A stretch of 64,000 nucleotides of DNA, taken from positions 544,682 to 608,681 of the forward strand of contig NZ_GL538208.1 of assembly GCF_000165735.1 (NCBI RefSeq). The letters are read 5' to 3'. Below the pieces are notes generated by a model that saw only the letters and a program-made list of their open reading frames with translations, was not told the DNA's origin and did no database searches. The position numbers were made by a program, and so were the translations under genes. The DNA comes from Megasphaera micronuciformis F0359 (GTDB lineage: Bacteria > Bacillota > Negativicutes > Veillonellales > Megasphaeraceae). Of this stretch, positions 1 through 64,000 are shown in pieces; position 1 is the stretch's first letter; each line of letters opens with the position of its first letter.

Positions 1-52
1 CGGTCGTATTGTACGTGACGAATTGAAGGGGGGCTACGGTAATGAAAATTAG
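1..52 (+). CDS. ftsE: FtsE cell-division ATPase, C-terminal end only
   Basis: Only the last 16 codons are inside the window. Reading from base 2 gives an end containing GRIVRDELKGGYG, which resembles the C-terminus of the FtsE ATP-binding subunit, and stops at 50-52. It overlaps the ftsX start by 11 bases, the usual ftsE-ftsX coupling. FtsE is the cytoplasmic ATPase of the FtsEX complex that controls peptidoglycan hydrolases at the septum. The assignment rests on this short tail and on the following ftsX gene. Confidence 0.75.
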   Translation, partial: GRIVRDELKGGYGNEN

Positions 53-929
53 GACCATGAACTATTATATGGCCGAAGCCTTTACTTCCTTTAGAAGAAA
101 CAGCTTCATGTCCATTGCTTCCATTGCAACGGTTGCTTTGGCACTGTTTATTTTAGGCCTCTTTTCTATGCTGGCTGCCAATCTCGATTATTTTGCGGAC
201 AACTTGGAAAATCAGGTGGAACTCAGCGTATATTTGAAAGATGATTTGACGACGGATCAAGTCATGGCTGTAGGCCGACAATTAAAGGAATTGCCGGATG
301 TAAAGGAAATTGCCTTTACTAACAAAGACCAAGCCATGGACAAAATGAAAGAACGTATGAAGGACCAGCCGGGTATTTTGGATGCCTTGGGAGGTAAGAA
401 TCCGTTACCCACATCGTACGAAATCACCTTTAACAATCCGGAGTCGGTTAAGTCAGCAGCTGTTTCAGTGAAGGATATTAAGGGTGTAGAAAGTACTCAC
501 TACGGTCAGGACATTATTGAACAGTTATTTAAGATTGCCAATGTCATCCGTTGGGGCGGGGTTGTCCTCATCGTGTTCCTGGCTTTTGCGACTTTGTTTA
601 TTATTTCCAATACCATTCGGTTAACCGTATTTGCTCGCCGTAAAGAAATCGGTATTATGAAGTATGTGGGTGCTACGAACTGGTTTATTCGTTGGCCTTT
701 TCTCTTGGAGGGTCTGTTACTCGGGTTCATAGGCGGACTCATTGCCGATATAGCCCTGTTTCAATTCTATGAGTTCGTGACCGTATCAATTCACGAATCC
801 TTGGCGTTCTTGCCCTTAGTAAGCTTTTTCCCGTTCATGTATCAGTTGGCAGGCGGGCTTCTCGTCATCAGTATGATTATCGGTGCTATCGGCAGTACGA
901 TTTCATTAAAACGGTATATGAAGGTGTAA
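42..929 (+). CDS. ftsX: FtsX, membrane subunit of the FtsEX division complex
   Basis: This 295-residue protein has the FtsX layout: a short cytoplasmic N-terminus, a first membrane segment near residues 22-46, an extracytoplasmic domain of about 115 residues, and three more membrane segments near 170-195, 220-245 and 262-285. FtsEX couples ATP hydrolysis to activation of wall hydrolases outside the membrane. A purine-rich AAGGGGGG lies 8 bases before the ATG and supports this start. The next gene encodes a coiled-coil M23 peptidase, the kind of partner FtsX is known to activate, so the functional link is likely although inferred. Confidence 0.95.
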   Translation: MKIRTMNYYMAEAFTSFRRNSFMSIASIATVALALFILGLFSMLAANLDYFADNLENQVELSVYLKDDLTTDQVMAVGRQLKELPDVKEIAFTNKDQAMDKMKERMKDQPGILDALGGKNPLPTSYEITFNNPESVKSAAVSVKDIKGVESTHYGQDIIEQLFKIANVIRWGGVVLIVFLAFATLFIISNTIRLTVFARRKEIGIMKYVGATNWFIRWPFLLEGLLLGFIGGLIADIALFQFYEFVTVSIHESLAFLPLVSFFPFMYQLAGGLLVISMIIGAIGSTISLKRYMKV

Positions 930-933
930 CTAT

Positions 934-2112
934 ATGAAAGATACGCTTATTACGAAAAAAAGATTGGCCGCCTTGGCTGCCGCTGTCCTGCTCATGCCTT
1001 GTTTTATGACCTTTGCGGAAGATGAAGACTTACAAGGACAGCTTTCTGACGTACAGAGTCAAATGGAACAACAACAGCAGAAAAAAGGGGCTGCCGAAGT
1101 TACGATCGGTAGTGTGTCCGAAAGACTGCGGGCCATTCAGGACGCTCTTGATACGGCTATGAAAGAATATAAATCCATTACTCAGGCAATTACGGCAACG
1201 GAAAAGAAAATTGCCGATACACAAAAAGAGTTGGATAAGGCGCAGAAAGAATTGGAATCCAGACAGGGAGTACTCAGCAAGCGTATTCGCGATATTTATA
1301 TGCACGGTCAGTTGAATTATCTGGATGTAGTTATCGGAGCCAAGGACTTTAATGACTTTGCCAACCGTGTTGAATTGTTGCGCCGTATTATAGCGGCCGA
1401 TATGGATTTAATTTCCAACATCCGAGATGAACAGAGTCGAATCTCGGAAGCCAAGGCGACATTGGAAAAAGAACATGAACGTCAGGCACAGTTGCAGGCG
1501 CAATCGGCAGCCAAAAAGGATGAAATTGAAAAGCGCAAGGCGGAGCAACAGGTCTTATTGGCTCAGGCCCAAAATGACAAGGCTACGGCTGAAGCGGCTC
1601 TGGCTGAATTACAAGCGTCTTCCAATGCCATTACGGCTATGTTGCAACAACGTGCGGCCGCACGAGCTGCCGCATCCTCGGCGGGCGGGGGTGGAGGCGG
1701 AGCCGTCTCTTATCAGGCAGTCAGCGGTTCAGGTGTATTCATGTGGCCTGTAAGCGGCCCTATTACATCGCCCTTCGGCTATAGAGATCATCCTATTTTC
1801 GGCAGACAGATTCTACATGCCGGTATCGATATCGGTGTTGATGAAGGTACGCCCGTAGCGGCGGCCGATTCAGGGGTTGTTGTCGACGCCGATTGGCTCG
1901 GCGGTTACGGTTATGCCGTCATTATTGACCACGGTAACGGATTATCTACCGTATACGGTCATAATTCATCGCTGAATGTATCGCCCGGACAGAGTGTGTC
2001 CAAGGGGCAGATTATTGCTTATTCAGGTTCTACCGGTAATTCGACGGGTCCTCATGTACACTTTGAAGTGCGTTCGGGCGGGGAACCGGTTGACCCCATG
2101 GGATATTTATAA
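934..2112 (+). CDS. EnvC-like coiled-coil murein hydrolase (M23 domain)
   Basis: The 392-residue protein has a signal peptide (about residues 1-28), a long coiled coil (about 30-240) rich in Glu, Gln, Lys and Ala, a Gly-rich hinge near 249-255 and a C-terminal M23 metallopeptidase domain (about 275-385). The LytM-type zinc ligands are present: His295 and Asp299 in HAGID, and His376 in HVHFE. Intact ligands suggest an active endopeptidase, unlike the degenerate EnvC of E. coli. It directly follows ftsX and precedes ctpA, as in many Firmicutes, so it is probably the FtsEX-regulated wall hydrolase. Confidence 0.9.
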   Translation: MKDTLITKKRLAALAAAVLLMPCFMTFAEDEDLQGQLSDVQSQMEQQQQKKGAAEVTIGSVSERLRAIQDALDTAMKEYKSITQAITATEKKIADTQKELDKAQKELESRQGVLSKRIRDIYMHGQLNYLDVVIGAKDFNDFANRVELLRRIIAADMDLISNIRDEQSRISEAKATLEKEHERQAQLQAQSAAKKDEIEKRKAEQQVLLAQAQNDKATAEAALAELQASSNAITAMLQQRAAARAAASSAGGGGGGAVSYQAVSGSGVFMWPVSGPITSPFGYRDHPIFGRQILHAGIDIGVDEGTPVAAADSGVVVDADWLGGYGYAVIIDHGNGLSTVYGHNSSLNVSPGQSVSKGQIIAYSGSTGNSTGPHVHFEVRSGGEPVDPMGYL

Positions 2113-2124
2113 GAGGTACGGGGA

Positions 2125-3276
2125 ATGAAAGTAAGAAAGGTACTTTTAAGAATTATTGCCTCTGTATTGGCACTGTTTTTTACGGCCAATGTCCTTATCT
2201 GCAGTCTCTCATATGCCTATCTCGGTGATCCTTTAGGGCTGTTTAAAATTATCAGAGTTGCGCAGATTGTTAACAACCACTATGTGTCGGGCGTGGACGG
2301 TAAGAGCCTTTTAAGCGGGGCTTTAGAAGGATTGGTTGCCACTTTGGATGACAGACACACGCTTTATTTGGGGGGCGATGATTTCCGTGAGTTTACGGAA
2401 TCTACCAATGCGGCTTACGGCGGTATCGGCATCTATCTTTCTCAAACGGATGAGAAGAAACCCTTTGTAGCCGGATTGATGGAAGGCATGCCCGCAGAGG
2501 CAGCCGGCTTGGAACGGGGCGATATCATTACAGCCGTAAACGGTGAGTCTGTCGACAGTATGAAGCTTGAAGATATTTCCAAGCGGATTCGCGGTCCCGT
2601 AGGCACGAATGTCACTTTAACCGTTTCGCGTAACGGTGAAGAACGAGATTTCGACGTTGTTCGCAAAGAAATTACCATTAAGACCGTAGCATCTCGCATG
2701 ATGGAGAATAAAGTAGGATACATTCGCATAGCGTCTTTCAGTTCGGGGACGGCGGAAGAGTTTGCCGAAGCCTATAAGGCTTTGAAAGAAGATGGGATGA
2801 CGGGATTGATCGTTGATGTGCGCAATAATCCCGGCGGTTTGGTAGATCAGGCTGCCGGCGTCGCCGACTATTTATTGCCTGAAGGCAGTACGGTTGTAAC
2901 CTTTTCACAACGAAACGATGAGGATCAAGTGTTTACGACAAAGGCTGCAGGTGTTAAAATACCTTTAGTCGTACTGGTGAATGAAAATTCCGCCAGTGCT
3001 TCGGAAATTTTGGCCGGTGATGTACAAGACCTTCATGCCGGCGTGATTATCGGCACGAAGACGTACGGGAAAGGAACGGTACAGGCTGTATATCCCGTAG
3101 ATGATGACAGTGCCGTTAAAGTAACTATTGCCAAGTACAAGACGGCATCGGGAAGAGAAGTAGACGGAACAGGTATTGAACCTGATGTTGTAGTGCCCTT
3201 AGAGGCAAATGATAATACGGATTACCAGTTGCAAAAAGCACTGGAAACGATTCAATCCATGCAGGAGAACAGATAG
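2125..3276 (+). CDS. ctpA: S41 C-terminal processing protease (CtpA/CtpB)
   Basis: The 383-residue protein has an N-terminal membrane anchor or signal segment (about residues 7-30), a PDZ domain (about 90-175) and an S41 serine protease domain. The catalytic Ser291 lies in NENSASASE, Lys316 in GKGTVQ and Gln320 four residues later, which is the spacing known for CtpB-type enzymes. It acts outside the cytoplasmic membrane, cutting C-termini of envelope proteins. GGGGA lies just before the ATG. A strong terminator follows at 3283-3312. Its place after ftsX and the M23 hydrolase suggests a role in wall or division proteolysis. Confidence 0.92.
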   Translation: MKVRKVLLRIIASVLALFFTANVLICSLSYAYLGDPLGLFKIIRVAQIVNNHYVSGVDGKSLLSGALEGLVATLDDRHTLYLGGDDFREFTESTNAAYGGIGIYLSQTDEKKPFVAGLMEGMPAEAAGLERGDIITAVNGESVDSMKLEDISKRIRGPVGTNVTLTVSRNGEERDFDVVRKEITIKTVASRMMENKVGYIRIASFSSGTAEEFAEAYKALKEDGMTGLIVDVRNNPGGLVDQAAGVADYLLPEGSTVVTFSQRNDEDQVFTTKAAGVKIPLVVLVNENSASASEILAGDVQDLHAGVIIGTKTYGKGTVQAVYPVDDDSAVKVTIAKYKTASGREVDGTGIEPDVVVPLEANDNTDYQLQKALETIQSMQENR

Positions 3277-3282
3277 ACTCGG

Positions 3283-3312
3283 ACGCGGTATATCTGTATA
3301 CCGCGTTTTTTT
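3283..3312 (+). terminator. Intrinsic terminator after ctpA
   Basis: A 10-base-pair stem (ACGCGGTATA / TATACCGCGT) with a 4-base loop is followed by seven T. It lies only 14 bases before the obgE start, so no promoter fits between hairpin and gene. Confidence 0.85.
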
Positions 3313-3326
3313 ATAAGGAGAGTACC

Positions 3327-4601
3327 ATGTTTATAGACAGAGCAAGAATTTTTGTCCAGTCCGGTAAGGGCGGCGACGGTATGAGCAGCTTTCGTCATGA
3401 AAAGTATGTTCCCAAGGGCGGACCTAACGGCGGTGATGGCGGTCGAGGCGGCAATGTTGTCCTCGTGGCGGACCGCAATATAAATACGCTTGTCGATTTT
3501 CGCTATCGTCGACTTTTTAAGGCTAAACCCGGCGGTAAAGGGGCGGGCAGTAATAAGTACGGTGCCAATGCGGATGATTTGATTATTCCTGTTCCTGTCG
3601 GCACTATCGTTAAAGATGAAGCATCGGATAAAGTGATGGCCGACTTAAGCTTTGACGGCCAAGAGGTCATTGTGGCGGCCGGAGGTAGAGGCGGCAGAGG
3701 TAACTATCATTTTAGAACCAGTGCCAATAGAACGCCGACCTTTGCCGAAAAAGGAGAACCCGGTGTAGAACGGTGGCTGCGTTTGGAATTAAAAGTATTG
3801 GCGGATGTAGGCCTTTTAGGTTATCCCAGCGTAGGTAAGTCCAGTATTTTAAGGAAGGTTTCGGCAGCCCAACCGGAAGTGGCGGCCTATCATTTCACAA
3901 CCTTACACCCTATCCTTGGCGTTGTCGATTTAGAAGATCAGCGCTCCTTTGTTATGGCCGACATTCCGGGGCTTATTGAAGGGGCCGGAGAAGGTGTCGG
4001 TTTAGGACATGACTTCTTACGGCACGTTGAACGAACGAAGGTCCTGGTTCATGTATTGGATATAGCGGAAACGGAAGGCCGTGACGCTGTTGAAGACTTT
4101 GAAACGATTAATGCCGAATTGGCCAAGTATAGTGAAAAGTTGGCGAAGAAAAAGCAAATTGTAGCAGCTAATAAAATCGATCTTTTGACAGAAGATGATG
4201 AAAAATTAAAACGCTTAAAAAAATATATGAATGAACAAGATATAGAGGTATATCCCGTTTGTGCCGTCAGCGGTGAAGGCTTGCATGAATTGCTGGAAAG
4301 GGTTTGGACTTTAATCGGTGAATACGAGCCTGAAGCCGACGATTCGGATGAAGAAGTATTGTACAAGCCGGAAGTGAAGGCTGACTTTGAAGTTTCGCGT
4401 GATGACGACGGAGCCTTCGTAATTACGGGTATGCGTATTGAACGCCTTGTAGCCATGACAAATTTCGATGATGACCAATCCGTTCGTCGTTTCCAACGGA
4501 TTTGGCGTTATATGGAATTGGATAAAATGCTGAAGGAAGCCGGCATAGAAGACGGCGACACGGTTCGTATTTATTCCACAGAATTCGAATATCATCAATA
4601 A
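3327..4601 (+). CDS. obgE: ObgE/CgtA ribosome-assembly GTPase
   Basis: The 424-residue protein has the three Obg parts: a Gly-rich Obg fold (about residues 1-158), a GTPase domain (about 159-330) with GYPSVGKSS, DIPGLIEGA and NKID motifs, and a C-terminal OCT domain (about 350-424). Obg GTPases bind the 50S precursor and link ribosome maturation to stress signalling. The OCT domain is typical of Firmicutes. AAGGAG precedes the ATG at good spacing. It stands at the head of a ribosome/NAD gene run (yhbY, nadD, yqeK, rsfS). Confidence 0.97.
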   Translation: MFIDRARIFVQSGKGGDGMSSFRHEKYVPKGGPNGGDGGRGGNVVLVADRNINTLVDFRYRRLFKAKPGGKGAGSNKYGANADDLIIPVPVGTIVKDEASDKVMADLSFDGQEVIVAAGGRGGRGNYHFRTSANRTPTFAEKGEPGVERWLRLELKVLADVGLLGYPSVGKSSILRKVSAAQPEVAAYHFTTLHPILGVVDLEDQRSFVMADIPGLIEGAGEGVGLGHDFLRHVERTKVLVHVLDIAETEGRDAVEDFETINAELAKYSEKLAKKKQIVAANKIDLLTEDDEKLKRLKKYMNEQDIEVYPVCAVSGEGLHELLERVWTLIGEYEPEADDSDEEVLYKPEVKADFEVSRDDDGAFVITGMRIERLVAMTNFDDDQSVRRFQRIWRYMELDKMLKEAGIEDGDTVRIYSTEFEYHQ

Positions 4602-4611
4602 AGGAGATACT

Positions 4612-4908
4612 ATGCTGACAGGAAAAGATAAACGTACGTTAAAGGCCATGGCGACTCATTTGCCGTCAGTCGTACAAATCGGTAAAGACGGACTTTCCGA
4701 TCCGGTTATTGATAGTACGCGTGCCGTTCTTACCGCCAGAGAGTTAATTAAAATTCATGTTTTAAACAATGCGGACTTGGATATAAAGGACGTAACGGCG
4801 GATTTGGCGGATATGCTGGGAGCGGAAACGGTACAAACTATCGGCCATTATGGAGTGCTGTTTAAAAAGAAAAAAGAAAAATCGAAGTTCGATTTTATTA
4901 AGGCATAG
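4612..4908 (+). CDS. yhbY: YhbY-family CRM-domain RNA-binding protein
   Basis: The 98-residue protein is essentially one CRM domain. It starts with LTGKDKRTLKAMA and carries the QIGKDG motif typical of YhbY, with a basic tail. YhbY associates with pre-50S ribosomal particles. The start has a GGAG site, and the gene lies 10 bases after obgE, matching the conserved obgE-yhbY coupling in Firmicutes. Confidence 0.93.
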   Translation: MLTGKDKRTLKAMATHLPSVVQIGKDGLSDPVIDSTRAVLTARELIKIHVLNNADLDIKDVTADLADMLGAETVQTIGHYGVLFKKKKEKSKFDFIKA

Positions 4909-4917
4909 TCCGTCATT

Positions 4918-5076
4918 ATGGGTATACGGGTTATTTGCGGATATCTAAGAACATTAAGACAGTACGCGTCATCACCGAAAACGCAATATGAATACAAGCA
5001 TTATGCTCTATTCCTGCTCATGATGGGGATAGTCGTATTCTTTCTCTGGGGAGGCATCTATTTGTATGACGGTTAA
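4918..5076 (+). CDS. Small single-pass membrane protein, 52 residues, unknown
   Basis: An open frame from ATG 4918 to TAA 5074-5076 encodes 52 residues: a basic, Tyr-rich N-terminal half followed by one hydrophobic segment (about residues 30-48) with LFLLMMGIVVFF. Its last 11 bases overlap the nadD start, an arrangement that suggests translational coupling. The only ribosome-site candidate is AAGG about 13 bases upstream, which is weak. I do not recognise a family. It fills the gap between yhbY and nadD, which otherwise would be 157 empty bases in a tightly packed operon. It could be a chance frame, but membrane character plus overlap favour a real gene. Confidence 0.5.
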   Translation: MGIRVICGYLRTLRQYASSPKTQYEYKHYALFLLMMGIVVFFLWGGIYLYDG

Positions 5077-5674
5077 AAGACGTATAGGCCTTATGGGAGG
5101 TACGTTTAATCCCATACATATGGGACATCTGATCATAGCGGAAGAAGCGAGAGAAAAATTTGCCTTGGAAAAGGTGGTTTTCATTCCTTCATATATTACG
5201 CCCAACAAAGAAGTGGAAGCAGCTCCGGCTGAGGAGCGATTGCGTATGGTAGAATTGGCCGTAGAGTCCAATCCTTATTTTTCGGTAAGTGATATGGAAA
5301 TACGGCAAAAGGGCATGTCGTATACGGTAAGCACTTTAAGGGCCTTAAAAGAGCTGTACGGAGATGATTGGGAGCTGTATTTTATTTCAGGAACCGACGC
5401 AGTAGCGAGTCTTCCCCTGTGGTATCAACCGGAACAGATTTTAACCTTATGCCGCTTCATAGGGGCTGTCAGACCCGGAGGAATACAAAAGGCCGAAGAA
5501 GTTGTCGCTTCGTTTAAAAAGAGGGGAAAGAATATTGAACTCTTACCTGTCCCGGCAATAGACATATCGTCTACGGATATACGCAATCGCATTCGAAACG
5601 GCAAATCCGTACGTTATATGGTGCCTGAAAAAGTATATACTTATATAAAAGAGAAGAGGATGTACAGTGAATAA
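5066..5674 (+). CDS. nadD: Nicotinate-nucleotide adenylyltransferase
   Basis: The 202-residue protein carries the nucleotidyltransferase signature GGTFNPIHMGH near residue 11 and the C-terminal ISSTDIRNRI motif of NadD. It joins nicotinate mononucleotide and ATP to form deamido-NAD, the step shared by de novo and salvage NAD synthesis in the cytoplasm. GGGGAGG lies 11 bases before the ATG. It overlaps the small membrane ORF upstream and overlaps yqeK downstream by 8 bases, so the three are probably co-translated. Confidence 0.96.
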   Translation: MTVKRRIGLMGGTFNPIHMGHLIIAEEAREKFALEKVVFIPSYITPNKEVEAAPAEERLRMVELAVESNPYFSVSDMEIRQKGMSYTVSTLRALKELYGDDWELYFISGTDAVASLPLWYQPEQILTLCRFIGAVRPGGIQKAEEVVASFKKRGKNIELLPVPAIDISSTDIRNRIRNGKSVRYMVPEKVYTYIKEKRMYSE

Positions 5675-6260
5675 AAAGCTGCGTGAAAAGATTGTAGAAG
5701 ATATGAAACAAAGGTTATCGGCTAAACGCTTTAAGCACGTGTTGGCCGTTGCCGATGCGGCGGTCAAGCTGGCACATCACTACGGACAGAATGAAGAGAA
5801 GGCGGAGTTGGCGGGACTTTTGCATGATGCCGCTAAGGAAGAAAGCTTGAAATGCATGCAGGATTCGGCACGTATCTTGTACGGTTCCACGTTGGATGAC
5901 GAGGTCATGCAACGTCCCGAATTGTTGCACGGATATGCGGCGGCAGCTTACGCCTCACTAACGTATAATATATTTGACAATGACGTACTTCGAGCCATTG
6001 CTTACCATACGACGGGGCATATTGAAATGTCCCCTTTGGAAAAAATTATTTTTCTTGCCGATTATATTGAAGTGAATCGTGATTTCCCCGAAGCGGAAGA
6101 GCTTAGAAAAATAGCCTTTATAGACTTGGATCGGGCAGTTTTAAAGGGATATGATACGACTCTGGACTATTTAATTAAACAGGAAAAAGCTATTTATACG
6201 GGAACGGTTGCCAACAGAAACGCTTTGTTGGCGGAAGTGAAAAAAGCGGACGGAGTATAA
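5667..6260 (+). CDS. yqeK: YqeK HD-domain diadenosine tetraphosphate hydrolase
   Basis: This 197-residue HD-domain protein starts with GTG inside the nadD end. Metal-binding HD motifs are visible (KHVLAVADAA, LLHDAAKE and YHTTGH). The YqeK family splits Ap4A symmetrically to two ADP. The nadD-yqeK-LCP-rsfS order is conserved in Firmicutes, which supports the call. The length is normal for the family and nothing looks broken. Confidence 0.92.
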   Translation: MNKKLREKIVEDMKQRLSAKRFKHVLAVADAAVKLAHHYGQNEEKAELAGLLHDAAKEESLKCMQDSARILYGSTLDDEVMQRPELLHGYAAAAYASLTYNIFDNDVLRAIAYHTTGHIEMSPLEKIIFLADYIEVNRDFPEAEELRKIAFIDLDRAVLKGYDTTLDYLIKQEKAIYTGTVANRNALLAEVKKADGV

Positions 6261-6262
6261 AC

Positions 6263-7384
6263 ATGACAAAAAAAGAACGAAGCGACCACTCGCCGAGGCG
6301 CAGAAGAAAAGCGGCAGGCAGGAAGAGTACTTTCTTACGTAAAGCCCTAGGTTTGATTATCCTTTTTTTTGTCGTAGCGGGTCTGGCATTTGCCTGGCGT
6401 ACGAATGGACAGAATTTGGCAGGTAAGGATGCCTTCTCCCAAACGGAAGCGGATATTCCCGTCTATACGCTTATTGTAGGCGTAGATGATGAACAACCTC
6501 AACAATGCAATTTTGTCGCCTTGGCAGCCGTAAATAAAGATAAGCACCATGTAGATCTTATTGTTCTTCCCGATAATACGAAAATAGAAGGACGAAAGGA
6601 AAAGGGACCGCAGACTTTGGCTTCCGTCTATGGCGAAGGCGGGTTGACGCTTTTACAGGCCGTAGTGGAAGATATGTTTCATGTATCTGTTAAGAATCAC
6701 ATTGTTTTTACACAAGAATCGTTTCGTAAGCTCATGGATATGAACGGCGGTATGGATATGTATGTTGAAAAGAATATGTATCATGCCGATAATGCGGGAC
6801 AGACCGACATTAACTTATTTCAAGGATATCAACATTTAAGCAGCGACGAGGCCTTAGGTTATATGCGCTATCTTGACAGTGATGGGGATTTGGCGCGTGC
6901 ACGCAGACAGCTGCGGTTTATTAAGCTGTTTTTGACGGAACAATTAAAACATTACGGATTGACCAATGCAGTGGAGATTTATCGCTTCTGGACGAGTGTC
7001 GATTCCGATATTTCTACTAAGGATATGGCTAAGTTGGTATACGCTTTCGGCGGTACAAATGTATCCGATTTTTCTTTTTATATCTTGCCGGGAGAGTCGT
7101 CGACAATACGTAGTGACAAGGCCTTGGATAATGCGGATTATTGGGTGTATGATCCTATAGAAGCACAAAAGCTTATAGGCATGACCAATAACTCTCTGGC
7201 TTCGGATGTGACATTCGTACCCGAACGGCCTGTCAGCTCCGGAGAAAAAGATAGTAAGGACAATAAGGACGGTAGAGACAAGTCGACAAAAGACGGTAGC
7301 AAAAAATCCGACGGTAAGGATAGTGACAAGGGTGGATCCGGTGCTTTACCGAACACACCCAAGACTAAAGGTAGTAATCAATAA
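6263..7384 (+). CDS. LytR-CpsA-Psr (LCP) family wall-polymer ligase
   Basis: The 373-residue protein has a basic N-terminus, one membrane segment (about residues 28-45) and an extracytoplasmic LCP domain (about 65-245). Arg-rich motifs typical of the family's pyrophosphate pocket include LARARRQ. LCP enzymes transfer undecaprenyl-linked glycopolymers to peptidoglycan or other acceptors. The last 55 residues are a low-complexity tail of Lys, Asp, Ser and Gly ending in GALPNTPKTKG, probably disordered. In a Gram-negative-walled Firmicute the acceptor polymer is unclear. Confidence 0.85.
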   Translation: MTKKERSDHSPRRRRKAAGRKSTFLRKALGLIILFFVVAGLAFAWRTNGQNLAGKDAFSQTEADIPVYTLIVGVDDEQPQQCNFVALAAVNKDKHHVDLIVLPDNTKIEGRKEKGPQTLASVYGEGGLTLLQAVVEDMFHVSVKNHIVFTQESFRKLMDMNGGMDMYVEKNMYHADNAGQTDINLFQGYQHLSSDEALGYMRYLDSDGDLARARRQLRFIKLFLTEQLKHYGLTNAVEIYRFWTSVDSDISTKDMAKLVYAFGGTNVSDFSFYILPGESSTIRSDKALDNADYWVYDPIEAQKLIGMTNNSLASDVTFVPERPVSSGEKDSKDNKDGRDKSTKDGSKKSDGKDSDKGGSGALPNTPKTKGSNQ

Positions 7385-7395
7385 GGAGTATAAAA

Positions 7396-7746
7396 ATGAT
7401 TGAACAAAACAATGCATATGAGGTAGCCGTACGAGCTGCCGCGGATAAAAAAGGATCGGCTATTGAAGTTCTGGACATGTCGCAAACATCACTCATGGCT
7501 GACCAGTTTGTCATTGTCACGGCTAATAATGTAAAACAGGCACAGGCTATAGCCGACAATGTAGAAGAAAACCTTAAAAAAGAAGGATTTACGGTTTATC
7601 ATCGTGAGGGTTATACAACGGGACGATGGATTTTATTGGACGCCGGGGAAACGATAGTTCATATTTTCGTCTCCGACGATCGTGAATACTACGGTCTTGA
7701 ACAGGTATGGGCAGATGTTCCTCGACTTAAGGTTGCAGGAGAGTAA
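7396..7746 (+). CDS. rsfS: Ribosomal silencing factor RsfS
   Basis: The 116-residue protein has the RsfS/DUF143 fold, with DQFVIVTANN near the middle and the C-terminal YYGLEQVWADVP motif that is nearly invariant in this family. RsfS binds ribosomal protein L14 and blocks subunit joining in starvation. AAGGAG precedes the start, and the next gene follows by 1 base, suggesting one transcript from obgE or yqeK onward. Confidence 0.95.
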   Translation: MIEQNNAYEVAVRAAADKKGSAIEVLDMSQTSLMADQFVIVTANNVKQAQAIADNVEENLKKEGFTVYHREGYTTGRWILLDAGETIVHIFVSDDREYYGLEQVWADVPRLKVAGE

Positions 7747-7747
7747 C

Positions 7748-8614
7748 ATGGGCGTCAAGTTATGTGAAAATACGGTTGTCGAATTAAAAGTGCTTCGCAT
7801 AAGTGATGTAGGTGCTTTTTTAGACGGGCAAACGGGAAATACAAATGACGATATTCTCTTACATAAGAATCAACAGATTCACCCGGTTCAGCAGGGGGAT
7901 ACGGTGCGGGTCTTTTTATATCATGACCCGTCGGGGCGATTGACGGCCAGTATGCGGCTGCCGAAAATCAAGATCGGACAGATCGGATATGCTCCGGTCA
8001 TCAATACGACCCGTTTCGGAGCCTTTGTCGACGTAGGTACGGAACGCGGCATTTTTATGCCCTTTGCGGAAATGAAGGGTCGCCCGAAAGAAGGAGAATA
8101 CGTATGGGTTAAGTTATATGAAGATAAGTCGCATCGCTTAGCAGTTACGATGGAAGTGGAAGATGAAATGCGCCGAGCTTCCGTAGCGGCAAAAGATGCA
8201 AAAATCGGAGACTGGGTAGAAGGAGCTGTTTACAATATAACGGAAAACGGAGCCTATTTAATGACCCGTGAACGTTGGATTGCCTTTCTGCATCGTAGCG
8301 AATGGACTACACCTGTCTTAATCGGTCAGATGATTAAAGGACGCATCGCATTTATACGGGATGACGGGCGTATTAATATATCCTTGCGTAAAGTTAAAGA
8401 AGCGGCTATGGACGAGGATAGTGAAAAAATAATGTCTCTTTTAGACGCTCGTAACGGTAAGATGCCCTATGGGGATAAAACGGATCCTTTGGTTATTAAA
8501 AGTAAATTCGGTCTTAGTAAGGCCGCATTTAAAAGAGCGTTGGGAAGACTCATGAAAGAAGGCCGAGTACGCCAAGACGACGGATGGACCTATGTCGTTT
8601 CTCATGACGAGTAG
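7748..8614 (+). CDS. CvfB-like S1-domain RNA-binding protein
   Basis: From the ATG at 7748 (GGAGAG just upstream) the protein has 288 residues: tandem S1-like OB folds (about residues 1-65, 70-140 and 145-215) and a C-terminal winged-helix region with KSKFGLSKAAFKRALGRL. This is the CvfB/YitL architecture, linked to RNA binding and, in staphylococci, virulence regulation. A longer frame to 7682 exists but overlaps rsfS and lacks a ribosome site. Function here is inferred from the family only. Confidence 0.85.
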   Translation: MGVKLCENTVVELKVLRISDVGAFLDGQTGNTNDDILLHKNQQIHPVQQGDTVRVFLYHDPSGRLTASMRLPKIKIGQIGYAPVINTTRFGAFVDVGTERGIFMPFAEMKGRPKEGEYVWVKLYEDKSHRLAVTMEVEDEMRRASVAAKDAKIGDWVEGAVYNITENGAYLMTRERWIAFLHRSEWTTPVLIGQMIKGRIAFIRDDGRINISLRKVKEAAMDEDSEKIMSLLDARNGKMPYGDKTDPLVIKSKFGLSKAAFKRALGRLMKEGRVRQDDGWTYVVSHDE

Positions 8615-8632
8615 GCCTTGGGAGGAAAAGTT

Positions 8633-10129
8633 ATGAAATACAGAAGTACACGTTCCGATGAAAGGGTAACATCAACATATGCACTATTGCACGGGTTAGC
8701 TGCCGACGGGGGGTTATATGTGCCTGAAACCTTTCCGGAAAACACGCTTGTATATGACGATATTAAAGGTAAATCATATATTGATACGGCATGCATTGTT
8801 TTGGAAAAATTCTTTACAGACTTTAATCGTTCCGATATTCGTAAGATGGTTGAAAAGGCATATAATTCGACTACCTTTGATGACGAACGGATTGTGCCCT
8901 TGCGTTCTTTGGATACGGACGTATCTGTAGCCGAGCTTTTCCACGGTCGTACAGCTGCGTTTAAAGACTTGGCCCTTTCCCTGTTTCCGTATTTATTGAC
9001 AGCCGCCAAGGAAAAAGAAAAGGAAGTCGGCCAGATTTTAATCCTTACGGCTACGAGCGGTGATACGGGCAAAGCGGCCTTGGAAGGATTTAAAGACGTA
9101 GAAGGTACTAATATAGCCGTTTTTTATCCTGAAGACGGAGTCAGCCCCATGCAAAAGCTGCAAATGCAGACACAAGAAGGACAGAATATTTCCGTTACGG
9201 CTATTGACGGCAATTTCGATGACGCTCAGTCGATGTTGAAACGGATTTTTACGGATAAGGAAATTAATGACTATGTAGCCGAAAAGGGTGCCGTATTTTC
9301 CAGTGCCAATTCTATTAATATAGGACGCTTGTTACCGCAGATTATCTATTACGTGTTTACGTATGCATCTTTGGTTGATGACGGCGTCATCGGTGAAAAA
9401 GAATCCTTTGATGTTGTCGTACCGACAGGTAATTTCGGTAATATTTTGGCCGCTTATTTGGCAAAAAAAATGGGTATTCCCGTGGGCACTCTAATTTGTG
9501 CTTCCAACCGTAACAAGGTTTTGGCCGACTTTTTTGCTACAGGCGTGTATGATATGAATCGGGACTTTTATGTAACGACCAGCCCGTCTATGGATATTTT
9601 ATTATCCAGTAATTTCGAACGCTTTTTATACTATTTGACAAACGGTGATGTAGATGCCGTTAAAGTCTGGGAAAAGGAGCTTCAGGAAACCGGGAAAATG
9701 TCCGTACCCGAAGCACTTTTGAAAAAAATCGATCTGACCTTTGCCGGCGATTGGATTGATGATGAAGAAACAAAAAACGTCATTAATTATGCATATAATG
9801 ATGAAACGTACCTCATGGATCCTCATACAGCCGTAGCTTATGGTGTGTATTTAAAAAGAAAACGTCAGGGTCTTGTGTCAGGTCGTCATACCGTTATCAT
9901 GTCGACGGCTCACCCCTATAAATTCCCGCCTGCCATGTGTCGAGCTTTGGGGTTACCTGTCGATGAAAATCCCTTTGATTCTTTGGAACGGTTGACAGCA
10001 CTGTCGGGAATTGGCATACCTTACTCCTTAAAAAGGTTGCAAGACTTACCTTTAAGATTTACGGAAACCGTAGATAAGAGTGAGATGAAGAGGACCGTTA
10101 CGAAGTTTATTGATGATGCTACCAGGTAG
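8633..10129 (+). CDS. thrC: Threonine synthase
   Basis: The ATG at 8633 is preceded by GGGAGGAAA, so it is preferred over the in-frame TTG at 8618. The 498-residue protein belongs to the long (E. coli/yeast-like) threonine synthase group. The PLP lysine is Lys111 in AAFKDLALS, and LTATSGDTGKAAL forms the phosphate-binding loop. It converts O-phosphohomoserine to threonine. No other threonine genes are next to it. No T-box leader was seen; the gene follows the S1-domain gene by 18 bases. Confidence 0.95.
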   Translation: MKYRSTRSDERVTSTYALLHGLAADGGLYVPETFPENTLVYDDIKGKSYIDTACIVLEKFFTDFNRSDIRKMVEKAYNSTTFDDERIVPLRSLDTDVSVAELFHGRTAAFKDLALSLFPYLLTAAKEKEKEVGQILILTATSGDTGKAALEGFKDVEGTNIAVFYPEDGVSPMQKLQMQTQEGQNISVTAIDGNFDDAQSMLKRIFTDKEINDYVAEKGAVFSSANSINIGRLLPQIIYYVFTYASLVDDGVIGEKESFDVVVPTGNFGNILAAYLAKKMGIPVGTLICASNRNKVLADFFATGVYDMNRDFYVTTSPSMDILLSSNFERFLYYLTNGDVDAVKVWEKELQETGKMSVPEALLKKIDLTFAGDWIDDEETKNVINYAYNDETYLMDPHTAVAYGVYLKRKRQGLVSGRHTVIMSTAHPYKFPPAMCRALGLPVDENPFDSLERLTALSGIGIPYSLKRLQDLPLRFTETVDKSEMKRTVTKFIDDATR

Positions 10130-10143
10130 AAAGAGTAGTTATA

Positions 10144-11007
10144 ATGAACAAAGGAGTTATTTATTCGGTTTTAGCCGCCTTGGCATTTAGCTTTCAGAAT
10201 GTTATCGTCAAAGATTTATCCGTATCTATGGGTACCGGAGAAATTGCATTTTTCAGAGGAACAGTAAGTGCCGTTATTATTGTGGCTCTTATGAAACTAC
10301 AGGGAATTCATCTTTCCCATGAAGACCGCCCCACACTGGCACTACGAGGCGTTTTGGGTGGTGTCGGCATGGTTTGTATGTTTTACGGACTGAGGGGAGT
10401 GCCCTTGGGCGATGCATCCATATTATCACAACTGTCGGCGTTTTTTGTCATGCTCTTTGCAGCGATTTTTCTGAAAGAAGTCATTCCTAAAAAAGCTGTT
10501 CTGCCGCTTATTTTTATTATCGGAGGAGCATCGCTGGTTGTCAGACCGTGGCATTTTGATGCTTTTAACGTCTATTCGCTCTTTGTCTTGGCACAGGCGG
10601 TTTTAGCAGCTGCTGCCTATACGACGGTCAGTAAGCTGACCGCTTCGGGAAAACATCATCAATATGAAATCGTTTTGTATTTTCTTGTTTGTGCGGCTGT
10701 AGCAGGTGCAGTGTTGATGGGGGCGGATTTTCATTGGCCCGATTTTCATGAATGGATTTTTTGTCTTATTTTAGGTATTAATTCTGTGTTGGCTCAAATC
10801 TGGATGACCCGCTCTTACATGTACGGAAACGCTGTCATTGTAAGTTTTGTAGCGTATATTGCCGTATTTTTCAATTCCCTCTGGGGATTTGTTTTCTTTG
10901 ACGAAGTCATGACGTCCATGACTTTGATTGGAGGAATTTTGATTATCGGCGGTTCTATGTATTTAACAAAAATGAAACATGAACGTTTAAAAAGTAAGGC
11001 CGCCTAA
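10144..11007 (+). CDS. DMT-superfamily (EamA) transporter
   Basis: The 287-residue protein is almost wholly hydrophobic, with about ten membrane segments and two EamA repeats (about residues 4-135 and 148-275). Family members export amino acids or other metabolites, but the substrate cannot be read from the sequence. It sits 15 bases after thrC, so threonine or homoserine export is a reasonable guess and nothing more. A strong palindromic terminator follows. Confidence 0.8.
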   Translation: MNKGVIYSVLAALAFSFQNVIVKDLSVSMGTGEIAFFRGTVSAVIIVALMKLQGIHLSHEDRPTLALRGVLGGVGMVCMFYGLRGVPLGDASILSQLSAFFVMLFAAIFLKEVIPKKAVLPLIFIIGGASLVVRPWHFDAFNVYSLFVLAQAVLAAAAYTTVSKLTASGKHHQYEIVLYFLVCAAVAGAVLMGADFHWPDFHEWIFCLILGINSVLAQIWMTRSYMYGNAVIVSFVAYIAVFFNSLWGFVFFDEVMTSMTLIGGILIIGGSMYLTKMKHERLKSKAA

Positions 11008-11049
11008 AAAAAGCACCTCTTTCAGAGATCTCTGAAAGAGGTGCTTTTT
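11008..11049. terminator. Bidirectional terminator, perfect 42-base palindrome
   Basis: The sequence is a perfect palindrome centred at 11028/11029, with A-runs and T-runs on opposite ends. It lies between the convergent EamA gene and prfC and can stop transcription from both sides. Confidence 0.92.
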
Positions 11050-11063
11050 CATATTCGGTACAA

Positions 11064-12665
11064 TTAAGAATCAAGAGGCAATTCATCCGGTGTAGAACAA
11101 AAAAGAAAATCGGGATTACGTTCTATAATCCAATCGGCTTGCCACTCATTGGTGATGAGCAGGACAATTCGTTGTTTATGATCTTTTACAATCATGGCGC
11201 TGTCAATATTCTTTAAGTCACGATAATCGCGGTCTTGCGAATAAATCCATTTGGCTACGGAGTAGGGGAGACGATTCATTTCCAAGGTTACACCGTATTC
11301 GTGAAGAAGTCTGTATTCGAGAACTTCGAACTGTAATTGACCGACAGCTCCGACAATATAACTTTCCATAGAACCGGGATTTTCATAAATCTGCACAGCT
11401 CCTTCTTGAGCCAACTGAGTCATACCTTTTAGGAACTGCTTGCGCTTCATCGAATCTTTGGCACGAATGCGGGCAAAGAGTTCAGCCGGGAAGGTGGGAA
11501 AATCGGCAAAGGTGACGGGGAGTTTGCCGCTATAGAGCGTATCGCCTACGCCTAAGGATGAGCTGTCAAAGACGCCGATAATGTCACCGGGCCACGCATC
11601 TTCTACCAGAGTTCGTTCTGTAGCGAGAAATTGTTGGGGTTGCATGAGCCGAACTTGTTTACCCGATTGTCTGTGTGTGACAGTCATACCTTTTTCGAAT
11701 TTTCCCGAACAAATTCTCATAAAGACAATGCGGTCATGGTGCTGCGGATTCATGTTGGCCTGAATTTTGAAAATAAAGGACGTAAACTGCTCGGACATGG
11801 GGTCTACGGAGCCTTCTTTAGTTTTACGCGGTTGCGGCTTGGGAGCCAGTTCAAGAAATTTTTCCAAGAAGGGTTTGACGCCGAAGTTGGTCATTGCCGA
11901 GCCGAAGAACATGGGTGTCAAAGTTCCGTTTTTGACTTTCTCCATGTCAAAAGCATCACCGGCAGCATCCAAGAGTTCAATATCGTCGATTAACGATTGA
12001 TGAACTTCATCAGATAAGAGTTCTTTAAATGCCGGATCATCGGCGCTACCTTTAGTAGAGGCCAATTTACGTTGGCCATGGTTCGTGTCCTTTTCAAATA
12101 ATTCTATAGAAGAGGCCGTACGGTCATAGATACCTTCATAACTGCCGTTAACGCCTAAGGGCCAATTCATAGGGTAAGCTCTGATACCGAGGACCGTTTC
12201 TATTTCATCCATAATGTCGAAAGGGTTACGACCGAAGTGGTCGATTTTATTGACGAATGTAAAAATGGGGATGCCGCGTTCACGGCAAACTTTAAAAAGT
12301 TTTTTTGTTTGCGCTTCGACGCCTTTAGCTACATCGATAAGCATGACTGCACTGTCGGCAGCCATTAAGGTCCGATACGTGTCTTCACTGAAATCTTGAT
12401 GGCCCGGCGTATCGAGAATATTAATGCGGTGGCCTTCATAGTCAAATTGTAAAACCGAGCTGGTAACGGAAATACCGCGCTGTTTTTCAATTTCCATCCA
12501 GTCCGAAACCGCATGTTTTGACGTTTTCCGGGCTTTTACAGATCCGGCTAAATGAATGGCTCCTCCGTAGAGCAGGAGTTTTTCCGTTAAGGTTGTTTTT
12601 CCGGCATCGGGATGAGAGATGATGGCAAAGGTTCTCCTCTTATTGACTTCTTCTTGTAAAGACAT
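11064..12665 (-). CDS. prfC: Peptide chain release factor 3
   Basis: The 533-residue translational GTPase has the RF3 domain order: G domain (about residues 1-275) with ISHPDAGKTTL, DTPGHQDFSEDT and NKIDHFG, then two beta-barrel domains and the RF3 C-terminal domain. RF3 removes RF1/RF2 from the ribosome after termination. The length matches E. coli RF3. It is transcribed divergently from the glycosyltransferase and ends at the shared palindromic terminator. Confidence 0.97.
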   Translation of the reverse strand: MSLQEEVNKRRTFAIISHPDAGKTTLTEKLLLYGGAIHLAGSVKARKTSKHAVSDWMEIEKQRGISVTSSVLQFDYEGHRINILDTPGHQDFSEDTYRTLMAADSAVMLIDVAKGVEAQTKKLFKVCRERGIPIFTFVNKIDHFGRNPFDIMDEIETVLGIRAYPMNWPLGVNGSYEGIYDRTASSIELFEKDTNHGQRKLASTKGSADDPAFKELLSDEVHQSLIDDIELLDAAGDAFDMEKVKNGTLTPMFFGSAMTNFGVKPFLEKFLELAPKPQPRKTKEGSVDPMSEQFTSFIFKIQANMNPQHHDRIVFMRICSGKFEKGMTVTHRQSGKQVRLMQPQQFLATERTLVEDAWPGDIIGVFDSSSLGVGDTLYSGKLPVTFADFPTFPAELFARIRAKDSMKRKQFLKGMTQLAQEGAVQIYENPGSMESYIVGAVGQLQFEVLEYRLLHEYGVTLEMNRLPYSVAKWIYSQDRDYRDLKNIDSAMIVKDHKQRIVLLITNEWQADWIIERNPDFLFCSTPDELPLDS

Positions 12666-12810
12666 GGTACACCTCGTTCGTTTTGTATAGTAACAGTAAT
12701 AAATATTATATAAGTTTTTTCTTTGACGGGCAAGAAAAGGCGAGTTATTCCTTGTTGTCTCATGCTTATATAATTTTTAAATAAGTGGATTAGAAGACCT
12801 TATACTATGC

Positions 12811-12816
12811 TATAAT
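12811..12816 (+). promoter_or_regulatory. Extended -10 promoter of the glycosyltransferase
   Basis: TGCTATAAT forms an extended -10 element, 30 bases before the likely ATG. No good -35 hexamer is seen at 17 bases. ATGCTTATA at 12762-12770 recurs upstream of two other genes in the window. Confidence 0.5.
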
Positions 12817-12845
12817 ACTGAGTATTATAATGTGTGAGGTGTGAA

Positions 12846-14114
12846 ATGAGAATTCTTCATTGTTTAGCACAACTTCCTATGAAAACGGGAAGCGGTGTAT
12901 ATTTTGATACGGTACTGCGTTACATGGACGAGAGAGGTCATGAAAATGCGGCTTTATACGGTGTACAGGCCCCTTTTGATCCGGATCTTCCCTGTACGGA
13001 AACCTTTCCTGTCGTGTTTAATTCTGATGTCTTACCTTTTCCCATAGCCGGTATGAGTGATGAAATGCCGTACGACTCTACGGTATTCGGTGCTATGAGT
13101 GATGAGGACTTACAGTTGTACATAAAAGTTTTTCGTAAACGGTTGGAAGAGGCGAAAAGAATATTCAAACCTCAAGTTGTCATTTCTCATCATATATTTT
13201 TGATGACGGCCATTGTACGTGAAGTGTTTTCGGATATTCCCGTGGTGGGTATCAGTCACGGGACGGATTTGCGCCAAGTACGCAAACACGAACGATTTCT
13301 GTCCTTTATGGAAGGGGCTAAACATTTAGATGCCTATTGGGCTCTGGGGGAGAATGATAAAAACTGCCTGACCGATCTTTTCGGCTTGAAACGGGAGTGC
13401 ATAGAAGTGACGGGTGGCGGATTTAAGGATACGATCTTTTATGCTGAAGATGCCGATGAAGCCAAAAAAGAACGTCGTCGGCAATTGTCACCGCAAGTGG
13501 TCTATGCCGGAAAAATTTCCCGTTCAAAAGGGATTTTTGAATTTATACAAGCCTTTGTAAAGGCTCAAGTTGAATTTCAAAGACGGCATAATTCTCCTCC
13601 GGCCGAATTAATATATATAGGTAACGGTACGGACGAGCAAATTGAAGAGTTGAAGCGTCTCAGTGGATATAACGAGCGGATCCGATTTTTGCCGGCCATG
13701 GCACAGCCCGATTTAGCGGCTCTTTTAAGGCAAGCCGATTTTTATACCTTACCGTCTTATTATGAAGGCATAGCCTTAACGGCTGTCGAAGCCATGGCTT
13801 GTAATTTGCCGGTTATTACGACGAAGATCATCGGTCTTATGGAATTATTGGGGCCTATCGTAAATGAGTCAGGCTTTATCGAGTATGTAGATCTGCCGCG
13901 TTTATATGATGTAGACAAACCGGTTGAGGAAGACATCCCGGCATATATAGAAAGATTGACTGAGGCCTTATTACGCCAATTTGAAAAGTGGGCTACAGGA
14001 GAGGTAATGCCTCCTCACGTGCGAGAAGCCGTGGAAAGTCACTCATGGCATCATCTTATAGCGGAAATGGAAGCACGTTTGATGGCATTAATTCATAAGT
14101 ATAAGCGAACATAA
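12846..14114 (+). CDS. GT4-type glycosyltransferase
   Basis: The likely start is the ATG at 12846, with GAGGTG just upstream; an in-frame GTG lies at 12834. The 422-residue protein has two Rossmann-like halves. The C-terminal GT4 signature is clear: YAGKISRSKG near residue 220 and an EX7E-type motif within YEGIALTAVEA. The enzyme should move a sugar from a nucleotide donor to an envelope lipid or glycan, but donor and acceptor are unknown. It is a single-gene unit, divergent from prfC and followed by a long non-coding stretch. Confidence 0.85.
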   Translation: MRILHCLAQLPMKTGSGVYFDTVLRYMDERGHENAALYGVQAPFDPDLPCTETFPVVFNSDVLPFPIAGMSDEMPYDSTVFGAMSDEDLQLYIKVFRKRLEEAKRIFKPQVVISHHIFLMTAIVREVFSDIPVVGISHGTDLRQVRKHERFLSFMEGAKHLDAYWALGENDKNCLTDLFGLKRECIEVTGGGFKDTIFYAEDADEAKKERRRQLSPQVVYAGKISRSKGIFEFIQAFVKAQVEFQRRHNSPPAELIYIGNGTDEQIEELKRLSGYNERIRFLPAMAQPDLAALLRQADFYTLPSYYEGIALTAVEAMACNLPVITTKIIGLMELLGPIVNESGFIEYVDLPRLYDVDKPVEEDIPAYIERLTEALLRQFEKWATGEVMPPHVREAVESHSWHHLIAEMEARLMALIHKYKRT

Positions 14115-14359
14115 GTAGGTATTTGATTTCCATTACGTCTATTCAATAATACAATAGGAGCATATATTCAGACGTAGTGAGGTGAGGATGTAGCTCATCA
14201 AGAATCCATTTGGGCTCGTAAATTTATTTTATTGATTTGCCGTATGAGCCATTTATTTGTTTCAGACCCTTGGTTGCCGTTTCCTTTTGGCAGGATAAAA
14301 AGAAATAACGGCTTAACTCGGATTTATGTGGTTTTATGTGTATACATGTATGTTGAGGA
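14115..14359 (+). other. Non-coding stretch with possible RNA structure
   Basis: No convincing gene lies between 14115 and 14454. Several complementary pairs are visible on the plus strand: 14134-14140 with 14170-14176 (7 bp), 14213-14220 with 14243-14250 (8 bp, one G-T), and 14276-14281 with 14307-14312 (6 bp) enclosing TCCT/AGGA at 14282-14285 and 14292-14295. It lies upstream of the alr promoter, so it is not the alr leader. I do not recognise a known riboswitch or small RNA. Confidence 0.3.
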
Positions 14360-14388
14360 TTTACACGAGAATTTAAATACCGTATAAT
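14360..14388 (+). promoter_or_regulatory. Promoter of alr
   Basis: TTTACA (14360-14365) and TATAAT (14383-14388) are separated by exactly 17 bases and lie 66 bases before the alr start. Confidence 0.75.
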
Positions 14389-14454
14389 TTATCGTAGTAA
14401 GAGGTTATTATTCATGTATTCAGGGTTAGTATAAACCTAAGGAGGATGATGGAT

Positions 14455-15657
14455 ATGGCTCGACCGACAGTAACGGAAATTACGGAAAATTATACGAAAC
14501 GTCCCGTTTGGGCGGAAATCGACTTGGACAGAGCCGCCGAAAATATGCGTGAAATTCGCCGTATTACCGGGAAGGACCGCTTAGTGACAGCCGTTGTTAA
14601 AGCGGATGCATACGGACACGGTGCCGTCATGTTGTCCAAAGTGTTCTTACAAAACGGAGCGGATCGCTTAGCCGTATCCAGTCTTGATGAAGGAACGGAA
14701 CTGCGGCGGGCAAAAATCACGGCGCCTATCCTTATTTTAGGGCATACGGCAGGAGAACGGGCCGAAGAATTGTTGGATAATGATATTGAACCGGCTGTTT
14801 TTTCTTACCGCGATGCGGAAATGTTTTCTCGTAAAGCAGTAGAAACGGGGCGTGAAGTCAAAATTCATATTGCAGCCGATACGGGAATGTGTCGTATCGG
14901 GTATGTCCCCTCTCCCGAGGCGATAGAAGAAGTCAAAAAAATTGCCGCCTTGCCGGGAATTACCATGCAAGGAATTTTTACACACTTTAGTGAAGCCGAT
15001 ATTGCGGACAAAGAATGGGCTCACGAACAACACAGTCGTTTTTCGGCTTTTATCGATGCATTGAAAGGGGCAGGCGTTACTTTTAATATTCATCATTGTT
15101 GTAATAGTGCCGGAACATTGGAACTTCCCGATTTCCATAGAGAAATGATTCGACCCGGTATTATTCAATACGGGTATGATGCCTCCAAAGAGGTACTTGT
15201 GACGGGTACGAAGATTAAACCCGTCATGTCTCTTCGCTGTTGTATTACCCATCTCAAAACTATATATGAAGGCGATTGCGTGGGCTACGGCCGCCACTTT
15301 ACGGCAAAGGGGCCTACGAAGATTGCAACGCTTCCTATCGGTTATGCCGACGGATACAATCGGGCTCTTTCATCGAAAATCGATGTTATCGTACACGGAG
15401 TCAGAGCTCACCAAGTAGGGAATATTTGCATGGATCAATGTATGATCGACGTAAGTCATATTCCCGATGTGAAAGTCGGCGATGAAGTCGTTCTTTTCGG
15501 AGAACAAGGAAGCGAATGCGTAAGTGCCGATGAAATTGCCGATACGTGTCATACGATTATTCATGAAATTACGTGTAACATTAATCGGCGTGTACCGCGT
15601 GTTTACGTACAAAACGGAAAGATTGTACAACGATTGGAATACTTGACTCAATCATAA
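14455..15657 (+). CDS. alr: Alanine racemase
   Basis: AAGGAGG ends 9 bases before the ATG at 14455, so this is preferred over ATGs at 14446 and 14449 that abut the ribosome site. The 400-residue protein has a PLP-binding TIM barrel with Lys49 in VVKADAYGHG, and a C-terminal beta domain with CVGYGRHF, which should contain the second catalytic residue (Tyr). It interconverts L- and D-alanine for peptidoglycan. It has its own promoter and terminator. Confidence 0.96.
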   Translation: MARPTVTEITENYTKRPVWAEIDLDRAAENMREIRRITGKDRLVTAVVKADAYGHGAVMLSKVFLQNGADRLAVSSLDEGTELRRAKITAPILILGHTAGERAEELLDNDIEPAVFSYRDAEMFSRKAVETGREVKIHIAADTGMCRIGYVPSPEAIEEVKKIAALPGITMQGIFTHFSEADIADKEWAHEQHSRFSAFIDALKGAGVTFNIHHCCNSAGTLELPDFHREMIRPGIIQYGYDASKEVLVTGTKIKPVMSLRCCITHLKTIYEGDCVGYGRHFTAKGPTKIATLPIGYADGYNRALSSKIDVIVHGVRAHQVGNICMDQCMIDVSHIPDVKVGDEVVLFGEQGSECVSADEIADTCHTIIHEITCNINRRVPRVYVQNGKIVQRLEYLTQS

Positions 15658-15672
15658 TATGTCAGGTTATAT

Positions 15673-15702
15673 CGGCAGTCTCTTCATAGAGGCTGCCGTT
15701 TT
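15673..15702 (+). terminator. Intrinsic terminator after alr
   Basis: CGGCAGTCTC pairs with GAGGCTGCCG (one G-T pair) around a 6-base loop, followed by TTTT. It lies 33 bases before the next start codon. Confidence 0.8.
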
Positions 15703-15735
15703 ATATAACAAATATAAAACAAAGGAGAGAAAGTT

Positions 15736-16992
15736 ATGCAGGAATTTCAAGCTTTTTTGGCGTCCACACCCGTATTTGCCTTTTTCATCTTATGTGCTCT
15801 GTATGCCATCGGTGAATTTATCGGTACGTATACGAAGGCATGGATTCCGTCCGTATTCATTATTGCTATTTTGTTTCTTGTCGGATACTGGACATTCTTA
15901 CCGAAAGACATCGTTAAGATGGGCGGTTTAGGAGCGCCTTTAGGCGGGATTATTGCAATCATGTTGGCCATTACTCACATGGGTACGGCTATTAGTCTTA
16001 AGGAGCTGTCAAAACAATGGAAGGTCATTGTTGTTTGCTTGGCAGGTCTTTTCGGCATGGTTGTATTTTGCCTGATTCTGGGACTCTTTAATGTCATCGA
16101 CTTCAACTACATTGTTGCAGGCTTACCTCCTTTGACCGGCGGTATCATTGCTGCGACGATGATGCAGACGGCAGCTGCCGAACTGGGTCTCGAAAAGGTG
16201 GCTATTCTGGCTATTTGCATGTACGTATGTCAGGGTTTTGCAGGGTATCCTTTAACGGCTATTATGCTGAAAAAGGAAGGTAACAAACTTTTGAAAGAAT
16301 ACCGCGAAGGTAAGCGCAAAGACGATGCGGCGGTAGGTGATATTGACGCGGAAAACGGTAAATTTACAGCCGAAGAAGCGCCGAGAAAAACCCTCTTTCC
16401 GCAGGTTCCGGATAAATACTATTCAGTCAGCTACTCCTTAGCAACCCTTGCCATTATAGGTACCTTATGCCTTGTTGTCGGCAGTTGGACCAAATCGTTT
16501 ATGGGGGCTTATGCAATCAATCCGGCAGTATTGGCTCTTATTTTCGGTATTATTGCCACGGAATTGGGTTTCCTTCGTCCCAATATTCTCGTTAAAAACG
16601 GTTGCTTTAATTTCATCATGTTCATCTTGATGGTCTTTATTTTCGGGGGACTTAGCAGTGCTACACCTGAATTGTTGGCAGAAATTCTCGGACCTATGGT
16701 GCTTATTATTGTAGTCGGTGTAATCGGCATGGTTATTTTGGCTTATTTTGTATCGAAGTTCTTGAAGATGAGCCCGTATATGGCTATTGCTACAAGCCTT
16801 ACGGCACTTTACGGATTTCCGCCTAACTATGTATTGACCGATGAATGCACGACGGCTTTAGCCAAAACAAAGGAAGAAAAGAAAATGCTAATGGACGAAA
16901 TGTTGCCGCAAATGATTGTCGGCGGTTTCGTTACCGTAACGATTACGTCCGTTATTATCGCATCTCTTTTCATTCCGCTCTTACAACCGTAA
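15736..16992 (+). CDS. Polytopic membrane transporter, family uncertain
   Basis: The 418-residue protein has about ten to eleven hydrophobic segments, with a charged cytoplasmic loop near residues 185-225. Gly-rich stretches such as LPPLTGGIIAA and AAAELGLEKVA recall sodium/glutamate-type or related secondary carriers, but I cannot place the family with certainty. AAAGGAG precedes the ATG. It is followed 25 bases later by an M20 amidohydrolase, so it may import or export an N-acylated amino acid, a dipeptide or the product of that enzyme. That pairing is inference. Confidence 0.65.
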   Translation: MQEFQAFLASTPVFAFFILCALYAIGEFIGTYTKAWIPSVFIIAILFLVGYWTFLPKDIVKMGGLGAPLGGIIAIMLAITHMGTAISLKELSKQWKVIVVCLAGLFGMVVFCLILGLFNVIDFNYIVAGLPPLTGGIIAATMMQTAAAELGLEKVAILAICMYVCQGFAGYPLTAIMLKKEGNKLLKEYREGKRKDDAAVGDIDAENGKFTAEEAPRKTLFPQVPDKYYSVSYSLATLAIIGTLCLVVGSWTKSFMGAYAINPAVLALIFGIIATELGFLRPNILVKNGCFNFIMFILMVFIFGGLSSATPELLAEILGPMVLIIVVGVIGMVILAYFVSKFLKMSPYMAIATSLTALYGFPPNYVLTDECTTALAKTKEEKKMLMDEMLPQMIVGGFVTVTITSVIIASLFIPLLQP

Positions 16993-17017
16993 GAGTTATA
17001 TATAAGGGGGACTTGGT

Positions 17018-18196
17018 ATGAATTTTAAAGATAAAATGGCGTCTTATCATGACTATGTCATTGCTATGAGACGCGAGTTTCACCGTATTCCCGAACTGAG
17101 TTTTGCCGAACATGAAACGACGAAACGTATCGGTGAAAAATTGCAGGAGTTAAATATTCCCTTTGAAATCAATACGGAAAAAAACACGGGTCTTATCGGG
17201 GTTATTAAGGGTGATAAGCCCGGTCCGGCAGTAGCTTTAAGAGCTGATATCGATGCCTTGCCCGTAACGGAAGATACGGGTCTCGACTTTGCGTCGGAAC
17301 ATGAAGGCGTCATGCATGCTTGCGGTCATGATAATCATATTGCTATGTTGCTGGGCGCCGCTAAGATGCTTAAAGACGTACAAAGCGAATTGCCCGGCAC
17401 GGTATATCTTGTTTTCCAGCCGGCTGAAGAAATCGGCGTCGGAGCTCCGTATATGATGAACTTCGGCGATTGGTTTGAAAAAAGCGGGGCTATCTTCGGA
17501 GCCCATATTTGGGGCACCTTCCCGGCAGGTAAAGTCGGTGTTCGCAAAGGCGAAGAAATGGCGGCTACGGAACAGTTCACGATTCGCATTAAGGGAAAAC
17601 AGTCTCACGGATCCCAACCCCAACTCGGAGTCGATGCGGTTCTCATCGCCTCGGCTACGGTCATGAACCTTCAAGGAATTGTGGCAAGACAGATCAGCCC
17701 TCTCGATTCGGTAGTCGTGACGGTCGGTACGATTCATGGCGGTGACCGTTGGAATATTGTGGCCGGCGAGGCTGTATTAGAAGGAACGGTTCGACATTTC
17801 AACAATGAAATCAGCAAAAAGGTAGAGAACTCTATTCGGCTGATTGCAGAATCTACAGCCCGGGCTTATGGCGGTACGGCGGAACTCGAATATCATTCGA
17901 CGGTTCCTCCTACGGTTAACGACGAAGCATGTACTGTCGTTGTTGAAGAGGCTGTAACGGATGTACTCGGCAGGGACGCACTCTTTGAATGTGAAAAAAA
18001 TATGGGCAGTGAAGATTTTTCCTTCTTCCAGGAAAAGAAGCCTGGTGCGTATTTCTTTGTAGGCAACTATAATGAAGAAAAAGGTACCGTTTGGTCTAAT
18101 CACAGTAATCATTTCACATCCGACGAAGAGGTTCTTACGGGAGGCGCAGCGGTATACGCACAAATTGCCGCTTCATACTTGGAAAAACATTCGTAA
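17018..18196 (+). CDS. M20-family metal-dependent amidohydrolase
   Basis: The 392-residue protein has the M20D layout with a catalytic domain split by a dimerisation domain (about residues 185-300). Metal and catalytic motifs are present: ALRADIDALPV, HACGHDNHIAML, QPAEEIG and MGSEDFSFF. Relatives hydrolyse N-acyl amino acids, hippurate or indole-amide conjugates. Substrate is not predictable here. AAGGGGG precedes the ATG. It appears to form a two-gene unit with the upstream transporter. Confidence 0.9.
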   Translation: MNFKDKMASYHDYVIAMRREFHRIPELSFAEHETTKRIGEKLQELNIPFEINTEKNTGLIGVIKGDKPGPAVALRADIDALPVTEDTGLDFASEHEGVMHACGHDNHIAMLLGAAKMLKDVQSELPGTVYLVFQPAEEIGVGAPYMMNFGDWFEKSGAIFGAHIWGTFPAGKVGVRKGEEMAATEQFTIRIKGKQSHGSQPQLGVDAVLIASATVMNLQGIVARQISPLDSVVVTVGTIHGGDRWNIVAGEAVLEGTVRHFNNEISKKVENSIRLIAESTARAYGGTAELEYHSTVPPTVNDEACTVVVEEAVTDVLGRDALFECEKNMGSEDFSFFQEKKPGAYFFVGNYNEEKGTVWSNHSNHFTSDEEVLTGGAAVYAQIAASYLEKHS

Positions 18197-18200
18197 GACA

Positions 18201-18235
18201 AAAAAAGAGGACTGCATAGCAGTCCTCTTTTTTTT
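18201..18235. terminator. Bidirectional terminator between M20 gene and barrel gene
   Basis: AAAAAGAGGACTGC pairs with its complement around a 3-base loop and has A-runs and T-runs on opposite sides, serving both convergent genes. Confidence 0.92.
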
Positions 18236-18251
18236 GTCGGTTTCTGTAATC

Positions 18252-19334
18252 CTATAAGTGGTCGTGAGGATAATGTATATGAAACTCTCCCTTGTATTTA
18301 GTAGCTGTCATATCATGACGGCGTACTTTATCAAACATTTGGGAACGAGCCGTTGTTGTATCATCCGAGTTACCGTGTTTACCGCCAAAGAGTGCAAAAT
18401 CGGTTTTACCCAAGGTGTACATAACCTGAATATAGAACTCGCCGGAGTGCCCCGAGGGCTTGTTATAGCCCGTATCGACGGCAATATGGGGTGTAAGATT
18501 AATTTCCGTACCTACTTTATAGCCGTCTTTATAGGTATTGAAAGTATGGAGCAACATGCCGTATAGACCGCGGACATCCCTGTGGATATTCCAGTGATAT
18601 CGATTAATATAAGGACGCAGATAACGAGCGTTTTTAAAAGTTCGGGAATAACCGATATCATATCCCGAAGCCGTCATAGAGCGACTTGTGTGGACTAAGG
18701 ATACGCCCGTATCAGGTGTATTGTAAGGAGCCGGATAGGGTTCATCTATTGTGCTCTCCGAATAGAAGAAATCTCCGCTTCCTAAGTGTTTATAGAAATT
18801 GGCATAAAACTTATTTTCGCCTACTACATATTCGGCTCCCACACCGGCACGTCTGTAGTTATCCTTAAAAGAATAGTCGTAGAAGGCATTGGCTCCTACG
18901 TAGGCGTTTTCGCTGCGGCTTAAGTGGCGATAGCCCAAGCCGATACTGCCCGTCGTACCGATGCGATCGTAGCGGTTGACATGACGCTCTTCATAGATGA
19001 CAGTGCCGGACCCCGGAACGGGCTCGTTTAGGTATTCGTCATAAGTAAAGACGTCACCGAAATTGGAAGAAACACTGCCTTGAATGAACACGAGGTCTTT
19101 CGACGTTTTTTCATCGTAGTGGCTTAAAGGTTGTAAGGTTTCTACTGCATACTGAGGCTCGTGATTTGTCTGAAATTTGGCTTTTATGTCCGTTCGATCG
19201 AGCCAATTGTGGGTTAAGGGCATTTCCTTTCCAGTTGAAAGTGTTTCGGTACCTGTCGCATAAGCGGATGAACCTACGCTACAGATAAGAAGACAGGAGA
19301 GTACGGCCCCTTTAACATTAAACTTATTATTCAC
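18252..19334 (-). CDS. Outer-membrane beta barrel of inverse-autotransporter type
   Basis: The 360-residue protein starts with GTG, with AAGGAG 8 bases upstream, and has a signal peptide (about 1-26, ending AYA). The body is rich in alternating aromatic and polar strands. The stretch LGYRHLSRSENAYVG, GANAFYDYSF and YRRAGVGAEY matches the pattern of the intimin/invasin barrel domain (IAT_beta). In that family the barrel sits in the outer membrane and exports a C-terminal passenger. Here the chain ends shortly after the barrel with a His-rich tail (HIHYPHDH), so no passenger is present. Family assignment is from motif recognition and should be tested by profile search. Confidence 0.75.
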   Translation of the reverse strand: MNNKFNVKGAVLSCLLICSVGSSAYATGTETLSTGKEMPLTHNWLDRTDIKAKFQTNHEPQYAVETLQPLSHYDEKTSKDLVFIQGSVSSNFGDVFTYDEYLNEPVPGSGTVIYEERHVNRYDRIGTTGSIGLGYRHLSRSENAYVGANAFYDYSFKDNYRRAGVGAEYVVGENKFYANFYKHLGSGDFFYSESTIDEPYPAPYNTPDTGVSLVHTSRSMTASGYDIGYSRTFKNARYLRPYINRYHWNIHRDVRGLYGMLLHTFNTYKDGYKVGTEINLTPHIAVDTGYNKPSGHSGEFYIQVMYTLGKTDFALFGGKHGNSDDTTTARSQMFDKVRRHDMTATKYKGEFHIHYPHDHL

Positions 19335-19360
19335 GTATAAAACTCCTTATAATTTTTTCT

Positions 19361-19388
19361 ATGCTTATATTGAATTATATATAAGCAT
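19361..19388 (-). promoter_or_regulatory. Palindrome over the -10 region of the barrel gene
   Basis: ATGCTTATAT (19361-19370) is repeated inverted at 19379-19388 with an 8-base spacer, and spans the -10 element. It is a candidate operator for an unknown regulator. Confidence 0.4.
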
Positions 19389-19402
19389 CCTGAAAAATAC
19401 AA
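19374..19402 (-). promoter_or_regulatory. Promoter of the outer-membrane barrel gene
   Basis: On the minus strand, TTGTAT (19402-19397) and TATAAT (19379-19374) are separated by 17 bases, about 40 bases before the GTG start. Confidence 0.7.
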
Positions 19403-19448
19403 GTAACTGATAATATTTTGTTATAAAGAAATATGTTCTTTATAAAAT

Positions 19449-19490
19449 ATTCATGCTTAAGTCGACAAGAGTGTCGACTTAAGCATGAAT
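19449..19490 (-). terminator. Long hairpin downstream of ppx
   Basis: Two 19-base arms are perfectly complementary around the 4-base loop AGAG. On the minus strand a T-rich stretch (ATATTTTATAAAG) follows. It lies 25 bases after the ppx stop and is best read as its terminator, though the T-run is broken. Confidence 0.75.
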
Positions 19491-19514
19491 AAGATTCGAT
19501 AGATAACATATTGA

Positions 19515-21044
19515 TTATTTCCAAATAAGGACGAGAGGAAAGCCGAATTCCTTTTTGAAAGATTTCGTAAATTCCTGCATGGCGTAATCGGCGCTTTCAT
19601 AGGGAGCCCCGTCTTTGGCATGGAGAATAATGATGACTACGTCGTCTTTAATTTCCACATCCATTCTTTCCACAATATTTTCATACGTATGGTCCGAGGC
19701 TTCGGCCAAAGCCAGAAGTACGGACATTTTGCGAATAACGGCCCACTCGTCATCAGAGGGAATATTGGCATATTTATAGGCTCTTTGGATTTTTCGACTG
19801 ATGCCGTGGTGAAAGCCTGCAATAAAGGCCGTCATCATTTGTTCTCTTTGGGTCATACCGTATAGGGGAGCATGGCCGATAATGAAGGCCGAGTGACGGG
19901 CATGATTGTAAAAGTTTACGCGCTTACCGATGTCATGCAAGAGAGCTGCCGTGACAAGTAACTCGCGAATTCGGTCGTTGCATTTATGTAAGGGTTTCAG
20001 TCCGTCAAAGAGCATGGCCGATACCTTGGCTACTTGATTTAAGTGCGGCCGATTCAAGTCGGCAATATTTCCCAAGTAGTTATTAATACTGAAGGCCAGA
20101 ATATTGTCGAGACGGGGACTTTTCATTTTATACATTTTCGCATAATACTCAAAGAAAAGGCCTTCACGCAAACCGCACCCGCTGACGATTAGTTCGTGGG
20201 CACCCACTAAATCAAATATGGTTTTAATGACGGCACCGCCGGCAATAATAACATCGCTCCGTTCGCTTGACAAACCGGGCACCTTCTTGCGGGCTGCCGG
20301 CGTTTTTTCAACAAGCGTCCGGAAAATTTTTTCGAATTCTTCATGTAATAAGAGGTAATTATGAATGGTCGGCAACTCATAGTTGCGAGCTCGTTGATCC
20401 ATTTTAGCAAAGTTGCGGGCCGTGCCGCCGATACCGACAAGGGGGAGTGACACGTCTTTTAGCCACGACACCTCGGCTAAGGTTTTGCGTAAAAACTTCA
20501 AACATGTGTGTAAGCGATCCTCCGAGACGGCCCCGGACGTGTCGAATCGTTCCGTAATAGTAACGGCACCGACGGGAACGGATACGGCATGAACGATATT
20601 GCGATCTTTAACCAGCGTTAATTCGACGCTGGCACCCCCTAAGTCGAATAGGATAAAATCTTGAATATCAATGGTGTTAATGGCGCCTAAGTAACCTAAA
20701 TAAGCTTCGCGTTCACCGGCAATGACGGACATGGAAATACCCGTTTCTTTCTTGATTCTTTCCAGAAAGAGCATACCGTTATCGGCATTGCGAACCGCCG
20801 CCGTAGCGACGGCAAGGCAAGTTTTGATTCCCTTAATATCCATAATGTGTTTATACACATGAAGACTTTTTAAAGCCTTAGCCATGCCTTCTTCCGTAAG
20901 AGAACCTGTACGTGATAAGCCCTGACCCAGACGAATGGTTTCCTTATCCTGATAGACAAAAGAATAGGCTTTGTTGTCCTTAATTTGAGCAATGACGAAG
21001 CGAATGGAGTTTGATCCCATGTCGATAATGGCTATATGTTCCAT
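19515..21044 (-). CDS. ppx: Exopolyphosphatase / GppA phosphatase
   Basis: The 509-residue protein has the Ppx/GppA fold: DMGSNSIRFVI at the N-terminus, FDLGGASVEL and the second phosphate-binding region with GGTARNF, then a C-terminal HD-like helical domain (about 310-500) containing LLHDIGKRVNF. Members remove terminal phosphate from polyphosphate or pppGpp. It is divergent from ppk across 187 bases, so making and breaking polyphosphate are probably controlled together. The two activities cannot be separated by eye. Confidence 0.92.
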   Translation of the reverse strand: MEHIAIIDMGSNSIRFVIAQIKDNKAYSFVYQDKETIRLGQGLSRTGSLTEEGMAKALKSLHVYKHIMDIKGIKTCLAVATAAVRNADNGMLFLERIKKETGISMSVIAGEREAYLGYLGAINTIDIQDFILFDLGGASVELTLVKDRNIVHAVSVPVGAVTITERFDTSGAVSEDRLHTCLKFLRKTLAEVSWLKDVSLPLVGIGGTARNFAKMDQRARNYELPTIHNYLLLHEEFEKIFRTLVEKTPAARKKVPGLSSERSDVIIAGGAVIKTIFDLVGAHELIVSGCGLREGLFFEYYAKMYKMKSPRLDNILAFSINNYLGNIADLNRPHLNQVAKVSAMLFDGLKPLHKCNDRIRELLVTAALLHDIGKRVNFYNHARHSAFIIGHAPLYGMTQREQMMTAFIAGFHHGISRKIQRAYKYANIPSDDEWAVIRKMSVLLALAEASDHTYENIVERMDVEIKDDVVIIILHAKDGAPYESADYAMQEFTKSFKKEFGFPLVLIWK

Positions 21045-21231
21045 AGTAACCTCATTTCCGTAGTGACGGTGTCTTTTTATTTATTGTACAGATAAAAGGG
21101 CGAAAGATAAAGGGATGAAGAACAAATCTTTTTGTCATCAGTTCTTTAATGAATATATGAAAAGTTTTTATGTGTGTACTATAATATATATGAAATGAAG
21201 GTGCTTTGACCTGTAAAGGACGGTAATATTG

Positions 21232-23307
21232 ATGATTCATGCAAAGGAAAACAGATATTTAAACCGTGAATGTACGTGGATAAACTTTAATGAGCGAGTG
21301 GTTAACGAGGCTGCGATTTCATCTATTCCTTTATTGGAACGAGTTAACTTTCTATCTATCAGTGCCTCTAACAACGACGAATTTTTTATGATTCGCGTAG
21401 CCGGTATTAAGCATTTATTGGCAGAACAGATAACTCGTAAGGATATTGCCGGCTTGACCCCAAAGGAGCAGTTTGAAGCCATTCAATTGATGGAACATTC
21501 TCAGTGTCGCCGTCAATATAAAATTTATAGAGACGTTAAAAAGCGATTGTCGGCAGAGGGGATTCATATTATTTCCTTTGATGAGGCCAATGAAGAAGAA
21601 AAACTTTATTTGGAAAAATACGTAAAGGAAGAAATCTACCCTGTAGTTACACCCTTGGCTGTCGATACGGCTCACTTTGTTCCTTTTTTGGCGAGCTTAT
21701 CTTTAAACTTAGCCGTATTTTTGCAACGTGAAGGCGGCGGCCTGATGAAGGCGGCCGTACTTCCCGTTCCGTTAAAGACCGTGCCGAGACTCATTGAAAT
21801 ACCGCAGAAAAGGGGGGGCCATACCTTCGTCTTTTGCGAGGACCTGCTGGCGGCTTACGGTCATCTGTTTTTCCCGAGTTATATAATTACGGAGATCAGA
21901 CCCTTTAGATTGACTCGCGATGCCGACTTGGAAATCAGTAAGGATGCCGCAGACTTGTTGGCGGAAGTAAAAAAATCGCTGAAAAAACGAAAAAAAGGGG
22001 CTCCTGTTCGCTTGGAAACGGACTGTCGTATCAGTCCGGCTATGCGACGCTTTTTAAAGACCGTGGCAGACGTGGAAGAAGCTGATATTTATGAAATAGA
22101 CGGGCCTGTGGATTTAACGGGACTCTTTGAAATCACGGCCTTGCCCGAATATGATCGTTTGAGATTTCCCGCGGCTTCTCCACAACCCGTATGGGAACTG
22201 TTGCCGTATAGGAAAGAAGAATTATGGTCTGTCGTTAAAAAACATAATATTATGATGCATCATCCTTATGAAACCTTTGCAGCCGTAGACGATTTTATCT
22301 ATTTGGCAGCCAAAGATCCGGACGTTTTAGCTATTAAACAAACCTTATATCGTGTCGGTACGCAATCGGCTATTATCGATGCTTTGGCGGCGGCTGCCGA
22401 AAACGGTAAAGAAGTAACGGTCCTCATGGAAGTAAAGGCGCGGTTTGATGAAGAAAATAATATTCATAAGGCACGCAAATTGGAAGAAGCGGGATGTCAT
22501 GTCATTTACGGGGTAGCCGGGTTAAAAACCCATTCGAAGATTACCCTCGTCGTACGACGGGAGAGTGACGGTATTCGCCGTTATGTACACTTGGCTACAG
22601 GAAATTATAACGGAAAAACGGCCCGTATTTATACGGATGTCGGCATTCTGACGGCGGATCGGGCTATGGGGGAAGATGCATCGGCTTTTTTCAACCTTTT
22701 GTCCGGCTATTTTGAAAGTCCGGCTTGGAAAAAACTGGCGGTAGCTCCCTATGACTTACGAGAACAACTGTATTCGTCCATTGACAGAGAAATCTCTGTG
22801 GCTAAAGCGGGTAAGAAGGCCGTTATTATTGCCAAGATGAACTCCCTTTTAGATCGACACGTTATTGACCGGTTGTATGAAGCCTCTCAGGCCGGAGTGA
22901 TTGTACGTCTTATTGTTCGCGGTATCTGCGTACTCCGTCCGGGAGTGACGGGACTTAGTGAGAATATCAGTGTACACAGCATTGTCGGAAGGTTTTTGGA
23001 ACATAGCCGTCTCTTTTATTTTTACAATGACGGTGCGGAGGATGTATTTATTTCTTCCGCTGATTGGATGCCCCGAAATTTAAATGAACGTATCGAACTG
23101 CTTGTACCTGTAGAATACGGGCCTCATAAAGAAAGAATCAAAGAAATTCTCCGACTCAATTATGAAGATAATGTAAACGGTCATATTATGGATCAAAACG
23201 GAGAGTATACCTATCTGACAGATAATAGAACGGGTCCTGCCGTCAATGCTCAGGAGACCTTTCAGCAACTTGCGGAGCAAGCTGCTTCGGGGCCTGAAAA
23301 CGGCTGA
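21232..23307 (+). CDS. ppk: Polyphosphate kinase 1
   Basis: The protein has 691 residues from the ATG at 21232 (AAAGGACGG upstream; an adjacent TTG at 21229 is less likely). Domain order is that of PPK1: an N-terminal helical domain, a head domain and two PLD-like catalytic halves. The phosphorylated histidine lies in YVHLATGNYNGK, and the second catalytic His in EHSRLFYF. The enzyme polymerises the gamma-phosphate of ATP into polyphosphate. It is divergent from ppx. Confidence 0.97.
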   Translation: MIHAKENRYLNRECTWINFNERVVNEAAISSIPLLERVNFLSISASNNDEFFMIRVAGIKHLLAEQITRKDIAGLTPKEQFEAIQLMEHSQCRRQYKIYRDVKKRLSAEGIHIISFDEANEEEKLYLEKYVKEEIYPVVTPLAVDTAHFVPFLASLSLNLAVFLQREGGGLMKAAVLPVPLKTVPRLIEIPQKRGGHTFVFCEDLLAAYGHLFFPSYIITEIRPFRLTRDADLEISKDAADLLAEVKKSLKKRKKGAPVRLETDCRISPAMRRFLKTVADVEEADIYEIDGPVDLTGLFEITALPEYDRLRFPAASPQPVWELLPYRKEELWSVVKKHNIMMHHPYETFAAVDDFIYLAAKDPDVLAIKQTLYRVGTQSAIIDALAAAAENGKEVTVLMEVKARFDEENNIHKARKLEEAGCHVIYGVAGLKTHSKITLVVRRESDGIRRYVHLATGNYNGKTARIYTDVGILTADRAMGEDASAFFNLLSGYFESPAWKKLAVAPYDLREQLYSSIDREISVAKAGKKAVIIAKMNSLLDRHVIDRLYEASQAGVIVRLIVRGICVLRPGVTGLSENISVHSIVGRFLEHSRLFYFYNDGAEDVFISSADWMPRNLNERIELLVPVEYGPHKERIKEILRLNYEDNVNGHIMDQNGEYTYLTDNRTGPAVNAQETFQQLAEQAASGPENG

Positions 23308-23309
23308 AA

Positions 23310-23338
23310 TTGACACGCCATACCTCCTTTGTTACAAT
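23310..23338 (+). promoter_or_regulatory. Promoter of the 3D-domain protein
   Basis: A consensus TTGACA (23310-23315) and TACAAT (23333-23338) lie 17 bases apart, 22 bases before the ATG at 23361. The -35 begins two bases after the ppk stop. Confidence 0.85.
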
Positions 23339-23360
23339 TGGTCATAATTGGAGGGATTGC

Positions 23361-24335
23361 ATGAGAAAATGGAAAGAATCGATTACACGGACCTATTCCG
23401 TTTTGGTTGCTTTGTTGATTCTCGTGTCTCTGACAGGATTTATCGATAAGGGAAAAACGGTTACTGTTATTGAAGACGGTAAGAGCCGGGAAGTATACAC
23501 GCGCTCTTTAAATAAAGATGCCTTAACGCGAGAGCTGGGGATTACACCGGCGTCTAAGGACGAAGTCTATCTTTCGACACCGAAGCTTACGGACGGGTCT
23601 GTGGCCACTGTTCGTCGGGCCGTTCCCGTAACGCTGGATTATAAAGGACAGACCGTTACGGTCTCGTCAGGCAAAAAGACGGTAGGAGAGGTAGCGGCTC
23701 AATACGGGTATGATCGTGAAAACTACAGACCGTACGGGAATCCGGAAGCTCCCGTAGAAAAGGACATGACCGTTCGAATCGGTAATTTGTCGCGGAAAAC
23801 CGTATCGGAAGACGATGTAGTTCAATATGTTATTGAAAGTATTCCCGACGAATCTATCGGTCAGGGACGTGAAGAAATTGTCCAGGAAGGTGTTAACGGG
23901 CGTAAGCGAGTAACGAATAATATTGTCAGTCTGGACGGACAGGTTGTCGGTAAGGAGCACATAAAGACGGAACTCATCTCCGAAATGAAGCCCCTTATTC
24001 GTAAAATAGGTACTAAGGAAACAGTAGAAATCAATACGGGTGATATTTCCAAATATAAGGAAGTATTGACCATGGTGGCGACAGCGTACTTGCCGACTGA
24101 CGGAGACGGTCGCGGTATTACCTATACGGGCACTCGTGCACGATACGGCGAAATTGCCGTCGATCCGCGTGTCATTCCTCTGGGAACTAAGGTTTTTATT
24201 CCCGGTTACGGCATTGCCGTAGCGGAAGATACGGGCGGTGATATTTTGGGCAACCGTATTGATTTATGTATGGAAAGTTATGATTCGTGCATGGCTTTCG
24301 GTCGTCGTACCGTACAAGTGTATATTCTCGAGTAA
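23361..24335 (+). CDS. G5/3D-domain cell-wall protein (YabE/RpfB-like)
   Basis: The ATG at 23361 has GGAGGG upstream and gives 324 residues; an in-frame TTG at 23310 is inside the promoter. The order is: N-terminal membrane/signal segment (about residues 10-28), two ubiquitin-like DUF348 repeats (about 33-75 and 90-140), a G5 domain (about 150-220) and a C-terminal 3D domain (about 238-324) with conserved Asp in AVDPRVIPLG and VAEDTGGD. The 3D domain resembles the catalytic core of MltA-type lytic transglycosylases. It probably cleaves peptidoglycan strands outside the membrane. Confidence 0.88.
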   Translation: MRKWKESITRTYSVLVALLILVSLTGFIDKGKTVTVIEDGKSREVYTRSLNKDALTRELGITPASKDEVYLSTPKLTDGSVATVRRAVPVTLDYKGQTVTVSSGKKTVGEVAAQYGYDRENYRPYGNPEAPVEKDMTVRIGNLSRKTVSEDDVVQYVIESIPDESIGQGREEIVQEGVNGRKRVTNNIVSLDGQVVGKEHIKTELISEMKPLIRKIGTKETVEINTGDISKYKEVLTMVATAYLPTDGDGRGITYTGTRARYGEIAVDPRVIPLGTKVFIPGYGIAVAEDTGGDILGNRIDLCMESYDSCMAFGRRTVQVYILE

Positions 24336-24357
24336 AAAGGGGCGTAAGCCCTTTTTT
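24334..24357 (+). terminator. Intrinsic terminator after the 3D-domain gene
   Basis: AAAAGGGGC pairs with GCCCTTTT around GTAA and ends in a T-run, starting at the stop codon. Confidence 0.88.
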
Positions 24358-24373
24358 ATTGCTTTTCAAATCC

Positions 24374-24402
24374 TTGCTACCCGACTTTCTTTATGATATA
24401 AT
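24374..24402 (+). promoter_or_regulatory. Promoter of rpsB-tsf
   Basis: TTGCTA (24374-24379) and TATAAT (24397-24402) lie 17 bases apart, with TG just ahead of the -10. It leaves a leader of about 100 bases before rpsB. Confidence 0.8.
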
Positions 24403-24434
24403 CATTAAGGTTTAAATACACACGCATCGTCGAG

Positions 24435-24468
24435 CTTGTTACTGTGCCGTTTTTACGGTAGCGACAAG
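24435..24468 (+). promoter_or_regulatory. Hairpin in the rpsB leader
   Basis: CTTGTTACTG pairs with TAGCGACAAG (one mismatch, two G-T pairs), continued by CCGT/ACGG after a 2-base bulge. No T-run follows, so it is not a terminator. A role in feedback by ribosomal protein S2 is possible but unproven. Confidence 0.35.
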
Positions 24469-24506
24469 TGATGACCGAGCGGAGGAGAAACAGGAGGAAA
24501 CATATT

Positions 24507-25325
24507 ATGGCAGTAGTATCAATGAAACAATTATTGGAAGCAGGCGTTCATTTCGGTCACCAGACCCGTCGTTGGAACCCTAAGATGTCGCGCTTTATCT
24601 TTACGGAACGCAACGGTATCTATATTATCGACTTGCAGAAAACCGTTAAGAAATTGGACGAAGCGTATAATTTTGCTCGTGACTTGGCATCCGAAGGCGG
24701 CAAGGTCCTTTTTGTAGGAACGAAGAAGCAGGCTCAAGAATCCATTAAGAACGAAGCTGAACGTTGCGGCATGTTCTTTGTCAACGAACGTTGGCTCGGC
24801 GGCATGTTGACCAACTTCCAGACCATTGAAAAACGCGTAAAACGCTTAAAAACTCTTGAAAAACAAGCTGAAGACGGCACTTTCGACGTTCTTCCCAAGA
24901 AAGAAGTAACGCTTCTCAAACATGAAATGGAAAAACTCCAAAAGTATTTGGGCGGCATTAAAGAAATGAAGAAGGTTCCCGATGCGCTCTTCGTTATCGA
25001 TCCGAAAAAAGAAGAAATCGCTATCGCCGAAGCTCGTAAATTGAATATTCCCATTATCGCAACGGTAGACACGAACTGCGATCCCGATCTTATCGATTAC
25101 CCCATTCCGGCAAACGATGATGCTATTCGTGCCGTTAAATTGTTAACCGGAAAGATTGCCGACGCTATTATGGAAGGTCGTCAGGGCGAATCGATGGATG
25201 GCGAAGAACAAACCGAATTGGGTGATTATAATAATGATGCTCAGATCGGTAAAGATGCGAAAGAACATTTTGAATCTTGGCAGGAAGATGCTCATCAAGC
25301 AGTAAAAGACGGTTATTCGGGCTAA
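24507..25325 (+). CDS. rpsB: Ribosomal protein S2
   Basis: The start is the ATG at 24507 with AGGAGGAAA upstream, giving 272 residues; a longer frame from 24468 would run through the leader hairpin. [21 protein letters not shown] and [13 protein letters not shown] are typical of S2. It is part of the small ribosomal subunit. The C-terminus (last 45 residues) is acidic and variable, as is common. It heads the rpsB-tsf unit. Confidence 0.98.
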
Positions 25326-25365
25326 TTGTCAGATAAATATACATAACAATATCGGAGGTAAAGAC

Positions 25366-26809
<1,444 letters not shown>

Positions 26810-26856
26810 AAACGGTATCATATAGTTAATATATTTGCGATAAGGAAGTGACGGCA

Positions 26857-27417
26857 ATGGAAATTCAAGAATTATTAAATGAGTGTGAGGCTAAAGCGGA
26901 TAAAACGATTGAGAATTTTAAACGTAACTTATCTTCCATTCGGACCGGTCGGGCAAGCACCTCCTTGTTAGATCGTGTATCCGTCGACTATTACGGAACA
27001 CCGACACCGGTTAATCAAGTGGCTAACGTATCGGCTCCGGAACCTCGTTTAATTACTATTTCTCCGTGGGAACGTACTATGCTCGGTGAAATTGAAAAGG
27101 CTATTTTGAAGTCCGACCTGGGTTTAAATCCCAATAACGACGGTACGATTATTCGTCTTGAAATTCCTCAACTTACGGAAGAGCGTCGTAAGGAATTAAG
27201 CAAAAAAGTCGGCAAAGAGGCGGAAGATGCTAAAGTTGCCGTACGCAATATCCGACGTGATTCGAACGATGCCGTAAAGAAGAGTGAAAAGAAGAAAGAA
27301 ATTACGGAAGATGACAGCAAGGAAGCACAGACGAAAATCCAAAAGATTACGGATGCGAAGATAAAGCAAATAGATGAAATTAAAGATAAAAAAGAAAAAG
27401 AAGTAATGGAAGTATAA
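26857..27417 (+). CDS. frr: Ribosome recycling factor
   Basis: The ATG at 26857 (AAGGAAG upstream) gives 186 residues, the normal RRF length. IRTGRASTSLLDRV near the N-terminus and the Lys/Asp/Glu-rich three-helix C-terminal half are diagnostic. RRF with EF-G splits post-termination ribosomes. Its TAA overlaps the next ATG by one base, so the downstream small gene is probably translated by coupling. Confidence 0.97.
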   Translation: MEIQELLNECEAKADKTIENFKRNLSSIRTGRASTSLLDRVSVDYYGTPTPVNQVANVSAPEPRLITISPWERTMLGEIEKAILKSDLGLNPNNDGTIIRLEIPQLTEERRKELSKKVGKEAEDAKVAVRNIRRDSNDAVKKSEKKKEITEDDSKEAQTKIQKITDAKIKQIDEIKDKKEKEVMEV

Positions 27418-27650
27418 TGGATATATACAGTTTATTTGGCATGCCCTTAGGGTATGCCAAATCTTCATTAGAGCGAGAGAATATAAATTATACAGTTGTC
27501 CTGACAGAGTCGACAAGCCGTTTCTTTCATGCTGATTTGGATCGCTTATATGTAGTAAGAGTCCGGCAAGAGGCAAATGGTACCGTCGAATTGGTAGCCA
27601 ATCCCCGAATGGAAGCCGGCGAAACTGTAAAGAAGCTACTGCATAAATAG
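27417..27650 (+). CDS. Unknown 77-residue protein between frr and uppS
   Basis: The frame begins in the frr stop (TAATG) and ends 12 bases before uppS. It has no membrane segment and no motif I recognise; the middle is beta-like (YVVRVRQ, VELVANP). Its position and the one-base overlap favour a real, co-translated gene. A very stable hairpin covers codons 6-15 of this frame. No function can be proposed. Confidence 0.6.
   Translation: MDIYSLFGMPLGYAKSSLERENINYTVVLTESTSRFFHADLDRLYVVRVRQEANGTVELVANPRMEAGETVKKLLHK
27434..27462 (+). repeat. 13-base-pair hairpin inside the 77-residue ORF
   Basis: ATTTGGCATGCCC pairs with GGGTATGCCAAAT around a 3-base loop (TTA), with one G-T pair. No T-run follows on either strand, so it is not an ordinary terminator. 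It may act on translation or on RNA processing between frr and uppS. Confidence 0.8.
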
Positions 27651-27662
27651 GAGAATTAGGGT

Positions 27663-28442
27663 ATGCTCGGAAATTTATTTTCCAAAGAGAAATCGAATAT
27701 AGAGGTTCAACATGATGATTTGACCTTAGATATGACACGAGTTCCTCACCATGTAGCCATTATTATGGACGGTAACGGCCGTTGGGCCAAACGCCGCGGC
27801 ATGCCTCGGCGTGCGGGGCATAAAGCCGGAGCGGATACCTTGAAGCAGATTATTGTAGCTGCTGATGAACTGGGAGTCAAGGTGCTTACGGTCTATGCCT
27901 TTTCCACGGAAAACTGGAAGAGACCGGAAGAAGAAGTTTCGTATATTATGAATCTCATGCTTACGTATTTAAAGAAAAATCTTGCCGATTTGGATGCTAA
28001 AAACGTACAATTGAGATTTATCGGGGACAGAACCCGCTTGTCAAAAGATCTGCAAGAGCTGTTTAATACGGCGGAAACTTCTATGCACAAGAATTCGGGG
28101 CTTATTGTCAATGTGGCTGTCAACTACGGTGGTCGCGGGGAAATTGCGACAGCTGTAAAGTCGATTGTAAAAGATGTGGAGAATAAAAAAATAGATGCTT
28201 CACAGATTTCGGAAGAGTTGATAAGCACTTATTTGTATACAGCACCTGAAAATGAAGTGGATTTATTAATTCGCCCGGGGGCGGATTTACGTATCAGTAA
28301 TTATTTATTATGGCAAATCGCTTATGCCGAATTTTGGTACACCGACCTGTGTTGGCCCGATTTCACAAAAGACACGCTTATAGAAGCTATCAAATCTTAT
28401 CAGGGAAGAGATCGTCGCTTTGGCGGTTTGCATGAGGAGTAA
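27663..28442 (+). CDS. uppS: Undecaprenyl diphosphate synthase
   Basis: The 259-residue protein has the cis-prenyltransferase signature IIMDGNGRWAK with the catalytic Asp, FSTENWKRP, and LIRPGADLRISNYLLWQ near the end. It extends farnesyl diphosphate to the C55 carrier for wall polymers. It lies in the conserved frr-uppS-cdsA block and is followed 3 bases later by cdsA. The first 30 residues before the core are longer than in E. coli but usual in Firmicutes. Confidence 0.96.
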   Translation: MLGNLFSKEKSNIEVQHDDLTLDMTRVPHHVAIIMDGNGRWAKRRGMPRRAGHKAGADTLKQIIVAADELGVKVLTVYAFSTENWKRPEEEVSYIMNLMLTYLKKNLADLDAKNVQLRFIGDRTRLSKDLQELFNTAETSMHKNSGLIVNVAVNYGGRGEIATAVKSIVKDVENKKIDASQISEELISTYLYTAPENEVDLLIRPGADLRISNYLLWQIAYAEFWYTDLCWPDFTKDTLIEAIKSYQGRDRRFGGLHEE

Positions 28443-28445
28443 GAA

Positions 28446-29273
28446 ATGTTGAGTACACGTGTGGCGTCCGGCCTGATTGGCGGTGCAGCCGTAATTTTTA
28501 TAATTTATGAAGGCGGTTGGCCTTTTTTCGCCCTTATTGCTTTACTCGCCGTAGGCGGTTGGTTTGAGTATGTAAAGATGACGGGAACTGAAGGTAAGGG
28601 TATACCCGAAAGAGCCGTTACATGTTGGCTTCTGTTTTTGTTGGCCGCCTTTGCCTTTGACAGTGTAAAGTTGATGACTTTAGCCGCTGTTCTGTTGCCT
28701 GTCGGCATTTGGGTACGTACGGTTATTCGTCATAAAAACATATCCTTGGCAGATAGCGCACGGACTCTTTACGGAGCCGCTTATATTGCTCTCGGATTTT
28801 TTTCGGTTTTAGCATTGCGTAGCGGTACTATCGGGTCCTACTATGTCAATGATTTTGCAGCGGTAATGCTTGAGCCGGGACGCTTTTTTATGTTTCTCCT
28901 CCTTTTTTGTACATGGGCAAGCGATACATTTGCTTATTTTACGGGACGGGCCTTGGGAAAAAATAAACTTTGTCCTACTATCAGTCCCGGTAAGACCGTT
29001 GAAGGGGCTTTAGGCGGATTTATCGGTACGATTATTACCTCTATTATCTTTTCCTTATGTTTTCATTTTTCCGTTCTCCATGCCTTGATCATAGGAGTTG
29101 TCATCGGTATCGCGGCACCCTTGGGAGATTTGGTGGAATCTGTGTTGAAGAGAACCTACGGAATTAAGGATTCGGGACATGTTATACCCGGTCACGGCGG
29201 AATTTTAGATCGCTTTGACAGCTTGTTGCTTGCGGCACCGTTGGTATATGCCTACCTTGTATTGGCGGCTTAG
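28446..29273 (+). CDS. cdsA: Phosphatidate cytidylyltransferase
   Basis: The 275-residue protein has about eight membrane segments and the CdsA signature [14 protein letters not shown] followed by [12 protein letters not shown] close to the C-terminus. It makes CDP-diacylglycerol, the precursor of all phospholipids, in the cytoplasmic membrane. In most Firmicutes dxr would follow; here rseP begins 20 bases later. Confidence 0.95.
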
Positions 29274-29293
29274 GTTCGGGAAAGGAGTTTAGC

Positions 29294-30316
29294 GTGGGTA
29301 TTACCTTGGCAGCTACCGTCTTTGTGTTCAGCTTAATTGTTTTTGTTCATGAGGCGGGGCATTTTATTACAGCCAAATTAACGGGCATGCAAGTCGATGA
29401 ATTTGCTATCGGCTTCGGGCCGAAATTATACAGCCGTAAGTATGGTGAGACCGTATATTCATTGCGAATTATTCCCTTAGGCGGATTTAATAAAATTGCC
29501 GGTATGTCGGATGAGGAAGAGCTTAACGAGAGATCGTTTTTAAACAAGCCCGTTCGCTCCAGACTGCTTGTTATCAGCGCCGGTGCTTTAATGAATTTTT
29601 TGTTGGCTTTTTTGCTTTTATGGGGAATTGTTTTCAGTACCGGTATTTCCAGTGTGTTGCCTGACCCTATCGTAGGCGGGATTATTAAGAACTCCGCTGC
29701 GGCAGAGGCGGGGATTGAGCCGGGAGATCGAATTATATCCGTCGGGAATACGCCCGTCAATCGCTGGATAGATATACCCGAAGCCATCGAGGCTCATCAA
29801 AGAGAAGTAGTGCCTGTCGTGTACGAACGAGACGGCAGTAGAATTACGGTCGACACCATTCCTAAGACAGACGAAAAGACAGGACGAACTCTGCTGGGAG
29901 TTATGCCTTCTATCCAAACGAAATATGTTGGGGTAGGCGAGGCGGCAGGTTTTGCAGTAAATCGCCTTGTCGACTTAGGCGGAATGATGCTTACCGGATT
30001 ATATAGGATGGTTTCCGGTACGGAAAAAGCGGAGTTAGCCGGCCCCATCGGTGTTGCTCAATTAGCCGGTCAGGCGGCATCTGTGGGTTTCGTAAACTTG
30101 TTAACCTTTACGGCTTTTTTAAGTCTTAATTTGGGGATTTTAAATCTCTTACCTATTCCCATGTTGGATGGCGGATATATTATATTGATCTTATTAGAAG
30201 GCATTACGCGTAGGAAAATGCCGAAGAAGGCCTTGTACTATATTCAAATGGCAGGTGTCATCATTTTAGGAGCCATGTTTATTTTTGCTCTTGTGCAGGA
30301 CATCAGCAGATTTTAG
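29294..30316 (+). CDS. rseP: RseP/RasP site-2 intramembrane metalloprotease
   Basis: The 340-residue protein starts with GTG (AAAGGAG upstream). HEAGH in the first membrane segment gives the zinc ligands, and LPIPMLDGG carries the third ligand in the penultimate segment. One PDZ domain (about residues 115-185) lies between. Such proteases cleave anti-sigma factors and remnant signal peptides inside the membrane. It sits in the cdsA-(dxr)-rseP-ispG block, with dxr absent. Confidence 0.93.
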   Translation: MGITLAATVFVFSLIVFVHEAGHFITAKLTGMQVDEFAIGFGPKLYSRKYGETVYSLRIIPLGGFNKIAGMSDEEELNERSFLNKPVRSRLLVISAGALMNFLLAFLLLWGIVFSTGISSVLPDPIVGGIIKNSAAAEAGIEPGDRIISVGNTPVNRWIDIPEAIEAHQREVVPVVYERDGSRITVDTIPKTDEKTGRTLLGVMPSIQTKYVGVGEAAGFAVNRLVDLGGMMLTGLYRMVSGTEKAELAGPIGVAQLAGQAASVGFVNLLTFTAFLSLNLGILNLLPIPMLDGGYIILILLEGITRRKMPKKALYYIQMAGVIILGAMFIFALVQDISRF

Positions 30317-30324
30317 AGGACTTT

Positions 30325-31383
30325 ATGAAGAGAAGAAAGTGTCGTGAAGTTAAGCTTCGACAAACTGTTATCGGCGGCTCGGCCCCTATTTCGGTCCAGA
30401 CTATGTCAACCGTCAATCCTGCCGACTATGTGAAGGGCAGTGCAGATGCCGGACGATTGGCGGCATACGGAGCTGAAATCATTCGTTTTGCCGTTCCCGA
30501 TATGAGAGCGGCCAAGGGGTTATCACATATTGTGAAGGACTCTCCCGTGCCCATTGTAGCGGATATACATTTTGACTATAGACTGGCGTTGGAGTCCGTT
30601 TCAAGTGGGGTAGACGCATTACGAATCAATCCGGGAAACATCGGTTCCGATGACCGTGTAGGCGCCGTAGTAGATGCTGTTAAAAAACGTAACATACCTA
30701 TTCGCATCGGTATCAATGCCGGGTCCTTACCATCTGATATTTTAGCGACTTACAATGGTCATCCTACAGCTGAAGGTATGGTTGAAGGGGCATTACGCCA
30801 TATTCGGATTTGTGAGCACCTGGATTATAAAAATTTGGTCATATCATTAAAGGCCTCGGATGTACCTTTAATGATAGAGGCTTATAGCCTGTTAGCTGAA
30901 AAAGTGGATTACCCCTTTCATTTAGGGGTTACTGAAGCCGGTCTTTTGCGAGACGGAACGGTGAAGTCGGCTATCGGTATCGGCAGTTTATTGTATGCCG
31001 GTATAGGGGATACTATTCGCGTTTCTCTTACAGATGATCCGGCTGAGGAAGTAAAGACCGGTAGAAGCATCTTATCCGCATTGGGACTAAGGCATTTCGG
31101 ACCGACAATCATCTCATGTCCTACGTGCGGACGTACTCAGGTAGAACTGATTCATTTGGCTAAAGAGGTGGAGACGGCTTTGGCCGATATTGATGCACCC
31201 TTAAAAGTTGCAGTTATGGGGTGTGTAGTGAACGGTCCCGGAGAGGCTCGTGAAGCGGATTTCGGCATAGCCGGAGGTGCCGGTAGCGGTATTATTTTTT
31301 CGCACGGCGAGATTTTACGCACGGTTTCGGAGAAAGATCTCGTTACAGGCTTATTGGAAGAAATTAATAAATCACTTTCATAG
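30325..31383 (+). CDS. ispG: 4-hydroxy-3-methylbut-2-enyl diphosphate synthase
   Basis: The 352-residue protein has an N-terminal TIM barrel and a C-terminal iron-sulfur domain with CPTCGRTQ and MGCVVNGPGEA, supplying the cluster cysteines. It is the sixth enzyme of the methylerythritol-phosphate isoprenoid pathway. Its presence means the cell uses that pathway, so dxr must lie elsewhere. A terminator immediately after closes the long operon. Confidence 0.96.
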   Translation: MKRRKCREVKLRQTVIGGSAPISVQTMSTVNPADYVKGSADAGRLAAYGAEIIRFAVPDMRAAKGLSHIVKDSPVPIVADIHFDYRLALESVSSGVDALRINPGNIGSDDRVGAVVDAVKKRNIPIRIGINAGSLPSDILATYNGHPTAEGMVEGALRHIRICEHLDYKNLVISLKASDVPLMIEAYSLLAEKVDYPFHLGVTEAGLLRDGTVKSAIGIGSLLYAGIGDTIRVSLTDDPAEEVKTGRSILSALGLRHFGPTIISCPTCGRTQVELIHLAKEVETALADIDAPLKVAVMGCVVNGPGEAREADFGIAGGAGSGIIFSHGEILRTVSEKDLVTGLLEEINKSLS

Positions 31384-31408
31384 ACGCCCTTTGTAGGGCG
31401 TCTTTTCT
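31382..31408 (+). terminator. Intrinsic terminator after ispG
   Basis: AGACGCCC and GGGCGTCT pair around a 6-base loop, followed by a T-rich run (TTTTCTT). Confidence 0.87.
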
Positions 31409-31484
31409 TATGTAAATTTAATTCATTATATTCGCCTGTTTTAATAATACTACTTCATACTGAGGTTAAAGGAGGCGATATGCT

Positions 31485-32780
31485 GTGGCTGGCGAACATG
31501 AATTTTGTTGGGAAGAAGCCGTACGTCGTTTAGGCGCGGAAGAAAAAATTCCTGAGACTTTAGCGGATAAAGATTTGTATACGCTCAGTAAGGCCTATGT
31601 ACATGCGTTAAAAAAGAGTTCAGAACGAAAGAAATATCTTGTCTTGAGTGAATCTCTGTTTTTAAGACTTAAAGAAAAAGGGGAAAGCCGTTATATCATA
31701 TCCGTTTTGGCTGATATTTATCGCCAAGCGTGGTATGACGGAGAGACCTTCGGTCAATATGACCGAAATGACTTGGCTCGTTTGGCTGAAAAGTATTATG
31801 AAAAACTGTGCGATTTTCAAGCCAATGAATATGAATTGTATGAATATGCCAGGCTTGTATATAGGCGTGCATCTTTTTATATTCATGATGGCAGCCCTGC
31901 CGACAGATATTCATTAAAGCAAAAGGCCTTCTATTTATATGAGAAAGTTATGGAACGATATGAAGAAAAAGAGAATGGAAGAGGTTTTTTGAGACCTTAT
32001 GTGCGTGCATGTTACGGCTTTTGCCGTTGTGCACTTGATTTGTACGGACCTTTGTCTATCTTGCAAAAAGAGTGTCTTTTATTGGGTTATGAGCCTCATA
32101 TGGGAGTGAAGAATCGTGAGATACGCCGAAGTGTATATGAACGGTTGGAGAGGGCTATTGAAACGATAAAGCACTATGAAGGGCTTGGCAATAACTTTTT
32201 GCCTCCGGAGAAAATGAGGGATCGACGCTTTATATACGAAGCTCCGTGGGATATTTATTATATGGCCGGTAAGATAAAAGAATTTGCTCTTAAAAGCGGT
32301 ATCAGTGACCGTGAAGAAGTTATTCGTGAATGTATAGACCTTTATCGGTATGTCTGTGACCTGGATAGGGACAGACGTCTTCACGGTATGTCTGTAACGG
32401 GGTTTACCCATATGTACGATGCCTTAATCGACTTTTACTTGTATGCGGGAAAAGAAAAAGAGCTTGTGGCCTTTATAGATGAATTCAAACCCTATATTTC
32501 CAAACGACAGCGCAGTCTTACGACTCTCAGACTGCACTTAAAACACGGAAGAACGGATCTTTTTGATAAAGAATGGTCTTCCGATCGTTGTCGTCAAAGC
32601 GGAATATCCAAGAAACGACTGGAAGTTCTAAAGCTTCTCAGAGACCTACAAGACGAAAAAAATCTGACCATAGGCTTAAAGAAGTATAAACCCTTTGAAC
32701 AACGAGTATTATATGAAACGGTAAAAAAAATCACCGCATCCAATGACGCGGTGATTGAAGCACGAAAAAATATTAAATGA
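31485..32780 (+). CDS. Unknown helical-repeat protein, 431 residues
   Basis: A GTG start 9 bases after GGAGG gives a 431-residue soluble protein, rich in Tyr, Arg, Lys and Glu, and apparently all helical. Repeating patterns such as LARLAEKYYEKL and IDLYRYVCDLD suggest a TPR-like solenoid, but I see no exact repeat unit and no catalytic motif. It stands alone after the ispG terminator and runs 8 bases into the convergent purine permease gene. Its final coding bases also form the terminator of that gene. No function is proposed. Confidence 0.75.
   Translation: MAGEHEFCWEEAVRRLGAEEKIPETLADKDLYTLSKAYVHALKKSSERKKYLVLSESLFLRLKEKGESRYIISVLADIYRQAWYDGETFGQYDRNDLARLAEKYYEKLCDFQANEYELYEYARLVYRRASFYIHDGSPADRYSLKQKAFYLYEKVMERYEEKENGRGFLRPYVRACYGFCRCALDLYGPLSILQKECLLLGYEPHMGVKNREIRRSVYERLERAIETIKHYEGLGNNFLPPEKMRDRRFIYEAPWDIYYMAGKIKEFALKSGISDREEVIRECIDLYRYVCDLDRDRRLHGMSVTGFTHMYDALIDFYLYAGKEKELVAFIDEFKPYISKRQRSLTTLRLHLKHGRTDLFDKEWSSDRCRQSGISKKRLEVLKLLRDLQDEKNLTIGLKKYKPFEQRVLYETVKKITASNDAVIEARKNIK
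32723..32755 (-). terminator. Terminator of the purine permease, inside the opposite gene
   Basis: On the minus strand ATCACCGC and GCGGTGAT pair around 10 bases and are followed by eight T (32730-32723). It lies about 20 bases past the permease stop and within the last 60 bases of the plus-strand gene. Confidence 0.88.
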
Positions 32781-34167
32781 AAATATACTTACCGATGAAG
32801 AGAACGGCAAGAATATACATGAGAAGACTAATCTTTTTATGATTGCCTGTTAAGAGATTAATGAGAACATAGGAAATAACGCCGAAGCAAATCCCTTCCG
32901 ATACGCTGTAGCAGAAGGGCATGGCGATAATTGTCAAGTAGGCGGGAATGGATTCGGTCAAGTCGTCGAATTCAATGCCTGTAATAGCTCCCAACATAAG
33001 GAAGCCGACGATGATCAGAGCCGGTGCCGTAGCAAAGGCGGGAATGGCCAAAAACAAGGGGGACAGGAAGAGGGAAACGAGGAAGAAGAAGGCTACGAAC
33101 ATGGCAGTCAATCCCGTTTTGCCACCTTCACTGACGCCTGTAGCACTTTCAACAAAGGTTGTAACCGTGCTTGTACCGAGGACGGCACCGGCAGTAGTTG
33201 CAACGGCATCAGCCATAAGAGCGCCTTTAATATGAGGCAGTTTACCGTCTTTATCTAACATCCCCGCCTTGGAGGATACGCCGATAAGGGTTCCTAAGGT
33301 ATCGAAAATATCGACAAAAAGGAAGGCAAACATGACGACGAAAAAGTCGAGGGATAACATTTGCTCAAAAGCAATCTTGCCGAAAATCGGTTCCATGCTG
33401 GCAGGAGTGAAGGCTGCCAAGCCTGCGGAAAAGTCGGGAATAACACTGAACATATGCTGTGTCGGATCGGGAACATAAAGACCCGTAAGCTCACAAATAA
33501 TGCCTAAAATCCAAGTGAACAGGATGCCCCAGAGAATGTTACCGCGCACCTTACGTTCCATTAAAATAGCCGTAAAAAGAACACCTAAAAGGGACAGAAC
33601 AACCGTAATACCTACAGTATGAAAGGTACCGGACGTTAAGGAGGTTTTAAAAGAAAAAAGTGAAATTTTGGTAGCCGGGTTAGCAACGATAACTTGTGCG
33701 TTGAATAAGCCGATTAAGGCAATGAATAAGCCGATACCCGCAGATACGGCTTTCTTTAAGGTCATAGGAATGGCATTAAAGAGTGCTTCTCGAATATTCG
33801 TCAGAGATAAGATGATAAAAATAATACCTTCAACAAAAACAGCGGACAAAGCCGTTTCCCACGAATATCCCATTTGTAAAACGACGGTATAGGCAAAAAA
33901 TGCATTTAAACCCATACCGGGTGCCAAGGCGAAAGGATAGTTGGCAAAGACGGCCATACAAATAGTCCCCAAGCAGGAGGCCAGGGCTGTTGCCGTAAGA
34001 ACGGCCCCTTTATCCATTCCGGCAGCACTTAGAATAATGGGATTGACGGCCAAAATGTAAGCCATGGTCATAAAAGTAGTAATACCCGCAAGAAACTCAA
34101 TCTTTACGGTTGTACCGTTTTCCTGTAATTTAAACAGGCGGTCTAAGAACCCTTTTTCTTCAGTCAT
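32773..34167 (-). CDS. NCS2/AzgA-type purine (adenine/guanine/hypoxanthine) permease
   Basis: The 464-residue protein has about twelve to thirteen membrane segments. It shows AzgA-type motifs: GITTFMTMAYILAVNP near the N-terminus, ALAPGMGLNAFFAY, and DTLGTLIGV. Relatives import purine bases with protons. It has its own promoter with a leader of about 35 bases, which is too short for a purine riboswitch. Its end overlaps the convergent unknown gene by 8 bases. purC lies upstream on the same strand, separated by a terminator. Confidence 0.9.
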   Translation of the reverse strand: MTEEKGFLDRLFKLQENGTTVKIEFLAGITTFMTMAYILAVNPIILSAAGMDKGAVLTATALASCLGTICMAVFANYPFALAPGMGLNAFFAYTVVLQMGYSWETALSAVFVEGIIFIILSLTNIREALFNAIPMTLKKAVSAGIGLFIALIGLFNAQVIVANPATKISLFSFKTSLTSGTFHTVGITVVLSLLGVLFTAILMERKVRGNILWGILFTWILGIICELTGLYVPDPTQHMFSVIPDFSAGLAAFTPASMEPIFGKIAFEQMLSLDFFVVMFAFLFVDIFDTLGTLIGVSSKAGMLDKDGKLPHIKGALMADAVATTAGAVLGTSTVTTFVESATGVSEGGKTGLTAMFVAFFFLVSLFLSPLFLAIPAFATAPALIIVGFLMLGAITGIEFDDLTESIPAYLTIIAMPFCYSVSEGICFGVISYVLINLLTGNHKKISLLMYILAVLFIGKYIFI

Positions 34168-34206
34168 AATACACGCTCCTTTGAAAAAATTAGAGTATCA
34201 TATATA

Positions 34207-34235
34207 AGTATATGTTGTATTTTGAAAGGGGGCAA
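34207..34235 (-). promoter_or_regulatory. Promoter of the purine permease
   Basis: On the minus strand TTGCCC (34235-34230) and TATACT (34212-34207) lie 17 bases apart, about 40 bases before the ATG. Confidence 0.6.
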
Positions 34236-34291
34236 GAAGAGAATATCTTTATTTTGACACATAAGAGAGATACATATGTATTTCATACATG

Positions 34292-34328
34292 AAAACGCCT
34301 TGATTTCGTAGTCGGAAACCAAGGCGTT
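34292..34328 (-). terminator. Intrinsic terminator after purC
   Basis: AACGCCTTGGTTT pairs with AAATCAAGGCGTT (one G-T pair) around a 9-base loop; a short TTTTC follows on the minus strand. Confidence 0.75.
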
Positions 34329-34332
34329 GTGA

Positions 34333-35208
34333 TTAGAATGAGAATTTTTCTCCCGTCAGTAATTCATAAGCTTCTATATATTTGGCAATCGTTTTTTTGA
34401 TAACATCATCAGGCAATAAGTAGTCGCTGTCGGGGTTAGCCGTTAACCAGTCGCGAACGAATTGCTTGTCGTAAGACGGTTGAGCTTTTCCGGGAGCATA
34501 GCCTTCCGACGGCCAGAAACGAGAACTGTCGGGAGTCAACATTTCATCACCCAAGACTACCCGGCCTGCGTCATCAATACCGAATTCAAACTTCGTATCG
34601 GCAATGATAATGCCGCGAGTACGAGCGTAGTCTGCACATTTTTTATACAAGGCAATCGTGTAGTCCCGAACCTTTTCGGCATATTCACGGCCTTTACCGG
34701 GAAAGGCTTTTTCCAGTACGTCAATGCTTTCTTCAAAGGATACGTTTTCGTCATGGTCACCCAATTCCGCTTTAGTGCTGGGGGTGAAGATAGGTTCCGG
34801 AAGTTGCTGAGACTCTTGCAAGCCGTCAGGCAATTTAATACCGCAGACCGTACCGTTTTTCTGATAACTTGCCCAACCGCTGCCTGTAATATAGCCTCGT
34901 ACGATACATTCCAAGGGAAGCATCGTAAGCTTACGGCATTTCATGCTCTTTCCCTTAAATTCTTCTGTACGGAAAAATTCGGGCATATCGTCCGTATTGA
35001 CTGAAATCATGTGATTCGGCAAAATGTCGGATGTAAAGTCAAACCAAAATTTGGACATTTGTGTCAGCACGGCACCTTTGTGAGTAATACGGTTTTTCAA
35101 AATATGGTCGAATGCGGAAATTCGATCCGTGGCTACCATAATAATACTGTCACCGGCATCATATACTTCACGAACTTTTCCGGATTTATACGGTTTATAT
35201 TCTTTCAT
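34333..35208 (-). CDS. purC: SAICAR synthase (purine biosynthesis)
   Basis: The ATG at 35208 has GGGAGG upstream and gives 291 residues; an extension to 35229 lacks a ribosome site. YKSGKVREVYD, TDRISAFDH, RGYITGSGW and DTKFEFG are SAICAR synthetase motifs. The enzyme joins CAIR and aspartate. At 291 residues it belongs to the longer PurC group rather than the ~240-residue E. coli/B. subtilis type. It is a single-gene unit here, with no other pur genes nearby. Confidence 0.95.
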   Translation of the reverse strand: MKEYKPYKSGKVREVYDAGDSIIMVATDRISAFDHILKNRITHKGAVLTQMSKFWFDFTSDILPNHMISVNTDDMPEFFRTEEFKGKSMKCRKLTMLPLECIVRGYITGSGWASYQKNGTVCGIKLPDGLQESQQLPEPIFTPSTKAELGDHDENVSFEESIDVLEKAFPGKGREYAEKVRDYTIALYKKCADYARTRGIIIADTKFEFGIDDAGRVVLGDEMLTPDSSRFWPSEGYAPGKAQPSYDKQFVRDWLTANPDSDYLLPDDVIKKTIAKYIEAYELLTGEKFSF

Positions 35209-35357
35209 GACAAGCCTCCCATAAAACATAATAACAACATACTTATCATATCATAATTAAGAAGTGGAGTCGATAAAATTTCTTGTAAAAATGAATGTAA
35301 AGAAAAGGTCTATGTATTTATATCATAATTAATGTGTAAAATAGTAACTTGCGTTAA

Positions 35358-36077
35358 AGGTTTAACCATATTTCGGAAATCGTTACGGGCACGGATATTC
35401 TTATTGATCGTGAACTCATTGGCGGTATTTATTTCGGTGAAAAGTGTGAAAAAGAAATTCATAACGGCGTAGAACGAGCCTGGGATATGGAAAACTACAG
35501 TGTACCTGAGGTACGGCGCATTACAAAATTTGCCATGGAGGCGGCTAAGAACAGACGTCGTAAGGTTACATCCGTAGATAAGGCCAATGTATTGGCTACC
35601 AGTCGGCTCTGGCGACGCACTGTAACGGAAATGAGTAAAGACTACGGTGAGATTGAGTTGAATCATTTTTATGTAGATAATTGTGCTATGCAACTGGCTA
35701 TAAATCCGAAACAATTTGATGTTATTGTTACCGGTAATTTATTCGGCGATATTCTCAGTGATGAAGCCGCCGTTTTGGGAGGTTCTATCGGCATGATGCC
35801 TTCAGCCAGCATCGGTGAGTCGACAAGCTTATACGAACCTATTCACGGGTCGGCTCCGGATATTCAGGGCTTGGGAATTGCCAACCCTTCGGCTACGGTT
35901 TTATCGGCAGCTATGTTATTATGCCACTCTTTACATGAAGAAGAGGCGGCACGGGCTATAGAGTCGGCTGTCGAACAGGCTCTGAACGCCGGGTGGAGAA
36001 CAGCGGATTTGTATAAAGACGGTTTCAAGAAGGACGATACTAAAACGATGACGCAGGTTATCATATCTTATTTATAA
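35358..36077 (+). pseudogene. leuB: 5'-truncated 3-isopropylmalate dehydrogenase remnant
   Basis: The frame opened by the stop at 35355-35357 matches LeuB from about its second third onward: [41 protein letters not shown] and [10 protein letters not shown]. About the first 115-120 residues, including much of the nucleotide-binding region and the first substrate arginines, are missing, and no start codon lies ahead of the homology. The first ATG in frame, at 35487, would give only 196 residues. The remaining reading frame has no stops, so decay is recent or the piece is still expressed. No other leu genes are nearby. A terminator follows. Confidence 0.85.
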
Positions 36078-36089
36078 AAAGAACAAATT

Positions 36090-36128
36090 AAAAGCTCTGA
36101 TTCGTAAATAACACGAATCAGAGCTTTT
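36090..36128. terminator. Bidirectional terminator between leuB remnant and lexA
   Basis: AAAAGCTCTGATTCGT pairs with its full complement around a 7-base loop, with T-runs on both outer sides. Confidence 0.92.
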
Positions 36129-36136
36129 TGCATTCT

Positions 36137-36754
36137 TTAATAGGTCCTGAAGACGCCGATGACGATACCCAATAATTGACAGTTTCGTGTAATAATCGGT
36201 TCATAGTCATCGTTTTCAGGTTGTAAGCGAATATGATCAGACTCAAAGTAATAGCGTTTGACCGTGGCTTCATCATCGACAAGAGCTACGACAATCTGGC
36301 CGTTTCGAGCCATACTTTGTTGACGAACGATGAGTAAATCGCCTTCTAAAATTCCGGCGTCTTTCATACTGTCACCGCGGACTGTAAGCATGAAACAGTC
36401 ATCATCACCGATAAACTCGGCAGCAAAGGGATAGACGTCTTCCACGCATTCTTCTGCCGTAATGGGAGCACCGGCACGGACCGTACCGACCAAGGGAAGG
36501 GGAACGATTTTTTTGGAACGCCACGTGCCCTCGTCAAGAAGTTCTATCTTTCGGTTTTTTGAAGGGTCTCGGCGAATAAATCCCAATTTTTCCAGATCCG
36601 TAAGATAGCCGTGAACGGTAGAGGTAGAACTAAGGCCTACTTCACTGCAAATTTCCCGGACTGACGGGGGGTAGCCGAGGGTATGAACACATTTTCGTAT
36701 GTAGTCTAAGATTTGACGTTGTCGAGTAGTCAAAGAGGTTTCCGGATTCAGCAT
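36137..36754 (-). CDS. lexA: LexA SOS repressor
   Basis: The protein has 205 residues from the ATG at 36754, which follows GGGAG at 11 bases; an ATG at 36772 has no ribosome site. An N-terminal winged-helix domain (about residues 1-65) with LTTRQRQILDYI is followed by the S24 self-cleaving domain: cleavage site Ala-Gly in VRAGAP, catalytic Ser in GDSMKDAG and Lys in VALVDDEATVKRYY. It represses DNA-damage genes. It shares its control region with the divergent LysM gene. Confidence 0.96.
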   Translation of the reverse strand: MLNPETSLTTRQRQILDYIRKCVHTLGYPPSVREICSEVGLSSTSTVHGYLTDLEKLGFIRRDPSKNRKIELLDEGTWRSKKIVPLPLVGTVRAGAPITAEECVEDVYPFAAEFIGDDDCFMLTVRGDSMKDAGILEGDLLIVRQQSMARNGQIVVALVDDEATVKRYYFESDHIRLQPENDDYEPIITRNCQLLGIVIGVFRTY

Positions 36755-36785
36755 ATAGCATATCACTCCCATTTAAGATGGTTTC

Positions 36786-36814
36786 ATTATAAACAATCTC
36801 AAATAGAAAAGCAA
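36786..36814 (-). promoter_or_regulatory. Promoter of lexA
   Basis: On the minus strand TTGCTT (36814-36809) and TATAAT (36791-36786) are 17 bases apart. The LexA-like site at 36813-36824 touches the -35, which fits self-repression. Confidence 0.65.
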
Positions 36815-36902
36815 ACATTTGTTTCCTTTTTTCTTGACAGAACAAGTGTTCGGCGATATAATAAATCTAACGAAAGAACATTCGTTCGCTAAACGTTTGT
36901 TC
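36813..36902. promoter_or_regulatory. Four LexA-box-like operators
   Basis: Sites of the form (G/A)AAC-N4-GTT(C/T) lie at 36813-36824 (AAACATTTGTTT), 36840-36851 (GAACAAGTGTTC), 36876-36887 (GAACATTCGTTC) and 36891-36902 (AAACGTTTGTTC). The core matches the Firmicute LexA box GAACN4GTTC in the two middle sites; the outer two are one or two bases off. Confidence 0.8.
36834..36862 (+). promoter_or_regulatory. Consensus promoter of the LysM gene
   Basis: TTGACA (36834-36839) and TATAAT (36857-36862) are both perfect and 17 bases apart. The LexA site 36840-36851 fills most of the spacer, so LexA should block this promoter. Confidence 0.9.
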
Positions 36903-36940
36903 TTAATAAAAGGACTTATACATACAGGAGTGTGATATAT

Positions 36941-37237
36941 ATGAAACGCAAAACTAAAAAAAGTAACGGAAGACTTCAAAATATTCGCTTTATCCTTATT
37001 GCCGTCATCTTAGTTGCTTCTTTGACTCAAATCGGTTGGATGAATAATCAGACCGAAAAAGAATTTGTTTCAGTTACGGTTCATCAAGGTGATACACTTT
37101 GGAAAATAGCCTCCGCCTCAACAGCCGATAATAAGGATGTACGTAGTACCGTTTATGCCATTGTAGATGCCAATAATCTCGGCCATAATCAGGATATTTA
37201 TCCCGGTCAGGTCTTAAAAGTACCTGTAAGTAAATAA
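36941..37237 (+). CDS. SOS-controlled LysM membrane protein (YneA-like)
   Basis: The ATG at 36941 follows AGGAG at 10 bases and gives 98 residues: a basic N-terminus, one membrane segment (about residues 14-31) and one LysM domain (about 45-96) with HQGDTLWKIAS and PGQVLKVPV. Size, layout and position divergent from lexA match YneA, the SOS-induced division inhibitor of Bacillus. The function is inferred from context; orthology by sequence is hard to prove for so small a protein. The LexA sites and promoter directly support damage induction. Confidence 0.85.
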   Translation: MKRKTKKSNGRLQNIRFILIAVILVASLTQIGWMNNQTEKEFVSVTVHQGDTLWKIASASTADNKDVRSTVYAIVDANNLGHNQDIYPGQVLKVPVSK

Positions 37238-37247
37238 AATATAAGAT

Positions 37248-37289
37248 AAAAGACCCTCGGAATGTAAGTCGACACTCCGAGGGTCTTTT
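37248..37289. terminator. Bidirectional terminator, 14-base-pair stem
   Basis: AAAAGACCCTCGGA pairs fully with TCCGAGGGTCTTTT around a 14-base loop, serving the LysM gene and the convergent recombinase gene. Confidence 0.92.
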
Positions 37290-37309
37290 ACATAGTCTCT
37301 AAGAGTCTA

Positions 37310-38296
37310 CTACCGTTCCGTAATTTTGAAAACAGGATTATTGATAAGGCCGTCAGCCTCATCAATATATTTTCGTACAACCGATTGGGACTTGTGTCTT
37401 GTCTGTTTCATAATACTGCGTTCATCTACTTGATGCTGGGCTGCCGATGTGGCGAAGCCGTGGCGTAGGCTATGGGCTCCGAAATATTGCGAATCCATAC
37501 CGACGGCCTCAACATGTTTTTTGACGATCAGGGCTACAGACTTATCGGATATAGCGGTTTTGCGAACGGTCTTATTTTTTGTAAAGCCCCTAAATACAGG
37601 GCCTGATGTAATACCCGATAGGTGCAACCAATGTTGCAGGGCCGTGACGGCATCTATTTCTTTATCTTCTATGGCCGGTATGGAAATCACTTGACCTTGT
37701 CCGGCTTTATCTGTTTTGGCGTTGCGTACGGTAATACGCAGACCTAAGCGTGAAAACTGCAAATCCTCTACGTGTAAAGAGGCTATTTCGGACCGTCTCA
37801 TGGCTCCGTAAAAACCGATTAGCAGAATAGCCCGATCACGAGCCTGTTCAGCCTCATGTCCCTCGATATGCCTCAACATATCTACGAGGTCATCGAATAA
37901 AATAGGCATCTTTCCCTGCTGTATGGTGCCTTTCATTCGTTTAATACCGCGTACGGCATCTTTTACCAAGGGCAGGCGGCAAGGATTATCCGTAAGGCCT
38001 GCAGCATCGAAATTTTCCGTAAGAGCGCTGACGCGGCGGGCAATAGTGTTAGCCTTGGCGTTATCGGCCAAATCATTAATGTAATTGACAATTGTTTCAG
38101 CCCTTGTCGGGAAGTATTCCTGTTTATGTTGAACACACCAATCGCAAAAATCTTTCCAGTCGGAAGCGTAGGCATCAATTGTATTATCGGCTCTGGCAAT
38201 ATAAATACTTTGTCGGGCCTTGGCAGTAAGTTTTGAATTTCTTTGAATTGCCGCGGGGCGACCGATATAAAAGTGATCCAGTTCATCATAGTTCAT
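37310..38296 (-). CDS. Tyrosine recombinase / integrase
   Basis: The 328-residue protein has an N-terminal SAM-like core-binding domain (about residues 25-115) and a C-terminal catalytic domain. All catalytic residues are present: Arg167, Lys194, His275 and Arg278 (HSLR), His301 and the nucleophile Tyr310 in VRKYIDEAD. AAGGAG precedes the ATG. It is a stand-alone recombinase, with no excisionase, phage or conjugation genes near it. It lies at the edge of an accessory-looking region, and its leader holds a 13-7-13 inverted repeat resembling a recombinase core site. It is not clearly XerC or XerD. Confidence 0.9.
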   Translation of the reverse strand: MNYDELDHFYIGRPAAIQRNSKLTAKARQSIYIARADNTIDAYASDWKDFCDWCVQHKQEYFPTRAETIVNYINDLADNAKANTIARRVSALTENFDAAGLTDNPCRLPLVKDAVRGIKRMKGTIQQGKMPILFDDLVDMLRHIEGHEAEQARDRAILLIGFYGAMRRSEIASLHVEDLQFSRLGLRITVRNAKTDKAGQGQVISIPAIEDKEIDAVTALQHWLHLSGITSGPVFRGFTKNKTVRKTAISDKSVALIVKKHVEAVGMDSQYFGAHSLRHGFATSAAQHQVDERSIMKQTRHKSQSVVRKYIDEADGLINNPVFKITER

Positions 38297-38374
38297 ACAA
38301 AAACTCCTTAAAAGAAGATAAGAAGGCTATTTAAAGCTGATACGGGAATATATCCTATCATTTCTCCCCAATTA

Positions 38375-38407
38375 TTACTTCCGATAAATTAACGTTATCG
38401 GAAGTAA
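38375..38407. repeat. Inverted repeat, 13-base arms and 7-base spacer
   Basis: TTACTTCCGATAA (38375-38387) is repeated inverted at 38395-38407, with spacer ATTAACG. The arms are perfect. There is no T-run on either side, so it is not a terminator. It lies between the recombinase promoter and its start codon. Its size resembles tyrosine-recombinase core sites, but an operator is also possible. Confidence 0.85.
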
Positions 38408-38419
38408 ATACTACTCCGT

Positions 38420-38448
38420 ATTATACAATGAGATTATTTGTGTTTCAA
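38420..38448 (-). promoter_or_regulatory. Promoter of the tyrosine recombinase
   Basis: On the minus strand TTGAAA (38448-38443) and TATAAT (38425-38420) are 17 bases apart, upstream of the inverted repeat. Confidence 0.75.
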
Positions 38449-38487
38449 TATATATCTGTTCTTTTATTCTATGCTTATAAAAATTTG

Positions 38488-38516
38488 TTGTATAGCACCA
38501 CTATTGTTGCTATACT
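38488..38516 (+). promoter_or_regulatory. Promoter of the DUF389 gene
   Basis: TTGTAT (38488-38493) and TATACT (38511-38516) lie 17 bases apart, with TG one base ahead of the -10, 51 bases before the ATG. Confidence 0.65.
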
Positions 38517-38566
38517 TGATTAGTCAAAATAAAGAATAGATTTTATTATATGAGGTTATAAATAAC

Positions 38567-39913
38567 ATGGAGAAATGGAATAAAATAATTGATTTAAAGT
38601 CGGATGCTGCATCATATGAAGTTATTAATGATCGAATTTTATCCGACATGACTATAGGCGGATCTAATTTAATTATTCTGGTTACGGCTATTATAATTGC
38701 CTGTGTCGGTTTAAATTTAAACAGTACGGCCGTTATTATCGGGGCTATGCTTGTATCCCCCTTAATGGGTAATATTTTAGCTGCCGGATACGGAATGGCG
38801 ACCTATGATACGGATTTTATCCGAAAAGCTCTGATTAATATGGTTTTTCAGGTAGTTTTTGCAATCTTAGCGGCTAGCGTGTATTTTTTTATATCCCCAT
38901 TAACAGGAACTACGGATGAATTATTGGCAAGAACCAGTCCTACGATATGGGATGTTTTAATCGCTTTAGCCGGAGGTATTGCAGGTGCTATAGGCAATAC
39001 GAGAACCGAAAAGAACAATGTTATTCCCGGCGTAGCCATTGCTACAGCATTGATGCCCCCGCTTTGTACAGCCGGATACGGTATTGCCGGGGGTAATGCC
39101 GACTTTTTCTTGGGGGCTATGTATTTATTCTTTATAAATGCTTTTTTTATAGCCCTGTCAGCATTTTTAGTATTCAAAATTTTAGGAATACCTCTACACG
39201 GTAACATTCATGAAGCGCATTTTCGTAAACAGCGAATAATCTTAATTATAATGGGGCTTCTTATTACCGTGCCAAGCCTTTATTTTGCAGATAAAACCGT
39301 GCAAGATAGCTTGAAAGATAGGCAGGTACGAATATTTATTTCAGAAAAAATGGAGTTTGAAAAGACCGGTGTAGTTTCCTATTCCCTTCAGGACAATATT
39401 TTGAGGGTGGATCTGGTTGGTGATGCCTTAAGCGATGACGAAATAGAAAAACTCCAGCATACATTGAATTCGTATCCGCAGTTGCAAAAAGTAAAGCTTT
39501 CAATTATTCAGGGAAAAGAAAGTTTGGATTCGGATGAAGTTCGTCAATTGATTAAAAAATCTAAAGAAAAATATAATAGAAATGTTTCTTTGATGTATGC
39601 AAATAAGGGTGACCAAGACTCTAATAGGGCGATTATTAAACGATTGAACAAGGAAGCCCCTATATTATTTCCTGAAGTACAATTAATTCGAGGCGGCTCT
39701 TTGATATCTATAGAAAAAAATACGGATTCTTTTAAATCCGATAAATTTGCTGTAGAAGTTCTTGTAGCATCCCCTTTAAGTACAAGTGATGTAGAACGTC
39801 TTAAAAATTGGATTCAAGGACAGGTGGAGTTGCCCGTTATCATTACTGTGCAGTTAATAAATTCTCCCGATAATTTTTACGGTAATGGCGTGAATTCCGG
39901 AAATAAAGAATAA
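38567..39913 (+). CDS. DUF389-family membrane protein
   Basis: The 448-residue protein has an N-terminal membrane part of about six segments (residues 35-235) with the family-like SPLMGNILAAGYGMA and PGVAIATALMPPLCTAGYG stretches, and a soluble C-terminal region of about 210 residues. DUF389 (TIGR00341-type) proteins are widespread and have no firmly established function. The gene has its own promoter and a strong terminator. It sits between the recombinase and the immunity-like array, and may or may not belong to that region. Confidence 0.85.
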   Translation: MEKWNKIIDLKSDAASYEVINDRILSDMTIGGSNLIILVTAIIIACVGLNLNSTAVIIGAMLVSPLMGNILAAGYGMATYDTDFIRKALINMVFQVVFAILAASVYFFISPLTGTTDELLARTSPTIWDVLIALAGGIAGAIGNTRTEKNNVIPGVAIATALMPPLCTAGYGIAGGNADFFLGAMYLFFINAFFIALSAFLVFKILGIPLHGNIHEAHFRKQRIILIIMGLLITVPSLYFADKTVQDSLKDRQVRIFISEKMEFEKTGVVSYSLQDNILRVDLVGDALSDDEIEKLQHTLNSYPQLQKVKLSIIQGKESLDSDEVRQLIKKSKEKYNRNVSLMYANKGDQDSNRAIIKRLNKEAPILFPEVQLIRGGSLISIEKNTDSFKSDKFAVEVLVASPLSTSDVERLKNWIQGQVELPVIITVQLINSPDNFYGNGVNSGNKE

Positions 39914-39926
39914 AATTATTAAAAAG

Positions 39927-39971
39927 AAAAAAGCGATGAACTCGATATTTGGTTCGAGTTCATCGCTTTTT
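39927..39971. terminator. Bidirectional terminator after the DUF389 gene
   Basis: AAAAAGCGATGAACTCGA pairs with its complement around an 8-base loop and has A- and T-runs at the ends, also serving the minus-strand ORF ending at 39979. Confidence 0.92.
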
Positions 39972-39978
39972 ATACATG

Positions 39979-40200
39979 TTAGTCTACAGATGCTGATTTT
40001 TCTAAGGCGGCTTTCTTGGACTTTATAAAAGCCATTTCTTTTTTATAATCGATTTCTTCGGGACTCATTCTATATAGTCGGCCTTGCTGCTGTGCTAACG
40101 CTATACAATCCGGGTCGTCAATTGCATGTGTCCATGACGCAGGCCCCAAAACCGATGAAATGCCTTCAATCAATACGTCCTTTTCCATCCAAGTAGCCAT
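39979..40200 (-). CDS. Small unknown protein, 73 residues
   Basis: The ATG lies about 8 bases after AGGGGGAG, a good ribosome site, and the frame ends against a strong terminator. The product is soluble, with a Trp-containing N-terminal half and a Lys-rich helical C-terminus (YKKEMAFIKSKKAALEK). I recognise no family. It is the last gene of the minus-strand accessory array. Confidence 0.65.
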   Translation of the reverse strand: MATWMEKDVLIEGISSVLGPASWTHAIDDPDCIALAQQQGRLYRMSPEEIDYKKEMAFIKSKKAALEKSASVD

Positions 40201-40309
40201 ATAAAAACTCCCCCTGACATATTATTTTTATCATTATCCTATGAGTACGGCACGTAAGTCCATAGATAAAGGAAAATTGTCATAAAATTGATTGTATATT
40301 GTAAATTAC

Positions 40310-40936
40310 CTATTTATGGCTCAAGCTTTCAAAATCCTCTTTAGTCATTTGTAATAAGGTTCCTATCCACTGCGGAAAAATATCTGAAAGGACGGAGTCA
40401 CACGTATATCCTTGGTAAGAGCCTGTAAAGGTCGGTATGCGTGTAGCGGCTTGGTAGAATGTTTCGGCTAATTCCGGCAAGTTTTCCGGAGTAAACGATA
40501 CGGATAATTTTTTTGCCAAGGCGCCGTGTATTTCGTCCCAATCGGTTCGGTTTTCGGCATATTCGTTACGTATTTTCTTCAGATAGGCCATACAGAAAGT
40601 TCGGAGTAACTCTTTGTTTTTATATAGATTTATATAATTGAAATCGAAAATATTTGCACCGTTAACTAAGAAGGTCAATAAGTCGTCCAACCTGTCAGCT
40701 ACTCGTCCTACACTCCCCTCACTACTGATTAAGCCGATACTTCCGTCTTCGAGAAGAACAAACTCGCCGCCGCTGCCGTCGTGCGCAAAGGCTTGGCATT
40801 TATGCGAGTACACTTCCCCGTTTCCCGAAAATTGAGGCTGTTGAAGTTCTTCATAAAAACGGATATCACAAGTTCTCATGAGCCTTTCGTTCAGTTCTTT
40901 AGTTATTTCTATTTGAAGACCTAAGGTGTTTTCCAC
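40310..40936 (-). CDS. SUKH-like (SMI1/KNR4-type) protein, 208 residues
   Basis: The central part (about residues 45-95) with GGEFVLLEDGSIGLIS followed by SEGSVGRVADRLDDLLTFLV resembles the core of SUKH-superfamily proteins, where an acidic/Gly stretch precedes a Ser-Glu-Gly turn and a final helix. The C-terminal half is helical and unassigned. SUKH proteins often serve as immunity proteins against polymorphic toxins. No toxin lies beside it. The family call is from pattern only and is less sure than for the gene at 43388. Confidence 0.55.
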   Translation of the reverse strand: MENTLGLQIEITKELNERLMRTCDIRFYEELQQPQFSGNGEVYSHKCQAFAHDGSGGEFVLLEDGSIGLISSEGSVGRVADRLDDLLTFLVNGANIFDFNYINLYKNKELLRTFCMAYLKKIRNEYAENRTDWDEIHGALAKKLSVSFTPENLPELAETFYQAATRIPTFTGSYQGYTCDSVLSDIFPQWIGTLLQMTKEDFESLSHK

Positions 40937-41056
40937 AGTCCGAATCTCCTTTTGTATAGTCCGTATAACAGCTACGGTCTACAAAAACAGTCCCGTCGGA
41001 AGTCCCCAGTAACGGGCCAGAAAATCATATAGAATAAATGTCATATCTCATACATT

Positions 41057-41485
41057 TCATTCCTTAATACACAAGATACCTCGTTGACGAAATTCATTCA
41101 TTAAAATTTCCGTTGATAAGTCTATAATGCGCTCATTCGTAATAATAACTACAAAGCGGTAATACACACTGCCGTCAAAAGAGATTAATCGACCCGAGTG
41201 ACCGTTTGTTTTTATAACCTGCAAATAGCCGATATAGCTGCTGGTACTGATACGGCCGCGTGCACGACCTTTCGAAAAACGGACTTCGGCAATATCTTTT
41301 AGTTTGTACGTCGGCGGAAAAAATCCCGTATTGATAGTTACGGAATCTTTCGTAAAGTGAAGAATATTGTATCCTTCTTTGGCATTAGAGCCGAAGAAAT
41401 GCATTAGTTTATAGCCTGAAAGGATTAGGCAAACTATGCCTATAACAATGAATATATACATAATACTTCCCATGCCGGCCATCAT
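41057..41485 (-). CDS. Membrane-anchored PH-like protein, 142 residues, unknown
   Basis: One or two N-terminal hydrophobic segments (about residues 5-30) precede a beta-rich domain (about 38-140) that looks like a bacterial PH fold: paired strands, YKLKDIAEVRFSKG in the middle and a final helix ending in EFRQRGILC. The same ending (MEMRGIHC) and layout occur in the gene at 44304, so the two are probably paralogues. The function is unknown. Confidence 0.6.
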   Translation of the reverse strand: MMAGMGSIMYIFIVIGIVCLILSGYKLMHFFGSNAKEGYNILHFTKDSVTINTGFFPPTYKLKDIAEVRFSKGRARGRISTSSYIGYLQVIKTNGHSGRLISFDGSVYYRFVVIITNERIIDLSTEILMNEFRQRGILCIKE

Positions 41486-41507
41486 AATGTATACCTCAAT
41501 TCCAACG

Positions 41508-41542
41508 AAGGCGAGATAGTTAACGCTATCGGAGTCCGCCTT
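41508..41542 (-). terminator. Weak hairpin upstream of the 41057 gene
   Basis: AAGGCG pairs with CGCCTT, with an inner GATAG/CTATC pair. No clear T-run follows on the minus strand, so this may be only a leader structure. Confidence 0.3.
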
Positions 41543-41560
41543 TTCAGATTTTAAAAATAC

Positions 41561-41589
41561 GGAATAGAGAGTTGAGTCCCCTCTATCCC
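41561..41589 (-). terminator. Terminator after the 41600 gene
   Basis: On the minus strand GGGATAGAG pairs with CTCTATTCC (one G-T pair) and is followed by GTATTTTT. Confidence 0.65.
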
Positions 41590-41599
41590 GTCATAGATT

Positions 41600-42400
41600 T
41601 TATTTTTCCAGCCAATTGGCTATATCATAGTTGTAAGAAGCTGTACGTTCAACGGCCATTTTTTGCCATTCAGTCGATGTAGTACCGTCTTTGTCGTAGT
41701 AATAAGATGAATCAAGATAGCGGATGATAACATATTTTGAATCTTTCTGGTCCCAATTGTTGCCACGAGAAAAATCTATACCGTGTCCCGTATTTCGGGC
41801 AACGATGGCATTGATGACCGATACGGTTAAGGCCGTCAGAGGAATGGTCATATCCGCCTTATCAAACAGTTTCTTAAAGAAGCCCTTGGCTTCTCCCTTT
41901 TCCGATGTGTAAATCAAAAGATTGTTAATTGCTCCTGCAGCCATACAGAGTACGCGGCGGATATCTTTAATAGGAATTGAAGTATTGCCGAAGACGAGAT
42001 TTCCGTTTTGAAGACGAACTTCTTTTCTCTTTAAATAGGAATAATCAAGGGGGAGGTCAAGTGTCTCCAAATTTGCCGGAAAATCGGCTGTCAGTTTATT
42101 ACGAAGAAAGGCGGCAATAAGGGCCTTTGTTTCAAAAATATTATGGCAATCGTCACGGCTTTCGCAGTCTGTATCCACTTCAGTTAAATTTTTCCAGTCC
42201 GTACCTCTGAAGATAATCTGATAGTTATTGTTTGAGTTTAAATAGCCTGAACAATGAAGTCCGTTCACGTCGTCAAAGTCGACGTCACAAGTGACCTTGC
42301 CGTTTTTATCCTTACAAAGTACGCCGTTACGGCTGATTGTTAAGACGGAGCCGTCTTTTCGATTGAAAATAGCGGGATGTGTGTCGAAGGGTGAAATCAT
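41600..42400 (-). CDS. Unknown protein with two PH-like halves, 266 residues
   Basis: AAAGGAG lies before the ATG. Both halves are beta-rich with a closing helix: an N-terminal unit (about residues 8-105) and a second unit (about 125-215) containing LVFGNTSIPIKDIRRVL. This pattern recalls tandem bacterial PH-like domains, which is my inference. A short stretch ALTVSVINAIVARNTGHG is conserved-looking but has no known meaning. There is no signal or membrane segment. It belongs to the minus-strand array of immunity-like genes. Confidence 0.55.
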   Translation of the reverse strand: MISPFDTHPAIFNRKDGSVLTISRNGVLCKDKNGKVTCDVDFDDVNGLHCSGYLNSNNNYQIIFRGTDWKNLTEVDTDCESRDDCHNIFETKALIAAFLRNKLTADFPANLETLDLPLDYSYLKRKEVRLQNGNLVFGNTSIPIKDIRRVLCMAAGAINNLLIYTSEKGEAKGFFKKLFDKADMTIPLTALTVSVINAIVARNTGHGIDFSRGNNWDQKDSKYVIIRYLDSSYYYDKDGTTSTEWQKMAVERTASYNYDIANWLEK

Positions 42401-42454
42401 GATATTCTCCTTTGTATTTTTAAATTTATATAAACATGAAGATGTTTTATATCA

Positions 42455-43270
42455 CTAAGTATCGTCGATGCGCTCAGTCTGTATGAAAACGCAACTTTCG
42501 GGATAATAAGTCACCTTATAACGGACTTCCCTGTAGTTATCAAAGTCATCACCTTGATACATGGCAAAACTTTTATGTTTTTCTTCCACCGACTGCCTAA
42601 GTTTTTCGACTTTGACCGGATTGTTATGAAATGTCAATCCCTTCGTCATCTCGTCGAGAAAGGCTTCATCTTGCGGTGAAACGGAAAAGTGTACATACTT
42701 CCCCTTCCCGTTGCTCATCATAATGTTGAAGCGTCCGCTACTTTGTGACGGAAAAAGATCGGTGTAACGACCGGATCCGCGAGACCATGTTTTTTCATAC
42801 ATGATCTGCTCCAAAATAAGTTCTTTTGTTACAGGTCCGCGTATAAGGTCTTCGATTCCGCTTAATGCAGTAGATGAAGAGGTGAACCCCATGAGTACAA
42901 AAAAGGCGGTCGTAATTATGTAGACGATTTTTCGGTTCGGCCTCACACTGTTCGTTAAAATGACGAAGACGAAGGCGGATACTGATATAGGCAAAGCCGG
43001 GGCGACAAGGATGCCCTTCCAAATAAGTCCCGCCATACCGATAGAAGGCATATCAAAGTACATCTCCAATGTCGATATGACAACGAATACTATCAGTATT
43101 ATCCAGGCGTACGGCAATTCGCGAAGAGGCTGATTTTCATCTTCTTTTACAGGTTTTTGAATCTGTTTACAGGCCATTCGACTAAGGCGAAAACGGTATT
43201 TCCACATTAAGACTGTACCGGCCCAAAATAGAAGTAAGAAAATCACAATACATACAGCAAGTGTGACCAT
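42455..43270 (-). CDS. Four-segment membrane protein, 271 residues, unknown
   Basis: Hydrophobic segments lie near residues 4-22, 53-71, 87-107 and 113-133, followed by a soluble C-terminal domain of about 130 residues. GGAGG stands 8 bases before the ATG. No family is recognised. In this array it could be a membrane-type immunity protein, but that is only position-based. Confidence 0.6.
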   Translation of the reverse strand: MVTLAVCIVIFLLLFWAGTVLMWKYRFRLSRMACKQIQKPVKEDENQPLRELPYAWIILIVFVVISTLEMYFDMPSIGMAGLIWKGILVAPALPISVSAFVFVILTNSVRPNRKIVYIITTAFFVLMGFTSSSTALSGIEDLIRGPVTKELILEQIMYEKTWSRGSGRYTDLFPSQSSGRFNIMMSNGKGKYVHFSVSPQDEAFLDEMTKGLTFHNNPVKVEKLRQSVEEKHKSFAMYQGDDFDNYREVRYKVTYYPESCVFIQTERIDDT

Positions 43271-43387
43271 TCAGGCCTCCGTGTTATCGGTAAAATGAGA
43301 ACTCTTCTATCATTTAATCATAAAACATAAGATTTTTCAAAAAAATGAATAAAGGTTCTTGTAGTTTTCCAGTATATTTCATTTTTG

Positions 43388-43984
43388 TTAAGAAGTTGTA
43401 ATAATATTTTCCCGAATATCATTTATAAGGGACGTAATATCCGGACATACATAAAGAACCTCATCCGGATCGTGAACATAACAAAGAATCTGTCCCGCCT
43501 GTCCCAGGTTCCCGGGTATAAAATCGAGCATTAAGTAACAGGAATCGCAATATTGTGCAAAGGGAATTCGTTTTTTATGAAATAGGTACGGTTGCAGTCG
43601 AGGATCGGCTTGCCTTTTTATCTCCTCTTTTGAAAAATAGTCGGGAAAATCCGTAAACAATGCGTTTTTATTTTGAAAATATTCTTTTAAGTGTTTAATT
43701 TCTTCCAAGGATAAAAGGGTAAATGAATAGTCACGATTATCAATGAATGCCGGTAGAAAGGGGAAAAAGCGGCTGCCGTTTTTATATGTATATATTTCTT
43801 TCAGGTCCTTAGGCAGCACTATATTGAAGTGATTTTCAAAATCGTGAATTTCCTTATCAGTAGCGCCTCGAACCTCCTCATATTCCGCAAAGCAGCCCTC
43901 TTCCACCGGGTCATCCATGCCCAAGTCTTCAAAGTATTCGCACACGTATTTTTCAATGCTTTTTATTTTTTCAATCAGGTCCAT
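43388..43984 (-). CDS. SMI1/KNR4-family (SUKH-1) protein
   Basis: The 198-residue protein shows the SUKH-1 pattern: an N-terminal helix pair with GATDKEIHDFENHF and VLPKDLKEIYTYKNG, a central region, then IPFAQYCDSCYLMLDF and a final strand-helix (VLYVCPDITSLINDI). Bacterial SUKH proteins are commonly immunity proteins for nuclease or other polymorphic toxins. No cognate toxin is in the window. This is the clearest family match in the array. Confidence 0.8.
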   Translation of the reverse strand: MDLIEKIKSIEKYVCEYFEDLGMDDPVEEGCFAEYEEVRGATDKEIHDFENHFNIVLPKDLKEIYTYKNGSRFFPFLPAFIDNRDYSFTLLSLEEIKHLKEYFQNKNALFTDFPDYFSKEEIKRQADPRLQPYLFHKKRIPFAQYCDSCYLMLDFIPGNLGQAGQILCYVHDPDEVLYVCPDITSLINDIRENIITTS

Positions 43985-44002
43985 TACCTTATCTCCCGTT
44001 AA

Positions 44003-44188
44003 TTATAATAAGTCTTGCCACCAACTCAGGACGTCACTTAAAGGAACATTGCCGACGAAGAATGCCATAATTCCCCAAATAACATAGGCGGCAGCGTACA
44101 AAAAGAGCTTGCCGAAGAACGGAATCAGAATAAAGACGAGAACTAAGAGTGCTGCTATAAAAAATATATGTTTTTTAAATTTATCCAT
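44003..44188 (-). CDS. Small membrane protein, 61 residues, unknown
   Basis: The ATG at 44188 follows GGAAAGG at 5 bases and gives a 61-residue product; a longer frame from 44320 would overlap the next gene and lacks a ribosome site. Two hydrophobic stretches (about residues 6-27 and 30-45) make up most of it. It lies 18 bases upstream of the SUKH-1 gene, so the pair is probably co-transcribed. Confidence 0.6.
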   Translation of the reverse strand: MDKFKKHIFFIAALLVLVFILIPFFGKLFLYAAAYVIWGIMAFFVGNVPLSDVLSWWQDLL

Positions 44189-44303
44189 CGGAGCCTTTCC
44201 TTTTAACGATAAAATATTTCTGAGATTTACGAGACTCAAGCATTTCATTAACGAACTGTTCAATTCGAAGGGCATATACTTACACTTTTTATGAGGGAGA
44301 TAT

Positions 44304-44750
44304 TTACTGACCTTCCTCAAGACTACAGTGAATGCCTCGCATTTCCATAAGTGAAAAAAATTCGAACACGGCTTTTTTTGAAGCTTCCGAAGAGTTATAG
44401 AGTTTACCGGTACCGTAAATACTCATAGCTCCATAAAGAACGTTATCTTTTCCGTAAAGACGCACCAGGTATCTGCTTCCTCCTGACGTAAAAGAGGATT
44501 TCGTATATATTTCTCGAGCCTCTATACGAATAATTTGAGAAAGGTCAAAAGTATTGTTAAAGATATTGTGGACATGGAGAATATCTCCGTTTATATGATA
44601 AGGCGTCCAGGCTGTCCCCTGATAGCAGTGTATTATAAAACGAACACCGAAAAATATGATCAGCATAGCAATAAAAATAATAGGAATTACAATGATTAAA
44701 CCGATTACAGCCGGTCCAATAAAATAATTATCCGAAAGTTGGGTAAACAT
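44304..44750 (-). CDS. Membrane-anchored PH-like protein, paralogue of 41057
   Basis: The 148-residue protein has one or two N-terminal membrane segments (about residues 14-42) and a beta-rich C-terminal domain (about 50-145) with FDLSQIIRIEA and a closing helix ending MEMRGIHC. Layout and ending match the 142-residue protein at 41057-41485, so they are likely paralogues in the same array. The function is unknown. Confidence 0.6.
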   Translation of the reverse strand: MFTQLSDNYFIGPAVIGLIIVIPIIFIAMLIIFFGVRFIIHCYQGTAWTPYHINGDILHVHNIFNNTFDLSQIIRIEAREIYTKSSFTSGGSRYLVRLYGKDNVLYGAMSIYGTGKLYNSSEASKKAVFEFFSLMEMRGIHCSLEEGQ

Positions 44751-44836
44751 AATATTCCCCTTCTATTAACGTTTCAAGCCTCCGTATGTACGTAGAAACA
44801 ACGTTATTACGGCTTCTTTATCCGAGAAATTCCTCT

Positions 44837-46117
44837 CTATTCATTACTTTCGTCGCCAGGAGCTAAATAGATGATGTTACTACCGACTGTTACGGCTTCT
44901 TTTTGTAACGCTTCCAAGTCGATCAGATTTACGGGGAGCAGCACGAATAAGTCCGAATCCGTATATAAGGATACTATACGAAATTGAGTGTTTTCCCAAT
45001 ATTTATTTATCTTTCGAGCAAAATCTTCCGATTCGCCGTCAGGATCGGCGGAAAAAATATCCGGTGTGAGTGTAAGTTCAGGGTGGCTACGAACGAGAGA
45101 TACATTGTTTACGGCTTGTACAAAACTATCTGCCGATGTACTACAAGGTAATGCAGCGGCGATGCGGTTTTGAACTAAGATATCCCGTAAGGCCTGACGC
45201 ATGTCGGTCTCACTTACATCCGTATTTACCGGTTTGTCAGCCTTGGTCTTATAAAAAAAGGCAATGGGGTTTTTCAGAAACTTATGAGCCTCTTTTATGA
45301 CCTTGGCATCATTTCCTGAAAGGTTTCCGACTAAGCGAATAAAAGTATCTTTGCGTTCTTGCTGTAAAGCGGCCTTTTGTGCTTGCGCCCGTTCAGCTTC
45401 AACTTTATCGTACGTGCCTATAACTTCCCACGTATCTGTCTGAGGGATAATATGTCGTTCTCTATACTCTTTCATGGTTGAAAGGACATCTCCCCTTGTA
45501 AGGCTCCTACAACTGAACAAGGTGCTTTTTTTCTCATTTCCTTTACTGACTTCCAGGATAAAGGTCCCCGTTTTTTCACGCATTGTTTGCATAAAGGGAG
45601 ATTCCATAAGACCTTGAGGCGAATACAGGATGAAATAGTATATATCTCCTATCTCTAAGGCAATCATGGCTTTTTGCACTTCGACAAAGGTAATCTTTGT
45701 TCTCATACCAGAATCGGTCTCTAAGCGCCAGGTTGCAAGAGTTTTTCGGGCTTCTCTTTTTAACAAAGGTTTCTTTAAGGTAAAGAACACTAAAAGCGGA
45801 GGACCGAATAATACGAAAAGCAGAGGCACGAGGGGAGTAAATACGGCAATGAAGTCTCCGGTCAAGCTATGGTGAGATGTTTTGTGAATCATAGTAATTA
45901 GGAGGGCATTGTTTATGCCATCCATATACGCCGCCAGCTCGGGGTATTGAAACGAAAGATATATGAAAACTGTGACGGAAACACATATAACGGTCATCAT
46001 AGCGATTAACAGCTGCTTGGCGACCTTAGTACAAATCCGCTCCTGCGTTATCAAGGTCAAGGACTCTAATTCGGGAATGCCCTTGCACCACTTTGCGGCT
46101 CCCTTTTTTCCTGTCAT
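44837..46117 (-). CDS. Unknown two-segment membrane protein, 426 residues
   Basis: Two membrane segments (about residues 35-56 and 88-113) are followed by a cytoplasmic region of over 300 residues. That region has a short coiled coil (about 245-262, AERAQAQKAALQQERKD) and mixed alpha/beta stretches. I see no catalytic motif. It is the first gene of the minus-strand array and the largest. The C-terminal 130 residues could be a separate domain (DSFVQAVNNVSLV to LLPVNLIDLEAL). Confidence 0.6.
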   Translation of the reverse strand: MTGKKGAAKWCKGIPELESLTLITQERICTKVAKQLLIAMMTVICVSVTVFIYLSFQYPELAAYMDGINNALLITMIHKTSHHSLTGDFIAVFTPLVPLLFVLFGPPLLVFFTLKKPLLKREARKTLATWRLETDSGMRTKITFVEVQKAMIALEIGDIYYFILYSPQGLMESPFMQTMREKTGTFILEVSKGNEKKSTLFSCRSLTRGDVLSTMKEYRERHIIPQTDTWEVIGTYDKVEAERAQAQKAALQQERKDTFIRLVGNLSGNDAKVIKEAHKFLKNPIAFFYKTKADKPVNTDVSETDMRQALRDILVQNRIAAALPCSTSADSFVQAVNNVSLVRSHPELTLTPDIFSADPDGESEDFARKINKYWENTQFRIVSLYTDSDLFVLLPVNLIDLEALQKEAVTVGSNIIYLAPGDESNE

Positions 46118-46153
46118 AAGTAGTTCCCATCCCTTCTATGTTAATGATACGAC

Positions 46154-46189
46154 AAAAAGCGTTCTACACTTGTTTGTGTGAACGCTTTT
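46154..46189 (-). terminator. Terminator after mtaD
   Basis: AAAAGCGTTCACAC pairs with GTGTAGAACGCTTTT (one bulge) and is followed by T on the minus strand. It marks the border between the salvage operon and the accessory array. Confidence 0.87.
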
Positions 46190-46193
46190 ACCG

Positions 46194-47489
46194 CTATACC
46201 GACTCTACGGCAGCCAATAACTGCTTTTTCGTCTCTTCTGCCCGCGCTTTAATTCTTTCAATATCCAAGGTGACGAATTCTTTGTTCTTTAAAACCGGTT
46301 TTCCGTCTATAAATACCGTGTCTACGTCCATGCTGTTGGCACTGTAGGCCAACAGAGATAAGACATCGTTGCGAGGATACCAATGGAGTCCTTCACGATC
46401 CATTAAGGTAATGTCCGCCTTATACCCTATTTCCAATTTTCCCGCATCCCTATAACCCAAGGCCGCGGCTCCGCCTTCAGTGAGTAAGTTTACTGCCGTT
46501 TCGGCGGGAATGATCGTCGGATCGTAAGTTACTCCTTTATGGATAAGGGCTGCCAGTCGCATTTCTTCAAAAATATCTAAATTATTATTGCTTGAGGCCC
46601 CGTCTGTACCCAAGGATACGGTAATCCCCTTTTTCAGCATCTTGCCGATAGGCGCCGTACCGCTGGCCAACTTCAGATTACTGCCCGGATTGTGGGCTAC
46701 ACGTACCTTTTTACGAGCCATAATCTCCAGATCTTCGTCATCGACATGAACGCAGTGAGCCGCTAAGCAACCGCAATCGAATACCCCTACCTTATCGGCC
46801 CAGGCAATAGGTGATAATCCGTATTGTTTTCTATGATTATCCACTTCCGCCTTAGTTTCACTTAAATGCATGTGGATTTCCGCACCGACAGAACGGGCTG
46901 TATCTACTACCTTGTACAAATATTCCTCGGGGCATGTATAGGGGGCGTGGGGGCCGAACATAACTGTAATACGGCCGTCACAACTATTATGCCACGTGCG
47001 ATAAAAGTCGAGATTTTCTTGTAAGGCTGCGTCTGCATTGGGTGTAATCCCCGTCAGACCGCGGCTCAGGCAGGCACGAATTCCCGAATCTTTCACTGCT
47101 TCGGCTACTTGGTCCATGAAAAAGTACATATCGGCAAAACCGGTTGTGCCGCAACGAATCATTTCGGCAATACCGAGCATGGTTTGGGCATATACGACTT
47201 CTTCATTCAAGCAGGCTTCCGCCGGCCAAATTTTCTTTTCCAGCCAGTCCATGAGCTGCATATCATCCGCATAACTTCGAAATGCCGTCATGGCAATATG
47301 ATTGTGTGTGTTAATAAATCCCGGCAAAGCCAGCATATCTTTGCCGTCTATAACCGTAACGTATGCCGATATGTCCTCGATTTTTTCGGGAAAGGCCGTA
47401 ATACGATCGTCCGTAATTTCAATATTGCCATGTTCCGTTATTTTGTGATTACGATATAGGCCTATGTTTTTAATCAGTGTTTTTGCCAC
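46194..47489 (-). CDS. mtaD: 5-methylthioadenosine / S-adenosylhomocysteine deaminase
   Basis: The 431-residue amidohydrolase has the metal ligands in GFINTHNHIAM, HLSETKAEV, AHCVHV and LGTDGASSNNNLD. This set and the length match the MtaD/SAH-deaminase group rather than guanine or cytosine deaminases. It converts methylthioadenosine or SAH to the inosine forms. Its place directly after ahcY, mtnA and mtnP strongly supports the substrate. It is the last gene of the operon. Confidence 0.92.
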   Translation of the reverse strand: MAKTLIKNIGLYRNHKITEHGNIEITDDRITAFPEKIEDISAYVTVIDGKDMLALPGFINTHNHIAMTAFRSYADDMQLMDWLEKKIWPAEACLNEEVVYAQTMLGIAEMIRCGTTGFADMYFFMDQVAEAVKDSGIRACLSRGLTGITPNADAALQENLDFYRTWHNSCDGRITVMFGPHAPYTCPEEYLYKVVDTARSVGAEIHMHLSETKAEVDNHRKQYGLSPIAWADKVGVFDCGCLAAHCVHVDDEDLEIMARKKVRVAHNPGSNLKLASGTAPIGKMLKKGITVSLGTDGASSNNNLDIFEEMRLAALIHKGVTYDPTIIPAETAVNLLTEGGAAALGYRDAGKLEIGYKADITLMDREGLHWYPRNDVLSLLAYSANSMDVDTVFIDGKPVLKNKEFVTLDIERIKARAEETKKQLLAAVESV

Positions 47490-47503
47490 CGTACCGGTCT
47501 CCT

Positions 47504-48745
47504 TTAGTCAAGATTTAAATAAGTTCTCTGTTCTTTACTGAGAGTATCTATTTCATATCCCATGGAATGCAGCTTTACGGATGCTACGGCCATATCCGTC
47601 TCCTTAGGCAAGACATATACCCGATTTTCCAAAGACTTACCCTTATGAAGCAAGTATTCGGCGGCTAAGGCCTGAACGGCAAAAGACAGGTCCATAATTT
47701 CAGCAGGATGGCCGTCGCCGGCAGCCAGATTGACCAGTCGACCTTCAGCCAGAAGATTAATAATTCGTCCGTCTGAAAGCTCATAACTTTCAATATTATG
47801 ACGGCCTTCAAAGTGTCGTACTGCCAAATCATTTAAATCGTTCTTGTTAATTTCTACATCAAAGTGCCCCGCATTGGCCAAGAGGACGCCGTCTTTCATC
47901 TTTTCCATGTCCTTACGTGTAATCACGTCCTTGTCGCCCGTTAAGGTGACAAAAATGTCGCCCTTTTCGGCAGCCTTTTCCATGGGCATAACTTCAAAAC
48001 CGTCGAAGACGGCTTCAATGGCTTTAATGGGATCTACTTCCGTTACAATAACGTGAGCACCCAAGCCTTTTGCACGCATGGCGCAACCGCGCCCGCACCA
48101 GCCGTAACCGGCAATGACGACGCGCTTACCTACGACAGTCAGGTTGGTAGTTCTCATAATGCCGTCCCAGGTAGATTGGCCCGTACCGTAGCGATTGTCG
48201 AAGAGGTATTTACAATACGAATCATTGGCGGCAATCATGGGAAATTGAAGGGTTCCTTCTTTTTCCAGTCCGCGCAGTCTGATAACGCCTGTCGTTGTTT
48301 CTTCCGTGCCGCCTATGAGTCGCTCCTGTGCATCCTTACGCGTTGTATGTAAGAGGTGAACCAAGTCGCCGCCGTCATCAATGATGATATGCGGTTTATG
48401 ATCAAGAGCCGCATTTAAATAAGAAAAGTATTCTTCTTCCGTACAATTATAGGTAGCATAAACAGTCAGGCCTTCAGCCACGAGGGCTGCCGCTACATCG
48501 TCCTGTGTAGATAAGGGATTGCTGCCCGTGACGACGACCTTGGCTCCTGCTCGATGTAAAACAAGGGCTAAATACGCCGTTTTGGCTTCTAAGTGAACAC
48601 TGACGACCACTGTTTTATCCTGAAAAGTCTGTTCTTTCTTTAATCGTTCTCCGATGTTGTTTAAGGTCGGCATATAATGTTCTACCCAGGCAATTTTCTT
48701 TTGACCGGCTGCGGCCAGGTCGTGGTTACGAATGATTGAAGTCAT
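47504..48745 (-). CDS. ahcY: S-adenosylhomocysteinase
   Basis: The 413-residue protein has the AhcY NAD-binding loop GYGWCGRGCAMRAKG and the DDGGDL and DNRYGTGQS motifs. It hydrolyses SAH reversibly to adenosine and homocysteine. The length suits the bacterial/archaeal form without the extra insert of some proteobacterial enzymes. It is flanked by mtnA and mtaD, so SAH and methylthioadenosine are handled by one operon. Confidence 0.96.
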   Translation of the reverse strand: MTSIIRNHDLAAAGQKKIAWVEHYMPTLNNIGERLKKEQTFQDKTVVVSVHLEAKTAYLALVLHRAGAKVVVTGSNPLSTQDDVAAALVAEGLTVYATYNCTEEEYFSYLNAALDHKPHIIIDDGGDLVHLLHTTRKDAQERLIGGTEETTTGVIRLRGLEKEGTLQFPMIAANDSYCKYLFDNRYGTGQSTWDGIMRTTNLTVVGKRVVIAGYGWCGRGCAMRAKGLGAHVIVTEVDPIKAIEAVFDGFEVMPMEKAAEKGDIFVTLTGDKDVITRKDMEKMKDGVLLANAGHFDVEINKNDLNDLAVRHFEGRHNIESYELSDGRIINLLAEGRLVNLAAGDGHPAEIMDLSFAVQALAAEYLLHKGKSLENRVYVLPKETDMAVASVKLHSMGYEIDTLSKEQRTYLNLD

Positions 48746-48751
48746 AACTGC

Positions 48752-49804
48752 TTATTCCTCTCTGTTTCGGAAAAATTCGGCGATGCTTAACGTATCGGGA
48801 TGATCGATAACCCCGTCTTGCGTAATAATTGCCGTTATATATTCATGCGGTGTAACGTCGAAGGCGGGATTGAATACGGGCGTATTTTTAAGTGCCGTTT
48901 GTACTCCTTGTATATTCCGTACTTCGTCGTGATTGCGCTCTTCAATAGGGATTTCTTCACCGCTTTTCATACTCAAATCAAAGGTAGATATAGGTGCGGC
49001 GACGAAGAAAGGTATGCCATGGACTTTGGCAGCCAAAGCCACTCCGTACGTACCGATTTTATTAGCCGTATCTCCGTTTGCCGTAATTCTGTCGGCACCG
49101 ACGATAACGGCATCAACTTGACGCGTTTTCATGACCCAAGCCGCCATATTGTCCGTAATTAAGGTGACGGGAATCTTGTCGGCCTGTAATTCCGTAGCCG
49201 TAAGCCGGGCACCTTGCAACAAAGGCCGCGTTTCGTCGGCAAATACATTGGCGATTCGTCCCTTACCGTGCAGATTCCGAATAACGCCCAAGGCAGTACC
49301 TATGTCGGCCGTTGCCAGAGCCCCGGCATTACAATGCGTTAAAACGGTAAATTTATCTTTGCGGATACGGGCTATGAGAGCTTCCGCTCCGAATCGGCCG
49401 ATGCACTTATTTACGTCTACATCTTCGGCATAAATAAACTTCGCTTCATCTTCAAGAGCTTCAATCAAAGTCTCTACCGATGCATCTCTGTGCTCCTGAA
49501 TAACCTGATTCATACGTTCCAAGCCCCAATGCAGATTGACGGCTGTAGGACGGGCTTTATCAAGGGTTATGATGACGTCGACCAGTTTTTGTCTAAAGTC
49601 GGTCTCTTTTTTTAACTCCAAAGCTGCCAAGACAACGGCATAAGCGGCAGCTACCCCGATAGCGGGAGCTCCGCGTACGGCTAAAACCTTAATAGCCTCC
49701 TCTACTTGGCGCCATGATGAACATTGTAAATATTCTTCTTGAGTAGGTAATTTAGTTTGGTCGAGGAGAATGAGTGTGTTCTTTTCCCAGGTAAGTGTTT
49801 TCAT
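48752..49804 (-). CDS. mtnA: 5-methylthioribose-1-phosphate isomerase
   Basis: The 350-residue protein shows VRGAPAIGVAAAYAV, THCNAGALAT, and GADRITANGDTANKIGTY, which define MtnA within the eIF2B-alpha fold. It turns methylthioribose-1-phosphate into methylthioribulose-1-phosphate. Its ATG overlaps the mtnP stop by one base, so the two consecutive steps are translationally coupled. No mtnB, mtnC or mtnD follows. Confidence 0.95.
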   Translation of the reverse strand: MKTLTWEKNTLILLDQTKLPTQEEYLQCSSWRQVEEAIKVLAVRGAPAIGVAAAYAVVLAALELKKETDFRQKLVDVIITLDKARPTAVNLHWGLERMNQVIQEHRDASVETLIEALEDEAKFIYAEDVDVNKCIGRFGAEALIARIRKDKFTVLTHCNAGALATADIGTALGVIRNLHGKGRIANVFADETRPLLQGARLTATELQADKIPVTLITDNMAAWVMKTRQVDAVIVGADRITANGDTANKIGTYGVALAAKVHGIPFFVAAPISTFDLSMKSGEEIPIEERNHDEVRNIQGVQTALKNTPVFNPAFDVTPHEYITAIITQDGVIDHPDTLSIAEFFRNREE

Positions 49805-50595
49805 TATGCCTTAAACCCGCCGTATTCGGCTAAAACATGACGACATTCGCAATCTTCGTCTTCGTAAAGATCAATGGCCTTCATAATGAGATTCTGAATG
49901 CGCTTATTATTTTCTTCCATACATTCGTTTACTTCTTCATGAGTCTGAACCTGATCTGTCAGGCCGGCTGCATAATTGGTGATCATAGAAACTGTAGCAT
50001 AGCAAATTTCCGCTTCTTTCGCTAAGCAAACTTCGGGAATCGTCGTCATACCGGCCAAGTCACCGCCCAGTTGTCGGAACATTTTAATTTCTGCAGGCGT
50101 TTCAAAGCGCGGTCCTTCGGAACAAACATAAGTAGCTCCGTTTTTTACATCATAGCCCAACTCTTTACCTGCACGCATAACGGCATCCCGCACTTTAGGA
50201 CAATAGGGAGTTGTCATATCGACGTGAACAACGCCGTTGGCCCCGCCGTCAAAGAAAGATTCATGACGCGAATGAGTAAAATCGATGAACTGATCGGGCA
50301 ATACGAAGTCACCCGGCTTATAGTCCAAAGTCATCGTACCGACGGCAGTCGTTGAAAAAATTGCCGAAACGCCGAGCTTCTTCAGACCTAAAATGTTGGC
50401 TCTGTAATTAATTAAATGAGGCGGAATGGAATGAGTACGACCGTGACGAGGCAAAAAGACAATTTCTTTATCCTTGTATGTACCGCGCAAGTAATGAATC
50501 ATTCCGAAAAAGGTGAGCAGTTTTTCCTGGCGTACATTTTTAAGCATAGTCGTATCGCAAACACCTGTACCGCCGATAATTCCGATGAGACTCAA
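49804..50595 (-). CDS. mtnP: S-methyl-5'-thioadenosine phosphorylase
   Basis: The likely start is TTG at 50595, 8 bases after AAGGAG; a GTG at 50604 abuts that site. The protein then has 263 residues beginning SLIGIIGGTG. RHGRTHSIPPHLINYRAN and the GATYVCSEGPRFET region match methylthioadenosine phosphorylases. It splits methylthioadenosine to adenine and methylthioribose-1-phosphate, the substrate of the next gene product. Confidence 0.94.
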   Translation of the reverse strand: MSLIGIIGGTGVCDTTMLKNVRQEKLLTFFGMIHYLRGTYKDKEIVFLPRHGRTHSIPPHLINYRANILGLKKLGVSAIFSTTAVGTMTLDYKPGDFVLPDQFIDFTHSRHESFFDGGANGVVHVDMTTPYCPKVRDAVMRAGKELGYDVKNGATYVCSEGPRFETPAEIKMFRQLGGDLAGMTTIPEVCLAKEAEICYATVSMITNYAAGLTDQVQTHEEVNECMEENNKRIQNLIMKAIDLYEDEDCECRHVLAEYGGFKA

Positions 50596-50600
50596 GACAA

Positions 50601-51509
50601 TCACTCCTTAGGTGTTGATGATTTTTTGTGATGCTCGTATAAATCTACGAGTTCATCATGGCTGATGACGTAACGTGTGCCGCAATAATGGCAAGTCATT
50701 TCGACTTGGGGGTCGGATAATAGTGCTTCCTTATCTTCTTGTCGTAAGGACAATAACACGTTTTCAATTCGTTCTAAGGAGCAGGTACACCGCCAATATA
50801 AGGGCTGTCTGTACAGTTCTTTATAAGAAAGACCCTCCATAATCGTTTCGGCAATACCCTCTCCGTTAGGATGTTCGGTCAGCCATGTCGTAATCTGGCC
50901 AATCTTCTTTATATTTTCTTCTACTTTGGCTAACACATTGTCTGATGCTCCGGGCAAGGCTTGAACCAGAAACCCTCCGGAAGCGGCAATTGAATAATCG
51001 CGATCGACAAGAACGCCCAGATTAATGGTTGACGGGACTTGTTCGGATGTATATAAGTAATAAGCCAAGTCTTCGGCAATTTCTCCGGAAACGATAGGAG
51101 AACGACTCGTATAGGTTGTTTTTTCAGGCGTGAATCGTGTTACCGTTACTTCCCCGTCCGTACCGACGGCACCGCTTACATCCAATTTTCCGTTCGGTTT
51201 CAGCGGCAAATCGACAACGGGGGTATCTACATAACCGCGAACTCGGTTGGAATTAAAAGCATCAACGTGAATAACTCCCAAAGGCCCCTTACCGTCAATG
51301 CGAATGGTTACACCTTCTTTATTTTTATAATCGCCGGCTAATAATAGGGCTCCCGTCATAGTGCGTCCCAATGCCGCACAGGCTACGGGGGATAAGTTGT
51401 GCTTTGTTCGCGCCGTTTCCGTAATATCCTTTGTTACGGCTACAGCCAGGCGAATGTTATCGTCACTTGTATAATGGACGATAAAATCCTTATATTTCAT
51501 GTCTTTCAT
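50601..51509 (-). CDS. hslO: Hsp33 redox-controlled chaperone
   Basis: The ATG at 51509 follows AGAGGT and gives 302 residues without overlapping the upstream nagZ gene; a longer frame to 51539 would. The four zinc cysteines are present as CTC and CHYC in the C-terminal domain. Hsp33 becomes an active holdase when these are oxidised. It is common in Firmicutes, but its place inside a nucleoside-salvage run appears incidental. Confidence 0.95.
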   Translation of the reverse strand: MKDMKYKDFIVHYTSDDNIRLAVAVTKDITETARTKHNLSPVACAALGRTMTGALLLAGDYKNKEGVTIRIDGKGPLGVIHVDAFNSNRVRGYVDTPVVDLPLKPNGKLDVSGAVGTDGEVTVTRFTPEKTTYTSRSPIVSGEIAEDLAYYLYTSEQVPSTINLGVLVDRDYSIAASGGFLVQALPGASDNVLAKVEENIKKIGQITTWLTEHPNGEGIAETIMEGLSYKELYRQPLYWRCTCSLERIENVLLSLRQEDKEALLSDPQVEMTCHYCGTRYVISHDELVDLYEHHKKSSTPKE

Positions 51510-51519
51510 ACTTGTACCT

Positions 51520-52689
51520 CTAATTGTTTTTCTCTTCATTCAAGTGCAATAACTTTATTTTTACAATACGTTTAACCGAATCCTCTATACGGCTACGCGG
51601 AATTCGTCCGTCTTTAAGAGCCGCTAATATACCGTCATATACTTCCTTTTCATGACCATATTCGTGGCAAATCAGAACTATGTCGGCACCGGCATTAATC
51701 GCCATGACTCCTAAGTCCCGGAATGAGTGTTGTCCCGTAACGGCTCCCATTTCCATGTCGTCCGTAACGATTAATCCCTTGTACTGTAAGCCGTTACGCA
51801 GTAAATCCGTCATAATGGGCCAGGACAAAGAGGCAGGATGTTCTGCATCAAATCCCGTGTAAACCAGGTGCGAAACGAGAATAACGAATTTGGTCGTATC
51901 GTGAGAGGCCATGGTTTTTGTAAAAGGGATTAAATCACTTTGGAAAAGTTCAGATTTGGAAGTTGTAATAACGGAGGACGCCTCATGAGAATCTACCGCA
52001 CTGCGACCGATCCCCGGAAAATGTTTTAATCCGTACATAATATGAGCAGCTTCATAGCCGTAGGCGGCTGCATCGACAAACTTAGATACCTGAGAAGCGT
52101 TGCCGCCGTATGAACGGGAATCGGTCGCACTCACATCGGCAACAGGCGCAAAATTCATATTAATTCCCATGCCTTTTAATTGCATACCTACGGAAAAGGC
52201 ATAGTCTTTAGCGGTTCCGGGATTTCCGCTGATGCCGACGGCTTGCTGTGACGGCGGAGCTTGCAAGTCATTCTTCATTCGTACTACATCGCCGCCTTCT
52301 TCATCAACAGCTATAAAAAGAGGTACCTTGGCCGGATTTTCCTTTTGCAGGTCTGTCGTCAACTCTTTGACTTGTTCCTGTGACTGCATATTGCGATCAA
52401 ATAAAATGATGTTTCCCGCTTTGTATTGAGTAAGCATATAACGGGTATCATCCGTTACGGTCGTACCTTGAATGCCGATCATCATCATTTGTCCGATCTT
52501 TTCTTCGTCGGACATGGAGTCGACGATCTTTTGTACTCGTTCATCTATAGATAGATCGGTATCGTCTGCTGCCGTTTTTTCATCATTAATAGGATATTCT
52601 TTGCCGCGAATCGTATCCGGTCCGCAGCCGGTTATAAAAAGACCGGCCAATATTAAGAATCCTAACAATAATCTTTTCAATATATTCAT
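51520..52689 (-). CDS. nagZ: GH3 beta-N-acetylhexosaminidase lipoprotein (NagZ-like)
   Basis: The 389-residue protein has a lipoprotein signal peptide with lipobox ITGC (Cys22) and a GH3 catalytic domain. AVDEEGGDVVRM, KHFPGIGRSAVDSH (the His/Asp pair loop of NagZ) and VTDDMEMGAV (the nucleophile Asp) are intact. Such enzymes remove N-acetylglucosamine from muropeptides. A lipid anchor places it outside the cytoplasmic membrane, as in Bacillus NagZ, unlike the cytoplasmic E. coli enzyme. Confidence 0.92.
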   Translation of the reverse strand: MNILKRLLLGFLILAGLFITGCGPDTIRGKEYPINDEKTAADDTDLSIDERVQKIVDSMSDEEKIGQMMMIGIQGTTVTDDTRYMLTQYKAGNIILFDRNMQSQEQVKELTTDLQKENPAKVPLFIAVDEEGGDVVRMKNDLQAPPSQQAVGISGNPGTAKDYAFSVGMQLKGMGINMNFAPVADVSATDSRSYGGNASQVSKFVDAAAYGYEAAHIMYGLKHFPGIGRSAVDSHEASSVITTSKSELFQSDLIPFTKTMASHDTTKFVILVSHLVYTGFDAEHPASLSWPIMTDLLRNGLQYKGLIVTDDMEMGAVTGQHSFRDLGVMAINAGADIVLICHEYGHEKEVYDGILAALKDGRIPRSRIEDSVKRIVKIKLLHLNEEKNN

Positions 52690-52692
52690 AGT

Positions 52693-53412
52693 TTACGGCA
52701 TTCCTTCCAAGGATGTGACCGTTTCCAAAGCAGTCTTTATCATATCGTTAAATCCTGTTTGTCGTGTATCGGCGTCGGCATGTTCACCTGTAATTAAGTG
52801 ATCGCTTACTGTCAAGAGAGCAAGCCCTTTGGCCTTATATCGTGAAGCTAAAGTATAAAGAGCGGCCGTTTCCATGTCAACTGCCAAAATACCGAAGTCG
52901 GTCAATTTATCATTATCAATTTCCTCATCGTAAAAACGATCGACGGAAATAACATTTCCGGCTCTTACCTTTAGCCCGGCATTTACGGCTTGATTATATG
53001 CCGTGTAGAGTAAAGTAAAGTCGGCCGTCGGAGCAAAGGCGATTGTAGACCCGAATATATTTCGTATAAGCGATGAATCCGTCGATGCGGCTTGAGCTAA
53101 TACAACGTCGCCTATTTCTACATCTTTTTGCATGGCACCGCAAGTCCCGACACGTACCAGGTTTTTCACCTGATATTCTTTGATGAGTTCCGTTGCATAA
53201 ATGGAAAAAGACGGAATGCCCATACCCGTTCCCTGAACGGACAGCCGTTTACCTTTATAGATACCCGTGTATCCGAGCATATTGCGAATTTCGTTATAGC
53301 ACTCCACATTACTTAAATACGTTTCGGCGATGTATTTTGCTCGCAAGGGATCTCCCGGTAACAGAACCGTCTCGGCAATACTCCCCTGCTTGGCTCCTAT
53401 ATGAATAGACAT
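52693..53412 (-). CDS. deoD: DeoD-type purine nucleoside phosphorylase
   Basis: The 239-residue protein has the PNP/UDP family-1 pattern: [25 protein letters not shown] and SVDRFYDEE, with [11 protein letters not shown] near the ribose site. It splits purine nucleosides with phosphate. GAGGAGG precedes the ATG. It heads the operon that continues with nagZ, hslO and the methylthioadenosine genes, so adenosine released by AhcY can be recycled. Confidence 0.95.
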
Positions 53413-53434
53413 ATATGCCTCCTCTACAACTTTG

Positions 53435-53448
53435 AACGAACGGTCGTT
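53435..53448. promoter_or_regulatory. 14-base palindromic motif upstream of deoD
   Basis: AACGA-N4-TCGTT lies 23 bases upstream of the deoD start. It could be an operator; a chance origin is also possible. Confidence 0.2.
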
Positions 53449-53462
53449 AAATACGTAAGAAA

Positions 53463-53491
53463 GACTCCCGTCGCAAAACGCATCGGGAGCC
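53463..53491 (-). terminator. Terminator after ribH
   Basis: GGCTCCCG pairs with CGGGAGTC (one G-T pair) on the minus strand, followed by TTTCTT. It separates the riboflavin operon from deoD. Confidence 0.75.
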
Positions 53492-53513
53492 GTCCTTTCC
53501 GAAAAGGGGCCGA

Positions 53514-53978
53514 TTAGATTTCTTTTAATAAATTAGCCATTTCAATAGCCGAAACAGCTACATCGAAGCCTTTGTTGCCGGCTTTCGTACCGGCCCGTTC
53601 TACAGCCTGTTCGATATTTTCCGTCGTAACGACTCCGAATAAAACGGGACGACCTGTATGAAGGCTGATTTGAGCAATGCCCTTGGCTACTTCATTGCAT
53701 ACCAAATCATAATGCGATGTAGCACCGCGAATTACGGCACCGAGGCAAATGACGGCGTCATATTTTCCCGATTCCGCCATTTTTTGAGCTACCAACGGGA
53801 TTTCAAAAGCACCGGGAACCCAAGCTTCCGTAATATCGTCGTCATTCACACCGTGACGGTGTAGCGCGTCGTAGGCACCGCCTAAGAGTCGACTGCCGAT
53901 AAACTCGTTGAAACGAGCTACAACAATACCTATTTTAAGACCTGCTCCGAGTAATTGCCCTTCTTTAATCTGTGCCAT
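53514..53978 (-). CDS. ribH: Lumazine synthase (RibH)
   Basis: The 154-residue protein has the lumazine synthase motifs [36 protein letters not shown] and [11 protein letters not shown]. It condenses the 4-carbon phosphate unit with the pyrimidine to form lumazine. It is the last gene of the riboflavin operon. GGAG precedes the start. Confidence 0.97.
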
Positions 53979-54003
53979 AATATATCTCCTTTAATATAAA
54001 AAT

Positions 54004-54645
54004 TTAAAATCCGTTTTCCAAAAGTGTTTGTAATGACAAAGAGCCGCCCTTTTTCTCATACGGAACGGTGAGTTTCATAATATACTTTGCTATGACATCC
54101 GTTTCCAGGTTGACAACGGAACCGGCCTTTTTTTCCGACAAGGTCGTATGACCCGATGTATGGGGAATAAGGGATACGGAGAACTCCGTGTCCGTCACGG
54201 AAACGACAGTTAAGCTGACACCGTCAATACAAACGGAGCCTTTTTCCACAATAAAACGCAATAAGTCGTCGGAGGCCGTAATGTAGTATACATGAGCTAT
54301 ACCGTCTCGGACTATGCGGGAAACGGTCCCCGTACCGTCAATGTGTCCGCTCACGATATGTCCGCCTAAACGTCCGCCTACGGCGACGGCTCGTTCCAGG
54401 TTCACCGTACTGCCGTTGCGAATATCTTTAAAGGACGACCGCCGCATGGTTTCATGCATTACATCGGCACAAAAAGAACTGCTTGTCATAGACGTGACAG
54501 TGAGACAAACGCCGTTAACGGCAATGCTGTCACCTATAATCGTATTTTCCAAAACCTTGTCGGCTCGTACGGTCAAGCGAATAGAGTCAGCCTGACGTTC
54601 CATACCGGCAATAGTGCCTGTTTCCTCAATGATTCCAGTGAACAT
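54004..54645 (-). CDS. ribE: Riboflavin synthase alpha chain
   Basis: Starting at the second ATG (54645) gives 213 residues beginning MFTGIIEETG, the family-typical start; the upstream ATG at 54651 adds two residues. Two homologous lumazine-binding halves are present: the first with NGVCLTV (about residues 1-95), the second with DGVSLTVV (about 98-200). It disproportionates two lumazines to riboflavin. It overlaps the ribD end by about 20 bases. Confidence 0.95.
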   Translation of the reverse strand: MFTGIIEETGTIAGMERQADSIRLTVRADKVLENTIIGDSIAVNGVCLTVTSMTSSSFCADVMHETMRRSSFKDIRNGSTVNLERAVAVGGRLGGHIVSGHIDGTGTVSRIVRDGIAHVYYITASDDLLRFIVEKGSVCIDGVSLTVVSVTDTEFSVSLIPHTSGHTTLSEKKAGSVVNLETDVIAKYIMKLTVPYEKKGGSLSLQTLLENGF

Positions 54646-55759
54646 AAGCACCCTCCCGGTCTTTTACATACGCCTCTATAAATATATTATTATTGCGAAT
54701 AGCCACGGACTCGTATTCAAGTTCCGGTGCTTCTGAAAGTTCATTGATACCCTTGCCCCCTACCGATGATTTTCCCTTGCCGCCCATAATGATATGGCCG
54801 GTAAATACATAAAGCTTATCAACAAGGTTTTCATCGAAGAATGAGCCGATAACCGTACTGCCGCCTTCGATTAAAATGCTGCAAATCCCTTTTTTATATA
54901 GGGTATCCATAAGGCCGTTTAAATCGATACGACCTTCGTCATCGGCAGCTGCCACGATGACTTCGACACCGGCCGTATTTAAAGCCTGTCGTTTACTTTC
55001 AGGACAGCGTTCTGTCGTTACGATAATCGTAGGAGACTGTTTATCCGTTACCAAAAGAGCCTGTAAATCAATGCGACCTGTTGAATCGAGAATAATTCGT
55101 GTCGGCTGTTTCGGCCTTTCGTGTCCGGGACGAGTCGTACGGCTGGTCAACAGGGGGTTATCCGACTCGACTGTATTAATTCCTACAAGAATAGCATCAT
55201 ACAAAGACCTTAGGTAATGCCCTTCTTGTCGAGCCGTATCGTTTGTAATCCACTTTGATTTCCCTGTTCGAGAAGCTGTACATCCATCCAGACTTTGGGC
55301 CAGTTTAACGGCAATAAACGGTTTATGAACTATCATGTTTTTAATAAACACTTCATTCATTTTAACGGCTTCTTTGGACATAAGTCCGACTATGACGGGG
55401 ATACCGGCATTACGCAAAATAGCAGCCCCTTTACCCGCTACCAACGGATTGGGGTCAAGCATGGCACAGACTACCTTGGCTACGCCGGCCTTAACGAGAG
55501 CCCTGGCACAGGGAGGCGTCTTACCGTAATGAGCACACGGTTCAAGGGTAACATAGACAGTGGCCCCTTTTGCCTTTTCTTTAGCTTCGCGCAAAGCCCA
55601 GACCTCGGCATGAGGAGTACCCGCCTGATGATGATAACCGCGGCCGACGATCTCACCGTCTTTGACGATAACGCAACCGACCGTAGGATTGGGAGATGTA
55701 TACCCCAATCCCATCCGTGCCAGATTCAGTGCTTCTTCCATATAAGCTGTTTCTTCCAA
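54626..55759 (-). CDS. ribD: Bifunctional riboflavin deaminase/reductase RibD
   Basis: The 377-residue protein has an N-terminal deaminase (zinc ligands in PHAEVWAL and EPCAHYGKTPPCA) and a C-terminal reductase (about residues 150-365). It carries out the deamination and reduction steps of riboflavin synthesis. It is preceded by an FMN riboswitch and a terminator, so flavin level should control the whole operon by premature termination. Full length, no defects seen. Confidence 0.96.
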   Translation of the reverse strand: MEETAYMEEALNLARMGLGYTSPNPTVGCVIVKDGEIVGRGYHHQAGTPHAEVWALREAKEKAKGATVYVTLEPCAHYGKTPPCARALVKAGVAKVVCAMLDPNPLVAGKGAAILRNAGIPVIVGLMSKEAVKMNEVFIKNMIVHKPFIAVKLAQSLDGCTASRTGKSKWITNDTARQEGHYLRSLYDAILVGINTVESDNPLLTSRTTRPGHERPKQPTRIILDSTGRIDLQALLVTDKQSPTIIVTTERCPESKRQALNTAGVEVIVAAADDEGRIDLNGLMDTLYKKGICSILIEGGSTVIGSFFDENLVDKLYVFTGHIIMGGKGKSSVGGKGINELSEAPELEYESVAIRNNNIFIEAYVKDREGAYVHWNH

Positions 55760-55785
55760 AACCGCTTCACCTCTTCCGGTTATAT

Positions 55786-55815
55786 AAAAAGGCTATCGGT
55801 ATATAACCGATAGCC
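55786..55815 (-). terminator. Riboswitch-linked terminator before ribD
   Basis: On the minus strand GGCTATCGGT and ACCGATAGCC pair around TATAT and are followed by TTTTT. It lies 26 bases downstream of the aptamer and 27 bases before ribD, as expected for an expression platform. Confidence 0.88.
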
Positions 55816-55840
55816 TTTTAAGAACACAATAAAAAACACT

Positions 55841-55964
55841 GTCTTTTTTATCCAGACTGTACTGTCGGTACCGGAATTGCACCGGTTCAACTCGGCATGA
55901 GCTCACGGACTATAACCGCCGGTCGGGAATTGAAAGCCCAGCTTCCTCACCTCGCCTCAAAGAC
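55841..55964 (-). promoter_or_regulatory. FMN riboswitch (RFN element)
   Basis: On the minus strand the conserved RFN blocks appear in order: GAGGCGAGGTGAGG, TTCCCGACCGGCGGT, AGTCCGTGAGC, CCGGTGCAATTCCGGTACCGACAGT and AGTCTGGAT, spread over about 110 bases. GTCTTT (55964-55959) and AAAGAC (55846-55841) close the P1 stem. It senses FMN and, with the adjoining terminator, should shut off ribDEH when flavin is plentiful. Confidence 0.95.
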
Positions 55965-55993
55965 TATCTTATACTGTTGTGATTACTACTTAA

Positions 55994-56022
55994 ATTATAG
56001 CATACGAGCTACGGTTAAACAA
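55994..56022 (-). promoter_or_regulatory. Promoter of the riboflavin operon
   Basis: On the minus strand TTGTTT (56022-56017) and TATAAT (55999-55994) are 17 bases apart, with an extended TG; it overlaps the rpe 3' end. Confidence 0.75.
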
Positions 56023-56674
56023 GGATGCCGCCCCGTAAGGCGCGGATAGCTTCGGCTCTGTCGGGTTGACCGAAGACGGCACTGCCGGCTACAATCCAAG
56101 TGGCTCCGGCAGCCGTTACGGGACCGATAGTATCGGCTGTAATACCTCCGTCTACTTCAATAACGGCTTTATCATTCCCTACCGTTGCCAGAAGTTCCGT
56201 CACATCACCTATTTTATCAACTGCATAGGGAATGAACTTTTGACCGCCGAAACCGGGGTTGACACTCATAATGAGGATCAAATCTACTAAGGAAGCAATG
56301 CATTCCAACGAGGATACGGGCGTTGAAGGATTTAAAGCTACTCCGCATTTCATACCGCTTTCTTTAATTTTATGAAGAACTCTGTCCAAATGAGGACAAG
56401 CTTCTTCATGAACTGTCATATATTGAACGCCGGCATGAGCTAATTCATCAATATATACCTCCGGACATTCCGTCATTAAATGAGCATCAAAGGTCAGGTT
56501 CGTATGCTTTCTCAAGGCGGCAATTAAAGGTACACCGAACGTTAAGTTAGGCACGAAATGACCGTCCATCATGTCGAGGTGGAGAAAGTCGGCTCCGCTG
56601 CGTTCAATATCCTGTACTTCCGCTTTAAGATTTGAAAAATCGGCTGATAATAAGGAAGGCCCGATTTGAATCAT
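56015..56674 (-). CDS. rpe: Ribulose-phosphate 3-epimerase
   Basis: The 219-residue TIM-barrel protein has PSLLSADFSNL, HLDMMDGHFVPN, MSVNPGFGGQKF and VDGGI, the Rpe signature set with metal-binding His and Asp. It interconverts ribulose-5-phosphate and xylulose-5-phosphate. It closes the prkC-rsgA-rpe part of the operon, an order conserved in Firmicutes. No clear terminator follows before the rib promoter. Confidence 0.96.
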   Translation of the reverse strand: MIQIGPSLLSADFSNLKAEVQDIERSGADFLHLDMMDGHFVPNLTFGVPLIAALRKHTNLTFDAHLMTECPEVYIDELAHAGVQYMTVHEEACPHLDRVLHKIKESGMKCGVALNPSTPVSSLECIASLVDLILIMSVNPGFGGQKFIPYAVDKIGDVTELLATVGNDKAVIEVDGGITADTIGPVTAAGATWIVAGSAVFGQPDRAEAIRALRGGILV

Positions 56675-56679
56675 ATGTA

Positions 56680-57534
56680 TTACTTCCTTTCCGACAATTC
56701 GTCCAAAATTTTACAATATGTTTCGTAACGTTCAGGGGCAATAAGTCCGTCTGCTACAGCCTGTTTCACGGCACAATCCGGCTCGGCCCGATGCAGGCAG
56801 GACGCAAACCGACAATGAGGTGCAAACTTTCGTATATCCGGCATAAGGGCTGCAATAGCCTTGGCCTCCATATGTGCGAAATCCAAGGCCGAAAAGCCGG
56901 GCGTATCAATGACATACGTGTTGTTATCGACCCGAATAATTTCGGAATGACGGGTTGTATGTCTGCCTCTACCGATTTTTCGGCTCACTTCGCCTACGTG
57001 AAGTTCCTTACCCGCAATAGCTGTCAAAAGACTGGATTTACCGACGCCGGACGGGCCGGCAAAAGCTGTTACCTTACCTGATAAGCCCTGTTTAAGCTCA
57101 TCCAGACCTGTCCCTGTAGCCGCCGATACGAGATATACCGTATAACCGCATTGACGGTAATAAGCGGCATATTCATGTCCCGTATCTTTTGACAAATCAC
57201 ACTTGTTGAAACATAAAACAGGTGTCAACCCTCCGTGTTCACAAGTCATCAACATCTTGTCAACAAGTGTTTTATTCGGATCCGGCGAAGCGGCGGCCAT
57301 GACAATCACCATAGCATCTACATTGGCGATTGTCGGTCGTTTCAGAAGATTGAAGCGAGGAAGAATTTTTTCAATAATTCCTTTACCTGCATCAGTGGCC
57401 GTAAACTCCAACTTATCGCCCACAAAGATTTTTTCTTTTATCTTTCCGCGACGGCGGCATTCCGTCAATTCACCGGTACCCGTGTCGACATAATAGTATC
57501 CGTTATAATTTTTTACGACTCTCCCGATGGGCAT
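56680..57534 (-). CDS. rsgA: RsgA ribosome-assembly GTPase
   Basis: The 284-residue protein has the circularly permuted GTPase order: OB domain (about residues 1-65), NKCD first, then GPSGVGKSSL, and a C-terminal zinc domain with Cys and His ligands in CRFASCLH followed by a further Cys. It checks 30S subunit maturation. It sits between prkC and rpe in the same operon. Confidence 0.96.
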   Translation of the reverse strand: MPIGRVVKNYNGYYYVDTGTGELTECRRRGKIKEKIFVGDKLEFTATDAGKGIIEKILPRFNLLKRPTIANVDAMVIVMAAASPDPNKTLVDKMLMTCEHGGLTPVLCFNKCDLSKDTGHEYAAYYRQCGYTVYLVSAATGTGLDELKQGLSGKVTAFAGPSGVGKSSLLTAIAGKELHVGEVSRKIGRGRHTTRHSEIIRVDNNTYVIDTPGFSALDFAHMEAKAIAALMPDIRKFAPHCRFASCLHRAEPDCAVKQAVADGLIAPERYETYCKILDELSERK

Positions 57535-57536
57535 GC

Positions 57537-59423
57537 TTATAGTTCCTCTTCCTGGACAAGGGCGTTATTAATATAGACCTTAACCCGTGTTCGGCCCGTA
57601 CCGCTTACGTTCTTTTCAACTCTGTCACCGCCGGACTGCATACGATCATATACCGTTCGAGATCCGTTGTTATCCTCTACGACGATTTGCACACGTTGAT
57701 TGGAAGCACCACCGGGAATACTGATATTTACCGTACCCGTATGTGTCGATGCTGACGAAGAAGAGGAAGAAGAAGCGTATTCGATGGTTAAGTCGACAGA
57801 GTTACCGCTTCCCGGAGTCTGAGCCGTTACTTTGGCCATAGCGTTTGACTTATTAGGATCGATACCGTTAATCGTGCCGATAGAATACCCTGCATTTTGG
57901 AGGGTAGTAATAGCCGTGTCCAAGGACTGACCGATAGTACTGGGGGCATCTTTTGCCTTCTTACCGTCATTCTTGCTGACTACGACATCTACTTTGGCCC
58001 CCTTAGAAGCTTTTTCAGGAGATGACGGCGATTGGCTGATAATCTTTCCGTCCGCATACTCGTCACTGGGAGCATAAGTGACACTGCCTATAGACAGATG
58101 AATTTCCCTCAGCTTTTTATCCGCCTCGGCCACGGAAAGACCGCGCAAATCGGGTATTAATACTTCAGCCCCGTCATTGCCTTTGCTGACCGTTAAATAA
58201 ATAGTTCGGTTTGCCTTGACGACAGATCCGCCCGAGGGAGTCTGAGCAATAACTTCACCTATAGGCACGTCTTCACTTGACACTTCTTTAACCGAAACGG
58301 AAAGATGCTTCTTCTCCAATTGAGCTCTGGCTATTTCCACCTGCTTTCCCGTCACGTCGGGAACCGTAATATTTTCGGTACTCCAGAAGTTACCGAATGA
58401 AAAGAAGGCCCATAAAAAAGCTATGAGAAATATGCCGACCATACTTAAGACAATCGTTTTCTTAGAATGATTGCTGATTTTATCGACAAATCTCATGAAG
58501 AGATTTGTCTTCTTTTCCGGTTTCTTTTCATACCGTCTGACTGCTTGTAACTGTTGAGTATTAAAGGTATTTTTTAAGGGTAACGCCCCTTTGCTGGTCG
58601 TTACGAACCCTTGGGCCATACGAAGTTCCGACATCATTTCGCCGATTGTTTGAAAACGATCGTCCGGATCCTTGGCCAAGGCCTTTAAGATGCAGTCCTC
58701 CACCAATTTAGGTATGCGTCGGTTATGGACCGTAGGCCGCTTCACATCGTCTTGTACATGTTGTAAAGCAATTCCCAGGGCCGTTTCTCCCTCGAAGGGC
58801 AGGACCCCTGTCATCATTTCGTACATGACAACGCCTAAGGAATAAATATCCGTCCGTTCGTCTATCTGTTCACCTGCCGCCTGTTCGGGCGAAAAGTAAT
58901 GGACTGAACCGACAACGGAATCATCGTTTAAATTATCTGAATTGGAATTGACGGCACGAGCGATCCCGAAATCGGCTACCTTAATGCGCCCGTCTTCCGT
59001 AACCAGTATATTGTGCGGTTTAATATCACAGTGAACAATTCCGTTGGCATGGGCATGTGTAAGAGCATCGCCGATGTCAAAGGTTATTTGAATGGCCGTG
59101 CGAGTTTGCAGATGGCCGTGTTTGTCAATATAGTCTTTTAATGTCTCCCCGCGTACGAATTCCATGACCAGATAATGAACTCCCTGATCAAATCCTACAT
59201 CGTACATATTGACAATATTAGGGTGAGACAGTTTGGCCGCAGCCTGTGCTTCCTGGTGGAAGCGAACAACAAAATCTCTGTCCTTACTGTACTTACTATC
59301 CAATATTTTTACGGCTACAATACGGTCCAGAAGAATATCTCTGGCCTTATACACGGAGGCCATCCCTCCGGTACCGACTTTTTCCAGAATTTTATATCTA
59401 TTATCTAAAATATGACCAATCAT
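57537..59423 (-). CDS. prkC: PASTA-domain serine/threonine kinase PrkC
   Basis: The 628-residue protein has a cytoplasmic Hanks kinase domain (about residues 10-265: GTGGMASVY loop, HCDIKPHN catalytic loop, DFG), a membrane segment (about 326-346) and an extracytoplasmic part with three PASTA repeats (about 352-545). A Ser-rich linker (about 547-556) and a C-terminal beta domain follow. The Cys in HCD replaces the usual Arg, as is common in Firmicute PrkC. It senses wall fragments and is paired with the phosphatase stp upstream. Confidence 0.95.
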   Translation of the reverse strand: MIGHILDNRYKILEKVGTGGMASVYKARDILLDRIVAVKILDSKYSKDRDFVVRFHQEAQAAAKLSHPNIVNMYDVGFDQGVHYLVMEFVRGETLKDYIDKHGHLQTRTAIQITFDIGDALTHAHANGIVHCDIKPHNILVTEDGRIKVADFGIARAVNSNSDNLNDDSVVGSVHYFSPEQAAGEQIDERTDIYSLGVVMYEMMTGVLPFEGETALGIALQHVQDDVKRPTVHNRRIPKLVEDCILKALAKDPDDRFQTIGEMMSELRMAQGFVTTSKGALPLKNTFNTQQLQAVRRYEKKPEKKTNLFMRFVDKISNHSKKTIVLSMVGIFLIAFLWAFFSFGNFWSTENITVPDVTGKQVEIARAQLEKKHLSVSVKEVSSEDVPIGEVIAQTPSGGSVVKANRTIYLTVSKGNDGAEVLIPDLRGLSVAEADKKLREIHLSIGSVTYAPSDEYADGKIISQSPSSPEKASKGAKVDVVVSKNDGKKAKDAPSTIGQSLDTAITTLQNAGYSIGTINGIDPNKSNAMAKVTAQTPGSGNSVDLTIEYASSSSSSSASTHTGTVNISIPGGASNQRVQIVVEDNNGSRTVYDRMQSGGDRVEKNVSGTGRTRVKVYINNALVQEEEL

Positions 59424-59466
59424 ATGAGAATTCCACCACTTTCACGTAATCTAAACCGGCCGATGT

Positions 59467-60174
59467 CTATACGGTCTTTAAGACAACCGTAGCATTATCC
59501 GGCGCCCCTTCATCGTAAATGCGGGAAAACAGATCTTTTACCGTTTGCCGCTCCGTTTTTTCCGAGTGAGAGAGATAAGATGCGATTTCCTCTTCAGACA
59601 GGGCTGCCGACAATCCGTCGGAGCAAAGAAGAATACGGTCTCCTTTCATAACGGTAAATGAGCCGCTATCTATTTCAAGCTGCTTTTCCACACCTACGGC
59701 TCGTGTCAAAACATGGCGCTGCGGATGTTTTTCTGCTTCATCCGTAGTTATACTGTGGTCTTCTATGAGTTCATGTATAACCGTATGGTCTGTCGTAATT
59801 TGTTTCAACATACCCTTACGGTATAAGTAAATTCGACTGTCTCCGACATGTGCCCAATAGGCGGTTGAATCAACGAGACTAAGGAGTGATAAGGTTGTCC
59901 CCATACCTTCCAGAGAAGGATCGATGATGATTTTACTGATAATACAGTCATTGGCGTAAGCAATGGCCTTGGTCAGCTGCTCAGTAGATGCATGCGTATA
60001 GTTGGAGAAATAATAGGCAACGGACTTTACTGCTGTTCTGCTGGCAATTTCCCCGCCTACATAGCCTCCCATTCCGTCGGCAACGACCATAACCGTGCCG
60101 TCTTCACTTACATAAAAAGAATCTTCATTTAAACTTCGTACCAAGCCGATTCGGGACTCTCCGTAAATACCCAA
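59467..60174 (-). CDS. stp: PP2C-type serine/threonine phosphatase (Stp/PrpC)
   Basis: The 235-residue protein has the PP2C metal sites: DGMGG, VGDSRIYL and SDGLS, with a final Asp in GAPDNATVV. It removes phosphate added by PrkC. It lies 43 bases upstream of prkC and after rlmN, the conserved order in Firmicutes. Confidence 0.95.
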   Translation of the reverse strand: MGIYGESRIGLVRSLNEDSFYVSEDGTVMVVADGMGGYVGGEIASRTAVKSVAYYFSNYTHASTEQLTKAIAYANDCIISKIIIDPSLEGMGTTLSLLSLVDSTAYWAHVGDSRIYLYRKGMLKQITTDHTVIHELIEDHSITTDEAEKHPQRHVLTRAVGVEKQLEIDSGSFTVMKGDRILLCSDGLSAALSEEEIASYLSHSEKTERQTVKDLFSRIYDEGAPDNATVVLKTV

Positions 60175-60212
60175 TATTTCACTTCCTTTCTACCGTCAGA
60201 TAAATTATATTA

Positions 60213-61238
60213 TCAACTGTTGCGCTTAATGCGCAATTGTCCGCATGCGGCCTGTATATTACTGCCCATTTCACGGCGTAACGTAGCATTTACACCCTTA
60301 CGTTTTAAATAGGTGAGAAACCGTTCAGATTCCGTTGCTGACGGTCTGTATAAACCGACGTCGTAATTATCGTTAATGGGAATTAAGTTAAGCAACACAT
60401 TTTTATGTGAAAACAGTTGTGCCAATTGAGAAGCACAAGCATCGGAAATATTCACGTCTTTAATTAAAATATATTCGAAGGTAACCTTGCGGCCTGTTTT
60501 TTCGAAATACGTTTGAGCAGCCTGTACTACGGAATCGAAATCAAAACGTTCGGCTATGGGCATGATTTTCTTGCGAATCCGGTCGTTAGGCGCATGTAGA
60601 GACACGGCCAAATTTAAAGGAATTCCTTCCTCCGCCAGCCGATATACAGCCGGCACGATTCCCGATGTAGACAGCGTTATATTCCTATATCCCAGATACA
60701 AGGTGTCTTTTTCATGAATAAGTCGGATAAAGGCTAAGACGTTATCGTAATTTAACAAGGGTTCGCCGGTTCCCATTAAAACGACGGAATGAAGTTCAGA
60801 TGTAACATATTTACGAAAAGCCATGAGTTGAGCCGTCATTTCACCGATAGTCAAATTACGCACGAAACCGTTTTTTGCCGAGGCACAAAAGGCGCAGTTC
60901 ACGGCACAACCGACTTGTGACGAAAGACAAACGGAGTTGCCGTAATCATGTTTCATTAAAACCGTTTCTACAGTCTGTCCGTCCTGAAGACGTAACAACA
61001 ATTTTACGGTTTCTTTATCTTCCGACACTTGTCGATCCGCTACTTCGGGGATGTAAATAGGCAATAATCCTTTCAGTATCTCCCGATCTTTCTTCGGTAA
61101 AAGTACCATCTCATTCCATGACCAGATATTTTCTTTATAAATATAATGAAAAATCTGGTCGGCGCGAAATTTTTTAATACCGGCTTCTACCAAAATATCC
61201 TGTAATTGCCCTTTAGTTATCGAAAAAATATCGTTCAT
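60213..61238 (-). CDS. rlmN: 23S rRNA / tRNA adenine-C2 methyltransferase RlmN
   Basis: The 341-residue radical-SAM protein has the cluster motif CAVNCAFCAS, the GTGEPLLN motif and the second catalytic Cys near the C-terminus in QAACGQL. It methylates A2503 of 23S rRNA and A37 in some tRNAs. Its ATG overlaps the rsmB stop by one base, so the two rRNA modifiers are coupled. Confidence 0.96.
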   Translation of the reverse strand: MNDIFSITKGQLQDILVEAGIKKFRADQIFHYIYKENIWSWNEMVLLPKKDREILKGLLPIYIPEVADRQVSEDKETVKLLLRLQDGQTVETVLMKHDYGNSVCLSSQVGCAVNCAFCASAKNGFVRNLTIGEMTAQLMAFRKYVTSELHSVVLMGTGEPLLNYDNVLAFIRLIHEKDTLYLGYRNITLSTSGIVPAVYRLAEEGIPLNLAVSLHAPNDRIRKKIMPIAERFDFDSVVQAAQTYFEKTGRKVTFEYILIKDVNISDACASQLAQLFSHKNVLLNLIPINDNYDVGLYRPSATESERFLTYLKRKGVNATLRREMGSNIQAACGQLRIKRNS

Positions 61239-62563
61239 TATTTTCGTCTCAACTTTGCAATAAAAAATCCGTCCAATCCGTCATCTTGCGGTAATATACT
61301 CAAATAATCACTGTCTTTTGAAAAACCGAATGCATTTCCTACCGGTACGACCTCAAAGTCCTTGTGACTGATTCTGAATGCATTTACAATATCTTCATTT
61401 TCAGCCCTATTCATCGTGCATGTACTATATACAAGCGTACCGCCCGGTTTAACGCACTTGGCGGCGCTTTCCAAAATTTTTTTTTGCAATGGCGGAAAAA
61501 CGGTTAAGTCCTCGACCGTTTTACGCCAACGCAAGTCCGGTTTATGCCGTAAGATACCGAGACCCGAACAAGGCGCATCGACGAGGACACAATCAGCCTT
61601 TTCCGGATATATCTCTCCTACCGAGGTTCCGTCTTGCAAACGGGTTCTCACATTTTTAAGCCCTAAGCGGTTTACATTATCTTCAATTAATTTTAACTTA
61701 TGCTCATAAATATCAAAGGCATAGACAGTTGAGCTCTTAGTCCCCAAGGTGGCCAGATGGGTTGTCTTGCCTCCCGGTGCGGCACAAACATCGAAAATGA
61801 CGGTTTTTTCTTGCGGATCCGCTATAGCTGCTACTAATTGTGACGGTTCGTCTTGAATCAATCCGAGACCGTCGGCAATTTCCGTTAATTTATGAATTCC
61901 CGGATTTTTTTCGGCATAAATACCGTCCGGAGCATGCTCGGCCGGTCTACAGGGAATTCCCTTTTCCGATAACAGCTTCATAAGTCCTTCTCGGTCGATT
62001 CGCTCCGTATTGGCACGTATACAAAGTTCAGGAACCGTATCGAAATAGCGGCATAAAGTCACGGTATGATCCCGTCCGAACTCTGTTATCCATTTCTCTA
62101 TAAGCCATGACTGCTGGTGCCAAGTCAGGGATAAGTGAAGAACCGGATTCTCGTCAAAAGTAGGGATTGCCAACCGTTCTTTTTGACGCAAGCTGTTACG
62201 TAACAGAGCGTTGACAAACTTGGCCATACCTTCATTGCCGAAACGACGAGCCAATTTTACGGCTTCATTACAAGCTGCCGACGGAGGTACTTTATCCATA
62301 AAAAACAATTGATAAAGCCCCATCCGTAATACGGCCAGGCATACCGGATCAAGGGAGTTTTTTTTGCGACTTGATAAAATGCCGATAATATAATCGACAT
62401 AGTTTAACGAACGCAAGGTTCCGTATACGAGTTCCGTATAAAAACGTCTGTCCCGATCCGTAAATTTTTCTTTTTGAATTATTTTCGACACGACAATATT
62501 GCTGTAAGCACCGTCTTTGCAAACGGCTATGAGCGAATGAAATGCCGCTTCGCGTACATTCAT
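61238..62563 (-). CDS. rsmB: 16S rRNA cytosine-C5 methyltransferase RsmB
   Basis: The 441-residue protein has an N-terminal NusB-like domain (about residues 1-135) and a C-terminal methyltransferase with CAAPGGKTTHLA (SAM site), DAPCSGLG and YSTCTMNRAEN, which supply the two catalytic cysteines. It modifies C967 of 16S rRNA. The usual fmt-rsmB-rlmN order is kept. Confidence 0.95.
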   Translation of the reverse strand: MNVREAAFHSLIAVCKDGAYSNIVVSKIIQKEKFTDRDRRFYTELVYGTLRSLNYVDYIIGILSSRKKNSLDPVCLAVLRMGLYQLFFMDKVPPSAACNEAVKLARRFGNEGMAKFVNALLRNSLRQKERLAIPTFDENPVLHLSLTWHQQSWLIEKWITEFGRDHTVTLCRYFDTVPELCIRANTERIDREGLMKLLSEKGIPCRPAEHAPDGIYAEKNPGIHKLTEIADGLGLIQDEPSQLVAAIADPQEKTVIFDVCAAPGGKTTHLATLGTKSSTVYAFDIYEHKLKLIEDNVNRLGLKNVRTRLQDGTSVGEIYPEKADCVLVDAPCSGLGILRHKPDLRWRKTVEDLTVFPPLQKKILESAAKCVKPGGTLVYSTCTMNRAENEDIVNAFRISHKDFEVVPVGNAFGFSKDSDYLSILPQDDGLDGFFIAKLRRK

Positions 62564-62580
62564 ATATATCTCCGATCTTT

Positions 62581-63516
62581 TTATTCTATGCCTAAGACAG
62601 CACCGACCTGCAAGTCATGACTCTGTAAGAATTGAGCGGACGTCATAGTTTTGCGGCTTTCCGGCTGTACAGAGGTCACCTTCAAAGCCCCTGCCCCTGT
62701 TTGCACCGTAAAGTCCGACTTACTTACGGAGATTACCGTTCCCGGCGCGTTATCCGTAGAAGCTTGTACGGCATGGGCTCCATGTATTTTCAGGCGCTTC
62801 TTATCCCAAAACGTGTAGGCACCCGGCGAGGGTTCCAACGTACGTACAGTCCTTTCAATAACTATGGCATCTTCTTGCCAATTAATACGAGCCATGGACT
62901 TATCTATTTTTTGTGTATACGTAGCCGCCTTATGGTTTTGGCGTACGGCATTTTTTTCATAAGAGTCAGGATCGGCCAATACTTTTAATAACACATCCTT
63001 GCCGAGGAGGGATAGCTTTTCAAAGAGAGAACCCGTTGTTTCGTCAGGTGCCAAGCGGATTTTTTCCTGAAGCAACACATCGCCCGTATCCATACCTTCA
63101 TCAAGCTTCATAATAGATATACCCGAATATTCATCACCGTTTAAAACGGCATACTGAATAGGCGCCGCTCCTCTGTATTTAGGTAAGAGCGACGCATGAA
63201 TGTTAATGCAACCGTACGGGGCGGCTGTCAATATTTGAGAAGGTAAAATCTTGCCGTAGGCAATAACGACAATAATCTGGGCTTGCAAGTCCGTAAGTGT
63301 CTTAATGACCGATTCATCCCGCACCGATTCGGGCTGCAATACAGGTAAACCCAACTCCAAGGCCTTCTCCTTTACAGGCGAAAAAGAAACGGTTTTACCG
63401 CGGCCGCGCTGCTTATCCGGTTGCGTTACGACTGCAACCACCTCGTGACCGGCGGCAACGACGGCTTCCAGTGACGGTACGGAAAAATCGGGGGTTCCCA
63501 TGAATAAAATCTTCAT
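62581..63516 (-). CDS. fmt: Methionyl-tRNA formyltransferase
   Basis: The 311-residue protein has the N-terminal formyltransferase domain with INIHASLLPKYRGAAPIQ and the Asn/His/Asp triad, and a C-terminal OB-like tRNA-binding domain (about residues 205-305). It formylates initiator Met-tRNA. Its ATG overlaps the def stop by one base, so the two enzymes that add and remove formyl groups are made together. Confidence 0.97.
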   Translation of the reverse strand: MKILFMGTPDFSVPSLEAVVAAGHEVVAVVTQPDKQRGRGKTVSFSPVKEKALELGLPVLQPESVRDESVIKTLTDLQAQIIVVIAYGKILPSQILTAAPYGCINIHASLLPKYRGAAPIQYAVLNGDEYSGISIMKLDEGMDTGDVLLQEKIRLAPDETTGSLFEKLSLLGKDVLLKVLADPDSYEKNAVRQNHKAATYTQKIDKSMARINWQEDAIVIERTVRTLEPSPGAYTFWDKKRLKIHGAHAVQASTDNAPGTVISVSKSDFTVQTGAGALKVTSVQPESRKTMTSAQFLQSHDLQVGAVLGIE

Positions 63517-63980
63517 TATGACTCATCCACTTTCCGTAAATTAACAGCTTTTTCCGTAAACAAATGCCCTTTTAAATGGTCCATTTCATGTTGAAATATA
63601 CGAGCTAAAAAGCCCTCAGGTTCATATATGACAGTCTTGCCGAAGCGATTTTTCGCCTGTACTTTTATTTTGGTATATCTGGATACATCTCCGTATATAC
63701 CCGGTACACTGAGACAACCTTCAGGGCCGTATTCCGTTTCTTCCGACACGTCCAAAATTTCCGGATTGATTAACTCAATCAATCCGTTGCCGTCATCAAG
63801 AACCACGATTTGCAGGGACTCGTTGACTTGAGGTGCAGCCAAACCGACGCCTTCGGCTGAATACATGGTTTCCGCCATATCATCAAGCAGACGTTTAACG
63901 CGTTTGGTTATCGTTTTAACAGGAGCTGCCGTTTTCTTTAAAACGGGAGCTCCGTCTTTTACTATTCGTAATGCTGACAT
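63516..63980 (-). CDS. def: Peptide deformylase
   Basis: The 154-residue protein carries the three deformylase motifs GVGLAAPQV, EGCLSVPG and QHEMDHLKG, with the metal ligands Cys and two His. It removes formyl from new proteins. It is the first gene seen of this operon; AAGGAG precedes the ATG at 63980. The upstream gene, often priA, would lie beyond the window. Confidence 0.97.
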   Translation of the reverse strand: MSALRIVKDGAPVLKKTAAPVKTITKRVKRLLDDMAETMYSAEGVGLAAPQVNESLQIVVLDDGNGLIELINPEILDVSEETEYGPEGCLSVPGIYGDVSRYTKIKVQAKNRFGKTVIYEPEGFLARIFQHEMDHLKGHLFTEKAVNLRKVDES

Positions 63981-64000
63981 ACAAGCAAACTCCTTATTTC

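Follow-up and report, generated by a model that had tools for sequence, protein, structure and literature searches.

The locus described here raises the question of why a perfect inverted repeat lies between the predicted promoter and the start codon of a tyrosine recombinase gene, and what task the enzyme and the repeat might share. The original prediction described a repeat with 13-base arms and a 7-base spacer at 38375-38407 and, before it, a promoter with its -10 element at 38420-38425. Both are present in the window, by which we mean the whole 64-kb stretch of DNA that was analysed: the two arms, read directly in the sequence, are 100% complementary, and the -10 element belongs to a TTGAAA-17-TATAAT match with 11 of 12 consensus positions, the best of five promoter-like sites in 38200-38600 (shuffles: 2.5). 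The features to which we refer are the following.

37310-38296, minus strand: Cre-like single tyrosine recombinase of 328 aa (PF00589 and PF02899)
38304-38309, minus strand: AAGGAG, ribosome-binding-site-like, before the recombinase ATG, read directly in the sequence
38375-38387, no strand: left 13-bp arm, TTACTTCCGATAA, putative recombinase-binding half-site
38388-38394, minus strand: asymmetric 7-bp spacer ATTAACG (CGTTAAT on the minus strand), putative strand-exchange region that would give the site its direction
38395-38407, no strand: right 13-bp arm, TTATCGGAAGTAA, putative recombinase-binding half-site
38420-38448, minus strand: predicted sigma-70-type promoter of the recombinase, TTGAAA-17-TATAAT, called from its consensus match
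38000-42000, no strand: replication-terminus region, from the cumulative GC-skew maximum at 40010

The recombinase starts with an ATG at 38296 (minus strand), 78 bases away from the repeat. No perfect repeat with 13-bp arms and a spacer of 5-9 bases appeared in eight first-order Markov simulations of the 64-kb window, and the actual window has seven such places (13 rows), so that a perfect 13-bp repeat is not by itself unique there. Single arms with at most two mismatches number seven in the window, where 2.8 would be expected; two of these are the repeat's own arms, and the remaining five each carry two mismatches. In its own genome the 11-bp-arm form of the site is found once, and the other match to CGATAA-N7-TTATCG (G000:C10:43696) is without extended arms. 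What distinguishes this repeat is its conservation across other genomes and not its score. A function as an intrinsic terminator is rejected, since there are no terminator-like sites in 38200-38600. The predicted transcript folding of the repeat has a z of -2.6, with 4 of 200 shuffles folding equally well, and an RNA hairpin as the main function is rejected because the palindrome is conserved even where it is far from the gene. A tRNA scan of the 64-kb window gave no genes. Adjoining the recombinase, at 36137-37237, are lexA on the minus strand and, on the plus strand, a LysM gene that among NCBIfam models fits the cell-division suppressor YneA best, at 59.7 bits against a cut-off of 60.

The original prediction looked to related genomes for further copies of the arm, and they do hold them. 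Matching sites of about 30 bp, with two arms and a short central region and one per chromosome, are present in 37 of 40 genomes (its own and 39 relatives), including G039, where the core has one changed base. The core is CGATAA-N7-TTATCG, and the spacers are asymmetric, such as CGTTAAA, CATTAAA and CGATATA. No site was found in G007, G010 and G012; the latter two do have the recombinase, and the regions around it were inspected in both with the same outcome. An additional full-arm palindrome with a different spacer is present in five of the 40 genomes (G003, G006, G009, G013 and G025). By a count of coordinates, the site is less than 1 kb from the recombinase in 16 of the 37 genomes, and elsewhere it is 2-9 kb away in ten, 37-105 kb away in four (the distance in G001 being counted on a circle) and on a separate contig in seven. 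Among further relatives, the core GATAA-N7-TTATC is present in 17 of 21 regions around the recombinase; the four regions without it are three of the four from family f13 and that of G044, located at the edge of a contig. Within a sample of 200 genomes from the class, a strict core, TTCCGATAA-N7-TTATCGGAA, is present in 64 of the 91 genomes with the recombinase and in 3 of the 109 without it (G040, G061 and G063, drafts of 50 to 310 contigs), and 6 of these 67 genomes carry it in two or three copies. It should be noted that the strict-core matches of G009 and G013 are second palindromes, the main site there having one changed arm base.

Arms and spacers were compared across 56 sites (37 near and 19 further, the f13 site L184:3663 being left out), which reduce to 50 distinct rows with 15 spacer types. 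With each spacer read in the direction that suits the pattern best, 47 of the 50 end in TAAA or TATA. The inner arm bases are invariant, in part because the sites were found via their inner core, so that conservation at arm positions 1-6 (1-9 for three strict-pattern sites) follows from the way in which sites were chosen; the test of complementarity was limited to positions 7-13. There, 320 of 350 cells are complementary against 227 (sd 8) with the arms reshuffled among sites, a figure to which no probability attaches because the sites are related. The outer arm bases vary by lineage (ACTTCC, GTTCC, GTAAC, ATAAC, ACTAGT and AATATA) yet stay complementary.

The position of the site relative to the replication terminus was followed by GC skew and by distance from dnaA. 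In the window, the cumulative GC-skew maximum is 1.6 kb from the repeat. Three genomes have site and gene 38-102 kb apart, and in these the skew switch is 0.6-4 kb from the site: in G001 the skew maximum lies 0.9 kb from the site, as against 103 kb from the recombinase, and the corresponding distances are 4.0 kb and 41.6 kb in G025, and 0.6 kb and 41.6 kb in G036. The dnaA comparison covers 18 related chromosomes (10 from the order and 8 from the class), which are not independent, each taken as the circle of its main contig, with one or more small extra contigs in a few. The site is opposite dnaA in all 18, at a median of 1.9% and a maximum of 7.6% (G006) of genome length off the antipode, and its position, at the terminus across from the origin and close to the GC-skew switch, is that of a dif-type site. 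In G113, G142 and G170 the site is 0.2-2.2% off the antipode and the recombinase 6.3-10.8% off. Left out were G157, whose length was not read, G066, in which there was no site, G168 and G148, each with several large contigs, and the draft relatives, G004 and G019 among them; placed by hand, the site of G168 would be about 4.9% off if its contig were closed. The terminus is tracked by the site and not by the gene.

These positions bear directly on the simple operator that the original prediction named as the main alternative, in which the repeat serves the recombinase or another regulator to control its own promoter. An operator would fit the place of the repeat at about +5 to +37 of the predicted recombinase transcript, counted from a putative start point, and the 16 of 37 genomes with the site less than 1 kb from the gene. 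However, in the other 21 the site is 2-105 kb away or on a separate contig and is still conserved, the distant sites are, where tested, at the skew switch, the asymmetric 7-bp spacer is conserved, and in one genome a prophage is inserted in the site. An operator alone does not account for the repeat, since the site remains at the terminus when the gene is elsewhere, and we regard a pure operator as very unlikely.

The 328-aa product of the recombinase gene has Phage_integrase and Phage_int_SAM_1 domains, and six residues that would be catalytic from their roles in the family, R167, K194, H275, R278, H301 and Y310, are all invariant in 39 orthologues. Exactly one recombinase match is present in 39 of the 40 genomes, and none in G007, a genome that is 83% complete. 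Named orthologues include those of Anaeroglobus geminatus (79%) and Colibacter massiliensis (77%), with others in species of Megasphaera, Veillonella, Dialister, Allisonella and Negativicoccus. The protein falls far below the cut-offs of the XerC model (TIGR02224; 64.2 bits, cut-off 335.15), the XerD model (TIGR02225; 65.3 bits, cut-off 329.6) and the XerS model (NCBIfam NF003462; 49 bits, cut-off 267). A PDB search with a profile of the 39 orthologues places Cre first (1.3e-15), followed by XerD (8e-11), archaeal XerA (8.5e-11) and XerH (9.6e-6). The predicted structure has a mean pLDDT of 82.1 and a pTM of 0.64, with residues 302-314, around the predicted tyrosine, below pLDDT 50. With this structure the top Foldseek match is again Cre (4e-11), and VIA-align gives Cre a Z of 21.5 with 253 residues aligned and a high rmsd of 17.2, which probably reflects a different domain arrangement; the Z values for XerA, XerH and full-length XerD are 17.6, 16.9 and 13.7. 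Cre is the nearest solved relative both by profile and by predicted fold, and on these two measures the recombinase appears to resemble phage P1 Cre more than XerD, XerA or XerH.

In most bacteria, the separation of chromosomes that have accidentally become joined is handled by XerC and XerD. Among the 40 genomes, no protein exceeds the cut-off for XerC and none that for XerD; with the XerD model at E<=0.001, the recombinase is the sole match in seven of them (G017, G024, G030, G032, G033, G038 and G039). FtsK-gamma exceeds its cut-off in all 40. In the class sample of 200, the recombinase is present in 91 genomes and absent in 109. There are 66 genomes without an XerD-model match at 1e-60 among the 91, 17 with one and 8 with two, and because at least one Xer match is retained in 25 of the 91, the recombinase system is not the sole candidate in those genomes. 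The 109 without the recombinase comprise 70 with two such matches, 7 with one and 32 with none, and the recombinase profile at 1e-8 had no match in 27 class genomes lacking the recombinase. The single-Xer genomes (17 of the 91; G043, G048, G055, G056, G062 and others) nearly all score like XerD where listed, at about 390-405 bits; a single XerD-model match beside the recombinase is possibly a half-finished replacement or an XerD kept for another role. As a separate observation, 24 of the 44 sampled genomes of family f14 (G049, G083 and G091 belong to it) are without both an XerD-model match at 1e-60 and the recombinase; 17 of these were rechecked with the recombinase profile at 1e-8, with no match, and genomes of this kind may hold yet another resolution system.

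Based on these data, we propose that the repeat is very probably a chromosome dimer resolution site, dif-type with lox-like anatomy, that is served by the adjacent Cre-like recombinase. We have high confidence, from sequence comparison, that the repeat is the crossover site of the recombinase itself, because the same architecture recurs beside or near orthologues across the class and beside distant plasmid and viral homologues. The symmetric arms suggest one protein binding both, the conserved asymmetric spacer suggests directional exchange, and the terminus position together with the absence of XerC and XerD suggests chromosome dimer resolution with FtsK as the likely controller. The steps of binding, cleavage, strand exchange, dimer resolution and FtsK control in the proposed mechanism are modelled on dif/Xer and Cre/lox biology. 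Specifically, an odd number of crossovers between sister chromosomes would generate a dimer with two directly oriented copies of the site, which FtsK would probably bring together while controlling the timing. Four recombinase protomers would then bind, one to each arm, and strand exchange inside the 7-bp spacers would give two monomeric chromosomes. The palindromic arms would suit a single kind of protomer, and the asymmetric spacer would set the direction of exchange. Where site and promoter adjoin, as they do here, it is possible that the bound recombinase also damps its own transcription.

Any mechanism put forward for this locus must also be weighed against the self-switching unit of the original prediction, in which inversion or excision of DNA by recombination would join the gene to its promoter or part the two. 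The part of that interpretation that saw the repeat as the enzyme's own site holds, as set out above; the switching promoter does not. The location of the site between promoter and gene would suit a switch, and in one Dialister relative (G028) a prophage in the site parts the gene from its former upstream DNA, though a promoter-like match (10/12) remains between the site and the recombinase gene. However, two inverted sites around a promoter, as in an invertible promoter switch, are not found; there is one such site in the genome, the window has otherwise the five single-arm matches with two mismatches, and the order of promoter, site and gene is not conserved, the site often being far from the gene. 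Since there is no second site in its own genome, the enzyme cannot invert or excise the promoter, and since recombination between dimer sites rebuilds the same promoter-gene junction, self-switching is not supported, and we consider it extremely unlikely.

The proposal of a dimer resolution site has also to be set against a reading of the gene as the integrase of a mobile element and of the palindrome as its attachment site. In support of the integrase reading, plasmids from outside the class commonly carry homologues (2,635 records, the best of them 43% identical), and gene-plus-site pairs occur on viral contigs. Eight plasmid regions, chosen from 15 listed, were inspected, and five have, upstream of the gene itself or of genes that immediately precede it, a palindrome of the form GATAA-N6 or N7-TTATC; those from Paenibacillus, Komagataeibacter (a record that begins at the gene, without upstream DNA) and Methylomonas have none, nor does the one phage record with a homologue that was inspected. 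Among IMG/VR viral contigs (L204-L323), at least 120 stretches have the strict core, and 14 of them hold a recombinase homologue (several being near-duplicates), and in 13 of the 14 the site coincides with the 5' end of the homologue or is no more than about 0.4 kb from it. One of these 14 contigs, L273, carries the G028 chromosomal site itself. The strict core alone is no proof of the recombinase, because 106 of the at least 120 viral stretches are without a recognised homologue in the DNA that was available for them; many of the 106 are about 5 kb long, with spacers such as TTAAACG. In 84 of the at least 120 viral sites the symmetry stops at the searched core, and stretches of this kind may be small phages that mimic a dif-type site. 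Against the integrase reading stand the single match in 39 of 40 genomes, the location at or near the terminus in 18 chromosomes, and neighbours in the window that are lexA, the LysM/YneA-like gene and DUF389, and we consider it exceedingly improbable. Finally, XerD has a non-recombination role at the terminus in Bacillus, and a terminus site that is bound and not recombined, with another task such as SMC unloading or fork stopping, would share the location seen here, but it is barely credible in view of the lox/dif anatomy, the conserved asymmetry of the spacer, the invariant catalytic-type residues and the count of 0 of 40 genomes with XerC or XerD over the cut-off.

The prophage of G028 gives a further view of the candidate dimer resolution site. 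It resembles a tailed phage, is 33.8 kb long (G028:C1:938162-971981; L090, L333 and L334) and lies inside the dif-like site, bounded by 23-bp exact repeats, each of which comprises three end bases of one arm, then the spacer and the second arm. Seven proteins scanned near one end gave endolysin, holin, integrase, tail fibre, tail protein and baseplate matches, with one lacking a match, and another tyrosine recombinase lies just inside the far 23-bp repeat. A complete site is kept on one side of the prophage, with arms of two types. The prophage seems to have made use of the site without destroying it, and in this it resembles the element LME-1 of Legionella as described in the available text of PMC9765430, where a complete site likewise remains after insertion.

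The system proposed here can be compared with several that are known. Its likeness to Cre/loxP of phage P1 lies in the one recombinase, the repeat arms around a spacer and the site upstream of the gene, as annotated in the P1 record. At the best of nine offsets, the loxP arm from that record and the arm here agree in 10 of 13 positions, which 0.2% of shuffled arms equal. It differs in that the site here is chromosomal, at the replication terminus and conserved across an order, and in its spacer of 7 bp; that of loxP is 8 bp. The annotated cre promoters of P1 are situated between loxP and cre, but the promoter predicted here lies beyond the site, and the two recombinases share about 20% protein identity. 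According to the accessible portion of PMC2409434, Cre keeps P1 monomeric. Likeness to XerCD/dif of the Bacillus subtilis type lies in the presumed task and the terminus position, and the left arm of B. subtilis dif, as printed in PMC3025954, agrees with our arm in 9 of 11 positions, a score equalled by 0.2% of shuffled arms. The differences are one recombinase rather than two, with neither XerC nor XerD over its cut-off in the 40 genomes, and a site whose two arms are alike.

Single-recombinase systems are also in print: the accessible parts of the papers concerned describe XerS, XerH and XerA (PMC5357621) and XerL (PMC9765430). XerH, which acts on difH in epsilonproteobacteria, ranks behind Cre for our protein, both by profile (E 9.6e-6) and by VIA-align (Z 16.9). 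The streptococcal difSL, in the available text of PMC5357621, has an 11-bp central region and imperfect arms, in contrast to the 7-bp spacer and near-perfect arms here. XerL of the Legionellales is described in PMC9765430 as a divergent single recombinase with perfectly symmetric dif arms near the GC-skew maximum; that dif is mimicked by an integrating element (LME-1 in Legionella), and its 10-bp arms are without homology to known Xer-binding motifs. Going by that description, the likeness extends to the single divergent recombinase, the symmetric arms, the place near the skew maximum and the integrating element at the site, and the differences are a different bacterial order and the 10-bp arms of the XerL system. 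A survey of tyrosine recombinases notes that the lack of Xer may be made good by other simple recombinases specific to a class (PMC8138268). The word Veillonella is absent from the main text of both PMC9765430 and PMC5357621, and among the matches listed from the open-access literature, outside which most subscription journals lie, no dimer resolution system is described in Negativicutes. What would be new here is a Cre-like rather than an Xer-type enzyme, which by analogy would work like a single-recombinase dif/Xer system.

As to the origin of the system, we put forward a scenario to which we give an even chance, namely that a Cre/lox multimer-resolution module of plasmid or phage type was captured by a Negativicutes chromosome, took over dimer resolution and displaced XerCD, its steps being preserved today in genomes with XerC and XerD beside the module, with XerD alone beside it and with the module alone, and the enzyme, bound to its own site where site and gene adjoin, also damping its own transcription. 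We go no further than this because the tree does not show the direction of capture. In it, Cre stands among plasmid and viral rows on a long branch (6.25), and XerC and XerD together make up a single clade (100/100), whose branch of 5.74 joins at a weak fork (84/70) inside the chromosomal rows. The root was placed for drawing only and both Cre and XerC/D are on long branches, so the tree settles neither the ancestry nor a grouping with Cre or Xer.

If the proposal is true, a Cre-type enzyme performs a core cell-cycle task in at least one bacterial order. Some genomes of the class have XerC and XerD, others a single Xer match and others no Xer beside the module, so that the replacement of a core machine is testable within the class, and the proposal prompts one to ask in what way a Cre-like protein is controlled by FtsK. 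The genera Veillonella, Megasphaera and Dialister are frequent commensals of humans, and for genomes of their type the site provides a marker of the terminus and explains the insertion point of at least one prophage.

Two further sets of palindromes were observed. The second full-arm site of G025 (G025:C3:155501-155525; L085) has the spacer CGCCGAT, and several tyrosine recombinases are encoded on the same contig, between about 146 and 170 kb. In four Megasphaera relatives, a similar palindrome with the spacer GTATTRA is found just beyond the 3' end of a second tyrosine recombinase, and these palindromes (L071:18055, L072:5244, L073:10807 and L074:12076) lie 4-8 kb from the dif-like site.
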